Positions 1 to 58,064 of a stretch of 58,064 nucleotides of DNA are shown here, piece after piece. Every line of letters starts with the position of its first letter. Position 1 is the stretch's first letter. The position numbers were made by a program, and so were the translations under genes. The notes under the pieces are model-generated. The model made no database searches. It was given only the letters and a program-made list of their open reading frames with translations, and was not told the origin of the DNA. The stretch is from Microcaldota archaeon (GTDB lineage: Archaea > Micrarchaeota > Micrarchaeia > Anstonellales > J096), in the NCBI GenBank assembly GCA_015522475.1, contig WAMF01000003.1, forward strand, positions 97,043 to 155,106. Reading direction: 5' to 3'.

Positions 1-2
1 TT

Positions 3-1001
3 ATCAACGCAGGTCAAGTTATTTTGGTAAGGAGAGCTAACGAGCCATTCAAAGGCAGATGGGTTTTGCCGGGTGGTATGCTCGAGGATGGAGAAAGTTT
101 GGAGGAAACGCTCGTCAGAGAAATGCGAGAGGAGACGGGCCTAGTTGTTAAGCCTATAGCTGTCGTGAGTGCTTATTCAGACCCAAGCAGAGACCCACGC
201 AAAACAATAAGCGTGGCCTTCCTCTGCGAAGTGAAAGCCGGGAAGATTGAAAGCAGTGCAGAAGGCAAAGCCAAGGCTTTCCCTATATACAAAGCCCTTG
301 AGATGGACCTTGGCTTCGACCACAACACCGTCTTAAGGGATGGCATAAGCAAGCTTGTCCACACGTACATAGACACAATGTTAATGGAAGGCCTAAAAAG
401 AGATGCGCCCGTCTTACATCTCAAGAGGAAGGGCAGCGCGTTTAGGCGTCTCGTCTTCGTTATGCTCTCTGCTAGAACAAAGGATGAGATGACAGAAAAA
501 GCAACAAACAGGCTTTTCTCCAAATACAAAACAGCCAAAGAGATGGCAAAGGCTAACTTAGCGGAGCTGGAAAAGCTCATATACGGCGTCGGCTTTTACA
601 AAACAAAGGCAAAAAAGCTCAAAGCTTTAGCAAAACACGTCGCAGAGAAGGGTATTCCAAAAAGCTTGGATGAGCTCATGCAGCTGCCGGGCGTAGGTAG
701 AAAGACCGCTCGCGTCTTCTTGGCTGAGATGGGCAAAGCCATCGTAGGCGCGGATGTGCACGTCCACAGGATAAGCAACAGATTAGGCCTTGTCAACACA
801 AAAACTCCTAAGGAGACAGAGGAAAAGCTCAGCTTCCTTAAGCCTTGGGAGAGGGCACACATAAATCTAGCGATGGTCACCTATGGACAGACAGTATGCA
901 AAGCAAAACCCAACTGCAAGCTCTGCCCCTTCAAGAAATTTTGCGCTTACTTCAACGGCGTAAACAGCAAATCTCCAACAACACATAGTGTAAGGAAATA
1001 A
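3..1001 (+). CDS. Nudix hydrolase - endonuclease III fusion (5' partial)
   Basis: The open frame runs to the left edge: codons before the TTG at 24 read INAGQVI, a normal Nudix first strand, so the true start lies outside the window. Counting from that TTG, residues 18-40 form a complete Nudix box (G-x5-E-x7-REMREETGL). From about residue 130 an endonuclease III domain follows: LSARTKDE, the helix-hairpin-helix LPGVGRKTA with catalytic Lys227, Asp244 in VGADVHVHR, and four Cys (292, 298, 301, 307) for the [4Fe-4S] cluster, with the first gap one residue shorter than the usual C-x6-C. Nudix enzymes hydrolyse nucleoside diphosphate derivatives, including oxidised nucleotides; Nth excises oxidised pyrimidines. 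A joint role in oxidative DNA damage control is inference. The domain calls are firm; the Nudix substrate is unknown. Confidence 0.9.
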   Translation: MNAGQVILVRRANEPFKGRWVLPGGMLEDGESLEETLVREMREETGLVVKPIAVVSAYSDPSRDPRKTISVAFLCEVKAGKIESSAEGKAKAFPIYKALEMDLGFDHNTVLRDGISKLVHTYIDTMLMEGLKRDAPVLHLKRKGSAFRRLVFVMLSARTKDEMTEKATNRLFSKYKTAKEMAKANLAELEKLIYGVGFYKTKAKKLKALAKHVAEKGIPKSLDELMQLPGVGRKTARVFLAEMGKAIVGADVHVHRISNRLGLVNTKTPKETEEKLSFLKPWERAHINLAMVTYGQTVCKAKPNCKLCPFKKFCAYFNGVNSKSPTTHSVRK

Positions 1002-1051
1002 GGGTAGATCCTAATAGCCAATTCTAATAGCTATAAATAGCTATACTATAG

Positions 1052-1543
1052 TTACCAAGGTACTTTCTTCAGCTTAAACATGTAAGCAACAACATTCGAC
1101 GCCTTATGAAGCAGAGGCGAGACAATAAGCAATACCAAAACTGCTAGAGGCATAGATGAAAAAAGAAAAGCCCTCCAATCGACAAAGGCTACGAAGACAA
1201 GAGCAAATATAATGAAGAAAAATTGATCCATTGTATGGGGGGCTCCTTCCTTCAGCTCCATCCGTCTCTTTAAAAAGCTGCCAAACAAATCGCCAAAAAT
1301 AGCGCCGGCAATTGCCCAAAGAGCCAAGACAAAAAACTCTTTCTCTGGAAAAAAGAGGTAAAGAATGTAGGCGACAATTGTGCCAACAGAGAAGGCACTT
1401 ATAAGGCCTAAAACTGTTTTGTTCTTGCCAAAGACCTTTCGGCCGATGATCTTATCAATAGGAAGCTCCCCGCCCAAAAAGACGGGGGCGGCATTTGCAA
1501 AGTACACAGGAATGAATATAGCAAAGAATTCCCATATATTCAT
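1052..1543 (-). CDS. carS: CDP-archaeol synthase CarS
   Basis: This 163-residue polytopic protein matches the CarS (former DUF46) family, which transfers CMP from CTP to unsaturated archaetidic acid in archaeal phospholipid synthesis at the membrane. Visible signatures are the N-terminal FANAAPVFLGG and PIDKIIGRKVFGKNKTVLG, the central GAIFGDLFGSFLKRR, and the cytosolic GAPHTMDQFFF segment. Four to five hydrophobic helices are apparent and the length is normal. The ATG at 1543 is the only plausible start. It is the downstream neighbour of sppA on the same strand, 91 nt apart, so the two may be cotranscribed. Confidence 0.9.
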   Translation of the reverse strand: MNIWEFFAIFIPVYFANAAPVFLGGELPIDKIIGRKVFGKNKTVLGLISAFSVGTIVAYILYLFFPEKEFFVLALWAIAGAIFGDLFGSFLKRRMELKEGAPHTMDQFFFIIFALVFVAFVDWRAFLFSSMPLAVLVLLIVSPLLHKASNVVAYMFKLKKVPW

Positions 1544-1634
1544 ATTCTCACAGTCTTGTGGAGCAATCTTAGGTCGTAGGTCGTCAGATTGCCTTAGTGC
1601 CTAATCCATCAACCTCATCATTTTCAAACCTTTT

Positions 1635-2636
1635 TCACGAAAACTGAAGCCCCTGAGTTGTCTGCAAAGTATGGAGTTGCTGTGCTTGCTGAAGCGCGGG
1701 GAAAAGATAGGCTAAGAGATGTGTAAAGGCGCTGTTCATGAACAAACCACTCTTATAGAGCGTAGTAATCTCTATGGGGCAAATATGGATATCCTCATAT
1801 TTTTTGTACGTAATGTTCGAGAGGTTGGCCGCCAATTTAATGGCAGTCTCTCCATTGCCCAGCTCATCCACCATACCAATCTTGTAAGCTTGCCTCCCAG
1901 ACAAAACTCTACCATCAGCTATGGAAAGGAAAGCATTCTTGTCTAATCGGGGGCCCCTTCCTTCTATAACAACATTGACGAACTCGTGATATGTATCATT
2001 TATAATAGATTGTATGATGGCTTTGTCGCTGGGTGAAAGGCCCTTGAAGAAGGCACCCATCGTCTTATGCTCACCACTCGTCACTGCAGTAACATTGACG
2101 CCCAACTTCTTTAGCAAGCCTCTAGCATCTGTAAACACAGTCAGCACACCTATACTGCCTGTAAGCGTATCCGGATCTGCTACAATGTAGTCAGCGCCGC
2201 TAGCCACATAATAACCTCCGCTAGCAGCTACCTCGCTGAGGTATGCGACGGTCGGCTTCCCCGTGTCCCTCAAGGCTTGCCTTATGAGCCTGCTTCCTAC
2301 AACGCTTCCACCGGGGCTGTTTATCTTTATGACAAGCGCTTTTACGTTGGGCTTGTCCTTTACTGAGCCGATAGCTCTAGCAATATCTTCGGCATTAGGG
2401 CTACCGGGGCTCATAAGAGAAGCGGGCGTCCGCTGCATGGAAATCTCGCCATTGATGCTAACGACGCCAACACAGGGTTGAATGCTCCCTGCAACGTCTG
2501 AGAAAAGCAAGAGGAGAATAATGCCCACAAAAATAGCTATACCCAACAACGAAGCTGAAACTGCCACTCTCGGCGAGAAGTTGTTTTTTTGAGCCTTTGA
2601 GCTAGCAAAATGTCCTCGCTTATAGGGCTTATCCAT
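1635..2636 (-). CDS. sppA: signal peptide peptidase SppA (family S49)
   Basis: Membrane-anchored serine protease of family S49 that degrades cleaved signal peptides outside the membrane. From the ATG at 2636 it has 333 residues: one transmembrane helix at about 24-46, NSPGGS at 106-111, nucleophile Ser139 in AASGGYYVA, and general-base Lys191 in SGEHKTMG, the Ser/Lys dyad of archaeal SppA. The frame stays open upstream to 2828, but that extension would run into the divergent gene starting at 2706 and reads unlike protein; GGTG lies 5 nt before the ATG at 2636. The substrates are probably the many secreted and pilin-like products of this genome (inference). Confidence 0.9.
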   Translation of the reverse strand: MDKPYKRGHFASSKAQKNNFSPRVAVSASLLGIAIFVGIILLLLFSDVAGSIQPCVGVVSINGEISMQRTPASLMSPGSPNAEDIARAIGSVKDKPNVKALVIKINSPGGSVVGSRLIRQALRDTGKPTVAYLSEVAASGGYYVASGADYIVADPDTLTGSIGVLTVFTDARGLLKKLGVNVTAVTSGEHKTMGAFFKGLSPSDKAIIQSIINDTYHEFVNVVIEGRGPRLDKNAFLSIADGRVLSGRQAYKIGMVDELGNGETAIKLAANLSNITYKKYEDIHICPIEITTLYKSGLFMNSAFTHLLAYLFPALQQAQQLHTLQTTQGLQFS

Positions 2637-2705
2637 TGTAACACCACAGTGGCTTAGAAGAAAAACGTTTAAAAGGAGTGGGGGAGTGAATAGACGTGTG
2701 ATAGC

Positions 2706-3971
2706 ATGGTTGATGAACAGGACAGAGCTAATCATAAGAAAGTAAGGGGGAATGTTGGGCTCACAACGCTCAGCCGAAAGAGCTACAGAAACAATAGTGG
2801 CGACATTAAAAACAAAAGGGGCAGCCAAATAACAAAACTCTTGTCTCTAATTCTCATATTCTCCTTCTTGGGAGAACTTACTTGGGCGGCCTATACGGCA
2901 CCCTCTATGCCAACCCCAAATGAAGTAAGCTATGCCCTTGCCAAAAAAACAGGAGAGCAGGCAAGATGTATAAAGGCAAACTCTACAATTGTATGTAGGG
3001 TCTTCCCATCTTCACCCATATGTGGATATGTGCAAGATGACAAAATCGTATTCAATACATCAATAGGTTTAAGCAGCTCTGGCAGAACTACACTGAATAC
3101 AAGCAGCCCATACTTAGCGGGCTTAGCCATTCAGTCCATAGTAAGCAAACTCAAAAATGACGGCCTAATAAACCCAAAGGCTAGCGTAGAAGTTGGCAAA
3201 GATAAAGTTTGTATACATGCAAGATGGATAGAAGATGTATTCAGAACATTCAAAGTCATAAAAGGGGAAAACGGAAAAATTAGTGGCTGGATAGCAAAGA
3301 GTGATAATGGTGTAGAACTCAAGGTTCCCTTTATACTAAAAGAAGCATATGATTATTATGTGTCTATTCGCAACGAGACAGGTGGTTCACATACAATAAA
3401 GTTCATAGACATGAAAGCGCCAAAAAGAAGCATTATAGTCATAAATGGCCGTCTCAGAAAACACTCAAACTTTGCAACATTCATTGTCAAAAACGTCGAC
3501 AGCAACACATCCAAGCGCATAGAAGGCTACATCAAAAACCGCTTTAAGAGAGGGAAACTTCTCTTAGCTTACAATATAGAACCAGAAGATTTAAGCCTAG
3601 AAAACGGCACACTCACAATAGAGATTGACCCTAACGAGATGCCCGAATTCCTCAATGACACAATAAGAAAACATTTGGTTGTCATAAGGATGAATGACGA
3701 CGGCACATTCGAAGAGCTCAACTACACAGTAGGACAATGCTCCGAAGGAAAATACTGCATATATGTAAACGTACCCCACTTCAGCATATACGCGCTTGCG
3801 ACAACCGCTGCCCTAGAAGAGAGCCAACCACAACCTCAACAACCTCCACTTAACTCTGCCCCTTCTTCTACAAGCGGCAAACCTCTCTGTCTAGCGGGCC
3901 TTCTCCTACCTGCTGCAGCTCTGGCCTTGAATAGAGGAAATGAAAAAACACGAAAGACAGAAAGTAAGTAA
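2706..3971 (+). CDS. secreted/surface protein with C-terminal hydrophobic anchor
   Basis: A 421-residue protein with a basic N-terminus, a hydrophobic helix at about 43-62 followed by AAYTAP (signal peptide or anchor), an Asn-rich extracellular body with several NxT/NxS sites, and Cys pairs near the N-terminus and before the end. The segment around residues 350-385, ending in VPHFSIYAL, resembles the beta-sandwich domain found before C-terminal sorting anchors in archaeal surface proteins (PGF-pre-PGF type). A Pro/Gln/Ser linker then leads to a short hydrophobic segment and a basic tail. It is divergent from sppA with only 69 nt between the starts. The function is unknown; a cell-surface role is inference from topology. 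Confidence 0.75.
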   Translation: MVDEQDRANHKKVRGNVGLTTLSRKSYRNNSGDIKNKRGSQITKLLSLILIFSFLGELTWAAYTAPSMPTPNEVSYALAKKTGEQARCIKANSTIVCRVFPSSPICGYVQDDKIVFNTSIGLSSSGRTTLNTSSPYLAGLAIQSIVSKLKNDGLINPKASVEVGKDKVCIHARWIEDVFRTFKVIKGENGKISGWIAKSDNGVELKVPFILKEAYDYYVSIRNETGGSHTIKFIDMKAPKRSIIVINGRLRKHSNFATFIVKNVDSNTSKRIEGYIKNRFKRGKLLLAYNIEPEDLSLENGTLTIEIDPNEMPEFLNDTIRKHLVVIRMNDDGTFEELNYTVGQCSEGKYCIYVNVPHFSIYALATTAALEESQPQPQQPPLNSAPSSTSGKPLCLAGLLLPAAALALNRGNEKTRKTESK

Positions 3972-3993
3972 AGAGGCGAAAAGGGGGAATAAC

Positions 3994-4677
3994 ATGCCAG
4001 CAGAAGATTTTGCTATTCTATATGGAAAGCTCTACGGTGTAGAGATGCCAAATAGAGAATACAAATGGACTAAACCAGAGCACATTGCATACGTAGCTAA
4101 GCTTTGCCTAGAAAAAGCCAAGGCAGCCTACGAGCTTGTCGGTATTGACTTAAAGGCAGTGGAAAAAAGCAAAGGCAAAAACGACGCACTGAAAAAAGCA
4201 GCTGTAAAAGAAGAGCTGTTGCCTATGGCAAAGAGCGCCTACGTCTTTCTCAAGCTGAAGAAGGCGGGCTTTTTCTCCATCAAGAATGCAGAAGAGCCAA
4301 GCTCTCAGCCCTTTGAAACAGAAAACAAGGGTGGGAAAGGCATGGGTTACATGCTCAAATACAAAAAGTTCATAGCCATAAAAAAGCTGACAGAGAAGGC
4401 TAAAAAGTACGAAGGGGGAGCCCTCTTAGCCACATGCATCGAACGCCTCATAGAGAAGTACATGTTCTACAAAGAAGGTATGCAGAAAGGACAAAAAGCC
4501 CTCAAGGGCAAGCTGGACGACATAGTTAAAGAGCTAGAAGTAAAGCCATTTGAAGCCCTTGCTAAAAAGGCATTGGCTTATAAATCCTTTAGACCCTACC
4601 CCTATCTCGAAGGCCTAATAAAGGCATACCCCGATTTGAAGCCCAAAAAGCCAAGAGGACGATTGCCAAAGGCCTAA
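3994..4677 (+). CDS. hypothetical helical protein upstream of nop5
   Basis: I do not recognise this 227-residue, Lys-rich, almost entirely helical protein. The frame is open from 3940, but the ATG at 3994 is preceded by GGGGG at a good distance, whereas the earlier start would overlap the preceding gene. There are no transmembrane segments and only two Cys. It sits 81 nt upstream of nop5 in the same direction, which suggests a link to RNA processing. I compared it with the missing N-terminal domain of Nop5 and see no alpha/beta pattern that would make it a split-off half. The C-terminal tail is basic and Pro-rich, compatible with nucleic-acid binding. Confidence 0.7.
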   Translation: MPAEDFAILYGKLYGVEMPNREYKWTKPEHIAYVAKLCLEKAKAAYELVGIDLKAVEKSKGKNDALKKAAVKEELLPMAKSAYVFLKLKKAGFFSIKNAEEPSSQPFETENKGGKGMGYMLKYKKFIAIKKLTEKAKKYEGGALLATCIERLIEKYMFYKEGMQKGQKALKGKLDDIVKELEVKPFEALAKKALAYKSFRPYPYLEGLIKAYPDLKPKKPRGRLPKA

Positions 4678-4758
4678 AAGGTAAAAAAGATGTAACGTAA
4701 GTAATGTAAGGAAGACATAACTTGTGTACTAACAAAAGAAAAAAAGAAAGGTGGGAAG

Positions 4759-5703
4759 ATGGAAAGCGCCAGGAAAAGGGAAAGGTTGAGGGAGAAGTTC
4801 CTTCAAATGGCAAAGGAAAAGGCGGCTGCATTTAAGCAAAGAGATGATCTTTACTTAATACAGCTCAGCAGAACGCTGGAAGACCTAACAGAAAGCTCTA
4901 ACCGCTTCTATGAAGAGCTGGAAACATGGTATGGCCTCTATATACCCGAGTTAAAGACAAGCGAAAGGCGAAGATACATAGAAGCGGTGCTCGAGATTAA
5001 TGATAGAACGGACGAAGTGGAGCTAGAAGCAGTTCTAAAGCATCTCGGTGTGAATGAAAAAATCACAGAAGCAATAAAGCAAAGTAGGGGAGCTAAGCTC
5101 TCTAAAGAGCAGCTCAAGCGCATAAAAGCACTGGCAAAAATTTTGATGGCTATACACAAGACAATCGACGACTACGAAGCTTACATAGAAGAGATGGCAA
5201 AAAAGGTAGCACCAAATGCAACCGAGCTCATAGGTGGAAAGCTTGTTGCGCTCTTCTTAAGCCATGCGGGCAGCTTGGAAAAACTGGCAGATATGCCCGC
5301 GAGCACAATTCAGGTCTTGGGAGCAGAAAAAGCCTTGTTCAAACACTTGCGAAGTAAAGGAAGGATAAAACCACCAAAGCACGGCATCATACTTCTCAGC
5401 CCGTACGTAAGCAAGCTGCCCAAAGTACTTAGAGGAAAGATGGCCAGAACACTTGCTGCTAAGTTAGCTATAGCCTTTAAAACAGATGCTGTGGATAAAG
5501 CCAAAGTTTGGCCTCAACTGAAGAAGGCCATTGAGAGACGTTACGAGGCTTTGAAGGAGGAAGCAAAACATCTTCCAAAAAAGGCAAGAAGGGATGTGAG
5601 AGAAACAAGAGAAGCTCAAGAAATGGGCAGAAGAGGTTATGGACGAAAAAAGTGGCGAAAGGAAGTTAAGAAGCCTTTTAGAAAAGGACCTCGTAGAAAA
5701 TGA
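4759..5703 (+). CDS. nop5: Nop5 (Nop56/58-like) C/D box RNP core protein, short form
   Basis: Core scaffold of the archaeal C/D box RNP that guides 2'-O-methylation of rRNA and tRNA; it links L7Ae-bound guide RNA to fibrillarin. Residues about 1-130 form the coiled-coil/NOSIC region, and 145-255 the Nop domain with APNATELIGGKLVALFLSHA, GAEKALFKHL and GIILLSPYVSKLPKVLRGKMA. The C-terminus is a basic Lys/Arg/Gly tail. At 314 residues it lacks the roughly 100-residue N-terminal domain that normally binds fibrillarin, and translation starts directly at the coiled coil. No fibrillarin gene lies in this window. The family call is certain; the shortening is unusual. Confidence 0.93.
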   Translation: MESARKRERLREKFLQMAKEKAAAFKQRDDLYLIQLSRTLEDLTESSNRFYEELETWYGLYIPELKTSERRRYIEAVLEINDRTDEVELEAVLKHLGVNEKITEAIKQSRGAKLSKEQLKRIKALAKILMAIHKTIDDYEAYIEEMAKKVAPNATELIGGKLVALFLSHAGSLEKLADMPASTIQVLGAEKALFKHLRSKGRIKPPKHGIILLSPYVSKLPKVLRGKMARTLAAKLAIAFKTDAVDKAKVWPQLKKAIERRYEALKEEAKHLPKKARRDVRETREAQEMGRRGYGRKKWRKEVKKPFRKGPRRK

Positions 5704-5773
5704 ACTTTCAGGAAAAGACGCCCAAGAGGAGATAACATCTCTATTTAAAAGCTCTTCTCCTCTTCCAAATTAA
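5639..5773 (+). CDS. possible small ORF overlapping the nop5 3' end
   Basis: An ATG at 5639, preceded by AGAAGAGGTT, opens a 44-codon frame that overlaps the last 65 nt of nop5 in another frame and continues 70 nt beyond its stop. The product would be an acidic-basic helical peptide starting MDEKSGERKLRSLLEKD. Nothing in it is recognisable. Overlap with a Lys/Arg-rich tail can create spurious open frames, so this is weak evidence. Confidence 0.25.
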   Translation: MDEKSGERKLRSLLEKDLVENELSGKDAQEEITSLFKSSSPLPN

Positions 5774-5816
5774 AGCTGTGCTAAAGATCCCTTATCTAAG
5801 TTTGTGCTGTTTAGAT

Positions 5817-5888
5817 GGGCCCATAGCTCAACGGTAGAGCGCCCGCCTTGCACGCGGGAGGCCGGGGGTTCAAATCCCCCTGGGTCCA
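5817..5888 (+). tRNA. tRNA-Ala (TGC)
   Basis: A complete 72-nt cloverleaf. The acceptor stem pairs 5817-5823 with 5881-5887 and carries the G3-U70 wobble that identifies alanine tRNA. The anticodon stem CCCGC/GCGGG encloses a loop with TGC. The T-arm has GGGGG-TTCAAAT-CCCCC. The discriminator is A73 and no CCA is encoded. No intron is present. Confidence 0.97.
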
Positions 5889-5890
5889 CT

Positions 5891-6140
5891 GGAACCTTTT
5901 TTAAAAAGGTTCCATCGAAAAACTTTAAGTGTTTATAGGCTCATCTTCTTGATCAAACTTCTTTCTAAGAAGTTTGTAAGAAAAGCTCAACCAAAAGAAA
6001 CTTTCTTAGAAAGAAAGTTTCATTGAAGAAGAAACTTCTTTAAAAAAGAGGTTTCATTGAGAAAGTTTGGGCGTTTATAAGCCCTTCTTGATCAAACTTC
6101 TTCCTAAGAAGTTTGGGTGGAGCTTCTTTTTAAGAAGTTC
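5891..6140. repeat. cluster of six related hairpins between tRNA-Ala and the DRG gene
   Basis: This AT-rich, gene-free stretch holds six inverted repeats: 5891-5913 (GGAACC/GGTTCC), 5955-5975, 5997-6021 (11-bp perfect arms, 3-nt loop), 6031-6055 (11 bp, one G-T), 6094-6114 and 6120-6140. Five share the arm core ACTTCTT or a near relative, with AAGAAGT opposite. The block GTTTATA-GGCTC-CTTCTTGATCAAACTTCTT near 5930-5970 recurs with few changes at 6070-6105, and part of it again at 6165-6180, so the array looks like a degenerate tandem duplication of about 135 nt. It lies just downstream of both the tRNA and the DRG gene on the opposite strand. Confidence 0.8.
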
Positions 6141-6197
6141 ACAAAAAAGGTTCATCAAAAAACTTGGTGTTTGTTAGCCCGCTTTTTATTACATATA

Positions 6198-7292
6198 TTA
6201 CTTATACGCCTTAATGAAAACAACGTCGCCATCCTTCAATTTATGGTTGAGGCCAACACGCTGGCCAGCAAATTTAGCAGACGGTCCCCACACTTGAGCC
6301 CAGCGGAAGTTCTTCAAAAGGTCTTTGTGAATGGCCCTACAGAAATCTCTCACAGTAGAGCTCTCTTTGAGAATAAGGGGCTCTTCTTTGTCAATATTGC
6401 CATACTCGTCCCGCGTATAGATGCGCATAAGCCTTAGGTGCTTAACTATAGCAGTTTTGAGCTCTTCTATGCCCTCGCCCGTCTGAGCAGAGACAAAGAT
6501 GGCAGAAAGAAATGCCTTTTTCAACTCCTTAAGCCGCTCTCTAGACACAATGTCAACTTTGTTTATAATGACAAGGGCAGAAGTGTAATAGCGATTCCCT
6601 GCTAGCACATCTACAAGCCTATTCACGTCGATTGGCTCGTTAATTATGACGTTGGCGTTGTGTATGCCGAATTCGTTTAGCACGCTCACGACAGTTTTTC
6701 TATTCACGCCAAAACACTTTGCCCTGCCCATTATTTCAATACCGCCTTGGTGTTTCTTCTCTATGTAAACGTTAGGTGGCTCCTCGTTTATACGTATGGC
6801 TGCATTGTAAAGCTCATCCTTTATTATGGAAAGTTCTTCTTCCGCTCTGCTAGCATCGAGCACGAGGAGAACAAGGTCAGCAGATCTAACAATAGTAAGC
6901 ACTTCTCTGCCCCTTCCTTTCCCAGAACTAGCGCCTTTTATTACACCTGGCGCATCTATGAGCTGTATGTTTAAACTGGAAGTTTTGAGCATGGCTGGAA
7001 TCAAATCCAGCGTCGTAAATGCATAGCTAGCAGCCTTGCTCTCGCGCCCAGTTAAAGCCGTGAGGAGCGAGCTCTTGCCGACTGAGGGTAAGCCGACAAA
7101 CAAGACAGTAGCGTCGCCCTCTTTCTTCACCGCAAACCCTTTGCCTCCTTCTTTTCTCGCATGTCTCTCAAGCTGGGCCTTGAGCTTAGCCAGCTTTGCC
7201 TTAAGCGTGCCTATATGGTGCTCGGTGGCTTTGTTATACTGTGTGCGCTTTATTTCCTCTTTGATCTCGCGTATTCTGTCTAAAATGCCCAT
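6198..7292 (-). CDS. DRG-family GTPase with TGS domain
   Basis: Translation-associated GTPase of the OBG/DRG class conserved in archaea and eukaryotes, thought to act on ribosomes. In the 364-residue product from the ATG at 7292: a helical N-terminus, G1 GLPSVGKSS (67-75), G3 DAPG (113-116), G4 NKVD (244-247), G5 SAQTGEG (about 268-274), and a TGS domain from about 290 to the end (VGLNHKLKDGDVVFI). The open frame extends upstream to 7421, but the added residues are hydrophobic and unlike the family, which starts MGILDRIREI. The gene ends immediately beside the hairpin cluster, which could act in transcript termination. Confidence 0.93.
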   Translation of the reverse strand: MGILDRIREIKEEIKRTQYNKATEHHIGTLKAKLAKLKAQLERHARKEGGKGFAVKKEGDATVLFVGLPSVGKSSLLTALTGRESKAASYAFTTLDLIPAMLKTSSLNIQLIDAPGVIKGASSGKGRGREVLTIVRSADLVLLVLDASRAEEELSIIKDELYNAAIRINEEPPNVYIEKKHQGGIEIMGRAKCFGVNRKTVVSVLNEFGIHNANVIINEPIDVNRLVDVLAGNRYYTSALVIINKVDIVSRERLKELKKAFLSAIFVSAQTGEGIEELKTAIVKHLRLMRIYTRDEYGNIDKEEPLILKESSTVRDFCRAIHKDLLKNFRWAQVWGPSAKFAGQRVGLNHKLKDGDVVFIKAYK

Positions 7293-7457
7293 TCTGTATA
7301 TAGAGGAAAAGAAAAGAATAAAAGGCCATCTTTTAAAAACGTAAGCAAACAGAAGAATGAAAAGTGAAGATAGTCTATACTGTAAGGAAGGAAGATTGGA
7401 TAAAAGATTATTAGCTATCATGGAGCAGGTCGTGAAAATAAACGAAGGAGGGGGAAC

Positions 7458-8483
7458 ATGAATGAAGAAAATGTAGAAGAAAGGTTGAGATTAGCGACGC
7501 GCAACACAGTCGAGGTTCTAACAAGAGAAGAGCTTAAAGCTCTGCTTGAAAAAGGTCACCCCTCTGCTTATTACGGCACGGCTCCGACAGGTCCTGTTCA
7601 TCTCGGCTATTTCATTCCACTCAGCAAGGTCTTCGACTTTACAAAAGCGGGCATAAAGACAAAGGTTTTATTAGCCAATATACATGCAGCGCTCGACGAT
7701 TTAAAGACAAAATGGGAAGAAATAGACCTCAAAGCGGAATACTACCAAAAATGTATAGAGCTAGCCTTTCCATGGGGTGAAAGCAAACCCGAATTCATAA
7801 GAGGAAGCGACTACCAGTTGAACAGAGACTACATGCTCGACGTGCTTAAACTCTCGACAATTATAACAGTGAAGAGAGCTACACGTGCTGCATCAGAAGT
7901 CACAAGGATGAAAAACCCCAAAGTAAGCGAGCTTGTATACCCCCTTATGCAAGCTCTAGATGAAGAATACCTCGATGTGGACATACAAATTGGCGGCGTA
8001 GATCAAAGGCACATTATGGCTCTAGCCAGAGAATACTTGCCAAAGCTTGGCTACAAAAAACGCGTCGAAGTTATGACACCCCTTATTGTCTCGCTTCAGG
8101 GCCCGGGCAAGAAGATGAGTGCATCCATTCCTATGAGCCATATAAAAGTTTATGACAGCGAAAACGCCATAAAGAAGAAAATAAGCAAGGCATACTGTCC
8201 TGAAGGCGTTGTTAAAGACAATCCTATATTGCAGATTATGCAATTCATAGTTTTCCCCATACGTGAGAAGGTTAAAATAGAAAGGCCTGAAAAGTTCGGA
8301 GGAGATGTGGAATTCTCCAGTTACGAAGAGCTAGAAAAAGCCTTTGCTGCCAAAGAGCTTCATCCTGCTGACTTAAAAGCGGCTTTAACTAAAGAGCTCA
8401 TCGACATCTTTAAGGACGTCAGAGAGTACTTTGCCTCGAATACAGATATGCTTAAAGCCCTTGGAGAGGAGTATTTGCCGTAG
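7458..8483 (+). CDS. tyrS: tyrosyl-tRNA synthetase
   Basis: Class I aminoacyl-tRNA synthetase that charges tRNA-Tyr in the cytoplasm. The 341-residue archaeal/eukaryotic-type protein shows the HIGH-equivalent APTGPVHLG (about 42-50), the tyrosine-pocket motif DVDIQIGGVDQRHIMALARE (about 173-192), and KMSAS at 219-223. The length fits the archaeal family, which has no extra C-terminal RNA-binding domain. The start at 7458 has a strong ribosome binding site (GGAGGGGG). Its last 99 nt are overlapped on the other strand by the GIY-YIG gene. Confidence 0.95.
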   Translation: MNEENVEERLRLATRNTVEVLTREELKALLEKGHPSAYYGTAPTGPVHLGYFIPLSKVFDFTKAGIKTKVLLANIHAALDDLKTKWEEIDLKAEYYQKCIELAFPWGESKPEFIRGSDYQLNRDYMLDVLKLSTIITVKRATRAASEVTRMKNPKVSELVYPLMQALDEEYLDVDIQIGGVDQRHIMALAREYLPKLGYKKRVEVMTPLIVSLQGPGKKMSASIPMSHIKVYDSENAIKKKISKAYCPEGVVKDNPILQIMQFIVFPIREKVKIERPEKFGGDVEFSSYEELEKAFAAKELHPADLKAALTKELIDIFKDVREYFASNTDMLKALGEEYLP

Positions 8484-8942
8484 CATATCCTTTCCTTCCT
8501 TTTGCCCTTTCAACCCCTCGCCGCTTCCATTGCTTATGAAAAAGAAGTGGCTAGGAGCTGAGCTGTCAGAAGAGCCAAACTTGGGCACGTAGGCGAAATG
8601 TGAGGATAAGCAGTTAGCTATAGATGCTTCTTCATTTGCTCTTTCACCTTTACTCATATCTTTCCCCTTACCCCCACTTTTCTTCGTGGCTTTTTCTTTT
8701 ATATAGAGCTCTATTGGCTGGCCATGAATAGAAAAATAATCTATATGCCAATGGAAACGCTTCCTTCGTGAGAGATGACGCTTTATGCGAGAGACTAAGC
8801 CATTCATGGCCGAGCCCACATAGACATATAAGCCCCGCTTAAAAAAGAGCACGCCTAAGCTGCCAATGGAGATGTGCTGATCCTTGTCGAGCTCAAAGAC
8901 AATGACATATAAACCCTTTAATTTCTTAGACTGCTGTTTCAT
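8385..8942 (-). CDS. DUF123 / Uri-type GIY-YIG nuclease-like protein
   Basis: Matches the archaeal DUF123 family (COG1833), related to GIY-YIG nucleases: GLYVYVGSAMNGLVSRIKRH near the N-terminus, HWHIDYF, then a conserved block ending FAYVPKFGSSDSSAPSHFFF. The family role is not established. I chose the ATG at 8942, preceded by GATGGGA; a GTG at 8963 is possible. After the domain ends, about 45 residues form an extra tail, and the last 33 of these are encoded antisense to the end of tyrS. This tail may result from loss of an original stop codon. Confidence 0.85.
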   Translation of the reverse strand: MKQQSKKLKGLYVIVFELDKDQHISIGSLGVLFFKRGLYVYVGSAMNGLVSRIKRHLSRRKRFHWHIDYFSIHGQPIELYIKEKATKKSGGKGKDMSKGERANEEASIANCLSSHFAYVPKFGSSDSSAPSHFFFISNGSGEGLKGQKEGKDMLRQILLSKGFKHICIRGKVLSDVLKDVDELFS

Positions 8943-8982
8943 TTTCCCATCGTCGCCTAGCACATGAAAAATAAATGAAAAG

Positions 8983-9057
8983 CGGGCCCGGAGGGATTTG
9001 AACCCTCGACCTACTGCTTAGGAGGCAGTCGCTCCATCCAAGCTGAGCTACGGGCCC
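8983..9057 (-). tRNA. tRNA-Arg (CCT)
   Basis: A complete 75-nt cloverleaf on the minus strand. The acceptor GGGCCCG/CGGGCCC pairs perfectly. The anticodon arm ACTGC-CTCCTAA-GCAGT shows CCT. The T-arm has GAGGG-TTCAAAT-CCCTC. The discriminator is G. No intron or CCA is present. A TATA-like TTAAACAAT lies about 30 nt upstream on the minus strand. Confidence 0.95.
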
Positions 9058-9145
9058 AAGACAAAACCCAAGCAAAGATTGTTTAAGACTCCGCTTTGCC
9101 TTGCGAGCAAACAAGCAAATATAGAGCACAGAACTTTTAATAAAC

Positions 9146-11806
9146 CTATTTTTCTGCCAACTTTGAAGAAAAGGGTATTTTAAATTTCTTGGCAAAGTCT
9201 TCGGGGCTTTTAAATCCCAAATATGCAGCCGCAATACTCATTCCATCCGTGACTTGAGAAGGAGGTAAAGGAGAGGGTGGCTTAGGGAGATATTCAAGCT
9301 CTGAGAGAATAAGATGTTTTTTCGGAATGGGAGAAAGAACTATCTTGCGTAACTCTTCATATGATTTAGCATTGTCTATCCTCTTATACATATTGCTAGA
9401 ATATTTTTGAGAGTCTTTAATGTAATCCAAATTATCGTTATAACTAATGTAATCCTTTAAAACAGCCTTTAGGACATGTAGAGCAGGCTTATATCCCTTA
9501 CTCGCTAATAAGAAGATAAAGCCTAGAGAAGGAAGAGAGCTTTGAATATCGGACGAGGTATATGGCGGGAAACCTCTATCATACATATAGCGTTCGTGTA
9601 AGTCTCGATAAACAGTACTCTCACTTATAGCAAGACCATGTTTGGCATAAAAATCAAAATATTGAGGATTTTTCAACCAAGACGGATCTCTAATAGGATC
9701 TATTTCAGGGGGAAGCTGTTTTAAGCTCGGTATAAAGTCTTTCAATTTATAGAGAAGAGAAAAATTTACAGCTCTGTATGCCTCAACAGGATACCTAGGC
9801 AAGTCCTCTACAAAGATACTAAATGAGAAGTTCAACTGCTTCTTATCAGAATCTGACGCATACTTAGAATACCATATGAGCATCTCTTTTGAAATATTTA
9901 GAGCATACATTTTTTCACGTTTAGCAGCATTGGCAAATGAAGAATAATAATGTCTCATAAGACCATTTACAAACATAGAAATTCCTTCCCAAAACCCATC
10001 ATTTGAGCTAAACATAACCTGCTCTAACCCACCTACGTAGCCTATACTTCCGAGAGTTAGGAAAAGCACCAAATATCTCTTATCTTTTTCAGCCAGACTC
10101 CCCAACACTCCCATATAAAGACCTTTCATAGTAGGGGGTAAAGACATCCAGTAATTTAAGAAAGCATGCATATACTCTTTATCGTTTATGTGCTTATACA
10201 ACATTTCAAAGCCCTTCCTCGCAGAGGCAGTGAGTTTAGGAAATGTGTCTTGTGTTACAGGCTTATTCTTTTCTGCATAAGAGATTAGGATGTTCTCTAC
10301 TTTTTTGGAGGGAGCCCCCGGAAAAAATCCTTCAAAAGCATATCTTCTCCGCTGACTTCTGCCCGTAGATTCAGAACTTGCTCCAAAAGATCCACCTCTT
10401 CTTGTATTTCCTTCACTAACCACCCTTTTCTTCGCCGGCACAGACACCTTCAAAACATAGTGCGTTCTATTTCCTTGCTTTTTGGTCAGGATAGTCACTT
10501 TATAGCCTTCCTTCTCAAGGGCTTTCTTCGCAGCTTGGATGCCATTCCCACTTGCAAAAGGTGGCAGCGAAACTGAAACACTCCCTCCAGACTTTTTCGC
10601 CTCCAATATCTTTTCAGACGCTCTGTTAACAGCTACAGCTGCAGCTACAGAAGGAACAAAGAGGGGAATTCTTCCTGTACCTCCTGCAGTTAAGCTAATC
10701 TTTCTAGGCACTTGGCCCTTCATATAGGAGGTAATAAAGAGTAGAGCAAGATTGTTCAATGCCACGGTCTTGTTTTTGTATTTGACTTTTTCCCTTACAA
10801 TATAAAGCATATAAAGATCTTTTTTTCCAATTCTTTTCTGGCTAATGGCAACATAAAGGTCAGGATACTTTTGAGAGATATAAAGGAAGAAGCGGTCTCT
10901 GTCTTTTTTATCTTTAAACACAAAACCCGTTCCTACCAGTTTCCCTTGGTTAACAAAGGCGAACTCTCTGCTGTTTTTTAAGATGGCCTCATAGCGCTTT
11001 TGTTCGTCGGGCGAGAACTTAACTTGCTGTTGAGGTTGTTGAGATGTGAATGCAGTAGCAGGCGAAGCTTGCCTCTTCTTTTTCCTATAGGCCTCACCTG
11101 CTTCATAAGCCATCTTAGCCATGTCATACATGAGATAGTAAAATGCCTCTAGCGAGAGTGATTTCTTATTTTTATCCCCAAACTTACGCCCAGCCATCAA
11201 GAGATTGTATTGCTCCCTCAAAGTTAGCTGGTTTTTCTTAACGAAATTAGAGAAGGCCATGCCTTTTTTGAAGCTGTAAAGCCTGCAAATATAGCCTAAC
11301 TCGCTCGCTCCAACTGAGCTTGCTTCAGATGTTCCCTCAGTGCCTCGGGGCGTTATCTCGCCTAAGTACCCTTTCAACGCATCCCATAAGTTCTTATAAC
11401 CTTTTAGATGGCTCTTCAGCTTGCCGGAAACCAACGCCTTCAAAAACGTGTTTGTGCCGAAGTTGATTTTGTTTTTGTCTGTGTCAATCAAGAGCTTTTT
11501 CACTTCATCTGCCTTCATGCTTCCAGCGAGCAGATATATAATCCAATTCCGCATAAAGGCCCATGGATCTGAAACACCTAAACTCTTCAGATGTTTACCC
11601 CATTTTTGGAATAAAGGTGCAAGTGTTTTATCCTTCATAATGTCGGTTGCCATCTTATATACTGGGCTGTTCTCCAGCGCCTTCTTAGCATCTGCTTGTG
11701 AGAAAGAAGGAGGTTTGAATTTACGCCCTGTCGGAGTGACCACGGGGTTTGGATATGTAGTATGTGTAGTGTTGTCTTCTTGTCCACCATACATGCTGCT
11801 CACCAT
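9146..11806 (-). CDS. large orphan protein (886 residues)
   Basis: I do not recognise any domain. The product is largely soluble, basic and helical, with a central region of mixed strands and helices (about residues 290-480) and low-complexity Ser/Gln/Arg linkers near 240-265 and 470-490. Hydrophobic stretches such as LALLFITSYM and IPLFVPSVAAAVAV are short. The frame opens at 11824, but a TATA-like CTTTTTAAAC at 11827-11836 lies directly before that ATG; the ATG at 11806 falls where a leaderless transcript from this box would begin, so I prefer it. There is no obvious operon partner. Probably a lineage-specific protein. Confidence 0.75.
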   Translation of the reverse strand: MVSSMYGGQEDNTTHTTYPNPVVTPTGRKFKPPSFSQADAKKALENSPVYKMATDIMKDKTLAPLFQKWGKHLKSLGVSDPWAFMRNWIIYLLAGSMKADEVKKLLIDTDKNKINFGTNTFLKALVSGKLKSHLKGYKNLWDALKGYLGEITPRGTEGTSEASSVGASELGYICRLYSFKKGMAFSNFVKKNQLTLREQYNLLMAGRKFGDKNKKSLSLEAFYYLMYDMAKMAYEAGEAYRKKKRQASPATAFTSQQPQQQVKFSPDEQKRYEAILKNSREFAFVNQGKLVGTGFVFKDKKDRDRFFLYISQKYPDLYVAISQKRIGKKDLYMLYIVREKVKYKNKTVALNNLALLFITSYMKGQVPRKISLTAGGTGRIPLFVPSVAAAVAVNRASEKILEAKKSGGSVSVSLPPFASGNGIQAAKKALEKEGYKVTILTKKQGNRTHYVLKVSVPAKKRVVSEGNTRRGGSFGASSESTGRSQRRRYAFEGFFPGAPSKKVENILISYAEKNKPVTQDTFPKLTASARKGFEMLYKHINDKEYMHAFLNYWMSLPPTMKGLYMGVLGSLAEKDKRYLVLFLTLGSIGYVGGLEQVMFSSNDGFWEGISMFVNGLMRHYYSSFANAAKREKMYALNISKEMLIWYSKYASDSDKKQLNFSFSIFVEDLPRYPVEAYRAVNFSLLYKLKDFIPSLKQLPPEIDPIRDPSWLKNPQYFDFYAKHGLAISESTVYRDLHERYMYDRGFPPYTSSDIQSSLPSLGFIFLLASKGYKPALHVLKAVLKDYISYNDNLDYIKDSQKYSSNMYKRIDNAKSYEELRKIVLSPIPKKHLILSELEYLPKPPSPLPPSQVTDGMSIAAAYLGFKSPEDFAKKFKIPFSSKLAEK

Positions 11807-11853
11807 AGATTTATGAATTCGCATGTTTAAAAAGCTATCTCAGGTCATTTGCT

Positions 11854-12465
11854 TCACACATTCTCTTTCCTGCAATACACAATGAGATTTCTGCCAACAA
11901 AAAGGCCGTTTTGGCCAATGGGTGCGCACCGCTCCTTGAAAAGGCCAAAGAACTCCGCTTCATCGAAAACATAGTAGTAGCGCTCTACGTTGCCCCATTT
12001 ACGCGTCACTTCTTTTTTGGGAAGCTCTGTCTGTAAATTCCACACGCTTATAAGCAGGGGAGCGCGTGGCGCAGCCACGCGCAGGAGCTCATCTACGGCC
12101 TTTTTGTGTTCGCTCCTTCTAAGATGATGAAGCACTGCTATACTAAGCACAGCGTCGAAGCTTTCGTCTTCATAAGGCAAAGTCGGCAAACTGCACCTCT
12201 TTGACTCTATAGTTAGAGGGCATCGCTTCAACATCTCCTCGCTCTTGTCACAACCATAAAGAGCTGCTAACCCTTCGAAAAAAAGAAGATTGCGGCCCGT
12301 GCCACAACCGGCCTCGAAGATTTTGGGCTTCTCCCCGATTTCTCCTCTTCCCTGCTTAAGCTCCCTGAGCTCTAACTTCATCCTATTCAGAAATGGCAAG
12401 AGCTCTGGCATGGGTCTTTGCCTAAACCTCTGCCACTCACTTGCTATTTTATCCCACTCATTCAT
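11854..12465 (-). CDS. class I SAM-dependent methyltransferase, Trm9/ALKBH8-like
   Basis: A 203-residue Rossmann-fold methyltransferase. Motif I is FEAGCGTGRN (about 49-58), motif II ends in GCDKSEEM, and SFDAVLSIAVLHHL is motif IV with the following helix. The N-terminal WDKIASEWQRFRQRPMPEL and the late WGNVERYYYVFDEAEF resemble the Trm9 group that modifies wobble uridines in tRNA, but substrate assignment from motifs alone is weak. The ATG at 12465 is preceded by GGGGC; the frame continues to 12498 without a better start. Confidence 0.8.
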   Translation of the reverse strand: MNEWDKIASEWQRFRQRPMPELLPFLNRMKLELRELKQGRGEIGEKPKIFEAGCGTGRNLLFFEGLAALYGCDKSEEMLKRCPLTIESKRCSLPTLPYEDESFDAVLSIAVLHHLRRSEHKKAVDELLRVAAPRAPLLISVWNLQTELPKKEVTRKWGNVERYYYVFDEAEFFGLFKERCAPIGQNGLFVGRNLIVYCRKENV

Positions 12466-12642
12466 AGAGATGCCCCACAGCTTACAACTTACAAACAAGC
12501 TTAATGGAAGTTTAATAAGAAGGTGAAGTTAATAAAGGCTTGTGAAAGCGCGAAAAGAAAGAGAAGGAGCACACAAGTAAATAAAGAAGCTCTGCCCGGA
12601 AGAGAAGGACTTATAAAGGCTTCTACACAAAAACCCACTGAT

Positions 12643-13095
12643 ATGAAGGCCTTTGTATACTCACTAGATGCATTCATTTCCCTCCTCATCTCCGTATTCG
12701 CTATTCAGCTCCTTATAACTTCACTCACATATCTAGATTTTAAAGAGCCTCTTATGTTCAAGGCAAAGATTTTAGCCACAGATCTTGCCAGAATGGTTGC
12801 TGAAAAGGCGGCGATGCCCGGCAGCCATATAACAGACTGTTATAGCCTATCACGCGTTATTCCACCTCAATACAGCTATGCTATAAGCGACGTGAAGGGC
12901 CTGATAAAAGGTTGCTATAGAGGCAATGTAGCAAACCCCAAGATGATTAGAGCCAGCGCTTCAGCTATAGTGCTCGATTACAAGGAGAAAGACGTCGCGC
13001 CCCCCTCATATCCTATATGCTCGCTCAAAGACATGCAACAACCTCAGCCCGGAGAGCTTAAAATAGACAGAATACAAGTGGTGGTCGCTATATGA
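12643..13095 (+). CDS. pilin-like membrane-anchored protein (SLDA-type N-terminus)
   Basis: First gene of an operon joined by 4-nt overlaps. The 150-residue product begins MKAFVYSLDAFISLL and continues as one hydrophobic helix of about 22 residues, followed by a polar domain with two or three Cys. The segment YSLDAFI matches YTLDVLI in the protein at 52761-53228, so the two are paralogues in two pilin-like loci. It lacks the canonical GQxSxE signal but has the same short charged N-terminus and helix. The frame is open from a GTG at 12523; I prefer the ATG at 12643 because the signal-like segment then lies at the N-terminus. Its function as a minor pilin is inference. Confidence 0.7.
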   Translation: MKAFVYSLDAFISLLISVFAIQLLITSLTYLDFKEPLMFKAKILATDLARMVAEKAAMPGSHITDCYSLSRVIPPQYSYAISDVKGLIKGCYRGNVANPKMIRASASAIVLDYKEKDVAPPSYPICSLKDMQQPQPGELKIDRIQVVVAI

Positions 13096-14735
13096 TAAGA
13101 AGAAAAAATATTGACCAAAAGGAGGCCGCAAAAGAAGATAAAGGCAAAAGCGGCCTGTCTAAGAAGGCATTTTTCCTTTCACTTATGGCATTCATGATTC
13201 TCATGTATATAACGGCGTCGCTCTCGTTGAAGTTTGCGGCTGTGGAGGAAAGCAGAGGCACATATATGGAAATGATGCGCCAGAGCACATACAGAATGAG
13301 CTTCTCGGCCATAAACAAGCGCGCCTTAGAGCAGATGTTTCACGACATATGCAGAGCTGATTTATATAGGCTAGCGGAGCACGCCGCGCTTCATCCAGTG
13401 AAGGTTTCAAGCCTCGATAATGTGCCGGCCCCTTATGACAAGCTGGGCTTAGTGAAGCTAGCCATGTATCAACTCATTGTATACGGGGGAGCAAGTGACA
13501 ACATATTCAGCGACGGCAAAGGTATGAATGATTCCCCTTCACTCACGACCCTGCTTCACGAGATGAACCAATCCTTAAAGGATTACCACCTTTACATAAA
13601 GAGCTACAATTTATCCAACGAAACAAGCATGCTCCTTGAAATGGCAGACTATAAAACAGTGCATGTAGCGCTCAATTTGAGCATTGAAGTAGAAGATGAG
13701 CGAGGTCTAGGCGCGTTCAATCTCAGCTTCCCACTCGAGGCCAATATAAGCATAGAAGGTATGCCAGACCCTCTCATTAATAGATATCTCAATCTCAGTG
13801 GATTTGAAGGCCGTAAGTACATATACTTCGGCCCTTATGAATACTTCCCAAGTTTAACTGGGCCTATCGAAGTGTGGAGAAAGCCGAATGTAACAAGAGG
13901 GCAGGGATGGGTTTCTGGTTATATTGTAACAAAGCCGGATATAGCAACAAACTACATTCTATTCGGCAACTTCTCAAGCATCATGCTCACGTCAGCGAAG
14001 GGCTACATTATAAATGGTAGTAAAGAAAGGGGTAGCATAGACTGCAAGAGCGGCAAAAAAGAGACTGTTGAAAAAAGCTTCAATGCTTTAGATTACATGA
14101 AGCAAAGCGACGACACGTGCAAGGCAGCCCTAACCCACGATATAAAAGAAGCTTTCTTCATAAACTACAATGGCACATTAGACCTTCAACCCAACAGATA
14201 TTACTTGCTCATAACAGATGTCACACCGCCAGAGGCCGAAGGCACAACAGATCCTGTAACTATCTCTGAAGCTGCTGACAGCTTAAGAGGAGTAGACGTC
14301 TACGACATATCGGACCAAAGATTAGCTATGTGGAAAGGTTATTACTTCCATTGGAACGCACAATACAAAGACAAGGGCTACAGTGACGCTCCTCCCGATT
14401 TTCTCCAACGACTTCTCCTAAACGGACAGGACTTGCAGGACGCGGATAACGGCATATTTTCCTTCATTGTAACAGAAGAGCTTAACACGCAAGATATGTC
14501 GAATCCTTTGAGCAGAGCAGGCTTTGAAATGGCAAGACAAGTCTTCTCTAAGAAAAGTTACAATTTAGTCGTGCCCAAAGGCTTCTCTGGCTGCAAAGAC
14601 CCCTGGATGTGTAAGATGCCTCTAGACCAATACAGCGTCGGGAAAATGGCCATGAGTGACAAGTTGGCAAATGCCTTGGGCCTCAAAAACATAAGCTGTT
14701 CATGGCACAATTCATGGGGGGGCTGTTACTCATGA
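13092..14735 (+). CDS. large membrane-anchored extracellular protein of pilin-like operon 1
   Basis: A 547-residue protein whose ATG overlaps the previous stop (ATGA). A basic cytosolic N-terminus of about 24 residues is followed by the helix AFFLSLMAFMILMYITASL, then a long extracellular part with many N-glycosylation-type sequons and Cys pairs near residues 310-330 and 500-545. No enzymatic motif is seen. Its place in the operon matches that of the 278-residue protein at 53210-54046 in the second locus: both are the largest anchored members of their sets. A structural or adhesive surface role is inferred from topology only. Confidence 0.75.
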   Translation: MIRRKNIDQKEAAKEDKGKSGLSKKAFFLSLMAFMILMYITASLSLKFAAVEESRGTYMEMMRQSTYRMSFSAINKRALEQMFHDICRADLYRLAEHAALHPVKVSSLDNVPAPYDKLGLVKLAMYQLIVYGGASDNIFSDGKGMNDSPSLTTLLHEMNQSLKDYHLYIKSYNLSNETSMLLEMADYKTVHVALNLSIEVEDERGLGAFNLSFPLEANISIEGMPDPLINRYLNLSGFEGRKYIYFGPYEYFPSLTGPIEVWRKPNVTRGQGWVSGYIVTKPDIATNYILFGNFSSIMLTSAKGYIINGSKERGSIDCKSGKKETVEKSFNALDYMKQSDDTCKAALTHDIKEAFFINYNGTLDLQPNRYYLLITDVTPPEAEGTTDPVTISEAADSLRGVDVYDISDQRLAMWKGYYFHWNAQYKDKGYSDAPPDFLQRLLLNGQDLQDADNGIFSFIVTEELNTQDMSNPLSRAGFEMARQVFSKKSYNLVVPKGFSGCKDPWMCKMPLDQYSVGKMAMSDKLANALGLKNISCSWHNSWGGCYS

Positions 14736-15265
14736 AAGCGATTGCTCACGAACCACTGCCTCAAAGTAAGCAGAAAGCCGCATATGCAAGAAGGAGAAGC
14801 TCCCATTCAGGGCAAGCAAGCATAGAATATGCAGCCTTAACTGTGGGCTTCCTCATGCTCCTTGTACCTATCCTCTTCTTTATTATGTCGTACAGCTCAG
14901 CAACCTCAGATACAGTGAAAAGCCAACAGGTCAGCGTAGGCGTGAAGCTGCTCAAAGAATACATAGAGTTAGCCTATGCCAACTGTCCCTATAAGACACG
15001 TGTATTGTTAGCCATGCCGGACAAGCTCGAGAGCATAAAGTTGGAGGAGGAAAAAGGTGTTTACTTCTTAAAAATCAAAGAAAAAGGCGCAACATATATC
15101 CAACCCGTAAGCATAGGGAAGCCTTCTGATATAGATATATTTACAGCCTCCGGAAAACTTGAAGGAGGAGGAAACAAGCTTGTAGAGATAAGCTGCAACA
15201 CAACTGTAGACAGAATGAATATGAGGCACATGACCATAGGCATGAAGGAGGGTTGGGAATCGTGA
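14732..15265 (+). CDS. prepilin with class III signal peptide
   Basis: The ATG at 14732 overlaps the upstream stop in ATGA, with a run of G about 12 nt before it; earlier ATGs at 14702 and 14714 lie inside the previous gene. The 177-residue product has a 30-residue basic leader ending in SG, then QASIEYAALTVGFLMLLVPILFF, a classic archaeal prepilin site processed by an EppA/PibD-like peptidase between G and Q. The mature part has about 130 residues with two Cys. It is part of the 12.6-16.2 kb operon and is probably a pilus subunit. Confidence 0.85.
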   Translation: MKAIAHEPLPQSKQKAAYARRRSSHSGQASIEYAALTVGFLMLLVPILFFIMSYSSATSDTVKSQQVSVGVKLLKEYIELAYANCPYKTRVLLAMPDKLESIKLEEEKGVYFLKIKEKGATYIQPVSIGKPSDIDIFTASGKLEGGGNKLVEISCNTTVDRMNMRHMTIGMKEGWES

Positions 15266-15723
15266 AGGCGAACAGAGGAGAAAAGGAGCAAAAAGGTCAA
15301 GTAGCAATAGAAGTGCTTTCGTTTTCAGCCGTTTTCCTTCTGGCTTTTATAGTTGTGCTCGTCGTCGTAAATTTATATGGGCAAGAAGAACACAGCTCAA
15401 CCATGTATATGCTAGCCAATGAGTTAGCTATGCGCCTCTCATCCGCTGTAACGACTGTCTACAGCGTCGGTGAAGGCTTCTCCTATAAAATGGCCCTACC
15501 ACCAGCTTTGGGCAGCTACAAGTATTTCGTCATATTAAAGAAAGATCCATCAAGAGAGAGCACGAGCATATTCGTCGTAGCGGGCCCAACAAACACTACC
15601 GCGGTCTATAGCATACCTTTAATTGTCGAATGTAAAAATGGCGGAGGCACCAACGCGTGCAGGCTGAATGCGGGCAGAGAGTACACCATTGAAGCAGAGA
15701 GCAACAAGGTGGTGATAGAATGA
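15262..15723 (+). CDS. prepilin-like protein with GQVAIE signal
   Basis: The GTG at 15262 overlaps the upstream stop (GTGA) and has GGAGGG about 10 nt before it. The 153-residue product carries a charged leader, then KGQVAIEVLSFSAVFLLAFIV, a class III signal with Ala in place of the usual Ser, followed by a helix and a small extracellular domain with two Cys in VECKNGGGTNACR. It is expected to be cleaved after Gly and to join the same structure as its neighbours. Confidence 0.82.
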   Translation: MKANRGEKEQKGQVAIEVLSFSAVFLLAFIVVLVVVNLYGQEEHSSTMYMLANELAMRLSSAVTTVYSVGEGFSYKMALPPALGSYKYFVILKKDPSRESTSIFVVAGPTNTTAVYSIPLIVECKNGGGTNACRLNAGREYTIEAESNKVVIE

Positions 15724-16208
15724 TAGCTAAATTGAGAGAATGGAAAGAGAATGTTGAGAATGCTGGATGGAAGATAAAAAAGGCGAGCCGAAAAGGCCAA
15801 TACTTCACATTCGACGTAATACTGGCAGGCATCATAATGATTCTGGCTATAATTCTTCTCATAAATTACTGGCGCTACGCCTTGGAAAACAGCGCGCCCA
15901 TGAAGGACAATCTAACAAAAGAAGCTATACGTGTCAGCAATCTCCTATTTACGACAAGAGGAAAGTACGCCATAATACAAGAAAACAGCACATCCATACT
16001 CAAGCCCAAAGATGAGATTATGGATGCATGCAAGGCCTTAAATGGAAGCACGCCTTATCATCTCTATGTCGTAGAATACACAGCCAACACAAAAGCGTTC
16101 TTATTTGGGCACGCGCCTATACGCACACCACAAGACAAGGTTGTAAGAGCAGCCTACGACGGTGAAACGGGAGAACCCGTTGTATTGGAAATTTATGTCA
16201 CACAGTAG
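15720..16208 (+). CDS. pilin-like protein (GQYFTFD-type N-terminus)
   Basis: Last member of the overlapping operon (ATGA at 15720). The 162-residue product has a long basic leader (about 26 residues), then GQYFTFDVILAGIIMILAIIL. The Gly-Gln position of class III signals is kept, but the conserved Glu is replaced by Asp one residue later. The same TFDV/SLDA/SFDA/TLDV core appears in three other proteins of the two loci. An extracellular domain of about 110 residues follows, with a single Cys. Whether the prepilin peptidase accepts this variant is unknown. Confidence 0.75.
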   Translation: MIAKLREWKENVENAGWKIKKASRKGQYFTFDVILAGIIMILAIILLINYWRYALENSAPMKDNLTKEAIRVSNLLFTTRGKYAIIQENSTSILKPKDEIMDACKALNGSTPYHLYVVEYTANTKAFLFGHAPIRTPQDKVVRAAYDGETGEPVVLEIYVTQ

Positions 16209-16309
16209 AGGTAAAGGATAATAAAACCCTCGCTAGCTCAGTTAGAACAAAGAGCAAGAGGAGCCAAAGGACAAAAAATGAATAATGAGTAGGATGGAGA
16301 GGGTGTAGT

Positions 16310-17134
16310 GTGCGTAACACAAAAGACAAAGGAAGAGAAAGAAAGCTTGAGGGATACGACGAAGACCATAAGGATGGTAGAGACAGAGACAGCGATCTTA
16401 TCTATGCTTATGTTCTCTTAGGCCTTTACATGAGTATAAGCTTTATTTTGGCCGTCGGCATCATCGTAGCACCTTGGGCCGCATCTAAACATGCTGACGG
16501 CATGGCAGCATCCCTCTACAACTTTTACAGCCATCTCTGCCATCAATACCCTGAGAGAAGCCTTTGCTACTTTCCCAATGCAAGCTCCGCTCTTAACACG
16601 ATCCAATCGTGCATAAACAAAAGCACAATTAACTATGTAGAAACGAAGTACACACACAAACACATTGGCAAGAGTATAGGCAAGAGAAGCAATCCCTATG
16701 CCTATTTGGAAAACTACAGCGGCATATTCATATTCAATAAATCCCAAGTGGGTTATTTAAGGGCAGAAATTGTCGAGAGGAATGGGCTAAAAGGCTACAA
16801 ATTTGCCGTATGCGCCAGAGACACGGGCTTCTATTGGGGCATGCTCTTGGCAGCCCTTGCTTACATTATATGGTTGGCAGCACAAAAGGGGGAGAAACGA
16901 ATAGTGCGCTTCAGCTCTGCCTTATTCCTCTTGCTCGTCTTGCCTTTGATCATCGACGGCACAGCTCAGCTCTTTACATCTTGGGAAAGCACAAACGCCA
17001 TACGCTTAATAACGGGTTTCTTAGCGGGCACTGCAGTAAGCTTAGCTTTTGTCCCGGGCATCATACTCACTTTTAAAGAAGAGGATAGAGATTGTAAGAT
17101 GAAAGTAAAGGCAAAAATTATGGGAAGTCCATAG
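16310..17134 (+). CDS. DUF2085 membrane protein
   Basis: A 274-residue membrane protein with the DUF2085 signatures FYSHLCHQYPERS, CARDTGFYWGMLLAAL and LPLIIDGTAQLFTSWESTN. There are about four transmembrane helices; one extracellular loop between the first two helices is enlarged and rich in Asn/Cys. The family is widespread in archaea and Gram-positive bacteria with no established activity. It starts with GTG at 16310, 101 nt after the pilin-like operon, and may be read from the same transcript. Confidence 0.8.
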   Translation: MRNTKDKGRERKLEGYDEDHKDGRDRDSDLIYAYVLLGLYMSISFILAVGIIVAPWAASKHADGMAASLYNFYSHLCHQYPERSLCYFPNASSALNTIQSCINKSTINYVETKYTHKHIGKSIGKRSNPYAYLENYSGIFIFNKSQVGYLRAEIVERNGLKGYKFAVCARDTGFYWGMLLAALAYIIWLAAQKGEKRIVRFSSALFLLLVLPLIIDGTAQLFTSWESTNAIRLITGFLAGTAVSLAFVPGIILTFKEEDRDCKMKVKAKIMGSP

Positions 17135-17173
17135 AGGCTAAAAATTGGAAATGTAAAGGGGCCGAGGGATAAT

Positions 17174-18364
17174 ATGAGTAAAAAAAGCGGTGCAGAAAGC
17201 GCCGAGGAACAGAAGAAAAAGGCCAGCACGACTAGAGGACAAAGAAATCAAAAAGCAGGTTGGAGTTCAAAAGGGGCTTTTATTGTGGCTTTAATCGCCT
17301 CAGCCGTTGGCTTAGGCAACATATGGCGCTTCCCTTACTTGCTTAAAGAGTTCGGCGGCAACTTCTTCATTGTATATGTCGTTCTTGCGTTCGTCATGGG
17401 GACGCCCCTCGTCGTACTGGAGATGAAGCTAGCTGAGAGATACAAAGAGCCTATGAAAAAGCTCTTCGATAGATACCTCCCTGTAAAAAATGTATACTTG
17501 CTTTCGGTAGCGCTCATATTTGTAATAGCCTCTTACTACAGCGTCGTAACCGCTCAAACCCTTACGTACACATTTGAAGCGAACCCACAGAACGCAAACT
17601 TAGGTGTATGGCTGGTCGTTTGGTTCATAGCACTCTACGCTCTCACAAAAGGAATAAAGGGTATAGAAGAAGCGAATAAGTTTTTCATGGGCTTACTAAC
17701 TTTACTCCTTATTTACCTATTCATTCGCGTTGTGGATATACATAAGCTGCCGGCACTTTGGACCTTTACCAGCAACAAACCATTATGGCAAATAGTCGTC
17801 GTAGCTATCTCACAAGTGCTCTTCTCTCTTAGTGTTGGCGCGGGTATGACATACACATACTCAGAATACATGAAGAAGCATTTTAGCCCATGGAAAATAG
17901 CAGGCATTGTTGTGCTGGCGGATACAAGTATAGCGGTGATTTCAGCATTTATTGTCTATTCTCTGCCCGCTGGAGGCGCGGGCGTATTCACAGCCTTCTC
18001 TGCAATGAAAGAAGGTTTTTGGGAAATAGGTGGAGCTCCTCTAAGTGTTGTCTTCTTCCTCTCCCTCTTCTCTGCAGCAATAACGTCGCTTATAGCCGAG
18101 CTCAAGCTCATACGCGACGATGCAGGAAAAACCGTTGCATACCTATCTGTAGCAGCGTCTTTCTTCGTATGGTTAGGTGGTGCTAAAGCTATACGCTTTT
18201 TAGATGTGGATATTGTGGGTAACTTCTTCCTGCCTCTCCTTCTTATCAACTTGGGCATCTTTATCTATCTGTTGAAGAGAGAAAGCACGCACGAGCAAAA
18301 AACAGAGAAGGACAAAGAGCTAAGCAAAAGTAAAATAAGGGCAAAGAGAAGAAGCAGAAAGTAA
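17174..18364 (+). CDS. neurotransmitter:sodium symporter (SNF) family transporter
   Basis: A 396-residue polytopic protein of the NSS/SNF family (LeuT fold), which couples Na+ entry to uptake of amino acids or related compounds. The family signature ASAVGLGNIWRFPYL lies in the first helix after a basic tail. About ten to eleven helices are visible, fewer than the twelve of LeuT, and the protein is short, ending in a basic Lys/Arg tail. The substrate cannot be read from sequence. The start at 17174 has GAGGGA before it. Confidence 0.88.
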   Translation: MSKKSGAESAEEQKKKASTTRGQRNQKAGWSSKGAFIVALIASAVGLGNIWRFPYLLKEFGGNFFIVYVVLAFVMGTPLVVLEMKLAERYKEPMKKLFDRYLPVKNVYLLSVALIFVIASYYSVVTAQTLTYTFEANPQNANLGVWLVVWFIALYALTKGIKGIEEANKFFMGLLTLLLIYLFIRVVDIHKLPALWTFTSNKPLWQIVVVAISQVLFSLSVGAGMTYTYSEYMKKHFSPWKIAGIVVLADTSIAVISAFIVYSLPAGGAGVFTAFSAMKEGFWEIGGAPLSVVFFLSLFSAAITSLIAELKLIRDDAGKTVAYLSVAASFFVWLGGAKAIRFLDVDIVGNFFLPLLLINLGIFIYLLKRESTHEQKTEKDKELSKSKIRAKRRSRK

Positions 18365-18477
18365 AGAAAGGAAAGAAGTAAAAGAACGTGGGTGGATGAA
18401 CAGAGGATAGAGATAGCATAGATTGCTCATAATTCCTACAATTATCTGTATTGGCTCACTGTACTCACTGTATATAA

Positions 18478-19188
18478 TCATCTGTACATAGAAGAGCCGC
18501 TTAAATCTGCTGTTTCTTCCTCCTTGTCCAATACAACCGCCTCTTTTTTAGCTTCTTGCTCAAGCTCACTCAGATTAAACTTAACGTCGTATATATTCTG
18601 CACGGCCTTTAACAAGACAAGCGAGGCTTTAGCGTCTGTCCCTGCCTGCAAAGAAGGAGCCAAAAGTATATATGCACGCATGCCCTTCTCGGCGGCTTTT
18701 ATAAGCGCAAGAGGCGCCACACCACTCAAAGCACCCTCCTTCATGGGCTTAACCTTTACAGAAAGTGAGAGTTCCTTCTCGAGAGCTGGGTTGCTAGCTA
18801 CGACGTACATGTCCTTAACTGCATCTGCTATACTCGAAAGGATGACCAGCTCTCTTGCTTTAAAGCGCCTAGCAAGCTCGACGACGAGTTCCGCTATCTT
18901 AGAATTCGCAGAAACGGGTATGCTTATCTCAGAGAGTATAGCAATCATGTTGAACTTCTCAGATGCCATTACACGGATGGGGGGCATAACTTTGAACGTG
19001 TGAACAGCTGCTACAGGAGCGAAACCGCCCCAAAAATAGCCTATAAGCTTAAAGTCGTGAACCTCTGTTATATGAACAGCTGCGACGCTTCCCGCCAAGC
19101 CCGGCGAGGGAAAACCCACGACAACAAGGGGATTTTTAAGCTTCACCTTCTTAGCCTCGGGTAGGATCACAACGTTAACATCGACCAT
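18478..19188 (-). CDS. PAC2-family protein (proteasome assembly chaperone-like)
   Basis: A 236-residue PAC2 (COG2047-like) protein: VVVGFPSPGLAGSVAAVHI at the N-terminus, alternating strands and helices, and SGVAPLALI in the second half. The archaeal members PbaA and PbaB help proteasome alpha-ring formation. The C-terminus ends SSMYR, a hydrophobic-Tyr-any residue tail like the HbYX motif that docks into proteasome alpha pockets. A second PAC2 protein is encoded at 23672-24427. The start ATG is at 19188. Confidence 0.85.
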   Translation of the reverse strand: MVDVNVVILPEAKKVKLKNPLVVVGFPSPGLAGSVAAVHITEVHDFKLIGYFWGGFAPVAAVHTFKVMPPIRVMASEKFNMIAILSEISIPVSANSKIAELVVELARRFKARELVILSSIADAVKDMYVVASNPALEKELSLSVKVKPMKEGALSGVAPLALIKAAEKGMRAYILLAPSLQAGTDAKASLVLLKAVQNIYDVKFNLSELEQEAKKEAVVLDKEEETADLSGSSMYR

Positions 19189-19328
19189 GGAGAGAAATTG
19201 AGAGCAAAGGTTTAAAATCCCACTGTTAATTTTCGGCTAGCTTCTTCCTTCTCCTCCTTACTCAGCTCTATACTTTGCCGTCTCAACCTTTTTTCACCTT
19301 TCCATCCGGCGCTCGAAAAAAAGAAGAG

Positions 19329-19431
19329 TGGGCCTGCTGGGATTTGAACCCAGGACCTACGGCTGTCTTAGGCCGTTGTAGGCAGAGTGGCCCTATAAGA
19401 CCGTCGCTCTGCCAGGCTGAGCTACAGGCCC
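19329..19431 (-). tRNA. tRNA-Ile (TAT) with intron
   Basis: Minus-strand tRNA of 103 nt, 74 after splicing. The acceptor GGGCCTG/CAGGCCC is perfect, the D-arm is GCTC/GAGC, the T-arm CTGGG-TTCAAAT-CCCAG, and the discriminator A73. The anticodon stem ACGGT/GCCGT closes with one G-U. The precursor folds into a full bulge-helix-bulge: ACGGT-CTTA-[TAG]-GGCC facing GGCC-TAAG-[ACA]-GCCGT. Cutting after the second base of each bulge gives the loop CT-TAT-AA, so the anticodon is UAU and the intron sits at 37/38. UAU would read AUA directly, in contrast to the CAU-agmatidine route of most archaea. A TATA-like AAATATTT lies about 40 nt upstream. Confidence 0.92.
19365..19393 (-). other. tRNA-Ile intron (29 nt, canonical 37/38)
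   Basis: The intron begins with GGGCC and ends with TAAGAC on the minus strand. Its GGCC/GGCC helix and the CTTA/TAAG central helix, with two 3-nt bulges on opposite strands, form a standard archaeal splicing endonuclease site. Confidence 0.9.
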
Positions 19432-19554
19432 TCAACCTTACCTCAACCTTGGCTAGCCCCTTATTGAGAGAGAAATATTTAAAAGGCTAGCATAGAGCGA
19501 GCATAGAGGAAAGAATTAGCGGATAGCCTATATAGTAGCCTTTTGAGGTGTGGC

Positions 19555-19581
19555 TTTTAAAAAGATTGGGGAACGCCCCAA
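19555..19581 (-). terminator. hairpin plus T-rich tract after the 624-residue gene
   Basis: Eight nt beyond the stop codon at 19589, TTGGGG-CGTT-CCCCAA forms a 6-bp hairpin on the minus strand and is followed by TCTTTTT, the layout of an intrinsic terminator. Archaeal terminators usually need only the T-tract, so the hairpin may add stability. Confidence 0.5.
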
Positions 19582-19588
19582 AAATCAA

Positions 19589-21463
19589 TCAGCTCTTTAT
19601 GAGGTAGCCAAGTAATTCTTCGAAATCCTCTCCTTCACGGGTGAGCAGGTTTATCAGCTTATACACCGCACCTTTCGGATCCTTCCCTTCAGCAAGGTAT
19701 TTGTCTATAAGTAGAGCAACCATCTCAACATGCTTTGGATCGTCAGCTAACTTCTTATTTTCAGCAAGTAGCTCTATGAATATATCACCTAAATAATAGA
19801 CATCCTCGCTGGATTTTATATGCCTTCTTACATGGGGGAAGCCATTCTTAAGAATAAGTCCATAATTTACTTTCTTCTCAAAGGCCTTCTTCCCTTCCTC
19901 AATGAATGCTAAAAGGATCTCCTTAGACGTTAAAATGTCCATGACGGCTGTGAATCCATCTTTTAGGGCAAGCTCGGGAGAGATATCGTTTCTTTTCGCA
20001 GAATCTATCATTTCAAGGAAAGTATCGCCTATGAGCTTTAAATCAGAATCTAAATTGAAGTTATTTTCTACATTACGCAATATATCAGCAAGCAGTATCC
20101 CGTAATTCTCCCCTGCCTCATTAGCAGCCAGCATTAACCCTAGAAGAGATTCTCCTATAGAAGATATATCTCTTGGGGGGCTATTGTAGATATTGTTTAT
20201 TAAGGTCAAATCACAATCTAAATTGCAACCCTTCTCCAAACTAGTTTCCAAGAGCCTAAATAACATACTTTCTGAGTCAAACCCTGGAGCACTTCTTGAT
20301 ATTCTCTTTATCTTAACGAAGAGATCCTTAAAAAACCTCACAATAGAGGTGGGTGAATAATCCTTCAAAAGCAATTCATAAAGCCTTGCACCTATATAAG
20401 TTGGGTGACCCTCATACCATATAAAGTCTTCATGATATCTACGATTATGTTTGACCCAATAATGTGTAAGTCTCCTCTTCACCTCTATGAAAACCCTATT
20501 AAACCTTCTGTAAAATACTACGTCATCATTAAGGATCCTCTCCTCTAATTTGAGAAAGGAGAAGAGGGTTTCGTCATTACGTATCTCTGACGCTATAAGA
20601 GAAAGAGTAGTCAAAGCACTTATATCCCAATAGTCTACCCACTCTTCAAAAATATTATCTTTTAATGGCTGAGGAAAATATACCTCCTTTTCTATAGCTT
20701 TAGTTTCTAAGTCAACAATAGCCCTGAATCTATCTTCTGAAATGAGTAAAGAGGCAACTCTAGAAAAGCCCTCTAAAATTTGATCGAAGTCTATTCGCTT
20801 TTCCATAGCTAACTTACCTAACTGAAGAAAAGCCTCCAAGCGCTCCCTGGAAGTGAGAAGGTGTTTAACCCAGCCAAACCCTATCCGATTGAAAGTACCA
20901 AGGTGACCATTAACCCTAGGAAGAAGCACGTCTTTTTTATCTAAGGTCTTTAATTCAATAATTTGTCTTCCAGCCCAGAGTATATCCTCACGTGAATTTA
21001 TGAGATGCCCCATCAAGAATAAAAACTTTGAAACGTGCTTCCAATCAACACCTTGTTCATCAGCTTCTCGCCTTAGAGTTACAAATGCTTCACCCAAAGC
21101 AAAGACATCCTCTATAGAGTTAACGAGGCCCTCGTGGTACTTGGATACATGAGCAGAGAGAGTGAAATGATGTTTTAGATCATAAGTTGTCTCAGCTTCA
21201 AGCCTATATAGAAACTTCTTCAACGAATCAACAGAGTGGGGATCGTCCACATGCAAATACGTAGTGATACTCTGCACGGCTCTCTCAACATCCTCTTCTA
21301 TTTTTTTCACACCCTCTTCACCAAACCTTTTCTTCAATTTACGCTTTATTGCGGAGATATCCCTTGGTATAGAAGACCTCTCCACAGAGACTTTCTTATC
21401 CTTAAAAGCTTTCCTCTTCTTCTTTTCTCTACTAACATGGGATAGAGATTTATCTTTTCGCAT
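19589..21463 (-). CDS. large alpha-helical repeat protein, function unknown
   Basis: A 624-residue soluble protein without recognised domains. After a Lys-rich N-terminus of about 60 residues it is built from loosely repeated helical units of about 35-50 residues, each with a pattern like S-x-E-D/R-x3-A, then a second helix with E-K-x-V/I-D/N-Y/F, and I-L/K-G-F-x3-A/R (for example TSRERLEAFLQLGKLAMEKR and TSKEILLAFIEEGKKAFEKK). This resembles HEAT/TPR-like scaffolds. It has no signal peptide. It is flanked by an intron-bearing tRNA-Ile and a long gene-free stretch. A protein-binding role is inference. Confidence 0.72.
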   Translation of the reverse strand: MRKDKSLSHVSREKKKRKAFKDKKVSVERSSIPRDISAIKRKLKKRFGEEGVKKIEEDVERAVQSITTYLHVDDPHSVDSLKKFLYRLEAETTYDLKHHFTLSAHVSKYHEGLVNSIEDVFALGEAFVTLRREADEQGVDWKHVSKFLFLMGHLINSREDILWAGRQIIELKTLDKKDVLLPRVNGHLGTFNRIGFGWVKHLLTSRERLEAFLQLGKLAMEKRIDFDQILEGFSRVASLLISEDRFRAIVDLETKAIEKEVYFPQPLKDNIFEEWVDYWDISALTTLSLIASEIRNDETLFSFLKLEERILNDDVVFYRRFNRVFIEVKRRLTHYWVKHNRRYHEDFIWYEGHPTYIGARLYELLLKDYSPTSIVRFFKDLFVKIKRISRSAPGFDSESMLFRLLETSLEKGCNLDCDLTLINNIYNSPPRDISSIGESLLGLMLAANEAGENYGILLADILRNVENNFNLDSDLKLIGDTFLEMIDSAKRNDISPELALKDGFTAVMDILTSKEILLAFIEEGKKAFEKKVNYGLILKNGFPHVRRHIKSSEDVYYLGDIFIELLAENKKLADDPKHVEMVALLIDKYLAEGKDPKGAVYKLINLLTREGEDFEELLGYLIKS

Positions 21464-21941
21464 AGGAAGGTTTATAGTGCAAAGGTTTTTTAAGCGTTTA
21501 TGTAAGCTCGCATTATTTCATGCAGTACCACATAAGCATACTAACCAGGTTAGAAGAGGGATACTCATGTAGAGTATAATTTCCATACAGCGTCCGATAA
21601 TTCCTTAAAAACCCATCTATTACTGGGGGATATGACATCCCCCACCCACAATATTATTATTGTAAAGAAACTCCAGCTAGAGATAGCAGAGTAGAGGCTC
21701 TTAAAGGCGTTAGAAATAAAAATGAAACACTTAAGGGAAGCTCAGTTAGGGGAGATGAATAAAGGCAAGAGAGGAAGGTCTTCTCTAAATACCTAATTAT
21801 ATATGCAATTATTAGCTTTCTCCCTCTAAACCCCTTGCTTTTGAGCTGTAGAGGAAAGAAGAAGCGCAACACAAAAACCGCGAAACTGCAAAGCTATTTA
21901 AAACCTACTGCCAATAAATAAGACACTTGTTGGTGGTTACT
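21464..21941. other. 478-nt gene-free stretch before the eL44 operon
   Basis: I see no supported gene here. The open frames on both strands read poorly. It contains one GC-rich hairpin at 21624-21644 (TGGGGGAT/ATCCCCCA with a 5-nt loop) and, at its right end, the TATA box of the eL44 operon. No C/D box, SRP or RNase P signature was found. Confidence 0.5.
21890..21903 (+). promoter_or_regulatory. TATA box of the eL44-eS27-aIF2a operon
   Basis: GCTATTTAAAACC lies about 45 nt before the ATG of the eL44 gene, the spacing expected for an archaeal TATA box with a short leader that carries GGTGGT as ribosome binding site. Confidence 0.55.
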
Positions 21942-22223
21942 ATGAAGATACCAAAAGAAATGAGGACGTACTGTCCATACTGCAATGCACATACCATTCA
22001 CACAGTAAAGATAGCTAGCAAAGGCAGCAGGCGGACGCTCGCCAAGGGTGAGCTTCGCCACGAGAGAAAGCTTAAAGGACACGGTGGTAAAAGAGCTGGC
22101 AAAAAAGATGTGGACAAGCAGGGCAAGCGCGTCAAGCTCATACTCGTCTGCACGCAATGCAAAAAGAAGCACGAGCTCGTATTAAAGGGCAGAACGAAGA
22201 AGAAGCCCGAAATAAAGCGATGA
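21942..22223 (+). CDS. rpl44e: ribosomal protein eL44
   Basis: A 93-residue large-subunit protein located near the E site. It opens MKIPKEMRTYCPYCNAHTIH and ends with LVCTQCKKKHELVLKGRTKK, giving two CxxC pairs that bind zinc. The central part is very basic. The ATG at 21942 follows GGTGGT; the frame runs 15 nt further upstream but the family starts here. It heads the conserved archaeal order eL44-eS27-aIF2alpha-Nop10-PAC2. Confidence 0.95.
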   Translation: MKIPKEMRTYCPYCNAHTIHTVKIASKGSRRTLAKGELRHERKLKGHGGKRAGKKDVDKQGKRVKLILVCTQCKKKHELVLKGRTKKKPEIKR

Positions 22224-22274
22224 CAAGACGAGTAAAATGATGGGTAAAAAAAGCCAATAGTAAGAGGTGAGTAG

Positions 22275-22529
22275 ATGGCAAGTAATTTCATAAAAGTAAA
22301 ATGTAAGAAATGTGGTAATGTTCAAACAGTTTTTTCCCACGCAACAAGGGAAGTCGTCTGTTTAGGTTGCGGCGCAGTCCTTCTCGAGCCAACGGGAGGC
22401 AAAGCCCATCTTGTATACGGCGAAATTGTGGAAGTTGTAGATGAGCCCAAAGAAAAAGGCGCTGGTGCAAAAGAAAGAAATGAAGAGGCTAGTGAAGAAA
22501 ACGGCACAAGAGGGGCTTCTTCAGAGTAA
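22275..22529 (+). CDS. rps27e: ribosomal protein eS27
   Basis: Small-subunit zinc-ribbon protein of 84 residues. FIKVKCKKCGNVQTVFSHAT and VVCLGCGAVLLEPTGGKA supply the four Cys of the ribbon. An acidic, low-complexity C-terminal extension of about 25 residues (PKEKGAGAKERNEEASEENG) goes beyond the usual archaeal length of about 60 residues. It starts 51 nt after eL44 with AGAGGTGAG before the ATG. Confidence 0.95.
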   Translation: MASNFIKVKCKKCGNVQTVFSHATREVVCLGCGAVLLEPTGGKAHLVYGEIVEVVDEPKEKGAGAKERNEEASEENGTRGASSE

Positions 22530-22642
22530 GTATTTTTCTCAGCACCTTATCAAAACATGTCTATCAAAATCACGTAAAAGTAAAAGTACATCAAGAGTAA
22601 GTTAAGGGTAGAAATTTAAATAAACTAAAACAGAAGGAGAAA

Positions 22643-23425
22643 ATGGTGGCCAATAAACACTATGGAAATGTAAGGGGGCCTAGAAGGGGCGAGCTAGTTA
22701 TAGTTAAGATAGTGCGGGTCGCTCACTACGGAGCATTTGCTCAACTCGTCGAATATCCTGGCATAGAAGGCTTTCTCCACATAAGCGAAATAACGAGCAA
22801 GTGGATAAAGAACATACACGACTACGTTAGAGTTGGTCAACAAACTGTGGCCAAAATTCTCGAATACGAACCCCATAAAAGAGTCGCAAACATATCGCTC
22901 CGCAGAGTAACAGAAAATGAAAGACAAGAAATACTCGACCTCTATGCGAACGTCCAAAAAAGCAAAAAAATATTGGAAACAGCCATAAAGCAGGCGAAGT
23001 CAAAAGTTAAGCCCGAAGCTGTCCTAGAGCGTATTCTTCAAGACTATGAAAACGTATACGATTTTATGTTGGATGTGTACGACGAGGGCGCCAAAGTAGC
23101 CGAAGAAGAAGGGCTAAGCCCAAAGGTTAGCTCCATACTTGAAGAGCTTGTCAAAAAAAGCTTCAAACCAAAAAAGCTCGTTATAAAGTACAAGCTTAAT
23201 GCAGAAGTAACAAGTGGAGACAGCATTGAGGTTATAAAAAAGGCCCTACTAGAAGCAGAAAAGCAAGCAGATGAAATAAAGTACTTGGGTGCTGGCACAT
23301 TCCGCATTGTATTCGTTGGAGATGACATAAAAGCCATAAAGAAGCGCATAAGCAAAGTGAAAGAGATTCTTCAAAAAATGCTAGAGCCAAAAGCCGCCGT
23401 GTTTAGCTTTGAAGAGGAAGACTAA
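22643..23425 (+). CDS. translation initiation factor aIF2 subunit alpha
   Basis: Alpha subunit of the heterotrimeric factor that brings initiator tRNA to the ribosome. The 260-residue product has the three expected parts: an N-terminal S1-type barrel (RRGELVIVKIVRVAHYGAFA, GIEGFLHISEI), a helical middle (about 90-170) and a C-terminal alpha/beta domain (GAGTFRIVFVGDDIKAIKKR), with an acidic end. A clear AGAAGGAGA precedes the ATG. It is cotranscribed with the ribosomal protein genes upstream and with nop10 and the PAC2 gene downstream. Confidence 0.96.
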   Translation: MVANKHYGNVRGPRRGELVIVKIVRVAHYGAFAQLVEYPGIEGFLHISEITSKWIKNIHDYVRVGQQTVAKILEYEPHKRVANISLRRVTENERQEILDLYANVQKSKKILETAIKQAKSKVKPEAVLERILQDYENVYDFMLDVYDEGAKVAEEEGLSPKVSSILEELVKKSFKPKKLVIKYKLNAEVTSGDSIEVIKKALLEAEKQADEIKYLGAGTFRIVFVGDDIKAIKKRISKVKEILQKMLEPKAAVFSFEEED

Positions 23426-23438
23426 GTTGGGGAGGCCA

Positions 23439-23687
23439 ATGCCAAAATCAGACAAAGAAGAGGGGGAAAGTGAAACAAGAGAGGCGCACGAGGGACGTAT
23501 GAGAATAAGGCGGTGCGTTGTCTGTGGCTCATATACGATGGAAGAAAGGCACTGTGGGAGGCAAACAGAAGTAGCACACCCACCCATTTTTAAAAGGAGC
23601 TTGAGATTGGCTGTCTATAGGGTTATATCCAAAGGAGAAACAGACTGTGAGGATGTCGAGGAGGTAGAAACATGGTTACACTCATAA
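23439..23687 (+). CDS. nop10: Nop10, H/ACA RNP protein
   Basis: Small zinc-binding protein of the H/ACA pseudouridylation RNP. The core MRIRRCVVCGSYTMEERHCG followed by EVAHPPIFK matches archaeal Nop10; the usual second CxxC is HCG here, so one zinc ligand may be His. Two starts compete: the ATG at 23439 after GGGGAGG gives 82 residues, the ATG at 23499 after GAGGG gives 62, closer to the family. I list the longer because of its binding site. It overlaps the PAC2 gene by 16 nt. Confidence 0.85.
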   Translation: MPKSDKEEGESETREAHEGRMRIRRCVVCGSYTMEERHCGRQTEVAHPPIFKRSLRLAVYRVISKGETDCEDVEEVETWLHS

Positions 23688-24427
23688 AAGAATCAAAGAA
23701 GATAAAAAAGCCCGAGAAAGATGTAGTTCTACTTGTAGGTCTGCCGGGCGTCGGCTTCATAGGACGCATTGCAGTCAAGTACATTATAGAAAAGCTCAAA
23801 GGAGAGCAGATAGCCACTGTTCTCTCTGCTTACTTCCCGCCCCAAGTTATCATGACAAAAAAAGGCCTCATGAAGCCTCTCGGCAACGAATTTGTCTACG
23901 TGAAAACAAGTGAAGAGAAGGATATATTAGCTCTCGTCGGTGATATTCAGCCCCTCTCGCCAGAAGGCCAATTTGAAGTTTCCCTAGAAGTACTCACATT
24001 TGCTAAGAAATTCAACGTTAAAGAGATCATCGCCATAGGAGGATACGCAAGTGGGAAACTCGAAGGGAATAAAAAGGTCTTTGTTGTAGCTAATGATCCT
24101 CACCTTACAGACGCATTCAAAAAGTTGGGAGCAGAAGTAGGAAAAGCAGAAGGTACAATAGCTGGCATGGCGGGCTTATTACCCATGCTCGGAAAGTACT
24201 ATGGGGTGCTAGGAACCACACTTCTAGGAGAAACGCATGGTGCATTTGCTGACGCTAAATCTGCTAAAAGGGTGCTTGAGATACTCACAAAGTATTTAAG
24301 CATAAAGCTTGACTACACAGATTTAGATAAGGTTGCAAAAGAAGGAGAAGAACTCATGAAGAAGCTCAAAGAAGAAATAAAGAAGCAGGAGAAGGGTGAC
24401 GTAGACAAACTTTCATACATTAGATAA
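23672..24427 (+). CDS. PAC2-family protein, PbaB-like
   Basis: A 251-residue PAC2 protein with VVLLVGLPGVGFIGRIAVKYII at the N-terminus, strands VIGG/YASGK and a GTIAGMAGLLPMLGKYYGV segment. Its place directly behind nop10 is the conserved position of the archaeal proteasome assembly chaperone PbaB. The C-terminus is a charged helix ending SYIR, which is not a perfect HbYX tail, unlike the paralogue at 18478-19188 that ends MYR. Cotranslation with nop10 is suggested by the 16-nt overlap. Confidence 0.87.
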   Translation: MVTLIKESKKIKKPEKDVVLLVGLPGVGFIGRIAVKYIIEKLKGEQIATVLSAYFPPQVIMTKKGLMKPLGNEFVYVKTSEEKDILALVGDIQPLSPEGQFEVSLEVLTFAKKFNVKEIIAIGGYASGKLEGNKKVFVVANDPHLTDAFKKLGAEVGKAEGTIAGMAGLLPMLGKYYGVLGTTLLGETHGAFADAKSAKRVLEILTKYLSIKLDYTDLDKVAKEGEELMKKLKEEIKKQEKGDVDKLSYIR

Positions 24428-24588
24428 TTTCTAGAGCTAGTTTCTAGAAGCCAAAAATCTTTGGCACACGTTGAAAGGTTTGGAAGTATTGCCTTTTCAT
24501 CATTCATCATTTTTATCTTTTATAGCCTCTTATTTACATCTCTTTTTTGTTATCTTACTGATTCATTGCCACTATTACCACTCAGTAA

Positions 24589-25008
24589 TTAGCTCTTGCT
24601 GATTACAACGACGCCGTTTTCATTCTTAATAACAACTCTGCTATATAAAGAAGGTGCCAAAGATACAGGACAGTCCACACCAGAGAGGGTTGTAACATTA
24701 AGCTGCGTTAAAAGGATGAGTGTCCTGGAAGATCCGGATCCACTTAAACACACATCCTCTGTGGCCATCCGAAGCCTGTTAATATCATAGAGCGCCTTCC
24801 TATGAACAGCTAAGTCATTGAAGGAGTTGCTCATAGAATACACTGCTGCTACAGTTATACCCAATATAACAAGCGAGAGAAGAAAGAGGAGGGCAAACTC
24901 TACAGAGAGTTGCCCCCTCCTTCTAGTTGCCCCGAAGGGCTGAGTTTCCACAAAGGAGCGTTGAGCAGACTTAAAATACAAAGGGTTAGTTGGTCTGCTT
25001 ATTGACAT
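24589..25008 (-). CDS. prepilin with class III signal (GQLSVE)
   Basis: The ATG at 25008 overlaps the end of the upstream prepilin gene by 10 nt; the longer open frame lies within that gene. The 139-residue product has a leader of about 30 residues ending RRRG, then QLSVEFALLFLLSLVILGITV, a typical class III prepilin site. The mature domain is small, Ser/Val-rich and holds two Cys (EDVCLSG and GVDCPV) that could form a disulfide. It pairs with the mini-pilin gene as a two-gene operon. Confidence 0.83.
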   Translation of the reverse strand: MSISRPTNPLYFKSAQRSFVETQPFGATRRRGQLSVEFALLFLLSLVILGITVAAVYSMSNSFNDLAVHRKALYDINRLRMATEDVCLSGSGSSRTLILLTQLNVTTLSGVDCPVSLAPSLYSRVVIKNENGVVVISKS

Positions 25009-25226
25009 CGACCATCTACACAACTTTGTCCCGACGGACAGTCCATGTCTGTAAAGCACGTTTGATTCATGTTGGCAGTCATGTTGCCAACTTTGCTTTC
25101 GAAGCCATGACTAGCAGTCTTAGCTCCCTTAAATAGATTGCTAGCGACTATGGCAATCACAGCTATAACGACGACGAGAAGTATGACCATCTCTGCTGAT
25201 AACTGCCCCTTTACCGCACCTCTCAT
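24999..25226 (-). CDS. mini-prepilin with Cys-rich C-terminus
   Basis: A 75-residue product: seven-residue basic leader, then GQLSAEMVILLVVVIAVIAIV, a textbook class III signal and helix, a short Gly/Ala spacer, and a compact Cys cluster CFTDMDCPSGQSCVDGRC near the end with four Cys in an EGF/Dickkopf-like spacing. Such a motif is rare in archaeal pilins. The gene is followed without gap by the second prepilin. It is divergent from the esterase gene at 25288 with a 61-nt spacer containing TATA-like sequences for both. Confidence 0.85.
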   Translation of the reverse strand: MRGAVKGQLSAEMVILLVVVIAVIAIVASNLFKGAKTASHGFESKVGNMTANMNQTCFTDMDCPSGQSCVDGRCQ

Positions 25227-25287
25227 AGTGTCACCAAAAAGAAGTGACTAAAAACATTTATAAACGTAGCAGAAAAAGAAAGGAGCT

Positions 25288-25806
25288 ATGCTTTACTACA
25301 TTCATGGATACAAATCCTCATGTAAAAGTGGGAAGGCTGTGTTAGCGAAAGAGTTGCTTAAAGCAGAATGCATTGAATACAGCGAGGCAGATATTGTAGA
25401 TGGGGATGCACTGTTTGAGAAGCTAGAAAACATAGAAGAGAACGACGTAGTCATAGGAAGCTCGATGGGCGGATATTTAGCTTTATATTCTAAAGCGCGG
25501 ACAAAGATTCTCTTAAACCCCCTTATGGAGCCCAAGTTATTGCTGCAACTTGGCCCATATAACAAGTTCATCAAGAGGGCTTTGCCCGTAGACCAATTAC
25601 TTAACAAAAAGCCCTCTCCTACATTATACACTTTCTTAGCTAAAAACGACGAAGTGCTAGCACACAATTTCAAGATGTTTAAAGAGATTAGTAAAGAACT
25701 TTACATTTTAGACGACAATCACAATTTTACGCACAGAAGAAAGCTCCTCTTCACAATATTGAAAGAGATTACTGACGAGGTGAGAGTAAACAGATCGAGA
25801 AACTAA
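25288..25806 (+). CDS. YqiA/UPF0227-type alpha/beta hydrolase
   Basis: A 172-residue small esterase-like protein: LYYIHGYKSS at the start, nucleophile Ser59 in IGSSMGGYLAL, Asp121 in AKNDEVL, and His145 in DDNHNF complete a catalytic triad in the order of the YqiA family (COG3150). The family has esterase activity on short acyl esters; the biological substrate is unknown. AAAGGAG precedes the ATG. Its 3' end touches the convergent gene at 25803. Confidence 0.85.
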   Translation: MLYYIHGYKSSCKSGKAVLAKELLKAECIEYSEADIVDGDALFEKLENIEENDVVIGSSMGGYLALYSKARTKILLNPLMEPKLLLQLGPYNKFIKRALPVDQLLNKKPSPTLYTFLAKNDEVLAHNFKMFKEISKELYILDDNHNFTHRRKLLFTILKEITDEVRVNRSRN

Positions 25807-26510
25807 AAATTGGGCTGCACCGCTATAAAACAGAATGGTCTTATAGCCGAAGGAAGCGCTCGCCCTATATAGAATACACGAAGGTTCAGGAAGGAGGACA
25901 TATTTCTGGTCGAGGATAGAAGTGTCTTAAATATTGTCTCGTTGTCTACAACGACATCTATATTTTTTGCAGCAAAGCTTGCCTTTTCATTCCTACTCTT
26001 ACCCTTTTCTGCATGACTTTTCCCATAGCTTTCTGCACGACGGGTGGATCCGGCTTGAGAGTTTATCAACTCATCAGTTATTGCAATTAACTCTTCTAAA
26101 TTTTTAGGCTTAGCCAGCTTGAAAGCCAAAAAATTGGGGTTAAGCGCCAAAGCTTCCTCATAGCCCTCTGTCAATACAACACGCACATTCAGCAATTGGA
26201 GCTTTTCAGCTACTTTAAGGCGCTGATCGATGGAGGGTAACTCAACTTGGACATATATATGATACGTTAAGCTCTCGTAGAGAGACAGGTTGGAAGTGTT
26301 GCCCTTTGCCAAATCCTCGTCAATAATATGGAGTAAATCATATTCTTTCTTGAGATGGGGAATAAGTGAAAAGCTGCCAACAAGGCGCATGATTCCCTTA
26401 TCTTTTGTATAGAACTGCTTAGATTTGACATGGAGTAGTAAGCCTTTAAGAGGAGTAGAAGGCGAGGCCCTCTCCCTCTTAGCTTCCTTAACTTTCCTAG
26501 CTCTCTCCAT
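25803..26510 (-). CDS. hypothetical protein downstream of apgM
   Basis: I do not recognise this 235-residue basic protein. Strand-helix alternation (GLLLHVKSK, YHIYVQVELP, VRVVLTEGYEEAL, FLAFKL, NIDVVVDNE) suggests an alpha/beta or barrel fold, with a charged, probably disordered insert at about 165-190. I considered the RNase P subunit Rpp30 because of the barrel-like pattern, but its diagnostic segments are not visible. The open frame starts with a TTG at 26570 inside apgM; I chose the ATG at 26510, just past the apgM stop. It is probably cotranscribed with apgM. Confidence 0.65.
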   Translation of the reverse strand: MERARKVKEAKRERASPSTPLKGLLLHVKSKQFYTKDKGIMRLVGSFSLIPHLKKEYDLLHIIDEDLAKGNTSNLSLYESLTYHIYVQVELPSIDQRLKVAEKLQLLNVRVVLTEGYEEALALNPNFLAFKLAKPKNLEELIAITDELINSQAGSTRRAESYGKSHAEKGKSRNEKASFAAKNIDVVVDNETIFKTLLSSTRNMSSFLNLRVFYIGRALPSAIRPFCFIAVQPNF

Positions 26511-26536
26511 CACTTTCACGCTTTTATTCCACGCTT

Positions 26537-27721
26537 TTATTCGCCTATCTTGTGGGCTAAACCCATCCAATTTATGATTTGAGGCATAACTTCTTTGCCA
26601 TAGAAGTGACCCAAACCTCCATTGTGAGAATAAAGCTCTGCAAACTTCTTTTGATTGTCTCTACCCACTTGAGAGCCATAAGCTAAGAAAGGCACACCAT
26701 GGCCCGTATGTCTGCCTAAGCTGCACGGCGTCGCATGGTCTCCTGTAATTACAATGGGATCAAAATAGGGCTTGACTGCTTTGACAATTTCTCTATCGAC
26801 GCGCTCCACTATAGACCTCTTGCCTTTGCAGTTGCCGTCATGAGAAAAGCTGTCAGTAGCTTTTACGTGCAGGAAAACAAACTTTTTGCCCGCTTTTGCA
26901 GCCTTTATTGCCGCCCGCGCTTTTGCAGAGTAGTCGCTGTGAGCGTCGCCCGTAGCGCCCTTGATGTCTGGCGTTTCCATGCCAAGGTAGCGTGCCACAC
27001 CTTTGTATAGAGCACCTCCTGCAACAGCTTCTGCTGAAAGACGGTGCTTTTCTTCAAAGGACTGTATAGGCTTGTACATGCCAGCGCCACGAATGAGGAT
27101 TGTGTTCGCCCTCTTGCCTCTCAGGCGCTTGTTTACCTCCTTTATGTATGCATTGAGAAGCTTAACCATACGCTTATTGCCCTTGAATGGTTTGGGCGGC
27201 ACACCTACGTCGTGAGGATCGCTATCGGAGATATCGGGCGAAAGCCCTTTACCTCGCATAACCAGAGCACCCCTATGCTCTACAGTAGAATGGAATATAA
27301 ATTCCACACCGTCGATAGTTATGCCTTGCAAGAGCTTAGCTAACTTTCTTGCCTCTGACGTTGGGATTCTTCCTGCTCTCCTGTCGACGATCTTGCCGGC
27401 TTTAAGTGTGGCAAAATTCGTCCTAAAGGCCACATCGCCTTTTTTAAGTTTAATGCCTACACCAAGCGCTTCAAGAGGGCCTCTATCAGGGTATTCTGTT
27501 TTTATGTTGTAGCCAAAAAGCGTGAGATGGGCTGTATCGCTGCCGGGAACAAGCCCTCTACCCAAGACATGCATGACACCTTGTATGCCATCTCTAGCTA
27601 ACGCATCTATATGCGGCTTTTTAGCCTTGTATAAAGCTGAGCTCGTCGATGGAAGCTCTCCTAAACCATCCATGATTAAAAGCAAAGCGGCTTTGCCCGT
27701 CCATTCCACCATCTTTTTCAT
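26537..27721 (-). CDS. apgM: 2,3-bisphosphoglycerate-independent phosphoglycerate mutase, archaeal type
   Basis: Glycolytic/gluconeogenic enzyme interconverting 3- and 2-phosphoglycerate, of the alkaline phosphatase superfamily. The 394-residue product has the metal-binding MDGLGE at the start, the nucleophile region GSDTAHLTLFGY, RTNFAT, DPHDVG, and the C-terminal metal motif GDHATPCSLGRHTGHGVP. All are as in archaeal ApgM and the length is normal. A downstream hypothetical gene follows within 27 nt. Confidence 0.96.
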   Translation of the reverse strand: MKKMVEWTGKAALLLIMDGLGELPSTSSALYKAKKPHIDALARDGIQGVMHVLGRGLVPGSDTAHLTLFGYNIKTEYPDRGPLEALGVGIKLKKGDVAFRTNFATLKAGKIVDRRAGRIPTSEARKLAKLLQGITIDGVEFIFHSTVEHRGALVMRGKGLSPDISDSDPHDVGVPPKPFKGNKRMVKLLNAYIKEVNKRLRGKRANTILIRGAGMYKPIQSFEEKHRLSAEAVAGGALYKGVARYLGMETPDIKGATGDAHSDYSAKARAAIKAAKAGKKFVFLHVKATDSFSHDGNCKGKRSIVERVDREIVKAVKPYFDPIVITGDHATPCSLGRHTGHGVPFLAYGSQVGRDNQKKFAELYSHNGGLGHFYGKEVMPQIINWMGLAHKIGE

Positions 27722-27845
27722 GTTCTCACCCTTTAGTTCACCTTCGAGTTTTCTATCAACCTACACACCACACCTCTATACCAGCTCTCTGGCCTTTCCT
27801 ACTCTCTCACTTATACTCTTGTATACCATCGTCTATTCCACTTAT

Positions 27846-28361
27846 TTACTTTATGGCCATCCTATTGTCATAAAGCTCAGATGCTTCCGACGAAAGTAAT
27901 ATGAATGAAATTTGAGCAATGCGCTCGCCGGCCTTGAGCGTTAAAGGCACATTGTGTACATTCTTTATCTCAAGAAGAACGCGGCCGTCGGTACCGGGTT
28001 GCACAAGCGTCACGCCGGGGTGCGTAGATAGGCCCAGCCTAGCGTAGCCACTTCTCCCCTCGACACGCGCTGCCAAGTAAGAGGGCAATTTTATCCTCTC
28101 CTTAGTTACGCCAAGAATAAAGGCGTTGGGCTCAAGCACAAGCCTTTTGCTCTTTTTCTTTATATAATAGGATTGCCATGGCCTTTTAGACAGCTTTGTA
28201 GAAGAAAGCTCTATAGATTTCACGCTGCTCTTCAATACCCACCATTCGTCACTGACGGCTAAGTCATAGCTTGCCGGCCCCAGAAAGCGCCTGTTGAAAG
28301 GGGAGATGCCCAACTTCTTGGCTTTAACCAAAGATAGGATTTCATTGTCAGATAAAAGCAT
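27846..28361 (-). CDS. dcd: dCTP deaminase (Dcd)
   Basis: Pyrimidine nucleotide enzyme of the dUTPase-like trimer fold. The 171-residue product shows GPASYDLAVSD, the substrate loop VEGRSGYARLGLSTHPG, PGTDGRVLLEIKN with the catalytic Glu expected in deaminases, and PLTLKAGERIAQISF. The Glu favours deaminase, or bifunctional deaminase-dUTPase, over plain dUTPase. I use the ATG at 28361 because the family starts M-x-LSD; the ATG at 28370 would add three residues. Confidence 0.88.
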   Translation of the reverse strand: MLLSDNEILSLVKAKKLGISPFNRRFLGPASYDLAVSDEWWVLKSSVKSIELSSTKLSKRPWQSYYIKKKSKRLVLEPNAFILGVTKERIKLPSYLAARVEGRSGYARLGLSTHPGVTLVQPGTDGRVLLEIKNVHNVPLTLKAGERIAQISFILLSSEASELYDNRMAIK

Positions 28362-28499
28362 GAATGCCATTGAAAGCGCGCATATAAAAAACTATCCCTA
28401 ATTTCCTGCTGCTCAAGCTAGACGCACCTTGTCTTTCCTTTGACGCTACGATGTTACATTCCATCTCTTTCAGCGTTAGTAGCAGCTTCACTTGCTGTT

Positions 28500-30764
28500 T
28501 TAGTGCCTCGTCCGTGTTCTTCTATGTGACCTTCTCCTTCTGTGGCGCTTGGAGGGTTGCCTGCGTGAATTGCGTGAATTGTGAGAAGGGCGAGAACGCT
28601 CCCTATGGTAGTAATAGGCGCGTCTGAACGCACGAAGCTCTCTGTTGATGAAAACGGCGCGTCTATCCGGCACATTCACAAAGCCCTTCTCGAGGCTCAA
28701 ACTGCCCTCATCTACACGTTCCCTTGCAATGTCGCCGTAAACAGAGATGAGATACTTAGCCCAAGCCATGATGTTGTTGAGAGGATTTATCTGCACAAAG
28801 CCTCTGCCGTCGTCAGTGAACACACGAACCTCGTAGTGAGTATGGGGAGCTTTTGCATCGCCTGTATCTCCCATATAACCTATAAAATCCCCTCTGTTCA
28901 CGAGGTGGCCAATTCTAAGTCTCGGCATTTTTGCTAGATGTGCATAGAAGTCGATGCCAGGATGAGGGGCGTTGGTGAGTATACCAATGTAATAGCCATA
29001 TGTGGCACTGAATGCCTTGCAGCAAACCCTGCCGCTCCTTAAGGCATGAAGCTTTGCACCATAGTGGTCTGCCAGGTCGATGCCAGGATGCCCTTTAATG
29101 ACTCCTCCATAGCTCCTAGGCTCAGAGAAGAGAGAAACGAGGCGAACCTTTCCGTCAGTTAAGCCATCTAACAGCTTAAGGGCAAAGAGGTTTAAGCCAT
29201 AGTTTGTAGCACGAGGTCCATTGTAGGCGGGAATCGAAACCTTATCTCCTACGTTCAAGAAGTACTTTCTGTAAAGGTTTGCGTTCGCCCTTCTAAATTG
29301 TGCTCTGTACTTCAAAAATTCCGCTTTAACTTCTGCATCGTCTAGATTGAGATAGCCAGAATAACGCTGGAATGCCCATTGAAGAAGTGAAGCGAGCGTG
29401 TTGCCTCTTTCAGCAGTTATGACAAAAGGTTCTCTAGCTATAAAGTGATCAAGATAAGGATCCTTTTTAGAGAAGAGATAGCGCACAACCTTAATAGCCT
29501 CCTTATCCTCTTCTGAAAAGAGTTCTCTGGGTTTAGTAGCTTCCGGCTTGTTCAGGCCAAGAGCAGGGAAAAGCATGGCTAGCCCTCCAACAATCAAACC
29601 CTCTATAAAACCCTCTATGAACTGCCTTCGTGTAATACCGCGGCCCACAGTGCGCTCTTCTTCAGCTTCGCGCCCATACTTTCCAACGGCACTAGCCATC
29701 CCTTCTTTTAAAACAACAGTCTTCTTTCTAGGTTGGGCGTGCATGATTTTCTTTAGTGCAATCTCAAAGTTGTATAAGGCCTCACTTATATCGTAGCGTT
29801 CTCCTCTTTCCTTAAGCCCATATAAAGCAGAGTGTTCAGTTTTAGCAAAATTCTCAGAGTGTCTAACAAAAATAGGGTTTGGAGCATCGGCACCATAAAG
29901 CGAGAAAACTCTGGAAACAGCAGACACAAGTCGTGACTTACCCTCTTTTGATGCCATGCTTCGAGATAGATTATTTACTATTACATGAAGTAGATTCCTT
30001 TCCGCGTCTATAAGAGCCTTATGCTCACTCAAGAAGCTGTCGAGAAGTTGCAGGCTATCTTGGAATTGTGATTGATTAGCAGCTCCTAGAATGAAGAAAA
30101 TGGCATCCGACTGAGAGAGAATTTGAAGCACATCCTCATTCTGCAACACGTCTTCAGACGCGCCGGGCAAATCGAATATGAGCGAAGCTGCTGCCTTTAC
30201 ATTGTTCTCTGCATCAAGCCCCAACTTACTCCTCATAGCATGCGCCGCAAGAATGAGGGGTGTATTCCAATAGGCGTTTACGGCGCCTACATCCTTAGGA
30301 TGTACAACCTCTTCGAAAAGCGCAGGCCTAAAGGAAACCTCGCCCAGGAATTGCTCAATAACCTCCCTACGAGCGTGTAGCTTCAGCACCTCACTCATGC
30401 GAGAAGCACGAAGATAAATCGGATTACGAAGAAACTGCTCGATACTTTCTTCTTTTAGAGTCTTCTTCGGAGAGTTATTTGAACTTAAAAGCCTGCCAGC
30501 CAAATAGTCTAGATAATTCTTTGTAACACCCCCTTGTGCAGGGTCCCTATCAAATATAAACACCATCTGCTCCATATTGTGGAGAAGCTCAGCTATTCTA
30601 AATGACAAAAGGCTCTTGCCCACTCCACCCTTGCCAATAAAAGAGAACACAAAAGGGTAAAGCTCTCTTTCCTCTATAAACACCTTCCATTTCCTTATGG
30701 TCTCTTCTGCATTCTGCCTTTGCAAAGTAGAAGCCTTTGGGGTGCGTTTATGTGTCCAAAACAT
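28500..30764 (-). CDS. ParA/MinD-like ATPase - membrane segment - LysM-like - M23 peptidase fusion
   Basis: A 754-residue multidomain protein. Residues 40-340 are a ParA/MinD-type ATPase with the deviant Walker A GKGGVGKS (44-51), FDRDPAQGG and a Walker B-like LIFDLPGA. Residues 378-404 are TRRQFIEGFIEG plus a hydrophobic helix, which looks like a twin-arginine signal-anchor but is internal. About 446-512 resembles LysM (FVITAERGNTLASLL to LNVGDKVSIP). Residues 545-665 form an M23 (LytM) peptidase with ligands H559 and D563 (HPGID), H609 and HTH at 641-643. The tail is Arg/Ser/His-rich and probably disordered. This puts a cytosolic ATPase and an external zinc peptidase on one chain, though archaea lack murein. 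It is divergent from uppS. All domains look intact. Confidence 0.85.
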   Translation of the reverse strand: MFWTHKRTPKASTLQRQNAEETIRKWKVFIEERELYPFVFSFIGKGGVGKSLLSFRIAELLHNMEQMVFIFDRDPAQGGVTKNYLDYLAGRLLSSNNSPKKTLKEESIEQFLRNPIYLRASRMSEVLKLHARREVIEQFLGEVSFRPALFEEVVHPKDVGAVNAYWNTPLILAAHAMRSKLGLDAENNVKAAASLIFDLPGASEDVLQNEDVLQILSQSDAIFFILGAANQSQFQDSLQLLDSFLSEHKALIDAERNLLHVIVNNLSRSMASKEGKSRLVSAVSRVFSLYGADAPNPIFVRHSENFAKTEHSALYGLKERGERYDISEALYNFEIALKKIMHAQPRKKTVVLKEGMASAVGKYGREAEEERTVGRGITRRQFIEGFIEGLIVGGLAMLFPALGLNKPEATKPRELFSEEDKEAIKVVRYLFSKKDPYLDHFIAREPFVITAERGNTLASLLQWAFQRYSGYLNLDDAEVKAEFLKYRAQFRRANANLYRKYFLNVGDKVSIPAYNGPRATNYGLNLFALKLLDGLTDGKVRLVSLFSEPRSYGGVIKGHPGIDLADHYGAKLHALRSGRVCCKAFSATYGYYIGILTNAPHPGIDFYAHLAKMPRLRIGHLVNRGDFIGYMGDTGDAKAPHTHYEVRVFTDDGRGFVQINPLNNIMAWAKYLISVYGDIARERVDEGSLSLEKGFVNVPDRRAVFINRELRAFRRAYYYHRERSRPSHNSRNSRRQPSKRHRRRRSHRRTRTRH

Positions 30765-30925
30765 GGTTATCCACTTTTATATACTCTTGGACACATTTTT
30801 TAAACCCTTATGCTACAATCAGTCGCTCAAAACGTTCACTTCATCCGTCGGCGTCTCAAAAATCCTACAAAAACCTTACAAAATTGAGCCTCTTTTAAAA
30901 GGTTTTCCCCTCCATTAATAAATAC

Positions 30926-31657
30926 GTGACCGAGACGGCCCATAAAGAAAACAGAGAGAATAGAAAAGCTGCCCCTCTTAAACACATTGCCTTTATTCCA
31001 GACGGCAACAGGAGATGGGCTAAGCTTAAAGGCAAAACGTTGTGGGAAGCATACGGCGTGGGCATGCGCAAAATAAAGGACGTTTTAGAGTGGTGTAAAG
31101 AACTCGGCATAAAAGAAGCAACGTTTTGGGGTTTCAGCATGGAGAATTTCAAAAGAGGCGAGGAAGAAAAGAAAACTATTTGGGAACTTTTTGAAAAGGT
31201 CCTAATGCGCATAATGAATGAATACAGAAAAGCAGAAGGGGAAGAAAAAGGCAAGGTGAAGGTTCGCTTCCTCGGTAGATTGCATTTCCTGCCAGAGAAG
31301 ATTAAGGCTAAGATGGAGGAGCTCATGGAAGCCACGAGAGAAAATGGGCCATATATAGTAAACATCCTTGTGGCCTATGGAGGAAGGGCTGAAATCACCG
31401 ACGCCATAAACCGGTTGCTTAAAGAGGGTATAAAGACTGCTGATGAAGGGGTTGTCAGTGAAGCGCTCTATTTAAAAGATGATGTTGACTTAATTATAAG
31501 AACAGGAAGGGAAACACGTACGTCTGGCTACCTGCCATGGCAGAGCCCCTATGCAGAATGGTATTTCTCAAAGAAACTTTGGCCCGACTTCGACAAGGCG
31601 GAGTTTCACGCTGCCATTGAGGACTTTAAATCCCGTGAAAGGAGGTTTGGAACATGA
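30926..31657 (+). CDS. uppS: cis-polyprenyl diphosphate synthase (UppS family)
   Basis: Extends isoprenoid diphosphates in Z configuration to make the lipid carrier (dolichol-type in archaea) for glycans. The 243-residue product shows HIAFIPDGNRRWAK with the catalytic Asp, GFSMENFKR, DLIIRTGRETRTSGYLPWQS and the E-rich C-terminus. It starts with GTG at 30926. It overlaps tfe by 4 nt (ATGA) and is divergent from the M23 fusion gene, hinting at a shared envelope-related context (inference). Confidence 0.95.
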   Translation: MTETAHKENRENRKAAPLKHIAFIPDGNRRWAKLKGKTLWEAYGVGMRKIKDVLEWCKELGIKEATFWGFSMENFKRGEEEKKTIWELFEKVLMRIMNEYRKAEGEEKGKVKVRFLGRLHFLPEKIKAKMEELMEATRENGPYIVNILVAYGGRAEITDAINRLLKEGIKTADEGVVSEALYLKDDVDLIIRTGRETRTSGYLPWQSPYAEWYFSKKLWPDFDKAEFHAAIEDFKSRERRFGT

Positions 31658-32202
31658 GTATAAAGACGAGCGCTAAAAAAGGCGCTATGAAGACAACTAG
31701 CCCAAAAGTTAGTGTTAAGAGAGAGGTAGAAAAGCTCCTTAAAGACGAAAAAATAAAGAACGAGCTGCTAAAACTTGGAGGAGAGCGCACGTTGGAAGTG
31801 ATGAAACTGCTCACAAAATACAGTGAGGATGAGGAGATAGCAGATAAGCTCAACGTTAAAGTGAGTGACGTAAGGGCTGTGCTCAACAAGCTCAACGAAG
31901 CGGGTATAGCGACGTACGAAAGAACTAAAGATCCCGAGACCGGCTGGTACTACTACCACTGGAGCATACATCCAAATAAAGTGAGAGAGTGGTATGATGG
32001 GAAGATAAACGCTCAACTAAACTATTTATACAGCCTACTTTCCGAGGGCGAACATTATTATTGTCCGAAGTGCGGCATAGAGCAAGCATACAACTTCAGC
32101 GAAGCCATGGACAATGAATTCAAATGTCCCTATCACGGCGAGGAGCTAAAACCCATAGACGAGGCTGTCATAAACCGTTACAAAAAGAAGCTTTTGAAAT
32201 GA
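31654..32202 (+). CDS. tfe: transcription factor E (TFE alpha)
   Basis: Archaeal homologue of TFIIE-alpha; it stabilises open promoter complexes with RNA polymerase. The 182-residue protein has an N-terminal winged helix (LGGERTLEVMKLLTKYSEDEEIADKLNVKVSDVRAVLNKLNEAGI in separate segments) and a C-terminal zinc ribbon starting CPKCGIEQ. The second half of the ribbon reads FKCPYHGEEL, so the fourth ligand is His rather than Cys. The ATG overlaps the uppS stop. Confidence 0.95.
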   Translation: MSIKTSAKKGAMKTTSPKVSVKREVEKLLKDEKIKNELLKLGGERTLEVMKLLTKYSEDEEIADKLNVKVSDVRAVLNKLNEAGIATYERTKDPETGWYYYHWSIHPNKVREWYDGKINAQLNYLYSLLSEGEHYYCPKCGIEQAYNFSEAMDNEFKCPYHGEELKPIDEAVINRYKKKLLK

Positions 32203-32463
32203 TGCTTTAAGGCGTTTTTGAAATGACGAAATGGCGACAGGAAGGGCCAAAAATAGGTAAAAATAGGTAGGACAAATAGGTTCCGCATGGGTGTTATATT
32301 GGCGTTGCATTTGTAGATTTAAAAGCTTAGGAGAAACACAGGTGCCCACCTTTGCTATCTTAGGTGCATATTCGGCTTATTCTGCCTCTACATTATCCTT
32401 ACATTTATTCTCTCATTGTACTTCTACCTTAGTTATACTGTTTACTTATGTTATCATGCTACT

Positions 32464-33210
32464 TTATACGTCTTTACCCCGCCGCTTTTTCTCCCAAGTT
32501 TCTAGGTCTTTTATAGTTAGGAAGTCCAAAACTTCTTTGCCTTCGTCTTCTATGGCAAAGACTCTTGCCTTTTCGAAATCCATAAAATTTAGGACAGGAT
32601 TTAAATGATGTTTTTTCAGCTCTCTCACGTCTGTACCTCTAGCAAGAGGATTGAACGCAGGCAGAATAAGCACCGCTTCTTTTTCAAACCAAAGATAGAC
32701 AGGCAGCTTAATCTTAGCACCTACGTCGTCGCGGAGGAGAAGCGCTGGGTGCTCATTGCCGACGATTAGAAGCTTAGTCTCTTTCCACGTTGTCAGATGG
32801 CCATGGTGGCATACGACATTTTCATCTTCGTAAACCTCGCCCACACTTATATCAAGCTTACTCAGTATGTTCTGTATGTAGAAGTCGTGATTGCCTTTGA
32901 GCACTATGGGCTTGACAAGCTCACTCACACGAGAAAAAAAGGTTACAATGTCGCTCCATTCTTGGCTTGTTTGTTTGCCGAAGCTGTGCTTTATATCGCC
33001 GGCGAAAACAACTGTGTCCACATCGTATACAGAAACAAGCTCTTCCACAGCCTCCAACATTCTGGCAGTTTGCAGCCTAGATGTGACAAGGGATGCCTCT
33101 TCCAAGCCTATATGCAAGTCAGCTATAAAGGCAAGGTTGCCTAAAACGGCCGCCCTAAACGGCGTCAGAATAAGGCCCTCACCTATACGCACATCTTTAA
33201 CGTTTGCCAC
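32464..33210 (-). CDS. metallophosphoesterase (COG1407-like)
   Basis: A 248-residue calcineurin-like phosphoesterase. The dinuclear metal motifs are in order: FIADLHIG (DxH), FAGDIKHS (GD), LKGNHDFY (GNHD), CHHGH and GNEHPAL. This set matches the archaeal COG1407 group, which in some lineages accompanies DNA ligases or helicases; no such partner is seen here. The 261-nt gap to tfe on its 3' side has no gene. It is divergent from the DUF72 gene with only 49 nt between starts. Confidence 0.88.
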   Translation of the reverse strand: MANVKDVRIGEGLILTPFRAAVLGNLAFIADLHIGLEEASLVTSRLQTARMLEAVEELVSVYDVDTVVFAGDIKHSFGKQTSQEWSDIVTFFSRVSELVKPIVLKGNHDFYIQNILSKLDISVGEVYEDENVVCHHGHLTTWKETKLLIVGNEHPALLLRDDVGAKIKLPVYLWFEKEAVLILPAFNPLARGTDVRELKKHHLNPVLNFMDFEKARVFAIEDEGKEVLDFLTIKDLETWEKKRRGKDV

Positions 33211-33259
33211 ACTAAAAGAGGGGAGAAAACGTTTTTAATAAACGCCTCCATAAGTCTCT

Positions 33260-33934
33260 GTGAAAATCGGCACATGTGGCTGGAGTCGCTTTCCAGAGCA
33301 TGGCGACAAATTGGAGCTCTATGCAAAGCACTTCGACGTGGTTGAAGTAAACAGCACATTCTATAGGCTGCCGCGCATCTCTACAGCAGAGAGGTGGCTG
33401 AAGAAGGCAAGAGCCATAAAAAAGCACTTTGAGTTCACGGTAAAGGCACCCAAAACAATCACGCACGTCTACAAGTTTGGTAAAGCTAGTTTAGAAGCTT
33501 GGGACGCTTTTATACCTATAGTCAAAGCCTTAAAAGCACGCTTTGTACTATTCCAAACACCCCACAAGAGCTTTCTGCCTACAGAGGAGCACATAAAAGC
33601 TGCTAAAGACTTCTTTAAAAGCATCGAGAGGCACAGGCTAACCATCGGTTGGGAGGTGCGCTGGAAAGAAGAGTGGACGGCTAAGATAGTGAAGCCCTTA
33701 TTTGATGAGCTGAATCTCATTCACGTCGTAGATCCTTTTAGACAAAAGCCCTTTAGAAAGCAACCTTTCAACTACTACAGACTTCATGGCTTTGGAAAGC
33801 GCATGATGTACGAGTACAAATTCAGCAAGACTGAGCTAAAAAAGCTGGCAAGCATTGTCAAAGAAAGAGATTATGTCATGTTCAACAACGTCTATATGTA
33901 TGAGGATGCTATGGCTTTCAAAGCCCTATTGTGA
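33260..33934 (+). CDS. DUF72 (YecE-like) family protein
   Basis: A 224-residue TIM-barrel-like protein of the DUF72 family: IGTCGWSRFP at the N-terminus, FDVVEVNSTFYRLP, FEFTVKAPKTITH, the GWEVR strand, and YYRLHGF. The family is universal in archaea and bacteria and its reaction is unknown. It starts with GTG at 33260, close to the divergent phosphoesterase. Confidence 0.9.
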   Translation: MKIGTCGWSRFPEHGDKLELYAKHFDVVEVNSTFYRLPRISTAERWLKKARAIKKHFEFTVKAPKTITHVYKFGKASLEAWDAFIPIVKALKARFVLFQTPHKSFLPTEEHIKAAKDFFKSIERHRLTIGWEVRWKEEWTAKIVKPLFDELNLIHVVDPFRQKPFRKQPFNYYRLHGFGKRMMYEYKFSKTELKKLASIVKERDYVMFNNVYMYEDAMAFKALL

Positions 33935-34145
33935 TAGAGAAAATTTAACTCATTTATGTATGGAGTTGTATAATGAGGACTACTTAGTCATATAAAGCAC
34001 ACACTCACAAGTATCACTAGCTCCCTTTTTCATAGAACTTAGTCTGTAGCATTCTAATAATACACTCACCATATTTCCTCGAAGGCGTTGTATTATAAAG
34101 GACTTCTGCTTATGTTATTAAGAGAAAGGTTCGCTTTGTGTTATG

Positions 34146-34155
34146 CTTATAAATA
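34146..34155 (+). promoter_or_regulatory. TATA box of the PP-loop/DUF523 island
   Basis: GCTTATAAATA ends 26 nt before the ATG at 34181, so a transcript from this box would start at or next to the start codon (leaderless). There is no ribosome binding site upstream of that ATG, in agreement. Confidence 0.5.
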
Positions 34156-34180
34156 TTGCGCCTCACCCTACATTGAGATT

Positions 34181-35104
34181 ATGGTTCGAAATAAATCTTT
34201 TTCACATAGGCTCCCCTTAAGGACCAAGAGAGAAAAGAGTGCTGAAGTGTCCAATCCAAAATGGGAATCTATGAAAAATGTAACAGATGGATCCAAAAAA
34301 AACGAGGATTATCAGAATTCTCTTAAGAGATTGTCGTCGGAAGTTGCAGAAAACATCAATAGATATAACATGTTTTCTAAAGATAGTGTGATACCTATTG
34401 CTTTTTCAGGTGGAAAGGACAGCACTGCCACGATACTGTTGCTAAAATACTTAGGATATAGTATAATTCCTGTCATTGTTGACAGGGATGACCCTCTTTT
34501 TGACTCCTCTAAAATAAGCCTCGATCTGAAAAAGTTTTGGGGTATCAAATCAGTAATAATCCATCTAAGAGATGAAAATTATCTTACTAGAATCTGTCCT
34601 TTTGCAGCTTCAGAAATAAGAGAGTATATGAGAATCTTTGACAGTTTGGGTGAAAACGGCTCCCATTGCACTCCCTGTTACAACGCACGTACAGTAGCCC
34701 TTAGTGAGTTTGCTCTCCGAACAAGAACATATGTGTATGTACTAGGTCAGCATAAGACAGATATGGTAACCTCACTTATGAAATCATATTGGAGTGAGAT
34801 TTATTGGAAGAAGTATACTTCTACTAGAGGAATCCCTTATGATGGTCGACGTATGAAGGAACTTATAGAGACCTCAAAAATTGATTTAGATTATCTTAAA
34901 GAGATGGTAAAAAAAGGTAGAGCAAGTACCGACGACCCACCTATGGAATATATAAATGAGTCTGTCAGATTAGTTCGGCCCCTTTTTAGTGTTGCTGAGA
35001 AGGATATCGAAGCTCTCATAAGATATACAAAATATCCTGCTACTAGCACAAATTGTAGTTACAGAGAGGAAGAACCAGACCCTTCAGACTCATCGTTCAA
35101 TTGA
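34181..35104 (+). CDS. PP-loop ATPase (TtcA/TilS/NcsA-like)
   Basis: A 307-residue protein from the leaderless ATG at 34181; the frame is open from a TTG at 34088. The PP-loop IAFSGGKDSTATILLLKYLGY (SGGKDS at 76-81) binds ATP. Cys139, and HCTPC with Cys163 and Cys166, could hold a cluster or zinc as in TtcA/NcsA-type sulfur transferases; GQHKTDMVTSLMKSYW follows. Such enzymes adenylate a nucleoside carbonyl, commonly for tRNA thiolation. Codons are richer in T and less biased toward AUA/AAG than in neighbours, which suggests transfer. The two DUF523 genes downstream are probably its partners. The exact substrate is unknown. Confidence 0.8.
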   Translation: MVRNKSFSHRLPLRTKREKSAEVSNPKWESMKNVTDGSKKNEDYQNSLKRLSSEVAENINRYNMFSKDSVIPIAFSGGKDSTATILLLKYLGYSIIPVIVDRDDPLFDSSKISLDLKKFWGIKSVIIHLRDENYLTRICPFAASEIREYMRIFDSLGENGSHCTPCYNARTVALSEFALRTRTYVYVLGQHKTDMVTSLMKSYWSEIYWKKYTSTRGIPYDGRRMKELIETSKIDLDYLKEMVKKGRASTDDPPMEYINESVRLVRPLFSVAEKDIEALIRYTKYPATSTNCSYREEEPDPSDSSFN

Positions 35105-35262
35105 ATTTAAAGAAGAGGTTCATATATAACCCTAACCTAGAAAATATACTCTTCGAAATAGCTCTCCTAAGCATAAATGAGGATGGTACTCTAAAATTCA
35201 GATCCCGAAATATGAGAGATAGTTTATGGCCTGGATTTAAGCCATATATTGAGAAGATATAA
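35101..35262 (+). CDS. small ORF overlapping the PP-loop gene (53 codons)
   Basis: A TTG at 35101 overlaps the PP-loop stop (TTGA) and opens a frame of 53 codons ending just before the DUF523 gene. The product reads like real protein (ENILFEIALLSINEDGTLKF, then RNMRDSLWPGFKPYIEKI) with no low complexity. It could be a separate small subunit, or the C-terminus of the PP-loop protein displaced by a frameshift. I do not recognise it. Confidence 0.5.
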   Translation: MNLKKRFIYNPNLENILFEIALLSINEDGTLKFRSRNMRDSLWPGFKPYIEKI

Positions 35263-35275
35263 GGTGGTGTATAAT

Positions 35276-35755
35276 ATGATACTAGTAAGTATGTGTTTGG
35301 TAGGAATAGATTGTAACTATAAAGGCCAATCTAAGCCTAATAAAAGAGTTATAGAACTCATAAGAAGAGGTAAAGCAATTCCTGTCTGTCCCGAGCAACT
35401 GGGCGGCCTACCTACACCAAGAAGTGGAGCTAGGATACTATCTGGAAATGGGGAGGATGTTTTGAATGGGAAAACAAAAGTAATTACTGATGCTGGAGAG
35501 GATGTAACTGAGAATTACTTAAAAGGAGCTGAGTATACACTTAAGTTATGTAGAGAATATGGAATCACATCGGTTATTCTGAAGCAGGGGAGTCCGTCTT
35601 GCGGAAAAGGAAAAACCCAGGGTGGAAAAACCGAAAGATTTTTGACTGAAGGTAACGGCGTAACAGTAGCACTTCTAAAGAGGAATGGAATATCTGTCTA
35701 CAGTGAGGAGGACCTAGAAAATGATGAAATCTGGGAAAAACTAATAAATGAGTAA
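35276..35755 (+). CDS. DUF523 (TudS family) protein, copy 1
   Basis: A 159-residue protein of DUF523, the family that includes the [4Fe-4S] thiouracil desulfidase TudS. Conserved Cys are visible in LVSMCLVGIDC (Cys7), PVCPEQLGGLPTPR and GSPSCGKG, the three expected cluster ligands. The ATG at 35276 has GGTGG before it; the frame extends 27 nt further up. It lies between the PP-loop/small ORF pair and a second DUF523 gene, and shares with the latter a 44-nt identical block over the CPEQ motif. A role in removing or moving sulfur on nucleobases is inference from family and context. Confidence 0.87.
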   Translation: MILVSMCLVGIDCNYKGQSKPNKRVIELIRRGKAIPVCPEQLGGLPTPRSGARILSGNGEDVLNGKTKVITDAGEDVTENYLKGAEYTLKLCREYGITSVILKQGSPSCGKGKTQGGKTERFLTEGNGVTVALLKRNGISVYSEEDLENDEIWEKLINE

Positions 35756-35766
35756 AGGGATAGAAT

Positions 35767-36138
35767 ATGGACAAAGAGCCCGTAATAATAAGCCTATGTG
35801 CTTTAGGTATCCCCACCCAATACAGGCCCAGATCATTCAAGAGGAAAATCATTGAAAAATACATGAAAAGGTATTTCCTGATTCCTGTCTGTCCCGAGCA
35901 ACTGGGCGGCCTACCTACACCAAGGCCCGCTTGCCATATATACAATGGCAGAGTAGTAGGTAATGATGGAAAAGATTACACTCAGAACTACTTGCGCGGT
36001 GCAAAGTTGGTCCTAAAGATCGCCAAGATGTATGGTATCAAAAAGGCATATCTTAAGAAAGGATCCCCTTCATGTGGGAAAGGTGGAATTTTAAGGTCAC
36101 TGTTAGAAAAGAATGGTATAAAAGTGTTTCAAGTATGA
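35767..36138 (+). CDS. DUF523 (TudS family) protein, copy 2
   Basis: A 123-residue DUF523 protein, 11 nt behind copy 1. It keeps the same three Cys motifs (ISLCALG, PVCPEQLGGLPTPR, GSPSCGKGG) but is shorter at the C-terminus and, outside one identical 44-nt block (35881-35924), clearly diverged from copy 1. Tandem paralogues could form a heterodimer or act on two substrates. No terminator is evident before tRNA-Asn. Confidence 0.87.
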   Translation: MDKEPVIISLCALGIPTQYRPRSFKRKIIEKYMKRYFLIPVCPEQLGGLPTPRPACHIYNGRVVGNDGKDYTQNYLRGAKLVLKIAKMYGIKKAYLKKGSPSCGKGGILRSLLEKNGIKVFQV

Positions 36139-36255
36139 CAATAGTTCCCTGCTAATTTCTCCTAAATATAATACTCCCTTAGAAACCTATCTAATACTAT
36201 CGACTCCATTTAAAAGGATTTTCCCGGCTAAAAGATAAGAACGCAAGCAAGTCGA

Positions 36256-36328
36256 GCCCCGGTAGCTCAGTTGGTAGAGCGTCCGGCTGTTAACCGGAAG
36301 GTCGGAGGTTCAAGTCCTCCCCGGGGCG
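36256..36328 (+). tRNA. tRNA-Asn (GTT)
   Basis: A 73-nt cloverleaf: acceptor GCCCCGG/CCGGGGC, anticodon arm TCCGG-CTGTTAA-CCGGA giving GTT, T-arm GGAGG-TTCAAGT-CCTCC, discriminator G73. No intron or CCA. A TATA-like CATTTAAAAGG lies at about 36208-36218, roughly 40 nt upstream. Confidence 0.97.
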
Positions 36329-36486
36329 CTTTACAGTTGCCCGTCGTTAATAGTAAATGTTAATAGTAGGTTAATAGGGTTAATAGTTAAGGCTATTGGG
36401 CTCTCACCCCCTTTTCCATTGCAGCATAATCGGCAATTGTAGAAAAAAGTGCAGGAAAGCGTAAGAATGTTTCGCTCCACTTAGTA

Positions 36487-36618
36487 AAGTTGGGGCTAAA
36501 CCGGAGGTCGTTGGCTCGCAAGGGCGGCTAGGCGGCTTTGCTGTCTTGGCTTCCTTGTCTTCGGGCAAGGACTGCGGCTTTCGGGGCCTATCTCTTTCTC
36601 ATCTTTCTCGCCCAACTT
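36487..36618 (+). ncRNA. candidate structured RNA of unknown class
   Basis: Inside a 551-nt gene-free stretch (36329-36879), this part is markedly GC-richer than its flanks and folds. AAGTTGGG (36487-36494) pairs with CCCAACTT (36611-36618) as a closing stem. CCTTGTC-TTCG-GGCAAGG (36553-36570) is a 7-bp hairpin with a canonical cUUCGg tetraloop, which fixes the plus strand. GCAAGG (36518-36523) pairs with CTTTGC (36536-36541). I find no SRP (GGAAG/GAGCA), RNase P or 5S signature. The rest of the gap shows nothing else. Confidence 0.45.
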
Positions 36619-36879
36619 AAATGAGACTTAAAGGAGTTATAGGTGTGGAGTTATAGGGTAAAGTTAGAGGAGAGACTATAAGGCAAATTCGTGGTTCAAT
36701 AAGGAAGAGGCAGGGGTAAAAAGAAAAACAGAAAAGAGAAGATATGTAAGAATATGTAAGATGAAGATCATTAGGTAATGATGTAGCTTCATCACTTGGC
36801 TTTACCCCTTTATAGAGGATTTGAAAGAAAATTTGAGGGGTTCTAAGCTGTAGGCTAGCTCACGAAGCTGTCGAAGTGC

Positions 36880-37182
36880 ATGCAGGCGCGCATAAAACAG
36901 AAATATGTCCAAAGGTTAAAAGCGCTTCTATTGAAGGAAAAGAGCATGGACAAAGAAGGCTCAAGCTGGTCTGTATTCAAGCAAAAAAAGCTCGCGGGCT
37001 TGAGAAGAGCCATAGAAGAGGGGGCCACCGACGCGCCTATCATGGAGCTGCTTGATACAATCAATGAATTGGCTAACTATGCTACAACGTCGTCATGTTC
37101 TGGCCGCCTTTTGTTGTTAGCTATAAAGGAACATAAAAAAATGCCTATATGTACAAGAAATGGCATGAGCTGCCCAGCTTAG
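36880..37182 (+). CDS. taw3: TYW3/Taw3 wybutosine methyltransferase, N-terminal part (frameshifted)
   Basis: The first part of a TYW3-family protein, which methylates a wyosine intermediate at G37 of tRNA-Phe. The hallmark NYATTSSCSGR is present, preceded by a helical region with SMDKEGSSW. The frame then meets A7 at 37134-37140, after which it reads unrelated residues and stops at 37182, while the true continuation is found in the -1 frame. tRNA-Phe(GAA), the substrate, is encoded at 43845-43918. Either a sequencing indel, a mutation, or slippage at the A-run explains the break. Confidence 0.82.
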   Translation: MQARIKQKYVQRLKALLLKEKSMDKEGSSWSVFKQKKLAGLRRAIEEGATDAPIMELLDTINELANYATTSSCSGRLLLLAIKEHKKMPICTRNGMSCPA

Positions 37183-37541
37183 ACGAAATAAAAGCGGCAA
37201 TAGATGCCTACAACGACGAGAAAGAGTTTTGGTTTAAGGTAGAGCCCTTCATACTCCACATAGCTGCTCAGAACCTCGAGGCTGTTGAGGAGATGGCGCG
37301 CGTTTGTAAAAAAGCGGGGCTTAAGCGATTTGGCATACAGCCCATAAAGCACGGCCGTTATCTAATAGAGTTGCAAGGCACAACGCGGCTCGAATTTCCC
37401 TTATCTGTGTGTCCCTCGCCCAACTGGAATACGCTCATAAAAAAGACGCATGCGCTTATGAAGAAGAATTGGCAAAGAATGGAACGCTTTAAAAACACCG
37501 TAGTATCATATTTCAAAAAGCAAGGAAAAGTAAGGAGGTAA
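37149..37541 (+). CDS. taw3: TYW3/Taw3, C-terminal part (frameshifted)
   Basis: Continuation of the preceding gene in the -1 frame. Joining the frames at the A7 run gives HKK-NAYMYKKWHELPS, matching the KWH region that follows the SSCSGR block in TYW3 proteins. WFKVEPFILHIAAQNLEAVEEM and GIQPIKHGRYLIELQ are further family segments. The ATG at 37149 is internal to the real protein and has no ribosome binding site, so I regard this not as an independent gene but as half of one. Intact motifs on both sides of the break argue for recent or programmed frameshifting. Confidence 0.82.
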   Translation: MYKKWHELPSLDEIKAAIDAYNDEKEFWFKVEPFILHIAAQNLEAVEEMARVCKKAGLKRFGIQPIKHGRYLIELQGTTRLEFPLSVCPSPNWNTLIKKTHALMKKNWQRMERFKNTVVSYFKKQGKVRR

Positions 37542-37573
37542 TAAAAAAGTGAAGATGGGGCAGGGGTGAAAAA

Positions 37574-38230
37574 ATGAAGATCACATACATAGGCCACGCG
37601 GCTTTTGCCATCGAAAGTGAAGGCAAGCGGTTGCTCTTCGACCCTTGGATAAAGGGCAACCCTATGGCAGCTTGGACAATGGAGCAAGTAAAGGCATGGA
37701 AGCCCACCCACATATTCGTGACGCATGGCCATAGAGACCATGGATTTAGCGAGGCAGTTGAGCTAACAAAAGAAGGCCTTGGAAAGGCCGTCGGCGTCTT
37801 TGAGCTCATAAACGCGCTGACTGAGAAGGGCGGGAAAGGCATAGGCGCCAATATAGGTGGGCGCTTTTTCCTAGACGGTATGGAGATTTATTTGACAGAA
37901 GCACAGCACACCTCACCTTATGGCGTGCCCTGTGGCTTTATCTTAAAGCTAGAGGGAAAAACTCTTTACCATGCAGGCGACACGGGCCTCTTCTCCGGTA
38001 TGGAGATACTTGCTAAGCTCTTCGACATTGACATGGCCTTCTTGCCTGTCGGAGGCCACTTCACAATGGGAAGTAAAGAACTGCCACTAGCTGCAGAAAT
38101 GCTTAAAGCAAAGCGCATTATAGCTATGCACTACGACACATTTCCAGCCATAAAGCTAAGCCCAGAAGACAGGAACCTCATAGAACGCCGTGCTGAATTC
38201 ATAAAGCCGGGCGAGACAATAGAAGTTTAG
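37574..38230 (+). CDS. UPF0173 metal-dependent hydrolase (metallo-beta-lactamase fold)
   Basis: A 218-residue member of the UPF0173/YtkL group: ITYIGHAAFAIE, DPWIKGNP, THGHRDHGF (HxHxDH), AQHTSPYG, GFILKLEGKTLYHAGDTG, LPVGGHFTMG and AMHYDTFP. All metal ligands are present. The natural substrate is unknown. It lies 32 nt behind the TYW3 gene with GGGGTGA before the ATG, so it could be cotranscribed. Confidence 0.92.
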   Translation: MKITYIGHAAFAIESEGKRLLFDPWIKGNPMAAWTMEQVKAWKPTHIFVTHGHRDHGFSEAVELTKEGLGKAVGVFELINALTEKGGKGIGANIGGRFFLDGMEIYLTEAQHTSPYGVPCGFILKLEGKTLYHAGDTGLFSGMEILAKLFDIDMAFLPVGGHFTMGSKELPLAAEMLKAKRIIAMHYDTFPAIKLSPEDRNLIERRAEFIKPGETIEV

Positions 38231-38265
38231 CTTAGCTGCGCCTAGTTTCCACGTAGCTTCCACGT

Positions 38266-39396
38266 TTAAGTTTTGAAGCTATTGCGGAAGGCTTTGTAGA
38301 GTTCAGCCAGCTCACCTCTTACGGCAAGCCATGCCTTCGCGCCTCGCTTAAAGCTGGCCACGTCATTAAAACCCGTCAAGAAAAGCACAGCCTTAAGTTG
38401 CTCTTCCCATTTGGTTATGAGGGCTTTAACAGCTTCTTCGCCGCCCTTGCCTTTAAACAGAAGGCCACGCTCCGCTTGTAAGAAGGGCTTTGCAGCTCCA
38501 AACATCTCAGCTCCTAAAGCAAGGGCCTTAGCTCCGTCAATGCCCGAGCGGATGCCGCCACTAGCTACATAATGACCTTTGGGAAATGCATCTACAGCTA
38601 AGAGAAGAGCTAAGGCAGTAGGTATGCCCCATTCTTCAAAGCCTTTGATGGAACCACCTCTCATATATTCTACGTGGCTCCAACTTGTGCCGCCTGAGCC
38701 GGCTATGTCAAAATAAGGCGAGATATCCTTAAGCCGCTCTATGACAGAAGGGGCTAGACCCGCACCCACCTCTTTGAAGATTATAGGAATAGAAAGCCCT
38801 TCTGCATGTCTTTCAATGGCTGAGAGGACACCTTCCCAATCTTTATCACCCTCGGGCTGAATGAGCTCTTGAAGAGGGTTTAGATGAATAGCAAGCGCGT
38901 CCAACTCCGTCCTACTTATGAGTGTAGAAAGCTCATCCGGCGTATATTTCTTCAGTTGATAGGCACCTATGTTGCCAATTAAGAATGCATCTGTTATCTC
39001 TTCCTTTACAGCATACGTATCTGTCAGCTCAGGGTTTTCCAGCATAGCACGCTGACTACCCAAGCCAAAGACAATGCCTTTTTCAGCCGCTGCCGATGCC
39101 AAATGCAGGTTTATAGCCTTCGCAGCCCTATAGCCGCCGGTCATAGCTTCTATGATTAAAGGCAGAGAAAAGCGCCTATCCATGAATTTCGTCGAAACGT
39201 CGATGCTGGAGAAGTTCAGCTCCGGCAAAGCATTGTGCAAAAAAACGACGTCTTCAAATAGCGTGCTCTTTTTGTAGTTGGCGCTGTCCTTCAACGCCTG
39301 CAGAATGTGCTCTGCCTTCCTCCTTTCTGTCTGAGCCGCGCTCCGCTCTCGCCCTTCCCGCTCTTCTGCCTTATCTGATTGATTAGATGATGGCAT
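38266..39396 (-). CDS. fni: type 2 isopentenyl-diphosphate delta-isomerase
   Basis: FMN- and NADPH-dependent enzyme that interconverts IPP and DMAPP for archaeal lipid synthesis. The 376-residue product has PLIIEAMTGGYRAAKAIN, GLGSQRAML, AIHLNPLQELIQPEGD, IFKEVGAGL, DIAGSGGTSW and the phosphate-binding ASGGIRSGID followed by GAEMFGAAKPFL. The N-terminus carries an extra Ser/Glu/Arg-rich stretch of about 35 residues. AAAGG lies before the ATG at 39396. Confidence 0.95.
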   Translation of the reverse strand: MPSSNQSDKAEEREGRERSAAQTERRKAEHILQALKDSANYKKSTLFEDVVFLHNALPELNFSSIDVSTKFMDRRFSLPLIIEAMTGGYRAAKAINLHLASAAAEKGIVFGLGSQRAMLENPELTDTYAVKEEITDAFLIGNIGAYQLKKYTPDELSTLISRTELDALAIHLNPLQELIQPEGDKDWEGVLSAIERHAEGLSIPIIFKEVGAGLAPSVIERLKDISPYFDIAGSGGTSWSHVEYMRGGSIKGFEEWGIPTALALLLAVDAFPKGHYVASGGIRSGIDGAKALALGAEMFGAAKPFLQAERGLLFKGKGGEEAVKALITKWEEQLKAVLFLTGFNDVASFKRGAKAWLAVRGELAELYKAFRNSFKT

Positions 39397-39590
39397 GGAG
39401 CCTTTTGAACCAATATTTTAATAAACACGTGCAATGGCTGCTGAAGCAACAATAGAAGCGAAAATAGCAATAGTAAAAAGGCCAGTGACTGCAAGGAGAA
39501 AAAAAACGCAAAAAGGAAGAAGAAAATCCTCAAGTTGTCCCAACATACCGAAAATCAGAAGCCATGTGCAATTAAAGCCGGGGCACGCAC

Positions 39591-39600
39591 CTTTTAAAAG
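39591..39600 (+). promoter_or_regulatory. TATA box of tRNA-Ser (and possibly the uS13 operon)
   Basis: CTTTTAAAAG is centred about 40 nt before the tRNA-Ser 5' end. Because uS13 starts only 22 nt after the tRNA and no second box is seen between them, tRNA and ribosomal protein genes may share this promoter. Confidence 0.5.
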
Positions 39601-39635
39601 ATTATCCTAATTAAACATGGGACACAATGTGACAC

Positions 39636-39742
39636 GCCAGGGTGGCGGAACCAGGCAACGCGCACGCCTGGAGAGCGTGTGCCCTCACGGGCTTGTGGGT
39701 TCGAAAGTCACAGCTTCGTGGCCGAGACTCCCACCCCTGGCG
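39636..39742 (+). tRNA. tRNA-Ser (GGA) with intron in the T-loop
   Basis: A class II tRNA of 107 nt, 84 after splicing. Acceptor GCCAGGG/CCCTGGC, anticodon arm CACGC-CTGGAGA-GCGTG giving GGA, long variable arm with GCCC/GGGC, discriminator G73. The T-stem GTGGG/CCCAC is separated by 30 nt instead of 7. The insert forms a perfect bulge-helix-bulge: GTGGG-TTCG-[AAA]-GTCAC facing GTGGC-CGAG-[ACT]-CCCAC. Cutting after the second base of each bulge removes 23 nt and restores the loop TTCGAAT. The gene ends 22 nt before the uS13 start. Confidence 0.93.
39706..39728 (+). other. tRNA-Ser T-loop intron (23 nt, non-canonical site 59/60)
   Basis: The insert AGTCACAGC...CGAGAC has its own GTCAC/GTGGC stem (one G-U) and pairs CGAG with TTCG of the T-loop, giving a 4-bp helix between two 3-nt bulges, as required by the archaeal splicing endonuclease. 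Confidence 0.9.
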
Positions 39743-39764
39743 TTGATCAAGCAACGGTGATCAT

Positions 39765-40382
39765 ATGGCAAAAAAAGGTAAGAGTGGAAAATCGGGCAAA
39801 TCAAGCAAAAACAAAAAGCCCGCAAAACAGGCTAAGAAGAAGGAAGTTAGTGCTCCAAAGAGAACAGTTGGCGCTCGCATGAAGGGCTTGCCTCCTCATA
39901 AAGAGCCCGAAGAAGGCTTGAGGGGCATAGTCCGCATAGCAGGCAGAGATTTGCCGGGTAGCATGACGCTGAGTAGAGGCCTCCTCTACATAAAAGGCAT
40001 AGGCCACACGTTGAGGAAGGCCATAGCCAAGCTCATAGAGAAGAAAGCGGGCATAAAGCCCTCTACAAAAATCGGCGCCTTAAGCGACGATGACGTAGCA
40101 AAAATAGACGATGTGCTCTACAACATAAGCGACAAAGACCTTCCCGCTTATCTCCTCAACCGCAACAAGGACATAGCAGAAGGAAAGAGCTTCCATGTCA
40201 TAATGAACGACCTCATATTCGCTCAAAGGCAAGACATCGAATACAAGAAGAAGAGCAGAACGTGGCAGGGCTACAGGCACATGAGAGGCTGGAAAGTAAG
40301 AGGCCAGAGAACAAAGAACACGGGTAGAAGAGGTATGACCATAGGTGTCATAAGACGCAAAGACGCAAAGAAGGGCAAGTGA
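39765..40382 (+). CDS. rps13: ribosomal protein uS13
   Basis: Small-subunit head protein contacting P-site tRNA and the intersubunit bridge. The 205-residue product has a family core from about residue 45 (IVRIAGRDLPGSMTLSRGL, YIKGIGHTLRKAI, RTWQGYRHMRGWKVRGQRTK, NTGRRG), preceded by about 40 residues that are almost only Lys, Ser, Gly and Ala, longer than usual. GGTGA precedes the ATG. It is first in the conserved archaeal order uS13-uS4-uS11-RpoD. Of its 16 Ile codons, 14 are ATA. Confidence 0.96.
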   Translation: MAKKGKSGKSGKSSKNKKPAKQAKKKEVSAPKRTVGARMKGLPPHKEPEEGLRGIVRIAGRDLPGSMTLSRGLLYIKGIGHTLRKAIAKLIEKKAGIKPSTKIGALSDDDVAKIDDVLYNISDKDLPAYLLNRNKDIAEGKSFHVIMNDLIFAQRQDIEYKKKSRTWQGYRHMRGWKVRGQRTKNTGRRGMTIGVIRRKDAKKGK

Positions 40383-40394
40383 TGAGGTGTAAGC

Positions 40395-41042
40395 ATGGGA
40401 GATCCGAGAAGATTAAGGAAAAAATACAGACCCCCTAAAAAATTGTGGGATGAGACGCGCATTAAAGAAGAGGCTGCTTTAAAGAAAGAATACGGCCTCA
40501 AAAACGTGAGAGAGATTTGGGTGCTTAAAGAGGAGTTAGACAGAGCAAGAAACGAAGCTAAGAAGAGTCTCGCCCTTCCCGACGAAAAAAAGGCAGAAGT
40601 CTTCGGCAAGGTTGTCAGAAAGCTAGCCAGACTAAACATCGTAGGCGAAGATGCCACAGTCGATGACATACTCTCTCTAAGCATAAAGGACTTCCTTGAA
40701 AGGCGCCTTCAGACGCGCGTTTACAGAAAGGGTATGACAAAGACAATAAAGCAGGCAAGGCAGCTCATAGTGCATGGCTTCATCGGCGTCGACGGAAGAC
40801 GCGTAACCTCGCCGGGCATGCTTGTAACAAAAAGCATGGACGAAAAAATCGCCTACTACAAAGACGCAACAAACGTCTTCAAGCAGCCTTTTGTAAAAGA
40901 AGAAGAAAAGGCCGAGGAGGACAAGGAAAAAAAGAACGAAGAGAAGAAAGCTGAAGGAAAAGTAGAAGGCGAGGGCAAAAACACAGCTTCAGCACAAGAG
41001 GCTGCTGCAGAGGAAGCCACAAAGGCTGCTAAGCCTGCTTGA
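40395..41042 (+). CDS. rps4: ribosomal protein uS4
   Basis: Primary 16S rRNA-binding protein of the small-subunit body. The 215-residue product shows MGDPRRLRKKYRPPKKLW typical of archaeal uS4, and an S4 RNA-binding domain (FLERRLQTRVYRKG, ARQLIVHGFIGVDGRRVTSP). The last 45 residues are a highly acidic Glu/Lys/Ala tail not common in the family. It begins 12 nt after uS13. Confidence 0.96.
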   Translation: MGDPRRLRKKYRPPKKLWDETRIKEEAALKKEYGLKNVREIWVLKEELDRARNEAKKSLALPDEKKAEVFGKVVRKLARLNIVGEDATVDDILSLSIKDFLERRLQTRVYRKGMTKTIKQARQLIVHGFIGVDGRRVTSPGMLVTKSMDEKIAYYKDATNVFKQPFVKEEEKAEEDKEKKNEEKKAEGKVEGEGKNTASAQEAAAEEATKAAKPA

Positions 41043-41092
41043 TGCAGCCTGATGTATAGGTGGTCGAGTAAGAAGAGGAGGTAGGTGAGAAT

Positions 41093-41485
41093 ATGGCAAA
41101 ACTTGTAACAACCGCTGTAGTAAAGATTACATCTTCAAAGAACAACACTATAATAACAGCTACAGACCTAAGCGGGGCAGAAACGCTCACGTGGGCGAGC
41201 GGCGGCACAATGGTCGACAGTAGCAGAGATGAAGGTAAGCCTTATGCTGCCATGCAAGCTGCCCAAAAAGTGGCAAGAGACTTGAAGGATAAAGGTGTGG
41301 AAAAGATCATAGTCCGCGTAAGCGGTCCGGGTGGAAATAAATCAAAGACGCCCGGTCCGGGAGCTCAAGCTGCTGTGAGAATGTTGGCAAGGTCTGGCTT
41401 AAGGATACTCAGAATAGAAGACGTTACACCTCTGCCAACAGATTCCATGAGGAAGAAAGGCGGACGCAGAGGTAGGCGTGTATAG
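41093..41485 (+). CDS. rps11: ribosomal protein uS11
   Basis: Platform protein of the small subunit. The 130-residue product has [57 protein letters not shown] and the C-terminal [21 protein letters not shown]. Length and motifs are normal. GGAGGTAGGTGAG precedes the ATG at 41093. Confidence 0.97.
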
Positions 41486-41528
41486 AGTCAAACGCTCATA
41501 AAAGGCAAAAAGGAAAGGAGGCGAATGA

Positions 41529-42077
41529 ATGTTTAAACCAAAAACACTCAGTTTTTCAATAGAGACAACGCCAAGAATGGCGAACGCCATTAGGCGCTAC
41601 ATACTCGAGAGGGTAGAGGTATTGGCCATAGATAAAGTTGTTATATATGAGAACCACACGGCCCACTTCGACGAGTATATAGCTCACAGGGTCGGCCAAA
41701 TTCCCCTTACTATGCCCGAGAAAGAAGTAGACGAGACAAAGGTGGGATTTTACCTAGACGAAGTTGGGCCAAAGGTTGTTACGTCGTCGGACTTGCATTC
41801 TAACAGCGAAGATGTTAAGGTGGCTATAGAAGACATACCTATAGTAACACTTCAAAAAGATCAATCCATCCGATTCGAAGGATATGTTAAGAAGGGCATA
41901 GCGCGCGACCATGCAAAGTTCCAGGCAGCTGTCGTTTCATACGAGGAGAAAAACGGCACATACAACTTCTTCGTGGAACCTATAGGACAAATGCCTGCTA
42001 AGAGAGTAGCTAAAGCTGCATTAGAGGCGCTTCTTAAAGATCTAAAAAGTTTAAAGGGAAGTCTCAAGGCTATGTAA
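41529..42077 (+). CDS. rpoD: DNA-directed RNA polymerase subunit D (Rpo3), compact form
   Basis: Assembly subunit of archaeal RNA polymerase, related to bacterial alpha and eukaryotic Rpb3. Dimerisation-domain segments TTPRMANAIRRYIL, DEYIAHRVGQIPLT, HAKFQAAVV and FFVEPIGQMPAKRVAKAALEALL are clear. With 182 residues it is much shorter than the usual 250-270: HAKFQA is followed almost directly by the last segment, so the iron-sulfur domain D3 and its Cys are absent. GGAGGCGA precedes the ATG. Confidence 0.93.
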   Translation: MFKPKTLSFSIETTPRMANAIRRYILERVEVLAIDKVVIYENHTAHFDEYIAHRVGQIPLTMPEKEVDETKVGFYLDEVGPKVVTSSDLHSNSEDVKVAIEDIPIVTLQKDQSIRFEGYVKKGIARDHAKFQAAVVSYEEKNGTYNFFVEPIGQMPAKRVAKAALEALLKDLKSLKGSLKAM

Positions 42078-42193
42078 GTCATTGGGTTGTATTAAGACGC
42101 AAAGATGAAACACAAAGGAAGAGTGTAAAGAGAAAAGGAAAAGAATCATTTTGGATACATACATGTTAATAAAATCATCATGGAGGTGTGCTT

Positions 42194-42307
42194 ATGGGAG
42201 ATAGACCAAGAAAGTGGAAGAAAAAAGGCCGAATGAGATGGAAATGGCTTAAGAAAAGAAGGCGCCGCTTAAAGAGAAAACTCAAAAGGCGTGTAGGCAA
42301 GCTATGA
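42194..42307 (+). CDS. rpl41e: ribosomal protein eL41
   Basis: A 37-residue peptide with a strong GGAGGTG 5 nt before its ATG. Its second half, [20 protein letters not shown], follows the Arg/Lys/Trp pattern of the tiny eL41 protein (KWRKKRxRRLKRKRR), a single helix at the subunit bridge. It is about 12 residues longer than usual at the N-terminus. Its position behind the uS13-RpoD block agrees with a ribosomal role. Confidence 0.72.
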
Positions 42308-42397
42308 TGCCAACATTAACGGAAATTAACGAAATGCAAAGGCTAATATACCCATATGAAATGTATTAAAGAGAAATGAAAAAGAAGAGGCTATATA

Positions 42398-43657
42398 ATG
42401 CGTGTATTACCGTTGGGAGGAGCAAAAGAAGTTGGAAGAAGTGCCTTCCTCATACAAAGCAAGGAAGGGTGCCTACTTATAGACTACGGTGTAAAGCTGT
42501 TTGGAAAAGCTCTGCCTCAATATCCCGAAGACCCTTTTAATTATGTGAGAAAGCTAGACTTGGCCCTTATAAGTCATGCCCATCTAGACCATATTGGCCA
42601 TGTGCCAAACCTCTTTAGAAAAAGGCACTTTCCATGGTATACAACGCCGCCTACGCTGGACATAGGCGAAGTTTTGTGGAAAGACAGCATAAAGCTGGCA
42701 AAACTTAAAGGTATAAAGGACCACTTCGGGCAGAGAGCTGTAGAAAAAGCCAAACAGTATTGGTTTCCTGCCCTTTATCACTCAGCCATAAGACATGGCA
42801 ACTATTCCTTTAGATTCTACGACGCCGGCCACATACTTGGTAGCGCCGGCATAACAGTGAAACTAGAAGATAGATATGTCCATTACAGCGGAGACATAGG
42901 ATACAGGAGTATGCTCCATCCCCCATTTGAAAAGCCAGAACATGTCGACGTACTCTTCACAGAAGCAACCTATGCAGATAAAGACCATCCTCCAATAAAA
43001 GGGCTTATAGACGAGCTCATGGAGCTCATATACGAGGGTTTGGAGAACAACGCCCATGTGCTTATACCGGCATTTGCCGTCGGAAGGACACAAGAGCTCA
43101 TAAAAATGATATGCGACAGAGATAAAGACATACCTATTTTTGTAGACGGCATGGGTAAAGAAATTACGCGCATCTACCTCAAATATGCCTCATATGTAAA
43201 AGACTTCGAAGCCTTTGAGAAGGATGTCGCTAGTGTAACAATCGTCGACAACGCAAGGAAAAGGAAAAGAGCCATGCGAAACAGCTCTGTCATAATAACA
43301 ACTGCTGGCATGATGGATGGCGGGCCCGTGCTTTCATACGTGCAGAACCTCTTGCCCCAATCCAAGATTATATTAACGGGTTATCAAGTTAAGGGTTCTA
43401 ACGGCAGGCGCCTTCTAGAAGAGAGCATGCTAGACATAGACGGCAAGCTGCTTAAAGTAGATCATGAGGTTCACTATCTAGATTTTTCTGCCCACGTCGG
43501 CAGATCTCAGCTCATAGATGAGGTAAAGAGCGAAAATCCCGAACGCGTCTTCATAGAGCATGTCGATGCGGAAAAAACCGCTGCATTTAAACAGACCCTC
43601 GAGGAGGAAGGTTTCAAAGCCGAGGTCTTAGAGATTGGAAAAACCGTCGAGATTTGA
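42398..43657 (+). CDS. beta-CASP metallo-beta-lactamase ribonuclease
   Basis: A 419-residue RNase of the beta-CASP group, closest in appearance to archaeal CPSF73-like proteins without KH domains (aCPSF2 type). Metal motifs SHAHLDHIGH, DAGHILGSA, HYSGDIGY and VFIEHVDAEK are present, as are the beta-CASP segments FTEATYAD, IPAFAVGRTQELI and TTAGMMDGGPVLSY. Such enzymes cut and trim RNA 3' ends in archaea. No KH or dimerisation extension is seen. Confidence 0.9.
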   Translation: MRVLPLGGAKEVGRSAFLIQSKEGCLLIDYGVKLFGKALPQYPEDPFNYVRKLDLALISHAHLDHIGHVPNLFRKRHFPWYTTPPTLDIGEVLWKDSIKLAKLKGIKDHFGQRAVEKAKQYWFPALYHSAIRHGNYSFRFYDAGHILGSAGITVKLEDRYVHYSGDIGYRSMLHPPFEKPEHVDVLFTEATYADKDHPPIKGLIDELMELIYEGLENNAHVLIPAFAVGRTQELIKMICDRDKDIPIFVDGMGKEITRIYLKYASYVKDFEAFEKDVASVTIVDNARKRKRAMRNSSVIITTAGMMDGGPVLSYVQNLLPQSKIILTGYQVKGSNGRRLLEESMLDIDGKLLKVDHEVHYLDFSAHVGRSQLIDEVKSENPERVFIEHVDAEKTAAFKQTLEEEGFKAEVLEIGKTVEI

Positions 43658-43844
43658 ATAAGATAGGCACTCATAGCTCGGCCACCATCTGTACACACTT
43701 GGTGCTTGTATGGCTCATCAAGCCCCCTCAAACCCCCAAGCATTTTCCTTATTTCTTATTTCAGCCTCTCTTTATTACCTCTTCAAGCTGAGCTTACCTA
43801 TTGCCCAATTAAGCCCTTCCGTAGCTTGCCAACAGAAAAAGAGA

Positions 43845-43918
43845 TGCCGTGGGGCGGATTTGAACCGCCGACACCCCGGTCTTCAGCCGGGTGCTCTACC
43901 GGGCTGAGCTACCACGGC
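43845..43918 (-). tRNA. tRNA-Phe (GAA)
   Basis: A 74-nt minus-strand cloverleaf: acceptor GCCGTGG/CCACGGC, anticodon arm CCCGG-CTGAAGA-CCGGG giving GAA, T-arm GGCGG-TTCAAAT-CCGCC, discriminator A73. A37... position 37 is G, the target of wyosine-type modification, matching the TYW3 gene at 36880-37541. No intron. Confidence 0.97.
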
Positions 43919-44030
43919 GCTATTGTATCCACTTACAACTTCCACCTTTGCCAAAGTGTAGCAAAGTGTAGTCTTTTAAGAAGAGAAAAAAATAAAAAGG
44001 CCGCGCACTGAGCCAAATGGCTAAAAGTAG

Positions 44031-44105
44031 CGAGCCCGGAGGGATTCGAACCCCCGACCACTCGGTCCGAAGCCGAGCGCTCTATCCAGGCTGAGCTACG
44101 GGCCC
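44031..44105 (-). tRNA. tRNA-Arg (TCG)
   Basis: A 75-nt minus-strand cloverleaf: acceptor GGGCCCG/CGGGCTC with one G-U, anticodon arm CTCGG-CTTCGGA-CCGAG giving TCG, T-arm GGGGG-TTCGAAT-CCCTC with one G-U at its end, discriminator G73. A TATA-like TTTTTAAACA lies about 30 nt upstream on the minus strand. Confidence 0.95.
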
Positions 44106-44153
44106 TGCCTTTGCATATGGGGAGAAAGTGTTTAAAAACAAAAGCTGAGTTGA

Positions 44154-45785
44154 CTAACGCTCTCCTCGGACAAGTGAATAAATACCATACCTAAAGTCCT
44201 TCTTTGAGTTAAGCTCTTGCCAGATTTGATCAAGAAGAGCAGATTTGATCTCTATATACTTATCTCTAACAAGAGGATTGTGGCCAATGCTGTTCCTTTG
44301 GCCTTTCCCATTAAAGCAAAACATGACATCTGAGCTGCCCTCGCAGTTGTGACTGAAATAAATGTCGCTGCTGTGGGCGGAGTTATCCACTTCGAAGCCG
44401 CGCTTAATGTCGTCGCTCATGTAAGCGTTGAAAGTAAATTCACTGGAAACCACCAAAGAACTACCAAACACATAGACACTCCTTCGGGAATAAATGCTAA
44501 AGGCTGTTCTCTTTGTGAATGCAGCAACCGGTGCCTTGTATACGTCCCTTGCAGAGACTACCACAACCACATCATTGTAATTTGAGGATTGATCATCTAA
44601 AAACTGGAGAGATATGGTGTATATTTTTGAAAGCCTCTTCTTCAACTCAGCCAAGTTAGAGAAGCTCAGTGAAGATGCTTCTGATTCTGATAGAGTAATC
44701 TGACGAATAATATCCCCTTCCATGCGTGTAGTATAACTTTTCTCCACGTTAATAGGAAGTTTATACAATTTCCTAGAGATATAAGTAGAGTAACCCATAA
44801 ATGTACTTGTTACAGGTGAATAATCATAATAAGGCGTTTCCTTTGTGAGCCACTTCTCGTATGCATCTATACCACCTTCTAGCGGCTTGCCCAATAGCAG
44901 TTTACTCGTGGCAGTAAACGCCTCTTCTATGGGCTTTTTATCAAAGGGGACCTCATACTTCTCTCCTTTGAGCTTTTCTTGTACAATGCGCTTTGTCTCT
45001 TCCCTCTCCTCAGTACCATCCATGAATAAGTCAAAGAGACTTACATGTTTCTTAGCCTTAAGATTGTCGCGGATCTCTTCAAGCAATGCGGCCTTTATCT
45101 GCTTATACTTGTCGGGGCTGAGCTGCAGATTGCCGACGGTGTATCGAGCGCCGTATTGAAAGAAGGAGAAGAAAACCTCGTTGCAATTTATGCAGTTGCT
45201 TGTGTAGTATATGTCATTCACGTATTCTAATTCGATACTTTCGAAGATCCTTGATGTAAGTGTCCTTTCATCTCCATTATATCCTCGGGAAAGTATAACA
45301 AACTGAGAGTAACCTCCAATCCTACTCCTAAACACATATTTTTGATTACGTATATGAGCTCCATAAACGACATACTTAGAGCCAGCTATGTCGTAGCTGT
45401 TGTATATGTATTGACTATCTACAACTTTACTACTCTTTTCAACAAAGTTGCTCTTTCCCAAAGCTACGCTGCCGACATAAACAAACTCTTCTCTCAGCCT
45501 TTCTACAATGGTATCAATGTCCTTTATCTCATCTATACTAAGCTTAATTCTCCTCAACTTATCCAACTCCTCTAAAGCAGCTACGGGCAGGGCTTTGTAT
45601 TCAGCCGGCACGCTCACAGCTTCTCTGCTTAGGGCTGAGGGCTTTTCTATAAGCTCGCCTGCCATATGTTGCTTAAGTAGCTCCTCATAATCCTTTAGCT
45701 CTCCAACCTCATCTCCAAGCACAATCTTACATGTCTGCTTCCAGGCCTGGTTGAGCTTTTCATACAATACACGCTCATCCATCAT
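44154..45785 (-). CDS. internally duplicated Asn/Ser/Tyr-rich repeat protein
   Basis: A 543-residue orphan with two homologous halves (about 8-235 and 290-540). Each half begins with a helix pattern A-W/F-x2-T-x-K-x2-LG then YEE/YEKWL, passes through a Ser/Tyr/Asn-rich strand-repeat region (NSYDIAGSKYVVYGAHIRNQ; DNSAHSSDIYFSHNC), and ends with a shared block: SNC/HNC, VFFSFF/VMFCFN, G-N/H, D-KYxxIKxALLxxI. The strand-rich part resembles solenoid proteins of ultrasmall bacteria and archaea in which SxDxxxS/CxxC units stack. I chose the ATG at 45785; a TTG at 45812 is also in frame. It is divergent from an Lrp-like regulator gene, 163 nt away, suggesting control by it. Confidence 0.75.
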   Translation of the reverse strand: MMDERVLYEKLNQAWKQTCKIVLGDEVGELKDYEELLKQHMAGELIEKPSALSREAVSVPAEYKALPVAALEELDKLRRIKLSIDEIKDIDTIVERLREEFVYVGSVALGKSNFVEKSSKVVDSQYIYNSYDIAGSKYVVYGAHIRNQKYVFRSRIGGYSQFVILSRGYNGDERTLTSRIFESIELEYVNDIYYTSNCINCNEVFFSFFQYGARYTVGNLQLSPDKYKQIKAALLEEIRDNLKAKKHVSLFDLFMDGTEEREETKRIVQEKLKGEKYEVPFDKKPIEEAFTATSKLLLGKPLEGGIDAYEKWLTKETPYYDYSPVTSTFMGYSTYISRKLYKLPINVEKSYTTRMEGDIIRQITLSESEASSLSFSNLAELKKRLSKIYTISLQFLDDQSSNYNDVVVVVSARDVYKAPVAAFTKRTAFSIYSRRSVYVFGSSLVVSSEFTFNAYMSDDIKRGFEVDNSAHSSDIYFSHNCEGSSDVMFCFNGKGQRNSIGHNPLVRDKYIEIKSALLDQIWQELNSKKDFRYGIYSLVRGER

Positions 45786-45948
45786 TTTAACCACAAAAAT
45801 ATAGCGCTGCAAAACTATTTAAATGTTTTCAGAAATAATTTTTTACAAAAAATGTGCATTTCCAACATTTTGTGAAGTTTGTAAAGTAAAATTCAAAAAA
45901 GTGGCAAAAGTTAAAAAAAGTTAAAAAATAATAGGTAGAAAAATAGAT

Positions 45949-46878
45949 GTGCAAATCTCAAAAACCGCGTGGAAAATCCTCCGGGCTATGGAAGAGTATT
46001 GCGAAATATCGCCAACACAATTAGCGCGGAAGCTCCGCATGGATAAACAAAGAATTTATCACCACATAGAAAGGATGAAACGCATAGGTGTATTAAAAGG
46101 AGGGTATATCGTACTCCCATATCCCAGTTACGGATTCACACTCTTTCAGTTCAGAATAACGATGGGAAAGGCGACAGCAAAAGAAAGATATAATATAAAA
46201 GAAAGGTTGAAGCTCATGCCCCAGGTGTACAACATCTACGAATATGTAGGAAAGGAGACGTTTCTCGCAGAAGTGAGAGTGAAGGAAGCGCAAGAGGTTT
46301 TCACAGTGATGAAAACAATAGAGGATATATTCTCAAACATTGTAGAAAAGATAAGTATAAACATTGTAGAAGAAGATACATTCAAAAAACCCCAAGCACT
46401 TATAAGACAACATGTGGGAAAGCACATGCTTCGCACAGAGGATGTAATGAACATTACATATCCACTTCTTGTAAAAGAGATACCTTCTACAGATGAGATG
46501 GATATTTTAGAATACATGAGCAGACATCCCTTCTGCAAAAAAATAGACATAGCTAGGGCATTAAAATATCCCCTCAAAAAAATTAGTGAAGCAAGCCAGT
46601 GGATAAACAAAACGTGTCTCTTTAGGCTGAATATCAACATGAATATGTTCGGTTGGAGACGCTACCACTTCTTCATAAAACTCACAAAGAAGGAGAGAGA
46701 TAGTGGCAACAATATAGAAAAAAACGCATTTATTAACCGTATTACATACACAAATGGCACCTACAATATGATGGTGGAGTTAGACACATCTTCGGATAAA
46801 GAACTTATGGAATTCACGGAAGAACTCAACACTCTACCAAACGTGACAGACTATGACTTTGCCAGGGTCATTGGTTAG
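45949..46878 (+). CDS. double Lrp/AsnC-like transcription regulator
   Basis: A 309-residue protein with two Lrp-type modules. The first helix-turn-helix is at about residues 5-45 (ILRAMEEYCEISPTQLARKL and KQRIYHHIERMKRIGVL), followed by a RAM-like domain (FQFRITMG, VYNIYEYVGKETFLAEVRV). The second helix-turn-helix is at about 185-225 (EMDILEYMSRHPFCKKIDIA), again followed by a RAM-like domain (YHFFIKLTKK, TYTNGTYNMMVELD). It starts with GTG at 45949. The upstream intergenic has AT-rich GTTAAAAAA repeats that could be operators. Coding-like sequence continues past the stop in the -1 frame. Confidence 0.82.
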   Translation: MQISKTAWKILRAMEEYCEISPTQLARKLRMDKQRIYHHIERMKRIGVLKGGYIVLPYPSYGFTLFQFRITMGKATAKERYNIKERLKLMPQVYNIYEYVGKETFLAEVRVKEAQEVFTVMKTIEDIFSNIVEKISINIVEEDTFKKPQALIRQHVGKHMLRTEDVMNITYPLLVKEIPSTDEMDILEYMSRHPFCKKIDIARALKYPLKKISEASQWINKTCLFRLNINMNMFGWRRYHFFIKLTKKERDSGNNIEKNAFINRITYTNGTYNMMVELDTSSDKELMEFTEELNTLPNVTDYDFARVIG

Positions 46879-47037
46879 TAGTTACAGACGAAGAGGGCAA
46901 AACTATCTATGAACAAACAATTAAAGCAAGGTTTGAAAATCCCGACGCGTTTGTTGATAAAGAAGGAATTAGAAGAAAAAGAGAAAAAAGAACAGCTAAT
47001 CTTTACCACCTTCTTCCTTTACTTCCTCAGTGCCCCT

Positions 47038-47331
47038 TCAGTGCTTCTTCATTTCCTTAACTTCTTTGGCACCATGTGCTAGCGCTTTAACCTGTTCGGA
47101 GTCGAGCTCTTTGAGTAGCTCCAAGAACTCCCCGACGTGCTCCTTTTCTTCGCCGGCTATGTCGAGGAAAACCTTTTTTACAAGCGCAGATTTAGCGTTG
47201 GCTGCAAGCTGCTCATACAAGTCTATGGCGTCGAGCTCAGCTATTAAGCCAAGCCTAACAAGCTCTGCATCGCCCATCTTCTTCATCTTCCTCTTAACTT
47301 TATCAAACCCTGTTGGTATTTCGCTCATCAT
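47038..47331 (-). CDS. small ferritin-like protein (encapsulated-ferritin type)
   Basis: A 97-residue two-helix protein with Glu32 in LIAELDAIDLYEQL and E62-x-x-H65 in AGEEKEHVGEFLELL, the iron-ligand pattern of half-ferritins such as EncFtn, which must dimerise to complete the metal site. The ATG at 47331 has an ideal AAGGAGGT. EncFtn proteins are usually cargo of encapsulin shells; no encapsulin gene or clear cargo-loading peptide is seen, though the tail KEVKEMKKH is free. Iron storage or oxidation is inference. Confidence 0.85.
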   Translation of the reverse strand: MMSEIPTGFDKVKRKMKKMGDAELVRLGLIAELDAIDLYEQLAANAKSALVKKVFLDIAGEEKEHVGEFLELLKELDSEQVKALAHGAKEVKEMKKH

Positions 47332-47457
47332 ATTTTTACCTCCTTAAACCTCCTTAAAGACAAAGGCACATGGCCTTTCCTTTAATCTCTAATTGAATGG
47401 GTAGCATAAAATTATAAAACAATTGGACAGTGAGCCACGCTGGAGAGAAATGCAGCC

Positions 47458-48324
47458 TTAGTCAGAAGCCAAAGCAAAGACGTGATCTTTAACCTCGACA
47501 ACATCACCGGCTTCGTTCATAAGCCTAAGCACAACAAGAACTGCATTGCTTTCAATGCCTGTCCTAGCCGCTAAATCCTCGACGTGCAAAGGCCCTTCTT
47601 CTTTGAGCACTTTCTCCACGAGCTTTCTCCACTCTAAAAAGAGGTTTTTCTTGGCTAGATAAACTTTCCCGTCGAAGTGGCGTATAGCCGCATATAGAGT
47701 AGGAGCTCGTTCTGCAAGTTTTCGGGCATCCTCTGGCTGCATTATGGCATAGTTGGGAAACGAAGCTGGCCCTTTACTGCTTTGTTCTTCTTCACGCAGC
47801 TTTTGATAGACGGATTTCTTAACAGCTATATACTTCTTTCCATCCTTTTTGTATATGAAGATGTCGCCCTCTTTAAGCAAGGCTTTCAGCAAACCCACTT
47901 CATCTGTGGAAAGCACGCCTTTTAGAGAACCAAGCTCCCTGTCGTTGAAAGGAATCTTGTAAAGCTTTTTCAGCAACTCTTTCTGAGGCCTCAGAGCCTT
48001 TTCTTGCTCAGCCTGCTTACCCTTCTCTCCTTTCTGGACACGTTGCTGTGAGCTTTTTTCGGTCGACCCAGCTGGTTCTCTCTTGCCATACTTTCCTTCA
48101 CCTTCATACCATCTGCTAGCTCCGCGGTCTTCCCTATCTGCTTGTTTATACGTCCTATATGCATTGAACACAAGGGCAAAAACACCGTCGCTTATCTCCT
48201 TTATATCGACTGAAGAGACACCCTTAGGCAAGATGAGTATAAGCTGGCCATCTCGTTTGAGCACCTTAATTCCCTTGTTTGAACCTGAAGGGTTAGATGA
48301 AGAGCTAGATGATGAAAATGGCAT
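47458..48324 (-). CDS. hypothetical protein with C-terminal winged helix
   Basis: A 288-residue basic protein that I cannot name. It opens with a Ser run, followed by two short strand-rich segments (GQLILILPKGV, DGVFALVFNAY), a long charged, probably disordered linker (about 65-115), a helical middle with ALLKEGDIFIYKKDGKKYIAV, and a C-terminal winged-helix-like domain (GPLHVEDLAARTGIESNAVL, then LMNEAGDVVEVKDHVFAL). The last part suggests nucleic-acid binding. It is divergent from the gene at 48375. Confidence 0.72.
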   Translation of the reverse strand: MPFSSSSSSSNPSGSNKGIKVLKRDGQLILILPKGVSSVDIKEISDGVFALVFNAYRTYKQADREDRGASRWYEGEGKYGKREPAGSTEKSSQQRVQKGEKGKQAEQEKALRPQKELLKKLYKIPFNDRELGSLKGVLSTDEVGLLKALLKEGDIFIYKKDGKKYIAVKKSVYQKLREEEQSSKGPASFPNYAIMQPEDARKLAERAPTLYAAIRHFDGKVYLAKKNLFLEWRKLVEKVLKEEGPLHVEDLAARTGIESNAVLVVLRLMNEAGDVVEVKDHVFALASD

Positions 48325-48374
48325 GCATAGGCTTGGGTTTTAACATTTAAAAAGTGATAGGGCCCAATTGTATC

Positions 48375-48878
48375 ATGGCAGCCGGAAATTCAGAGGTTTC
48401 GTTTGAGGTTGTAGCTGTTAAACCAGAAGATGGCGAGAACCTCATTGTCGGAAGGACACACTTCATTATGACAGCCGAAGACATATATGAAGCCATCGTG
48501 CGAAGCAACCCCAATATGAAGTTTGGCTTAGCGTTCAACGAAGCCAGCGGCGATAGGCTCATAAGGACAGAGGGTAACGACGAGGAGCTTGTCAAAAAAG
48601 CTGTGGAGCTAGCCAAAAGGGTCGGAGCGGGTCACACATTTTACCTCTTCATAAAAGAGGGTTGGCCCATAACTGTGCTCAACGCGCTAAAGCTCTTGCC
48701 CGAGATTGTTTGCATAGAATGCGCAACTGCTAACCCCGTCCAATTTATAGTTGCTACAACAGAACAAGGTAGGGGCATAGCTGCCGTCATCGACGGCGAG
48801 CCGCCATTAGGTGTAGAGGATGAAACAAAAAGAGCCGAAAGGCACAGCTTTTTAAGGAAGATAGGTTACAAGAAGTAA
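48375..48878 (+). CDS. adenosine-specific kinase family protein (COG1839)
   Basis: A 167-residue protein matching the archaeal/bacterial COG1839 family, annotated as adenosine-specific kinase: TAEDIYEAIVRSNPNMKFGL, AFNEASGDRLIRTEGNDEEL, GAGHTFYLFI, IECATANPVQFIVATTEQGR, VIDGEPPLGVE and LRKIGYK. All signature blocks are present at normal length. I use the ATG at 48375; a GTG at 48354 would add seven residues. Confidence 0.88.
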   Translation: MAAGNSEVSFEVVAVKPEDGENLIVGRTHFIMTAEDIYEAIVRSNPNMKFGLAFNEASGDRLIRTEGNDEELVKKAVELAKRVGAGHTFYLFIKEGWPITVLNALKLLPEIVCIECATANPVQFIVATTEQGRGIAAVIDGEPPLGVEDETKRAERHSFLRKIGYKK

Positions 48879-48949
48879 AGTGGAAGTAAAAGTTGATGTG
48901 AAAGAAAGGTGGATGTAGAGCTGCATGGATATGAACATGGGGTGAAAAA

Positions 48950-49261
48950 ATGGTTGTAGAATATAGCCCTCCTACTAAATTAAACCAAGAAGAAGCTGAG
49001 AAGAACTTCAAGGAGTTTTTAGAGGACCCTGTCGTAAAGCAGGAAATTGACAAATTAAAGAAGGCTTTCCCAAAGGCAACAAAAGCGGGCATAAAGGACT
49101 TGCTCTTCTTTATATGGCTTACAGAGATTTTGCGCGGAGGAAAAAAGCGCGGCTTCATTAAGCGCGTTTTCTCGTTGGCTAGGGGTTTGCTGGGCGTTCT
49201 CTTTGTATCCAGCTGGATAAAGGGCCTGTCAAGGTTTAAGCTTATAGGAGATAGGATTTGA
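48950..49261 (+). CDS. small hypothetical protein
   Basis: A 103-residue protein, unrecognised. A charged helical N-terminus is followed by two moderately hydrophobic helices (AGIKDLLFFIWLTEIL and LARGLLGVLFVSSWIKGL), so it may be membrane-associated. GGGGTG precedes the ATG. Its stop overlaps the start of the next gene (TGATG), which implies translational coupling with that membrane protein. Confidence 0.72.
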   Translation: MVVEYSPPTKLNQEEAEKNFKEFLEDPVVKQEIDKLKKAFPKATKAGIKDLLFFIWLTEILRGGKKRGFIKRVFSLARGLLGVLFVSSWIKGLSRFKLIGDRI

Positions 49262-49833
49262 TGAAGCTGTTCGTAGATCTTTTGGCTACAGATACATGGC
49301 TTGGTGTAGGCAGTGCGTTAATTTTCTTTATCTTCGGTTACGCCTTAAAACTAGCAGACATCCACGTAGGAAGGAGGAAAGAGCTGCCCATTCTTTGGGA
49401 AGCTACACTCTATGCATCAGCGGCATTCGTAGGGTTTATAGGCACGCTGGTTGTGCCCCTCCTTCTAATTGCTGCGCTCTTAGCTGCTCTTATTAGAAAC
49501 AAAGTAGACGCACCCACCCATTTTAACACAGCCATTTTCCTTTTATTCGGCGTCATTGCATCTATATACATCATCAACCCTTACTTGGGCTATTGGATGG
49601 ACAATTCATCTCAAGTATGGCTATGGAAAGACCTTATTATCTTCGTCTTCTTCTTTATACCCGCTTATTTAGATGAATACCGTGTTTGGAGTCGTTTTAT
49701 GCTGCCAAGGCCATGGTTAAAGCTTTTTTCTCTCGTAGGTGGCTTTGTATTCGGTAACGTTTACTACATCCTCTTTGTATGGGGGCTCGACGCCGGCTAT
49801 TGGATAAGCAACCTAGTCAACAGTAGGACATAA
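49261..49833 (+). CDS. hypothetical polytopic membrane protein
   Basis: A 190-residue protein with about five transmembrane helices, including SALIFFIFGYAL, ASAAFVGFIGTLVVPLLLIA, NTAIFLLFGVIASIYII and KDLIIFVFFFIPAYL. No family motif is recognised. The ATG at 49261 overlaps the upstream stop by one base; a TTG at 49258 is possible. Probably forms a complex with the small upstream protein (inference from coupling). Confidence 0.75.
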   Translation: MKLFVDLLATDTWLGVGSALIFFIFGYALKLADIHVGRRKELPILWEATLYASAAFVGFIGTLVVPLLLIAALLAALIRNKVDAPTHFNTAIFLLFGVIASIYIINPYLGYWMDNSSQVWLWKDLIIFVFFFIPAYLDEYRVWSRFMLPRPWLKLFSLVGGFVFGNVYYILFVWGLDAGYWISNLVNSRT

Positions 49834-50088
49834 CACATAATAGCACAATAACGAGGATAGTATTATAGTAGTGGATATAAGAGATATAAAAATAGAGATG
49901 CGGCTGGCATTTTATGGGTGAAAAAGAATAAGCAACTACTTCTATGGCATAGATATGCCTTCAGTACAATATTTGTTTTCTGTTTATCCGACGGCAATTT
50001 TACGCTTTTGGGCCTCAATCGACAGCAAACATACACCAAAAAAAGAAAGCTTTTTAAAGACTAAGGCGGAGCCCTCTATGGTGATAAA

Positions 50089-50550
50089 ATGAAGGGTCAA
50101 GGGTCTACAGAGTATTTGGTGATTTTTGCCGCAGTGCTTGTCGTAGCATTGATAGTAATCTTGTTGTTGAGCAACTTCACAGGTTTTGCTCAAAAGGCCA
50201 GTGTCGACCAGAGTGTATCCTATTGGGCACAGGCTAACCCCATAGCTCTACAGGCATGGAGTCCAAGTGGTGATAACTTAACTGTGAGAATGCAAAATAG
50301 AGATACGCACCGCTTGTATATCTCAAATATGACACTTGACGGAACAGCACCTACAAGCTTTACAACCATCCAATTGGCTGGTGGCGAGAGCACAGAAACC
50401 ACGTTGACGTTCCCAGCTGGCACAGTGTGTGGTGCAGGAGACAGCGGAAAAGTTAAAGAGTTCGACGTGGAAATCCAGTACAAGTACAGAAGCGACGGCG
50501 CTACATACACAGAGGTCGGCAAAACACCTTTGAGATTAGTCTGTCCATAA
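50089..50550 (+). CDS. prepilin with class III signal (GQGSTEY)
   Basis: First gene of the pilus-like locus. The 153-residue product begins MKGQGSTEYLVIFAAVLVVA, a minimal class III signal cleaved after Gly3, followed by one helix and a beta-rich domain of about 115 residues with NLTVRMQNRD and two Cys. This layout is that of a major archaeal adhesion pilin. GGTGAT precedes the ATG, and a TATA-like CTTTTTAAAG lies about 30 nt upstream. It probably has its own transcript, which would fit a highly expressed major subunit. Confidence 0.9.
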   Translation: MKGQGSTEYLVIFAAVLVVALIVILLLSNFTGFAQKASVDQSVSYWAQANPIALQAWSPSGDNLTVRMQNRDTHRLYISNMTLDGTAPTSFTTIQLAGGESTETTLTFPAGTVCGAGDSGKVKEFDVEIQYKYRSDGATYTEVGKTPLRLVCP

Positions 50551-50646
50551 ATGGGCTAATCTTTTCCTTTCTTCTTTTTTATTGACGTCAACATCTAGTT
50601 GCAGAGTTAGGAAACCTTTTTAAACGCTTTATACTAATTTCAAAAC

Positions 50647-51351
50647 ATGCCAAGGGCAAAAAAAAGATGTATTCCTTCAGATACCTGTATTTTAGGGCAA
50701 GATGTAAGGAAAGGCTCCATCATAGTTGTTAGAGGCTTTCCGGGTGTAGGAAAGAGCTTATTGGCACTGTACTTCTCCTTGAAAGCTGCTAAGCATGATG
50801 ACAAAGTGCTTTACATAAGCCTAGTCAGGCCTAAGAATAAGGTTGTAGATGAGCTGCATGCATTCGCGTCAATGGTTGGTAAAAAAGATGTTGAAAAACT
50901 AGAGAAACATTTGAAGATCGTGTACTACAATCCTTTCGAATTTGGCCAAATAATAGACAAAGCAAATCTCAGCCCCTTAGTAGATATGATAGAAGAAGGC
51001 GACATAAAAGGTGTCGTAATAGATTCAATAACGGCGCTTCTCGAGAATATAGGAGAAAATGAAAGAAACGCCATAATAGAGAAGCTCTTTCAGCTGCTAG
51101 AAAAGCTCAATGTGATAACGGTAGTCATAGATGATATGTTCTCAGCAAAAGACGGTTACAACATGCTTCATTTCAAAGCGGACATAGTGGTAGAGATAAA
51201 ACCCATTGGTATAAAAGATGGCCAGAGGATCTTCCAGATGGATATTATTAAAGCTAGAGATATGTATGTAAAACAAAGCCGACACTACTTTTCTATAGAT
51301 AAAAAGGGTATCATGTTCTATAATAAGAAACCCATGATAGAGAAGCTATAG
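50647..51351 (+). CDS. KaiC/RecA-superfamily ATPase, ArlH-like
   Basis: A 234-residue ATPase with Walker A GFPGVGKS at about residues 36-43, Walker B VVIDSITALLE, and late VVEIKPIG and MDIIKARD segments of KaiC-type proteins. ArlH, the KaiC-like regulator of the archaellum motor, has the same size and fold; placement between prepilins and upstream of the secretion ATPase supports a motor-regulating role here (inference). Not all catalytic residues can be judged by eye. A TATA-like CTTTTTAAAC at about 50615-50625 suggests a leaderless transcript starting at the ATG. Confidence 0.82.
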   Translation: MPRAKKRCIPSDTCILGQDVRKGSIIVVRGFPGVGKSLLALYFSLKAAKHDDKVLYISLVRPKNKVVDELHAFASMVGKKDVEKLEKHLKIVYYNPFEFGQIIDKANLSPLVDMIEEGDIKGVVIDSITALLENIGENERNAIIEKLFQLLEKLNVITVVIDDMFSAKDGYNMLHFKADIVVEIKPIGIKDGQRIFQMDIIKARDMYVKQSRHYFSIDKKGIMFYNKKPMIEKL

Positions 51352-51392
51352 AAAGGGTATATCTGCAGAGGGAAAATGACTGGAATGTAGAG

Positions 51393-51899
51393 ATGTATAA
51401 TATGCAAAGGGCTGAAGGAAAAAGAAAAATGACAAGCGAGCTTGATGAGCTCAATGAAAAAGCCCTTCAAGCAGAGCACAGAAGTCGGCGAGGCCAAGTA
51501 TCGACGGAATATCTCATTTTGCTGACTGTGAGCTTAACGTTAACCATTATACTTGCGGCCATAGCCTATCAAAGCACATATAATACACAAGAAGAGCACA
51601 ATGCATATGTAAGTAGGACTTTTTTAGACACTGTATACAAACAAGGGTTAAATGTGTACATGCAAGGAGGACGTGCTAGGACTACATTTACAGTAGAGCT
51701 ACCATACAACATAAACGGCAGCTTTATATTTTACAACAGCTCATCAAATGAACTGGCAATCAATACAAGCAGTGCTGTTCTAGTAGAGACATTCGACTAT
51801 CCTTTTAACGGAACTGCCTTAGAACAGCTATCGCATGGAGGTTATGCTGAGATACAACTCCAAAACATTAACGGCGTTGTCACGGCGGTGATCCCGTGA
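51393..51899 (+). CDS. prepilin with class III signal (GQVSTEY)
   Basis: A 168-residue product whose charged leader ends SRRG, followed by QVSTEYLILLTVSLTLTIILA and an extracellular domain rich in Asn/Thr with several sequons. The leader is 34 residues from this ATG, or 22 from the ATG at 51429, which has AAGG in front; the choice is open. It begins a run of four closely packed or overlapping genes that leads to the secretion ATPase. Confidence 0.82.
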   Translation: MYNMQRAEGKRKMTSELDELNEKALQAEHRSRRGQVSTEYLILLTVSLTLTIILAAIAYQSTYNTQEEHNAYVSRTFLDTVYKQGLNVYMQGGRARTTFTVELPYNINGSFIFYNSSSNELAINTSSAVLVETFDYPFNGTALEQLSHGGYAEIQLQNINGVVTAVIP

Positions 51900-52270
51900 T
51901 AAGTGAGGAGTTTCTAACCATATTTGCCATATTGGCAGCAATTGTATTGATCATTATGCTTGTAGCATCTATAAAGATTGGAGAACTGAATAAGTTAGCT
52001 GAGCAAGCAGCATTTGAGAGGGACGCTTTTGTGTTGTCTCACAGCTTAAATAGACTCCTTGTATGTGGAGAAGGCTGCACTGTTAGCGTACATTTTTTGA
52101 AAAGGCGGCAAATTCATGTGAATAACAGCGAAGTAATCATAAGAGATGAAAACTACGGTTTGAGGGAAAGAGCAGTAGTAGGATTCAAAAAGGTAGGTGC
52201 GGGCTCAGCAAACAGCACAGCTGTGAACTTAACCCTTCGCTGGGGCTTGTTGGAGGTGAGTCCAGCATGA
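51896..52270 (+). CDS. small N-terminally anchored protein of the pilus locus
   Basis: The GTG at 51896 overlaps the previous stop (GTGA). The 124-residue product starts MISEEFLTIFAILAAIVLIIM, a membrane helix directly at the N-terminus without leader, with acidic residues in the place of the pilin Glu. A small domain with CGEGC and a few sequons follows. Likely a minor pilin or pilus-assembly subunit (inference). Confidence 0.75.
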   Translation: MISEEFLTIFAILAAIVLIIMLVASIKIGELNKLAEQAAFERDAFVLSHSLNRLLVCGEGCTVSVHFLKRRQIHVNNSEVIIRDENYGLRERAVVGFKKVGAGSANSTAVNLTLRWGLLEVSPA

Positions 52271-52728
52271 ATAGCTTCGATGCTATAGTAGCGTTAGTCC
52301 TATTCTCCATGCTCTTCCTTATGATGGAAAGCTTACTAATACCAAGATGGGCTTTTCCATTGCCACGTGAACTCTCTGCCGAATTAAGCAGCGGAGGAAG
52401 CCCCCTTTATTGGCAATTCCTTTCGCTTAATGAAACGGGATATGTAGGTATAAGCAGGGTCTTTTGGAGGGGTGTCATAGACGAGAGTAAGCTCAATAAG
52501 CTTGTTGACTATTTAGATAATAACCGTAGCGAGCTATTTGACAAGTTGAGTATTCCGCCAGATTCTAAAATACGGCTGTTTATCCGTGATTATTACGATA
52601 AAAATACAAAGCTATTCAATTACGATGATGGTTACTCCAATGGCAGTGAATACATAACTATTTACACCTGGATTGGTGTCTATGAAGGAAAACTAGCCAA
52701 TGTTGAACTATGGGTTGAAAGCCCTTAG
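52267..52728 (+). CDS. small anchored protein of the pilus locus (SFDA-type N-terminus)
   Basis: The ATG overlaps the previous stop (ATGA). The 153-residue product begins MNSFDAIVALVLFSMLFLMM: an Asp precedes the helix, in the same SFDA/TFDV/SLDA/TLDV context as three other proteins of the window, and there is practically no leader. The rest is an extracellular Asn/Asp/Tyr-rich domain without Cys. A minor pilin role is inference. Confidence 0.75.
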   Translation: MNSFDAIVALVLFSMLFLMMESLLIPRWAFPLPRELSAELSSGGSPLYWQFLSLNETGYVGISRVFWRGVIDESKLNKLVDYLDNNRSELFDKLSIPPDSKIRLFIRDYYDKNTKLFNYDDGYSNGSEYITIYTWIGVYEGKLANVELWVESP

Positions 52729-52760
52729 TTTTGGTTTAACGTATAAAATTAGGTGTAAAA

Positions 52761-53228
52761 ATGACTCTGCCAAACGCTACAAAGGAGCACAAACAAATGA
52801 TGCAAAAAGGAAGGGCGTTTGTATATACATTAGATGTGCTTATTGGCATTACTTTAATAGCCATGCTCACTGCTATTCTCCCAACAAAAAAGATAGCTCA
52901 AACCCCCAATCCTTCCACAATATATGCAGAAAGTCTTCTCCTATCCGCAGAGTACAACGGAACTCTGGAGAACATAGCTAAAAATCCCCAAGGGAACTTT
53001 AGCACATTCATAGAAAATGTGGATGCGCAGTACTGCGCATATGGAGAGCTCTACAAAATAAACACCAATAACTTAAGTTTAATATCCGAGGCATGGAAAA
53101 ATGGATGTAGTAGTTTACCAGATGCATACTACGTAGCAAGCAGGACTGTTTTGGTAAAAGATTCAAATCCGCCGTCAGGGCAAGAGGTTTATGGATTTAG
53201 GGTGTATATATGGCCAAAGCCTTCTTAA
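52761..53228 (+). CDS. pilin-like anchored protein (TLDV-type N-terminus)
   Basis: A 155-residue product with the segment KGRAFVYTLDVLIGITLIAM, nearly the same as KAFVYSLDAFISL of the first gene in the 12.6-16.2 kb operon, so these are paralogues. After the helix comes a small domain with two Cys (AQYCAYG and NGCSS). GGTG lies before the ATG at 52761; an ATG at 52797 (MMQKGRAF) would give a shorter leader. It overlaps the next gene by 19 nt. Confidence 0.78.
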   Translation: MTLPNATKEHKQMMQKGRAFVYTLDVLIGITLIAMLTAILPTKKIAQTPNPSTIYAESLLLSAEYNGTLENIAKNPQGNFSTFIENVDAQYCAYGELYKINTNNLSLISEAWKNGCSSLPDAYYVASRTVLVKDSNPPSGQEVYGFRVYIWPKPS

Positions 53229-54046
53229 CGCAAATTTATATACTTGTGCTTTTCCTGCCTGCACTCTCCCTACTTTTATTGATGGGTTTCTATTACAACT
53301 ACTGTCCTAACCCCTATCCCAATGCAGGCTTTTTAGTCCAAGATGTGATGAATGATGTAAGGCCCTTCATGCCTCGCAACGTTAGTATAAGCAGAGCTAG
53401 TAACAATAGTCAACTGAACTTGACTATAGATACAGCAACGCCAGAAGATACAGTAAACCTATCACAATATGAAGAAAGACTTGATGAGTGGGTAGAGAAT
53501 TTGAGTTTACCTCTGCAATTTAACTTCTCAAACTTGACGAGTAGCTCCGATCTACCCCTCTATACAAACACGGGCTTTACTCAAATAACATCAAAAAATA
53601 ATTTCACATTCACATTCTATGGAAACAGCAACGTAACGGGATTGGAGGGAATTAACATAAGTTATAATGTAACTAGCTTATTTGGAGCTAGTAAAAGTGT
53701 AGATAGTAAAGATGGCAATCTCAGTGTGGATATATATTTTGACGATGGTATATCTCTATGGCATATATATGGTAATGTAGATCCCACATATCACAACACA
53801 GTAGAGTTAAATTACGGGTGGATGTCGTTTGGTCCAAAAGTTATCTTTGAGATTGGTAACGTAGATGGGTATGATTATTCATTTAAGGTTTCATCTCAAA
53901 ACGACCCAAACACAGATGGGCAAATACACTTTAATGTGCAAGTAGATCCCAATAGATTCCTTGCAGCTTACTTCCCAGCTGAGATTGAAAGTAAAGAAGG
54001 CAATGTTTATAAAGCTGCGCCGGGAATTGTTGTTGCCGAGGGTTGA
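53210..54046 (+). CDS. large anchored Asn-rich protein of the pilus locus
   Basis: A 278-residue protein: MAKAFLTQIYILVLFLPALSLLLLM forms an N-terminal anchor in two segments, and the remainder is an Asn/Ser/Thr-rich beta domain with many N-glycosylation-type sequons. It is the counterpart, by position and topology, of the 547-residue protein at 13092-14735. No recognised fold. It may be the tip or adhesive part of the filament (inference). Confidence 0.75.
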   Translation: MAKAFLTQIYILVLFLPALSLLLLMGFYYNYCPNPYPNAGFLVQDVMNDVRPFMPRNVSISRASNNSQLNLTIDTATPEDTVNLSQYEERLDEWVENLSLPLQFNFSNLTSSSDLPLYTNTGFTQITSKNNFTFTFYGNSNVTGLEGINISYNVTSLFGASKSVDSKDGNLSVDIYFDDGISLWHIYGNVDPTYHNTVELNYGWMSFGPKVIFEIGNVDGYDYSFKVSSQNDPNTDGQIHFNVQVDPNRFLAAYFPAEIESKEGNVYKAAPGIVVAEG

Positions 54047-54095
54047 GATTGCCAATGAAATGCTCTTTAATTAAAATTGCAATGGGGTTGAAATC

Positions 54096-55793
54096 ATGCT
54101 TGTAAAGACGAAGTTGGATAGGCTGGAGGAGATTGAAGGAAAAAGGGTGGAGTTGCCATTCTTATCAAAATATCTGGAGATCCCACTTAGGAGACTTGAG
54201 CGAATAATGGAACGACTCGAAGATGAAGAGATTGTTGAGCTTGAATACCTGCCTATACCATTCACAGCTCCGCGTGTCTTTGTAAAAAAGGTAAGACATG
54301 TGTATGAGCCGGAGATAACTGACGTGGGAAAGAAGCTTAAAGAATACAGGACATCTAACGAAGATGGCACATACATTGCTAAGGTTAAGATTCTCGAGAC
54401 TAAGAACAGCAAGAAGATTTATTACTTGGATTATCCCAAGCCCGCAAGCATCACATCGGCTTACTTAGAAAAGCTTAAAGAAGAGATCTCCATCCACTTG
54501 CCTCCAGAAACTTCGCTTATGACAGAAGAGGATAGGAAAATAAAGATATACTCTAGGCAGCTGAAGTTATCTGTAAAGGGCTTAAAAGATATTGTATTCG
54601 AAGAAGAGGATGCGCGTGTCTTGGCGGGCACAATAAGGGCAGAGATGTACGGCGTAGATGTGCTCGAATACCTTCTCATAGATCCTCACATAGAAGAAAT
54701 TGTCATAAACAACTCAAAAGTGCCCGTCCTTGTATATCACAGGGTGTATGGATGGCTAGAAACAAACATACTTATATCCTCAGAGGACGCCATACACAAC
54801 ATCTCCGTCAAGATAGCGAGAAGGCTTGGCAAACAGATAACCATATTAAATCCTCTCTTAGATGCACATCTCATAAAGGGTGAGAGAGTTAATGCCACGC
54901 TCTACCCTATATCCGTAAAAGGCAACACGCTAACCATACGAAAATTCTCCAGTGAACCCTTCACATTGCCCATGCTTATAGCTAACCATACACTATCTGC
55001 AGACATGGCTGCTTTGCTATGGCAAGCCGTTGAACTTGAAATGAATATTATATTCGTTGGAGGCACAGCTAGTGGCAAGACGACAATGATGAATGCCGTG
55101 CTTATGTTTCTAAATCCGGAGCAGCGTATAATCACTATAGAGGACACGAGAGAACTTAACTTCCCTTCGACGTACAAAAACTGGATTCCACTCATAACAC
55201 GGTCACCCAATCCAGAGGGCCTAGGCGAAGTAAGCTTGCTAGATTTATTAGTCAACAGTTTGCGCATGCGTCCAGACAGAATGGTTGTCGGTGAGGTCAG
55301 AAAGAGGGAAGAAGCCATCGTTATGTTCGAAGCTATGCACACGGGGCACAGCGTCTATGCAACATTCCATGCGGATACATCTGCTATAGCCATGCGCCGC
55401 TTCCAAGAGCCCCCTATAGACATTCCAAAGGAGGAGCTTGACTCTCTAGATTTGATTGTAACGCAAAGACGAGACAGAGAGACAGGCATAAGAAGGACTC
55501 TAGAAATCTCAACAGTATTTCTAAGAGAAGAAGCTGCAGAAATCTCACCCATATACGCCCATAAGATACGCAACGACACTTTTGAGTTTGTTGAGTTGCC
55601 CATAAAATACCGTGAGAAGCTTATGCTTTACTCGGGCATGCTCGACCAAGAAATTAACAAGGATTTGAAGGAAAGGGCAAAGACCCTCAAGCTCATGGTG
55701 AAGAAAGGCATAATGAAGATGGAAAATTTGGAGGGCTTATTGCAGCTCTACTACAAAGATAGGCAAGCATTCTGGCAGAGGTTGAAAGAATGA
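54096..55793 (+). CDS. type II/IV secretion system ATPase (TadA/VirB11/ArlI family)
   Basis: Hexameric motor ATPase that drives pilus assembly at the cytoplasmic face. The 565-residue product has a long N-terminal domain, then the C-terminal ATPase: Walker A GGTASGKTT with Lys328, Asp box ITIEDTRELNFP, Walker B-like SLRMRPDRMVVGEVRKREE, and the His box MFEAMHTGHSVYATFHAD. These define the archaeal GspE/TadA superfamily. It is followed, with 4-nt overlaps, by two T2SSF membrane proteins, the standard archaeal pilus module. Confidence 0.95.
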   Translation: MLVKTKLDRLEEIEGKRVELPFLSKYLEIPLRRLERIMERLEDEEIVELEYLPIPFTAPRVFVKKVRHVYEPEITDVGKKLKEYRTSNEDGTYIAKVKILETKNSKKIYYLDYPKPASITSAYLEKLKEEISIHLPPETSLMTEEDRKIKIYSRQLKLSVKGLKDIVFEEEDARVLAGTIRAEMYGVDVLEYLLIDPHIEEIVINNSKVPVLVYHRVYGWLETNILISSEDAIHNISVKIARRLGKQITILNPLLDAHLIKGERVNATLYPISVKGNTLTIRKFSSEPFTLPMLIANHTLSADMAALLWQAVELEMNIIFVGGTASGKTTMMNAVLMFLNPEQRIITIEDTRELNFPSTYKNWIPLITRSPNPEGLGEVSLLDLLVNSLRMRPDRMVVGEVRKREEAIVMFEAMHTGHSVYATFHADTSAIAMRRFQEPPIDIPKEELDSLDLIVTQRRDRETGIRRTLEISTVFLREEAAEISPIYAHKIRNDTFEFVELPIKYREKLMLYSGMLDQEINKDLKERAKTLKLMVKKGIMKMENLEGLLQLYYKDRQAFWQRLKE

Positions 55794-56680
55794 ATATAGG
55801 CCTGCTCCTCATATTCCCAGAGAAGCGTATGAAGCGCATTATCAGGCGGTTCGAGTTTCTGGGAAAATTTCTGCTCCAAGTTTTTCCATTTGTTAAAAGC
55901 GACCTTCGGGACATCGAATACGATGGTAAGGCAACAGTCTTTCTAACAAACGTGTTTTTAAGCGCCGTCTTCTGGGCGCTCGTCGTGGGATGGCTCTTTT
56001 ACACGATACTTACCAACCAAATAAGAGCAAATCCTCATGCATTGGGCATTAGCATAGCTATAGCCTTGTACACTTTTGTGATGCATATTATATTCAACGT
56101 AATACACCCTAGGGCAAAGCGTATAGATATGACAAAGAGGATGGACAGAGACCTTAGCTTTGTGTTGAAGGATATTATAATACAGCTAAGGTCGGGCGTT
56201 ACTTTATACGACGCCTTTGTGACTGCTACAGAAGGCAGTTCGTACGGCGTAGCAAGCAGAAAGCTTAGAGAAGTTGTAAGCAAGATTTCTCAAGGCTACA
56301 CATATAAGGAGGCGCTTCAAGAGCTGGCAGCCAGCATAAAATCAGACTTCATGAAAAATGTCTTATGGCAGCTTGCCAATACATTCCATGTAGGTGGCAA
56401 CGTCGAGCCTGTATTCAAGAGCATGGAACAGACACTCAAAGAATACCACGAGATGAGTATACACAGTTATCTAGAATCAGCAAATATTATGCTCTTCGGC
56501 TACCTTCTATTTGGGGCTGTTTTACCCGCTATCTTCCTCATAACAGGCGTCGTCATAGGCATGGTTATGGGTATTAACATATCTGATGCATTCGTAGTAG
56601 GAACGCTTGGTCTTTCCCTTCTTGTAGAAGCATTCCTCGTAGGCCATCTTAGGGCAAGCAAGCCAGCGGTGATGTCATGA
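55790..56680 (+). CDS. T2SSF/TadC-like pilus platform membrane protein 1
   Basis: A 296-residue membrane protein with the T2SSF domain: a cytosolic helical bundle (DLSFVLKDIIIQLRSGVTLY, FVTATEGSSYGVASRKLREV, EALQELAASIKSDF) between hydrophobic helices at about 50-105 and 225-290. The platform anchors the assembly ATPase to the membrane. The ATG overlaps the ATPase stop (ATGA). Confidence 0.9.
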   Translation: MNIGLLLIFPEKRMKRIIRRFEFLGKFLLQVFPFVKSDLRDIEYDGKATVFLTNVFLSAVFWALVVGWLFYTILTNQIRANPHALGISIAIALYTFVMHIIFNVIHPRAKRIDMTKRMDRDLSFVLKDIIIQLRSGVTLYDAFVTATEGSSYGVASRKLREVVSKISQGYTYKEALQELAASIKSDFMKNVLWQLANTFHVGGNVEPVFKSMEQTLKEYHEMSIHSYLESANIMLFGYLLFGAVLPAIFLITGVVIGMVMGINISDAFVVGTLGLSLLVEAFLVGHLRASKPAVMS

Positions 56681-57717
56681 GCATATACAAATTCTTCGGC
56701 AATATACTGCCAGAAAGCTTCATAGCAAAAGTCGAGAAGCGGTTGATATACGCTGGCGTAAAGGATGTGCCCGAGATATGGGTTGGTAGAATCATTGTCC
56801 TCACCCTATTACTTACTGCTGTATTTGGATTAAGCACGCTCGTCGTGCAAACATATGCTCCTACTGCTTCTGTAACCTTCCAAAGCTTAACGCTGAAACT
56901 CACGTCTATTTTTTGGGGACTTGCTGTTCTTATGCTATTCACAATTCCCTTAATCTTCTACCTTCATATAACCATGTTGTCGGCGATACGTGTGGAGAGA
57001 GCTGAATCTGAGTTCCCAGACTTTCTCTATAACATAGCATCTGTTATAAGAGGGGGAATGACACCCGTGCAAGCGTTTTTCCTCTCTGCAAAGACAAAGG
57101 AGTTTGGCATATTGGGGAAAGAGGCACGAAAAGCCTATGAAAAAGCTATTACAACAGGCATGATAAGCGTCGCATTCAGCTCGATGGCAGAACGCATAGA
57201 CTCAGAATACATAAGAAGCTTTGCCACATTTTTTAAAAGGGCCGTAATATCTGGTGGCAAGATTGTCGAACTACTAGAGTCGTACGCCGATTACTTAAGA
57301 GACATTCTCTTTCTAAAAAAGGAGCTGAAGCAACGCACAACGAATTACATGATTTTCTTGGGTATGATTTCAGCAGTCATAATGCCCTTCCTTCTCTCGC
57401 TGGCCTACACGTACATACTTTTCTCTCAACACTTGGTAGAAGCGGCAAACATCCAGCACGGGACAACAAATGCTGTAATAACTATAGGCATGCAGCCAAA
57501 AATAACTCTTCATCTAAGCTATCTTCTCCCATCCATCTTCATATATATGCTTCTCTCAGGCCTTCTCACTGCAGCGCTCATAGGTGTGTTGAGAAAAGGG
57601 CGCATTATATTTGGACTCAAGTATGCTCTTCTTGTCTGGTTTACGTCGTTTATAGTATTCTACATATCTCTCATGTTCCTAACGGGATTCATGGGTATGG
57701 CTGGCATTGGCCATTAA
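56677..57717 (+). CDS. T2SSF/TadC-like pilus platform membrane protein 2
   Basis: A 346-residue paralogue of the upstream platform protein, overlapping it by 4 nt. Two N-terminal helices (about 30-50, 70-100) are followed by a helical bundle (SEFPDFLYNIASVIRGGMTP, KEARKAYEKAITTG, DYLRDILFLKKELKQR) and at least three C-terminal helices. Two separate platform proteins in tandem resemble TadB/TadC or the archaeal Ups/Aap arrangements. It closes the pilus operon; 190 nt without a gene follow. Confidence 0.9.
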   Translation: MSIYKFFGNILPESFIAKVEKRLIYAGVKDVPEIWVGRIIVLTLLLTAVFGLSTLVVQTYAPTASVTFQSLTLKLTSIFWGLAVLMLFTIPLIFYLHITMLSAIRVERAESEFPDFLYNIASVIRGGMTPVQAFFLSAKTKEFGILGKEARKAYEKAITTGMISVAFSSMAERIDSEYIRSFATFFKRAVISGGKIVELLESYADYLRDILFLKKELKQRTTNYMIFLGMISAVIMPFLLSLAYTYILFSQHLVEAANIQHGTTNAVITIGMQPKITLHLSYLLPSIFIYMLLSGLLTAALIGVLRKGRIIFGLKYALLVWFTSFIVFYISLMFLTGFMGMAGIGH

Positions 57718-57836
57718 AGAAAGATAAAACCTGATGAAAATAGTCTAAGGTTAACCTAGAATTCATAGAATTGGAAAAGGCATAAGCAACAATTAAACTG
57801 TTTTGTTACAAGAAGTGTGAAGCATCAATAGAAAGC

Positions 57837-57844
57837 TTTATAAA
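57837..57844 (+). promoter_or_regulatory. TATA box of the Lys-rich protein gene
   Basis: TTTATAAA lies about 67 nt before the ATG at 57911; the leader would carry GGAGGTG as ribosome binding site. Confidence 0.5.
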
Positions 57845-57910
57845 CCTATCCTTCGCTAATATAATAGCTCTTTACAGAGGGTGAAAGTGGATATTTGTGG
57901 AGGTGCACGT

Positions 57911-58064
57911 ATGGCTACTAAAAAAAGAAAGGCAGCGCGGACTGCTAAAAAACCCACGAAAAGGGTTGTCAAAAAAACTAAAAAGAAGGCGCAAGTAAAG
58001 CGAACAAAGCAAGCAAAAAAGCCTGTTCAGAAAAGAAAGCCTGTTAAGAAGGCAAGCAAGAAAA
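57911..58064 (+). CDS. Lys/Ala-rich histone H1-like protein (3' partial)
   Basis: The ATG has a strong GGAGGTG 6 nt before it. The 51 residues inside the window are almost only Lys, Ala, Arg, Thr, Val and Pro, with repeats of the type A-K-K-P-T/V, like the C-terminal tail of histone H1 or bacterial HU-tail/Hc1 proteins. The gene runs off the right edge, so a folded domain further on cannot be excluded. DNA compaction or RNA binding is inference. Confidence 0.7.
   Translation, partial: MATKKRKAARTAKKPTKRVVKKTKKKAQVKRTKQAKKPVQKRKPVKKASKK

Follow-up and report, generated by a model that had tools for sequence, protein, structure and literature searches.

An intron-containing tRNA-Ile(UAU) has already been described in Korarchaeum cryptofilum, which has no tRNA-Ile2(CAU) (PMC6000648, PMC8450103), and in yeast the tRNA-Ile(UAU) acquires pseudouridines at positions 34 and 36 through Pus1 in an intron-dependent manner (PMC11408192). 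In the archaeal H/ACA motif, an ANA box follows a lower stem of 7 to 9 bp and lies 14 to 16 nt from the pocket; in productive folds this distance is 14 or 15 nt, the sum of a 3' guide of 5 or 6 nt and a 9-bp stem, and degenerated forms bear an NCA box (PMC4652768, PMC7991803). The ACA box is held by the PUA domain of Cbf5 (PMC7991803). Intron-encoded guides of the box C/D type are so far known in tRNA-Trp, the guides described for tRNA-Met being separate sRNAs (PMC7994747). The tRNA-Ile(UAU) gene described here, from a Micrarchaeota genome, touches on the question of how archaeal UAU tRNAs separate AUA (Ile) from AUG (Met) without agmatidine.

The tRNA-Ile(UAU) gene and AUA decoding in the Micrarchaeota

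The gene occupies positions 19,329 to 19,431 of the window (the entire 58,064-nt stretch of DNA that was analyzed) and, like every feature located below by window position, lies on the minus strand. It is 103 nt long, or 74 nt when spliced, and has a single intron. The Rfam tRNA model matches exactly these positions (60.1 bits, E = 1.5e-10), and ARAGORN, with introns allowed, reports a tRNA-Ile (tat) with an intron of 29 nt. The 5' exon (tRNA positions 1-37; 19,394 to 19,431) includes the anticodon UAU at 19,395 to 19,397, in which U34 is base 19,397; the intron, GGGCCACTCTGCCTACAACGGCCTAAGAC (19,365 to 19,393), is of the bulge-helix-bulge (BHB) type and is followed by the 3' exon (positions 38-73; 19,329 to 19,364). 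The BHB is perfect, with an outer helix ACGGT/GCCGT, a central helix CTTA/TAAG of 4 bp, and an inner helix GGCC/GGCC, and cleavage within its 3-nt bulges (TA|G and AC|A) yields a 7-nt loop, CTTATAA. The sequence-only reading had proposed an exact BHB, a spliced loop CT-TAT-AA, and a UAU anticodon, all of which are borne out by the Rfam model, ARAGORN, and the BHB pairing; its placement of the intron also holds, at the canonical 37/38 position. The acceptor and T arms are common to the spliced tRNA-Ile(UAU) and the tRNA-Ile(GAU) of the same genome, and the D-arm-plus-anticodon pattern is expected 0.00 times by chance in shuffled windows. Read from the sequence, the gene is preceded at a distance of about 41 nt by a TATA-like element, TTTTAAATATTT (19,473 to 19,484), and a T-run past its 3' end (19,316 to 19,322) is a possible terminator.

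The window lies on contig C3 of a metagenome-assembled genome of 910 kb that is 88% complete. Several genomes of the host's order are tied to Candidatus Micrarchaeota records by DNA of 100% identity, and the host is accordingly placed in the Micrarchaeota. In the host, 44 tRNA genes were found. Two of these have a CAU anticodon, the initiator (L033) and an elongator with a 105-nt intron (L037); the 44 genes of this 88% complete genome include no third CAU tRNA. The host is also without tRNAs for Leu-UAA, Ser-GGA, Pro-GGG, and Arg-CCG, and because these four expected tRNAs are missing, the host alone cannot prove the absence of an Ile2 gene, but the phylum can. Across the phylum, a CAU D-arm pattern usually matches a single gene in each genome, and this gene has the elongator sequence. 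TiaS (PF08489) was found neither in the host nor in any of 295 Micrarchaeota genomes, of which 96 are good, and was likewise missing from another 49 genomes carrying tRNA-Ile(UAU), nearly all DPANN; the search was positive for four of four archaeal controls. The earlier suggestion that the organism may lack TiaS is therefore upheld, and the companion suggestion that it may use both routes finds no support, there being neither a third CAU tRNA nor TiaS.

With a strict tRNA pattern, the UAU tRNA was recovered from 215 of the 295 Micrarchaeota genomes and 75 of the 96 good ones, and a genome without a match to the strict D-arm pattern does not necessarily lack the tRNA, as illustrated by genome G009. 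The pattern also matches records of Woese-, Pace-, Nano-, Aenigm-, and Altiarchaeota. The sequence-only reading had regarded a genomic UAU tRNA-Ile as a minority trait; no rarity is apparent here. Comparative evidence shows that tRNA-Ile(UAU) is, almost certainly, the sole AUA-reading tRNA of the host and replaces the agmatidine route. The UAU tRNA is the standard AUA solution of the Micrarchaeota, and the tRNA of the host belongs to a known kind that is the rule in its group. Isoleucine codons in the uS13 gene number 14 ATA, no ATT, and 2 ATC, in agreement with the 14 of 16 reported earlier. The broader claim that the genome favors ATA, and would use this tRNA heavily, stands insofar as the bias is real, with ATA accounting for 607 of 1,081 Ile codons (56%) in 56 open reading frames of the window, and is to be tempered insofar as the bias is milder than in uS13.

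Several further observations were made in the course of this survey. In G009, which is 100% complete and has no pattern match, the Rfam model finds 33 tRNA loci, with no Ile tRNA among the 30 that were read (L185-L214); introns are present in about half of the tRNA genes found, and the Ile tRNA is probably disrupted by introns elsewhere. Intronless tRNA-Ile(UAU) genes are present in Patescibacteria (Parcubacteria, Buchananbacteria, and Pacebacteria) and one further bacterium (L105, L120, L134, L135, and L154). Record RFJG01000053.1 (L136) is labeled Euryarchaeota J096 and comes from the same Micrarchaeota genus as the host, and JAMCZL010000033.1 (L129), labeled Marsarchaeota, carries a tRNA-Ile(UAU) of the type found in Micrarchaeota families f12 and f13. 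Two short host contigs (C8 and C17) carry a second tRNA-Lys(UUU) and a second tRNA-Thr(CGU), a possible sign of bin contamination.

Predicted pairing of the intron with the D-arm and anticodon stem

Prior to splicing, the 5' half of the intron very probably pairs with the 3' strand of the D-arm and with the anticodon stem, forming a conserved hairpin that is followed by an ANA box, and this pairing is well supported. In the host gene, the 3' side of the D-arm (G18-G26; 19,405 to 19,413) is the 5' strand of an alternative lower stem, and intron positions +5 to +13, CACTCTGCC (19,381 to 19,389), are its 3' strand, with +7 to +13 pairing with 18-24 as seven contiguous pairs in the minimum-energy fold. 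In the same predicted fold, positions 29-33 (GGTCT; 19,398 to 19,402) pair with intron +1 to +5 (GGGCC; 19,389 to 19,393), the putative counterpart of an H/ACA 3' guide strand, and U34-A37 form the loop. The trinucleotide ACA at +15 to +17 (19,377 to 19,379) occupies the position of the conserved ANA box. The hairpin is predicted as both the minimum-energy and the centroid fold, and U34 is predicted to be the first unpaired base of the substrate strand.

These features were compared among 67 distinct introns drawn from 17 families or subgroups. When the introns of relatives are compared by eye, their first 17 nt follow the consensus T G R C N C G T/C T C T R R T/C A C/T A, with consensus pairing of intron +6 to +14 with D-arm positions 18-26 and of +2 to +4 with positions 30-32. 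All nine pairs of the lower stem are present in 30 of the 67 introns, and at least seven in most. One alternative is that neither this tRNA-Ile(UAU) nor its BHB intron is anything out of the ordinary and that the pattern is drift among related sequences, and introns with canonical BHBs are indeed known in tRNA-Ile(UAU) (Korarchaeum; PMC6000648). Such an explanation is highly improbable, as several controls argue against it. First, pairing between D-arm and intron is 83% in register and 30 to 52% when the partner strand is slid by 1 to 3 nt. Second, the D-loop base facing +12 covaries with it (T-A in 34 introns, C-G in 14, and C-A in none), with T also facing G. Third, when D-arms are swapped among 22 representatives, the observed pairing is never reached in 5,000 permutations. 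Fourth, ANA is present at +15 to +17 in 51 of the 67 introns and the next best unrelated offset reaches about 0.2; a partial signal at +13 stems from the AATACA core. Fifth, only 54 of 200,000 shuffles of the first 20 nt of the host intron produce ANA together with at least eight of the nine pairs. Finally, introns of elongator tRNA-Met from the same genomes, where the D-arm is nearly identical, form the hairpin in only 1 of 21 cases. The conserved GRC at +2 to +4 could partly serve the inner helix of the BHB; yet families f12 and f13 splice introns that have no GRC.

The elongator-Met introns also lead us to reject the hairpin as a general property of tRNA introns. Nor is the pairing universal in DPANN, as many Woesearchaeota introns have no D-arm helix, and in this group conservation of the box does not extend to its first A (NCA). 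In Woesearchaeota and relatives, the only general feature is CA at +16/+17, and the helix occurs in a part of the introns. Many Woesearchaeota introns (e.g., L100, L138, L143, and L076) have an alternative start, TGACCN6GGTNCA, in which an ACC..GGT self-hairpin with CA at +16/+17 replaces the D-arm helix.

In each of the 14 species computed, the hairpin is predicted to be more stable than the cloverleaf with BHB, the difference being 3.9 to 15.6 kcal/mol. It could simply be a folding device that forms first during transcription and serves to delay or time splicing, or to shield the immature tRNA from the synthetase and nucleases, with the ANA box being incidental. Such a role is in keeping with the prediction that the hairpin is the fold of lowest energy and is incompatible with the cloverleaf and BHB, and with the presence of other hairpins in lineages that have other introns. 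We regard this as somewhat unlikely, however, as it leaves unexplained the fixed position of the ANA box and its link with Cbf5 (see below). We found no earlier description of the intron fold in the literature searched, and it deserves experiment.

The elongator tRNA-Met introns have a pattern of their own. In 15 of the 21 that were read, including that of the host (L037, G000:C23:4550-4728; L255-L262, L267-L271, and L274), the heptamer TATGAGT lies beside CTGA or a near variant. TATGAGT is complementary to the anticodon loop, and the fifth base before the D'-like box faces C34. Judged from these motifs, the elongator-Met intron is likely an intron-encoded box C/D guide for its own Cm34. Taken together with the hairpin of the Ile intron, this layout suggests that both of the tRNAs that discriminate AUA from AUG bear putative intronic guides for position 34.

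Cbf5 and the intron motif

The distribution of the motif was compared with that of Cbf5 among the 295 Micrarchaeota genomes, with family counts tallied by hand. In families f12 and f13, none of 161 genomes has a Cbf5 match and none has the ANA motif, the introns being either AT-rich or absent; in the other families, Cbf5 is found in 127 of 134 genomes and the strict motif in 64. Of the 64 genomes with the strict motif, 61 have a Cbf5 match, and the remaining three are 77 to 86% complete. Families f12 and f13 are apparently archaea without H/ACA pseudouridylation. Many of their genomes are 90 to 97% complete yet have no Cbf5. Within the host's own family, genus g3 has kept the D-arm helix and lost the box (L237-L241), and its Cbf5 is a shortened protein of 238 amino acids with no Pfam PUA match (L307 and L309), whereas the host Cbf5 has such a match. 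The host protein is itself divergent, scoring 188 bits against a curated cut-off of 238, but aligns to the Cbf5 of solved H/ACA complexes and retains the catalytic motif GTLDP. In families f5 and f8, some genomes have Cbf5 and have nonetheless lost the motif.

Outside the phylum, with the prediction fixed beforehand, full-length Cbf5 accompanies 16 of 19 loci with the motif and none of 13 without it; these 13 represent approximately one clade, and their Cbf5 is truncated, divergent, or absent. When the helix is classed by computation alone (at least 77% paired), it occurs in 15 of 28 genomes whose Cbf5 is full and in none of 13 whose Cbf5 is weak (P = 0.001). Looser motif definitions reduce the significance to P values of 0.001 to 0.03, and all P values for Cbf5 and the motif ignore phylogeny, the independent losses numbering about three or four at clade level. 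The Pacearchaeota genomes G315-G327 encode a shortened or divergent Cbf5 that has no recognizable PUA domain.

A different account of these distributions is that the conserved 5' segment of the intron serves some other protein that recognizes the hairpin (the splicing endonuclease, or a pseudouridine synthase or methylase that works alone) and that the link with Cbf5 reflects shared genome reduction. Families f12 and f13, genus g3, and the Pacearchaeota are reduced lineages that could shed several RNA pathways together, and in yeast there is an example in Pus1, which works alone and requires a helix between intron and anticodon (PMC11408192). We nonetheless consider this account unlikely, because genome sizes in f12 and f13 (0.4 to 1.3 Mb) overlap with those of motif-bearing families, and because an ANA box with a 14-nt spacing is a hallmark of H/ACA RNAs. 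Whatever the role of the motif, UAU tRNAs are still used in the lineages that lack it, and the proposed modification of U34 is therefore not indispensable.

A possible self-guided pseudouridylation and its closest parallels

The predicted hairpin shares with H/ACA RNAs an ANA box at its 3' side and a lower stem of 7 to 9 bp, and the distance from A37 to the box is 5 + 9 = 14 nt (intron +1 to +14), which is within the H/ACA spacing if U34 is the target. The 5' guide strand is absent, so that just the 3' strand is present, and the substrate is contiguous with the stem in the predicted fold, from which an upper stem and a K-turn or K-loop for L7Ae are also absent. With none of these elements the intron is not a canonical H/ACA RNA, and a canonical RNP cannot form. 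We propose instead that it resembles the 3' half of an H/ACA motif, acting in cis. A trans-acting H/ACA guide is rejected because the tRNA itself supplies the 5' strand of the stem, and a box C/D guide because the 29-nt Ile intron, as read, has neither a C nor a D box.

A plausible explanation for the fold and its association with Cbf5, to which we give a probability of about one-half, is that the hairpin mimics an H/ACA RNA and that Cbf5 makes pseudouridine-34 in the precursor, which then refolds and is spliced. The hairpin of the unspliced precursor would imitate the H/ACA lower stem, the 3' guide duplex, and the ANA box; Cbf5 would dock on the ANA box through its PUA domain and find U34 (the candidate target, base 19,397), the first unpaired base 14 nt upstream, converting it to pseudouridine; and once modified, the RNA would refold into the BHB form for splicing. 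Pseudouridine-34 would be expected to aid the reading of AUA without that of AUG, as in the psi-A-psi tRNA-Ile of yeast. In the yeast case, pseudouridine-34 lets the tRNA prefer AUA. A more general reading, which we offer tentatively, is that the pre-tRNA-Ile(UAU) of DPANN archaea is an H/ACA-like substrate that guides its own modification, that pseudouridine-34 replaced agmatidine as the way of reading AUA but not AUG, converging on the eukaryotic psi-A-psi solution, and that lineages in which Cbf5 was lost gave up the motif and frequently the intron as well. If so, it would provide a reason for retention of the intron across DPANN phyla, an instance of a guide joined to its substrate in a single RNA, and a parallel, by a different enzyme, to the intron-dependent formation of pseudouridines 34 and 36 in yeast.

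Among archaea, Korarchaeum cryptofilum and Nanoarchaeum equitans share with the host the UAU anticodon and a missing Ile2(CAU), and in Korarchaeum the gene likewise has an intron and the tRNA-Ile(UAU) is akin to the tRNA-Ile(GAU) of its own genome (PMC6000648, PMC8450103); here the trait is shown phylum-wide and DPANN-wide, together with the absence of TiaS, and a conserved intron fold is described. The archaeal H/ACA guides have in common with the Ile intron a lower stem of up to 9 bp, the 14-nt spacing, and an ANA (elsewhere NCA) box (PMC4652768), but differ in that here guide and substrate are one molecule lacking a 5' guide strand, upper stem, and K-turn. In Sulfolobus solfataricus, an H/ACA sRNP forms pseudouridine-35 in pre-tRNA-Tyr and thus also modifies an anticodon base in a precursor (PMC7991803), although that guide works in trans. 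The guide of the archaeal tRNA-Trp resides within the intron of its own target (PMC7994747, PMC11408192), but is of the box C/D class and directs 2'-O-methylation, whereas neither of these boxes occurs in the Ile intron. A further parallel is yeast tRNA-Ile(UAU), which is the same tRNA, has its intron at the same 37/38 position, and undergoes pseudouridylation of the wobble base on the precursor alone, as proposed here (PMC11408192). The proposed enzyme is, however, Cbf5, of the TruB family, acting on an H/ACA-like fold, rather than Pus1, and the archaeal intron is predicted to pair with the D-arm, not with the anticodon alone.

Follow-up and report, generated by a model that had tools for sequence, protein, structure and literature searches.

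What would an archaeon do with a single protein in which an ATPase of the MinD/ParA class is joined to a peptidase of the M23 family? The window considered here, that is, the whole stretch of 58,064 nucleotides that was analysed, carries such a gene: positions 28500-30764 of the minus strand form one ATG-to-stop frame of 754 codons without an internal stop, in which a deviant-Walker-A ATPase of the MinD/ParA class comes first, then a single hydrophobic segment, then a divergent module resembling LysM, and then an M23 peptidase. The initial annotation had proposed one polypeptide with a ParA-like ATPase, a membrane segment, a LysM-like module and an intact M23 domain, and both the uninterrupted frame and the profiles agree with it. 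It had also suggested a search for the same fusion in relatives, and both other genomes of the genus (G001 and G002; 2/2) encode it in one frame, of 691 and 522 aa, with 34% and 31% identity to the window protein. As far as the sequence goes, a single gene, the domain order, the intact motifs and conservation within the genus are established, and the anatomy of the protein is well supported. Its parts lie as follows.

28500..30764, minus strand: fusion gene, 754 aa, a single frame with orthologous fusions L003 and L004
29730..30662, minus strand: N-terminal ATPase domain of the MinD/ParA class, residues about 35-345 (Pfam and structure-profile matches)
30612..30635, minus strand: deviant Walker A motif GKGGVGKS, residues 44-51, with G44, K45, G46, G47, G49 and K50 invariant in three orthologues
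30543..30551, minus strand: Walker A' motif, D72 and D74, invariant in three orthologues
30162..30176, minus strand: Walker B motif FDLPG, residues 197-201, with D198 and P200 invariant in three orthologues
29616..29633, minus strand: twin-arginine-like motif TRRQFI, residues 378-383, missing from the orthologues
29553..29609, minus strand: single hydrophobic segment, likely a membrane helix, residues 386-404 (top Kyte-Doolittle window)
29229..29429, minus strand: LysM-like module with a long insertion, residues about 446-512, containing an invariant WAFQRY
28821..29093, minus strand: M23 peptidase domain, residues 558-648 (PF01551, E = 2.2e-14)
29076..29090, minus strand: HPGID with zinc ligands H559 and D563, invariant in three orthologues
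28938..28946, minus strand: YAH with H609, invariant in three orthologues
28836..28844, minus strand: HTH (HxH) with H641 and H643, invariant in three orthologues
28503..28628, minus strand: basic, Arg/His-rich C-terminal tail, residues 713-754 (residue counts)

The explanation that we favour, although tentatively and with somewhat less than even confidence, is that of a bitopic surface murein endopeptidase directed against bacterial walls, with a cytosolic ATPase setting the place or time of its action; the topology, the substrate and the coupling to ATP are what we infer. The ATPase domain would remain in the cytosol, and the helix at residues 386-404 would act as a type II signal anchor, presumably Sec-dependent, leaving the LysM-like module and the M23 domain outside. 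The latter would be an active endopeptidase, for which the murein of neighbouring bacteria is the likeliest substrate, as the archaeon itself seems not to produce murein. ATP-dependent dimerisation is a general trait of MinD/ParA-class ATPases, and the ATPase, which one would expect from its family to dimerise on ATP, would most likely cluster, position or switch the protein, so that cutting outside the cell might be restricted in space or time, for example to a site of contact. The proposal of a single-chain, ATP-governed transmembrane murein endopeptidase, placed or switched by its MinD-class domain and used against bacteria by a small archaeon, is the more doubtful of the two.

With respect to the presumed outer part, the M23 domain exceeds the Pfam cut-off comfortably (53.8 bits against 28.7), and all five metal or catalytic residues (H559, D563, H609, H641 and H643) are invariant in 3/3 orthologues, so that the peptidase first read as intact does appear to be so. 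It is the sole M23 detected in a source genome that is 88% complete, and its best-scoring solved relatives by sequence are the bacterial enzymes TagE, LytM and lysostaphin. A second HPGID at residues 601-605 (window 28950-28964) is not kept in the orthologues and is likely a coincidence. Single-sequence AlphaFold2 models reached pLDDT values of 34 and 36 and were set aside. The LysM-like core is stretched by an insertion located after the invariant WAFQRY. No Pfam LysM match was obtained at E 0.001 in the three genomes with the fusion, nor on the whole window protein; a segment of the G001 orthologue scored 19.6 bits against PF01476, whose cut-off is 20.9 (E = 9e-4). In addition, hhalign gave a probability of 84% against the LysM copies of G003 plus one LysM-like G001 segment, a weak test that compares one pair of small alignments of hand-picked segments. 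The sub-cut-off score and the profile-profile comparison together make 'LysM-like, divergent and expanded' an apt description, and the earlier LysM-like call fits in this form. An M23 protein from Pseudosulfitobacter matches the fusion, but its alignment needs large gaps to extend across the LysM-like part, and the bacterial protein has no Pfam LysM at E 0.01; for both reasons it was not used as support for the module.

Is there a bacterial wall within reach of such an enzyme, or might the archaeon cut its own? No match to the Mur ligase middle domain was obtained in G000 (the source genome) to G003, all incomplete, and among 16 genomes it matched in three (G009, G011 and G021); self-murein is unlikely, as no Mur ligase was detected in the genus, these absences being provisional because of the completeness of G000. 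SLT-type murein-cleaving proteins are present in G001 and in G003, which belongs to the same family but another genus. Archaeal M23 hydrolases are reported to kill bacteria (PMC12352652), and for murein transglycosylases of DPANN archaea, binding and degradation of bacterial walls have been proposed (PMC8204110; PMC10936187). An attack on bacterial walls is plausible and would not stand alone in the lineage, given its SLT and LysM proteins and the lack of a Mur ligase match in the genus.

Several of these proteins merit description in their own right. The SLT protein of G003 (L073:3480-5429) has three LysM repeats, and its gene adjoins one on the opposite strand that is dCTP-deaminase-like by eye; the fusion likewise has a dcd-like neighbour. 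In G001, a 657-aa SLT protein (L080:406-2379; SLT E = 5.8e-7) has an N-terminal TRRE before a hydrophobic stretch, whose arginines can also be read as positive-inside charges rather than as a Tat signal, since TatC was undetected; it has no Pfam LysM at E 0.01, although inspection by eye shows a LysM-like segment. A small SLT-like protein at a contig end of G001 (C1:190-531, in the first 2 kb, L076) lies beside a bacterial-looking helicase-like frame, and this contig end may be foreign or misjoined. Finally, a 1053-aa frame in another family of the order (L006, G011:C26) matches both SLT and M23.

Next to the murein of bacteria, the substrate that has to be considered is the envelope of protein or glycoprotein of the archaeon itself, which the fusion could remodel, for instance at division, where the ATPase would place it MinD-style at the division site. 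M23 members outside murein metabolism exist, the ATPase resembles the MinD/FlhG class, and the gene occupies a chromosomal site whose surrounding housekeeping genes are conserved in the genus, the nearest of which are the following.

30926..31657, plus strand: divergent cis-prenyltransferase (uppS-like; PF01255, E = 7e-66), adjoining the fusion in G001 too
27846..28370, minus strand: dCTP deaminase-like (dcd-like) neighbour (PF22769, E = 2.6e-36), kept in G001
26537..27721, minus strand: apgM-type phosphoglycerate mutase (PF10143), kept in G001 and G002

Around the G001 fusion, TFE, uppS, the dcd-like gene, apgM and the next two genes are kept; around that of G002, apgM and further genes are kept on the side that the contig covers. 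The divergent uppS neighbour pointed out in the initial annotation is thus confirmed and recurs in one other genome, but nothing ties uppS functionally to the fusion. Against remodelling of the own envelope, however, the LysM-like module points toward amino-sugar polymers, the fusion is limited to one genus, and it evolves faster than its neighbours uppS and apgM, which are 64-67% identical between G000 and G001. Rapid divergence of the fusion could also mean weak constraint, a point against the favoured surface endopeptidase. On balance, we regard a role in the archaeon's own envelope as unlikely. Elsewhere in the window, a T2SSE ATPase gene followed by two T2SSF genes (54096-57717, plus strand) represents assembly genes of the type IV pilus or archaellum type, and large frames for which Pfam gives no match at E 0.001 lie at 9146-11824, 19589-21463 and 44154-45812 (minus strand) and at 13092-14735 (plus strand).

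The ATPase domain was called ParA/MinD-like at the outset, and what is weak in single-sequence Pfam searches becomes clear when the three orthologues are taken together. For the window protein alone, ParA (E = 4e-4) and CbiA (E = 7e-4) match at the P-loop, both weakly and under the cut-off; the CbiA profile matches 3/3 orthologues (best E = 2.6e-11), and a profile of the three orthologues matched the structures of ArsA, FlhG, MinD, NifH and ParA with E values down to 2e-11. Judged by its motifs and profiles, membership in the deviant-Walker-A MinD/ParA class is secure, with no subfamily assigned. Identity between genomes is 25-29% in the ATPase domain versus 42-51% in M23, and the retention of the ATPase motifs despite such divergence argues for a working, if predicted, ATPase. 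Either a partner that changes or weak constraint may lie behind the rapid divergence; no partner for the ATPase domain was found. It is conceivable that this domain takes no part in the peptidase reaction and serves the delivery or membrane insertion of the fusion itself, in the manner of Get3 or SRP, as SIMIBI relatives include targeting ATPases and ArsA is the top structure match of the profile. The strongest ArsA alignment, however, covers mostly the P-loop region, whereas FlhG and MinD align across about 170-180 residues, and we know of no targeting ATPase fused to its own client, so that a delivery role seems quite improbable.

Whether the two halves of the favoured surface endopeptidase lie on opposite sides of the membrane depends on the segment between them. 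Residues 386-404 form the top hydropathy window (Kyte-Doolittle peak 1.93) and have counterparts in both orthologues (1.86 and 1.57), which upholds the hydrophobic helix of the initial annotation; in 3/3 orthologues the segment is the most hydrophobic stretch of its own protein and sits at the same domain junction. The candidate helix is moderately hydrophobic, a crude insertion sum is positive in 3/3, and the flank on the ATPase side has a net charge of +3, 0 and +3 across the three proteins. This hydropathy suggests a bitopic protein with its N-terminus inside and its C-terminus outside. The Tat-like element that had also been claimed did not hold up: the motif is present but unconserved, and TatC was detected in 0/16 genomes of the lineage, which are incomplete, with positive controls. 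As the twin arginine is private to the window protein, Tat export was rejected, and the arginines of TRRQFI are read as positive-inside flank charges. At the other end of the protein, the last 70 residues hold 23 K/R against 6 D/E (29 against 4 in the orthologue L003), and the orthologue L004 has no such tail; where present, in 2/3 orthologues, it could hold the outside part on an anionic surface. The region around the helix would also matter if the gene had two products, the fusion and a truncated M23 protein whose translation would begin internally, around residue 356 or 397. ATG codons do occur at both positions, and GGAGG lies a few bases upstream of the second, but the orthologues lack the TRR segment that follows ATG 356, a start at 397 would lose most of the hydrophobic segment, and the GGAGG belongs to glycine codons; we consider two products very improbable.

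The distribution of the fusion is narrow. A profile of the three fusions, run against the genomes of the order (84) and of the phylum (301), gave full-length matches in G000-G002 only, and among the loci returned, with about 1.5 kb on each side, no other frame in the phylum combined M23 and the ATPase, which occur there as separate proteins. On this sampling the fusion occurs in no other genus and in 3/3 genomes of its own. No relative of the fusion was found in the viral contigs scanned; no site in the phage and plasmid records reached 80% coverage of the query, and the best of the matches listed there span the C-terminal half only. As these searches gave no full relative, a viral origin was rejected. 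The source is an archaeon: its genome has a full-length match to an archaeal SSU model, which also matches bacteria among the controls, and its size and gene content would fit the DPANN group. That the gene is an assembly or binning artefact, as the draft state of this genome (0.91 Mb in 23 contigs) might lead one to fear, is excluded for practical purposes, as the same fusion recurs in three genomes of well-separated sequence with kept neighbours, and the window holds archaeal TFE, aIF2-alpha and a Nop-domain protein.

In the open-access literature, judged by lists of search results, no paper was recognised with this domain combination, and each known system resembles the fusion only in part. 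MinD, FlhG and ParA share the deviant Walker A, A' and Walker B motifs; these ATPases are soluble proteins or attach through an amphipathic end, whereas in the fusion a hydrophobic helix and an enzyme follow the ATPase domain. Archaeal M23 hydrolases of the Woldo type likewise combine an archaeal producer and M23 with a presumed wall-binding module (PMC12352652), but Woldo has two PG-binding-1 domains behind M23, and the available text of that report describes no such hydrolase that has an ATPase in the cytosol together with a helix in the membrane. The murein-like lytic transglycosylases of DPANN also place a wall-cutting type of enzyme in presumably murein-less archaea, although theirs is a glycan-cutting domain and not a peptidase, and no ATPase is mentioned in the available text (PMC8204110).

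The predicted topology is also that of LmdC (PMC10945521), which is bitopic with a cytosolic N-terminus, one helix and M23 outside, and is positioned from inside. Unlike the fusion, whose cytosolic part would itself be the ATPase, LmdC binds a separate bactofilin through a short cytosolic tail, and it is bacterial and acts on self-murein. In FtsEX-EnvC, according to PMC12505981, cytosolic ATP binding drives the activation of murein cleavage outside, much as the cytosolic ATP state would govern it in the proposed fusion; there, however, the ATPase is of the ABC type, several polypeptides are involved, and EnvC activates amidases and does not cut. If the proposal is true, bacteria rather than archaea would be the likely partners or prey of the genus, and a cell would have a one-protein route by which its inner ATP controls a wall-cutting enzyme outside; the three divergent orthologues provide natural versions for testing. 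Such a fusion would unite positioning from inside, as in LmdC, with ATP control of the kind seen in FtsEX-EnvC in one chain.
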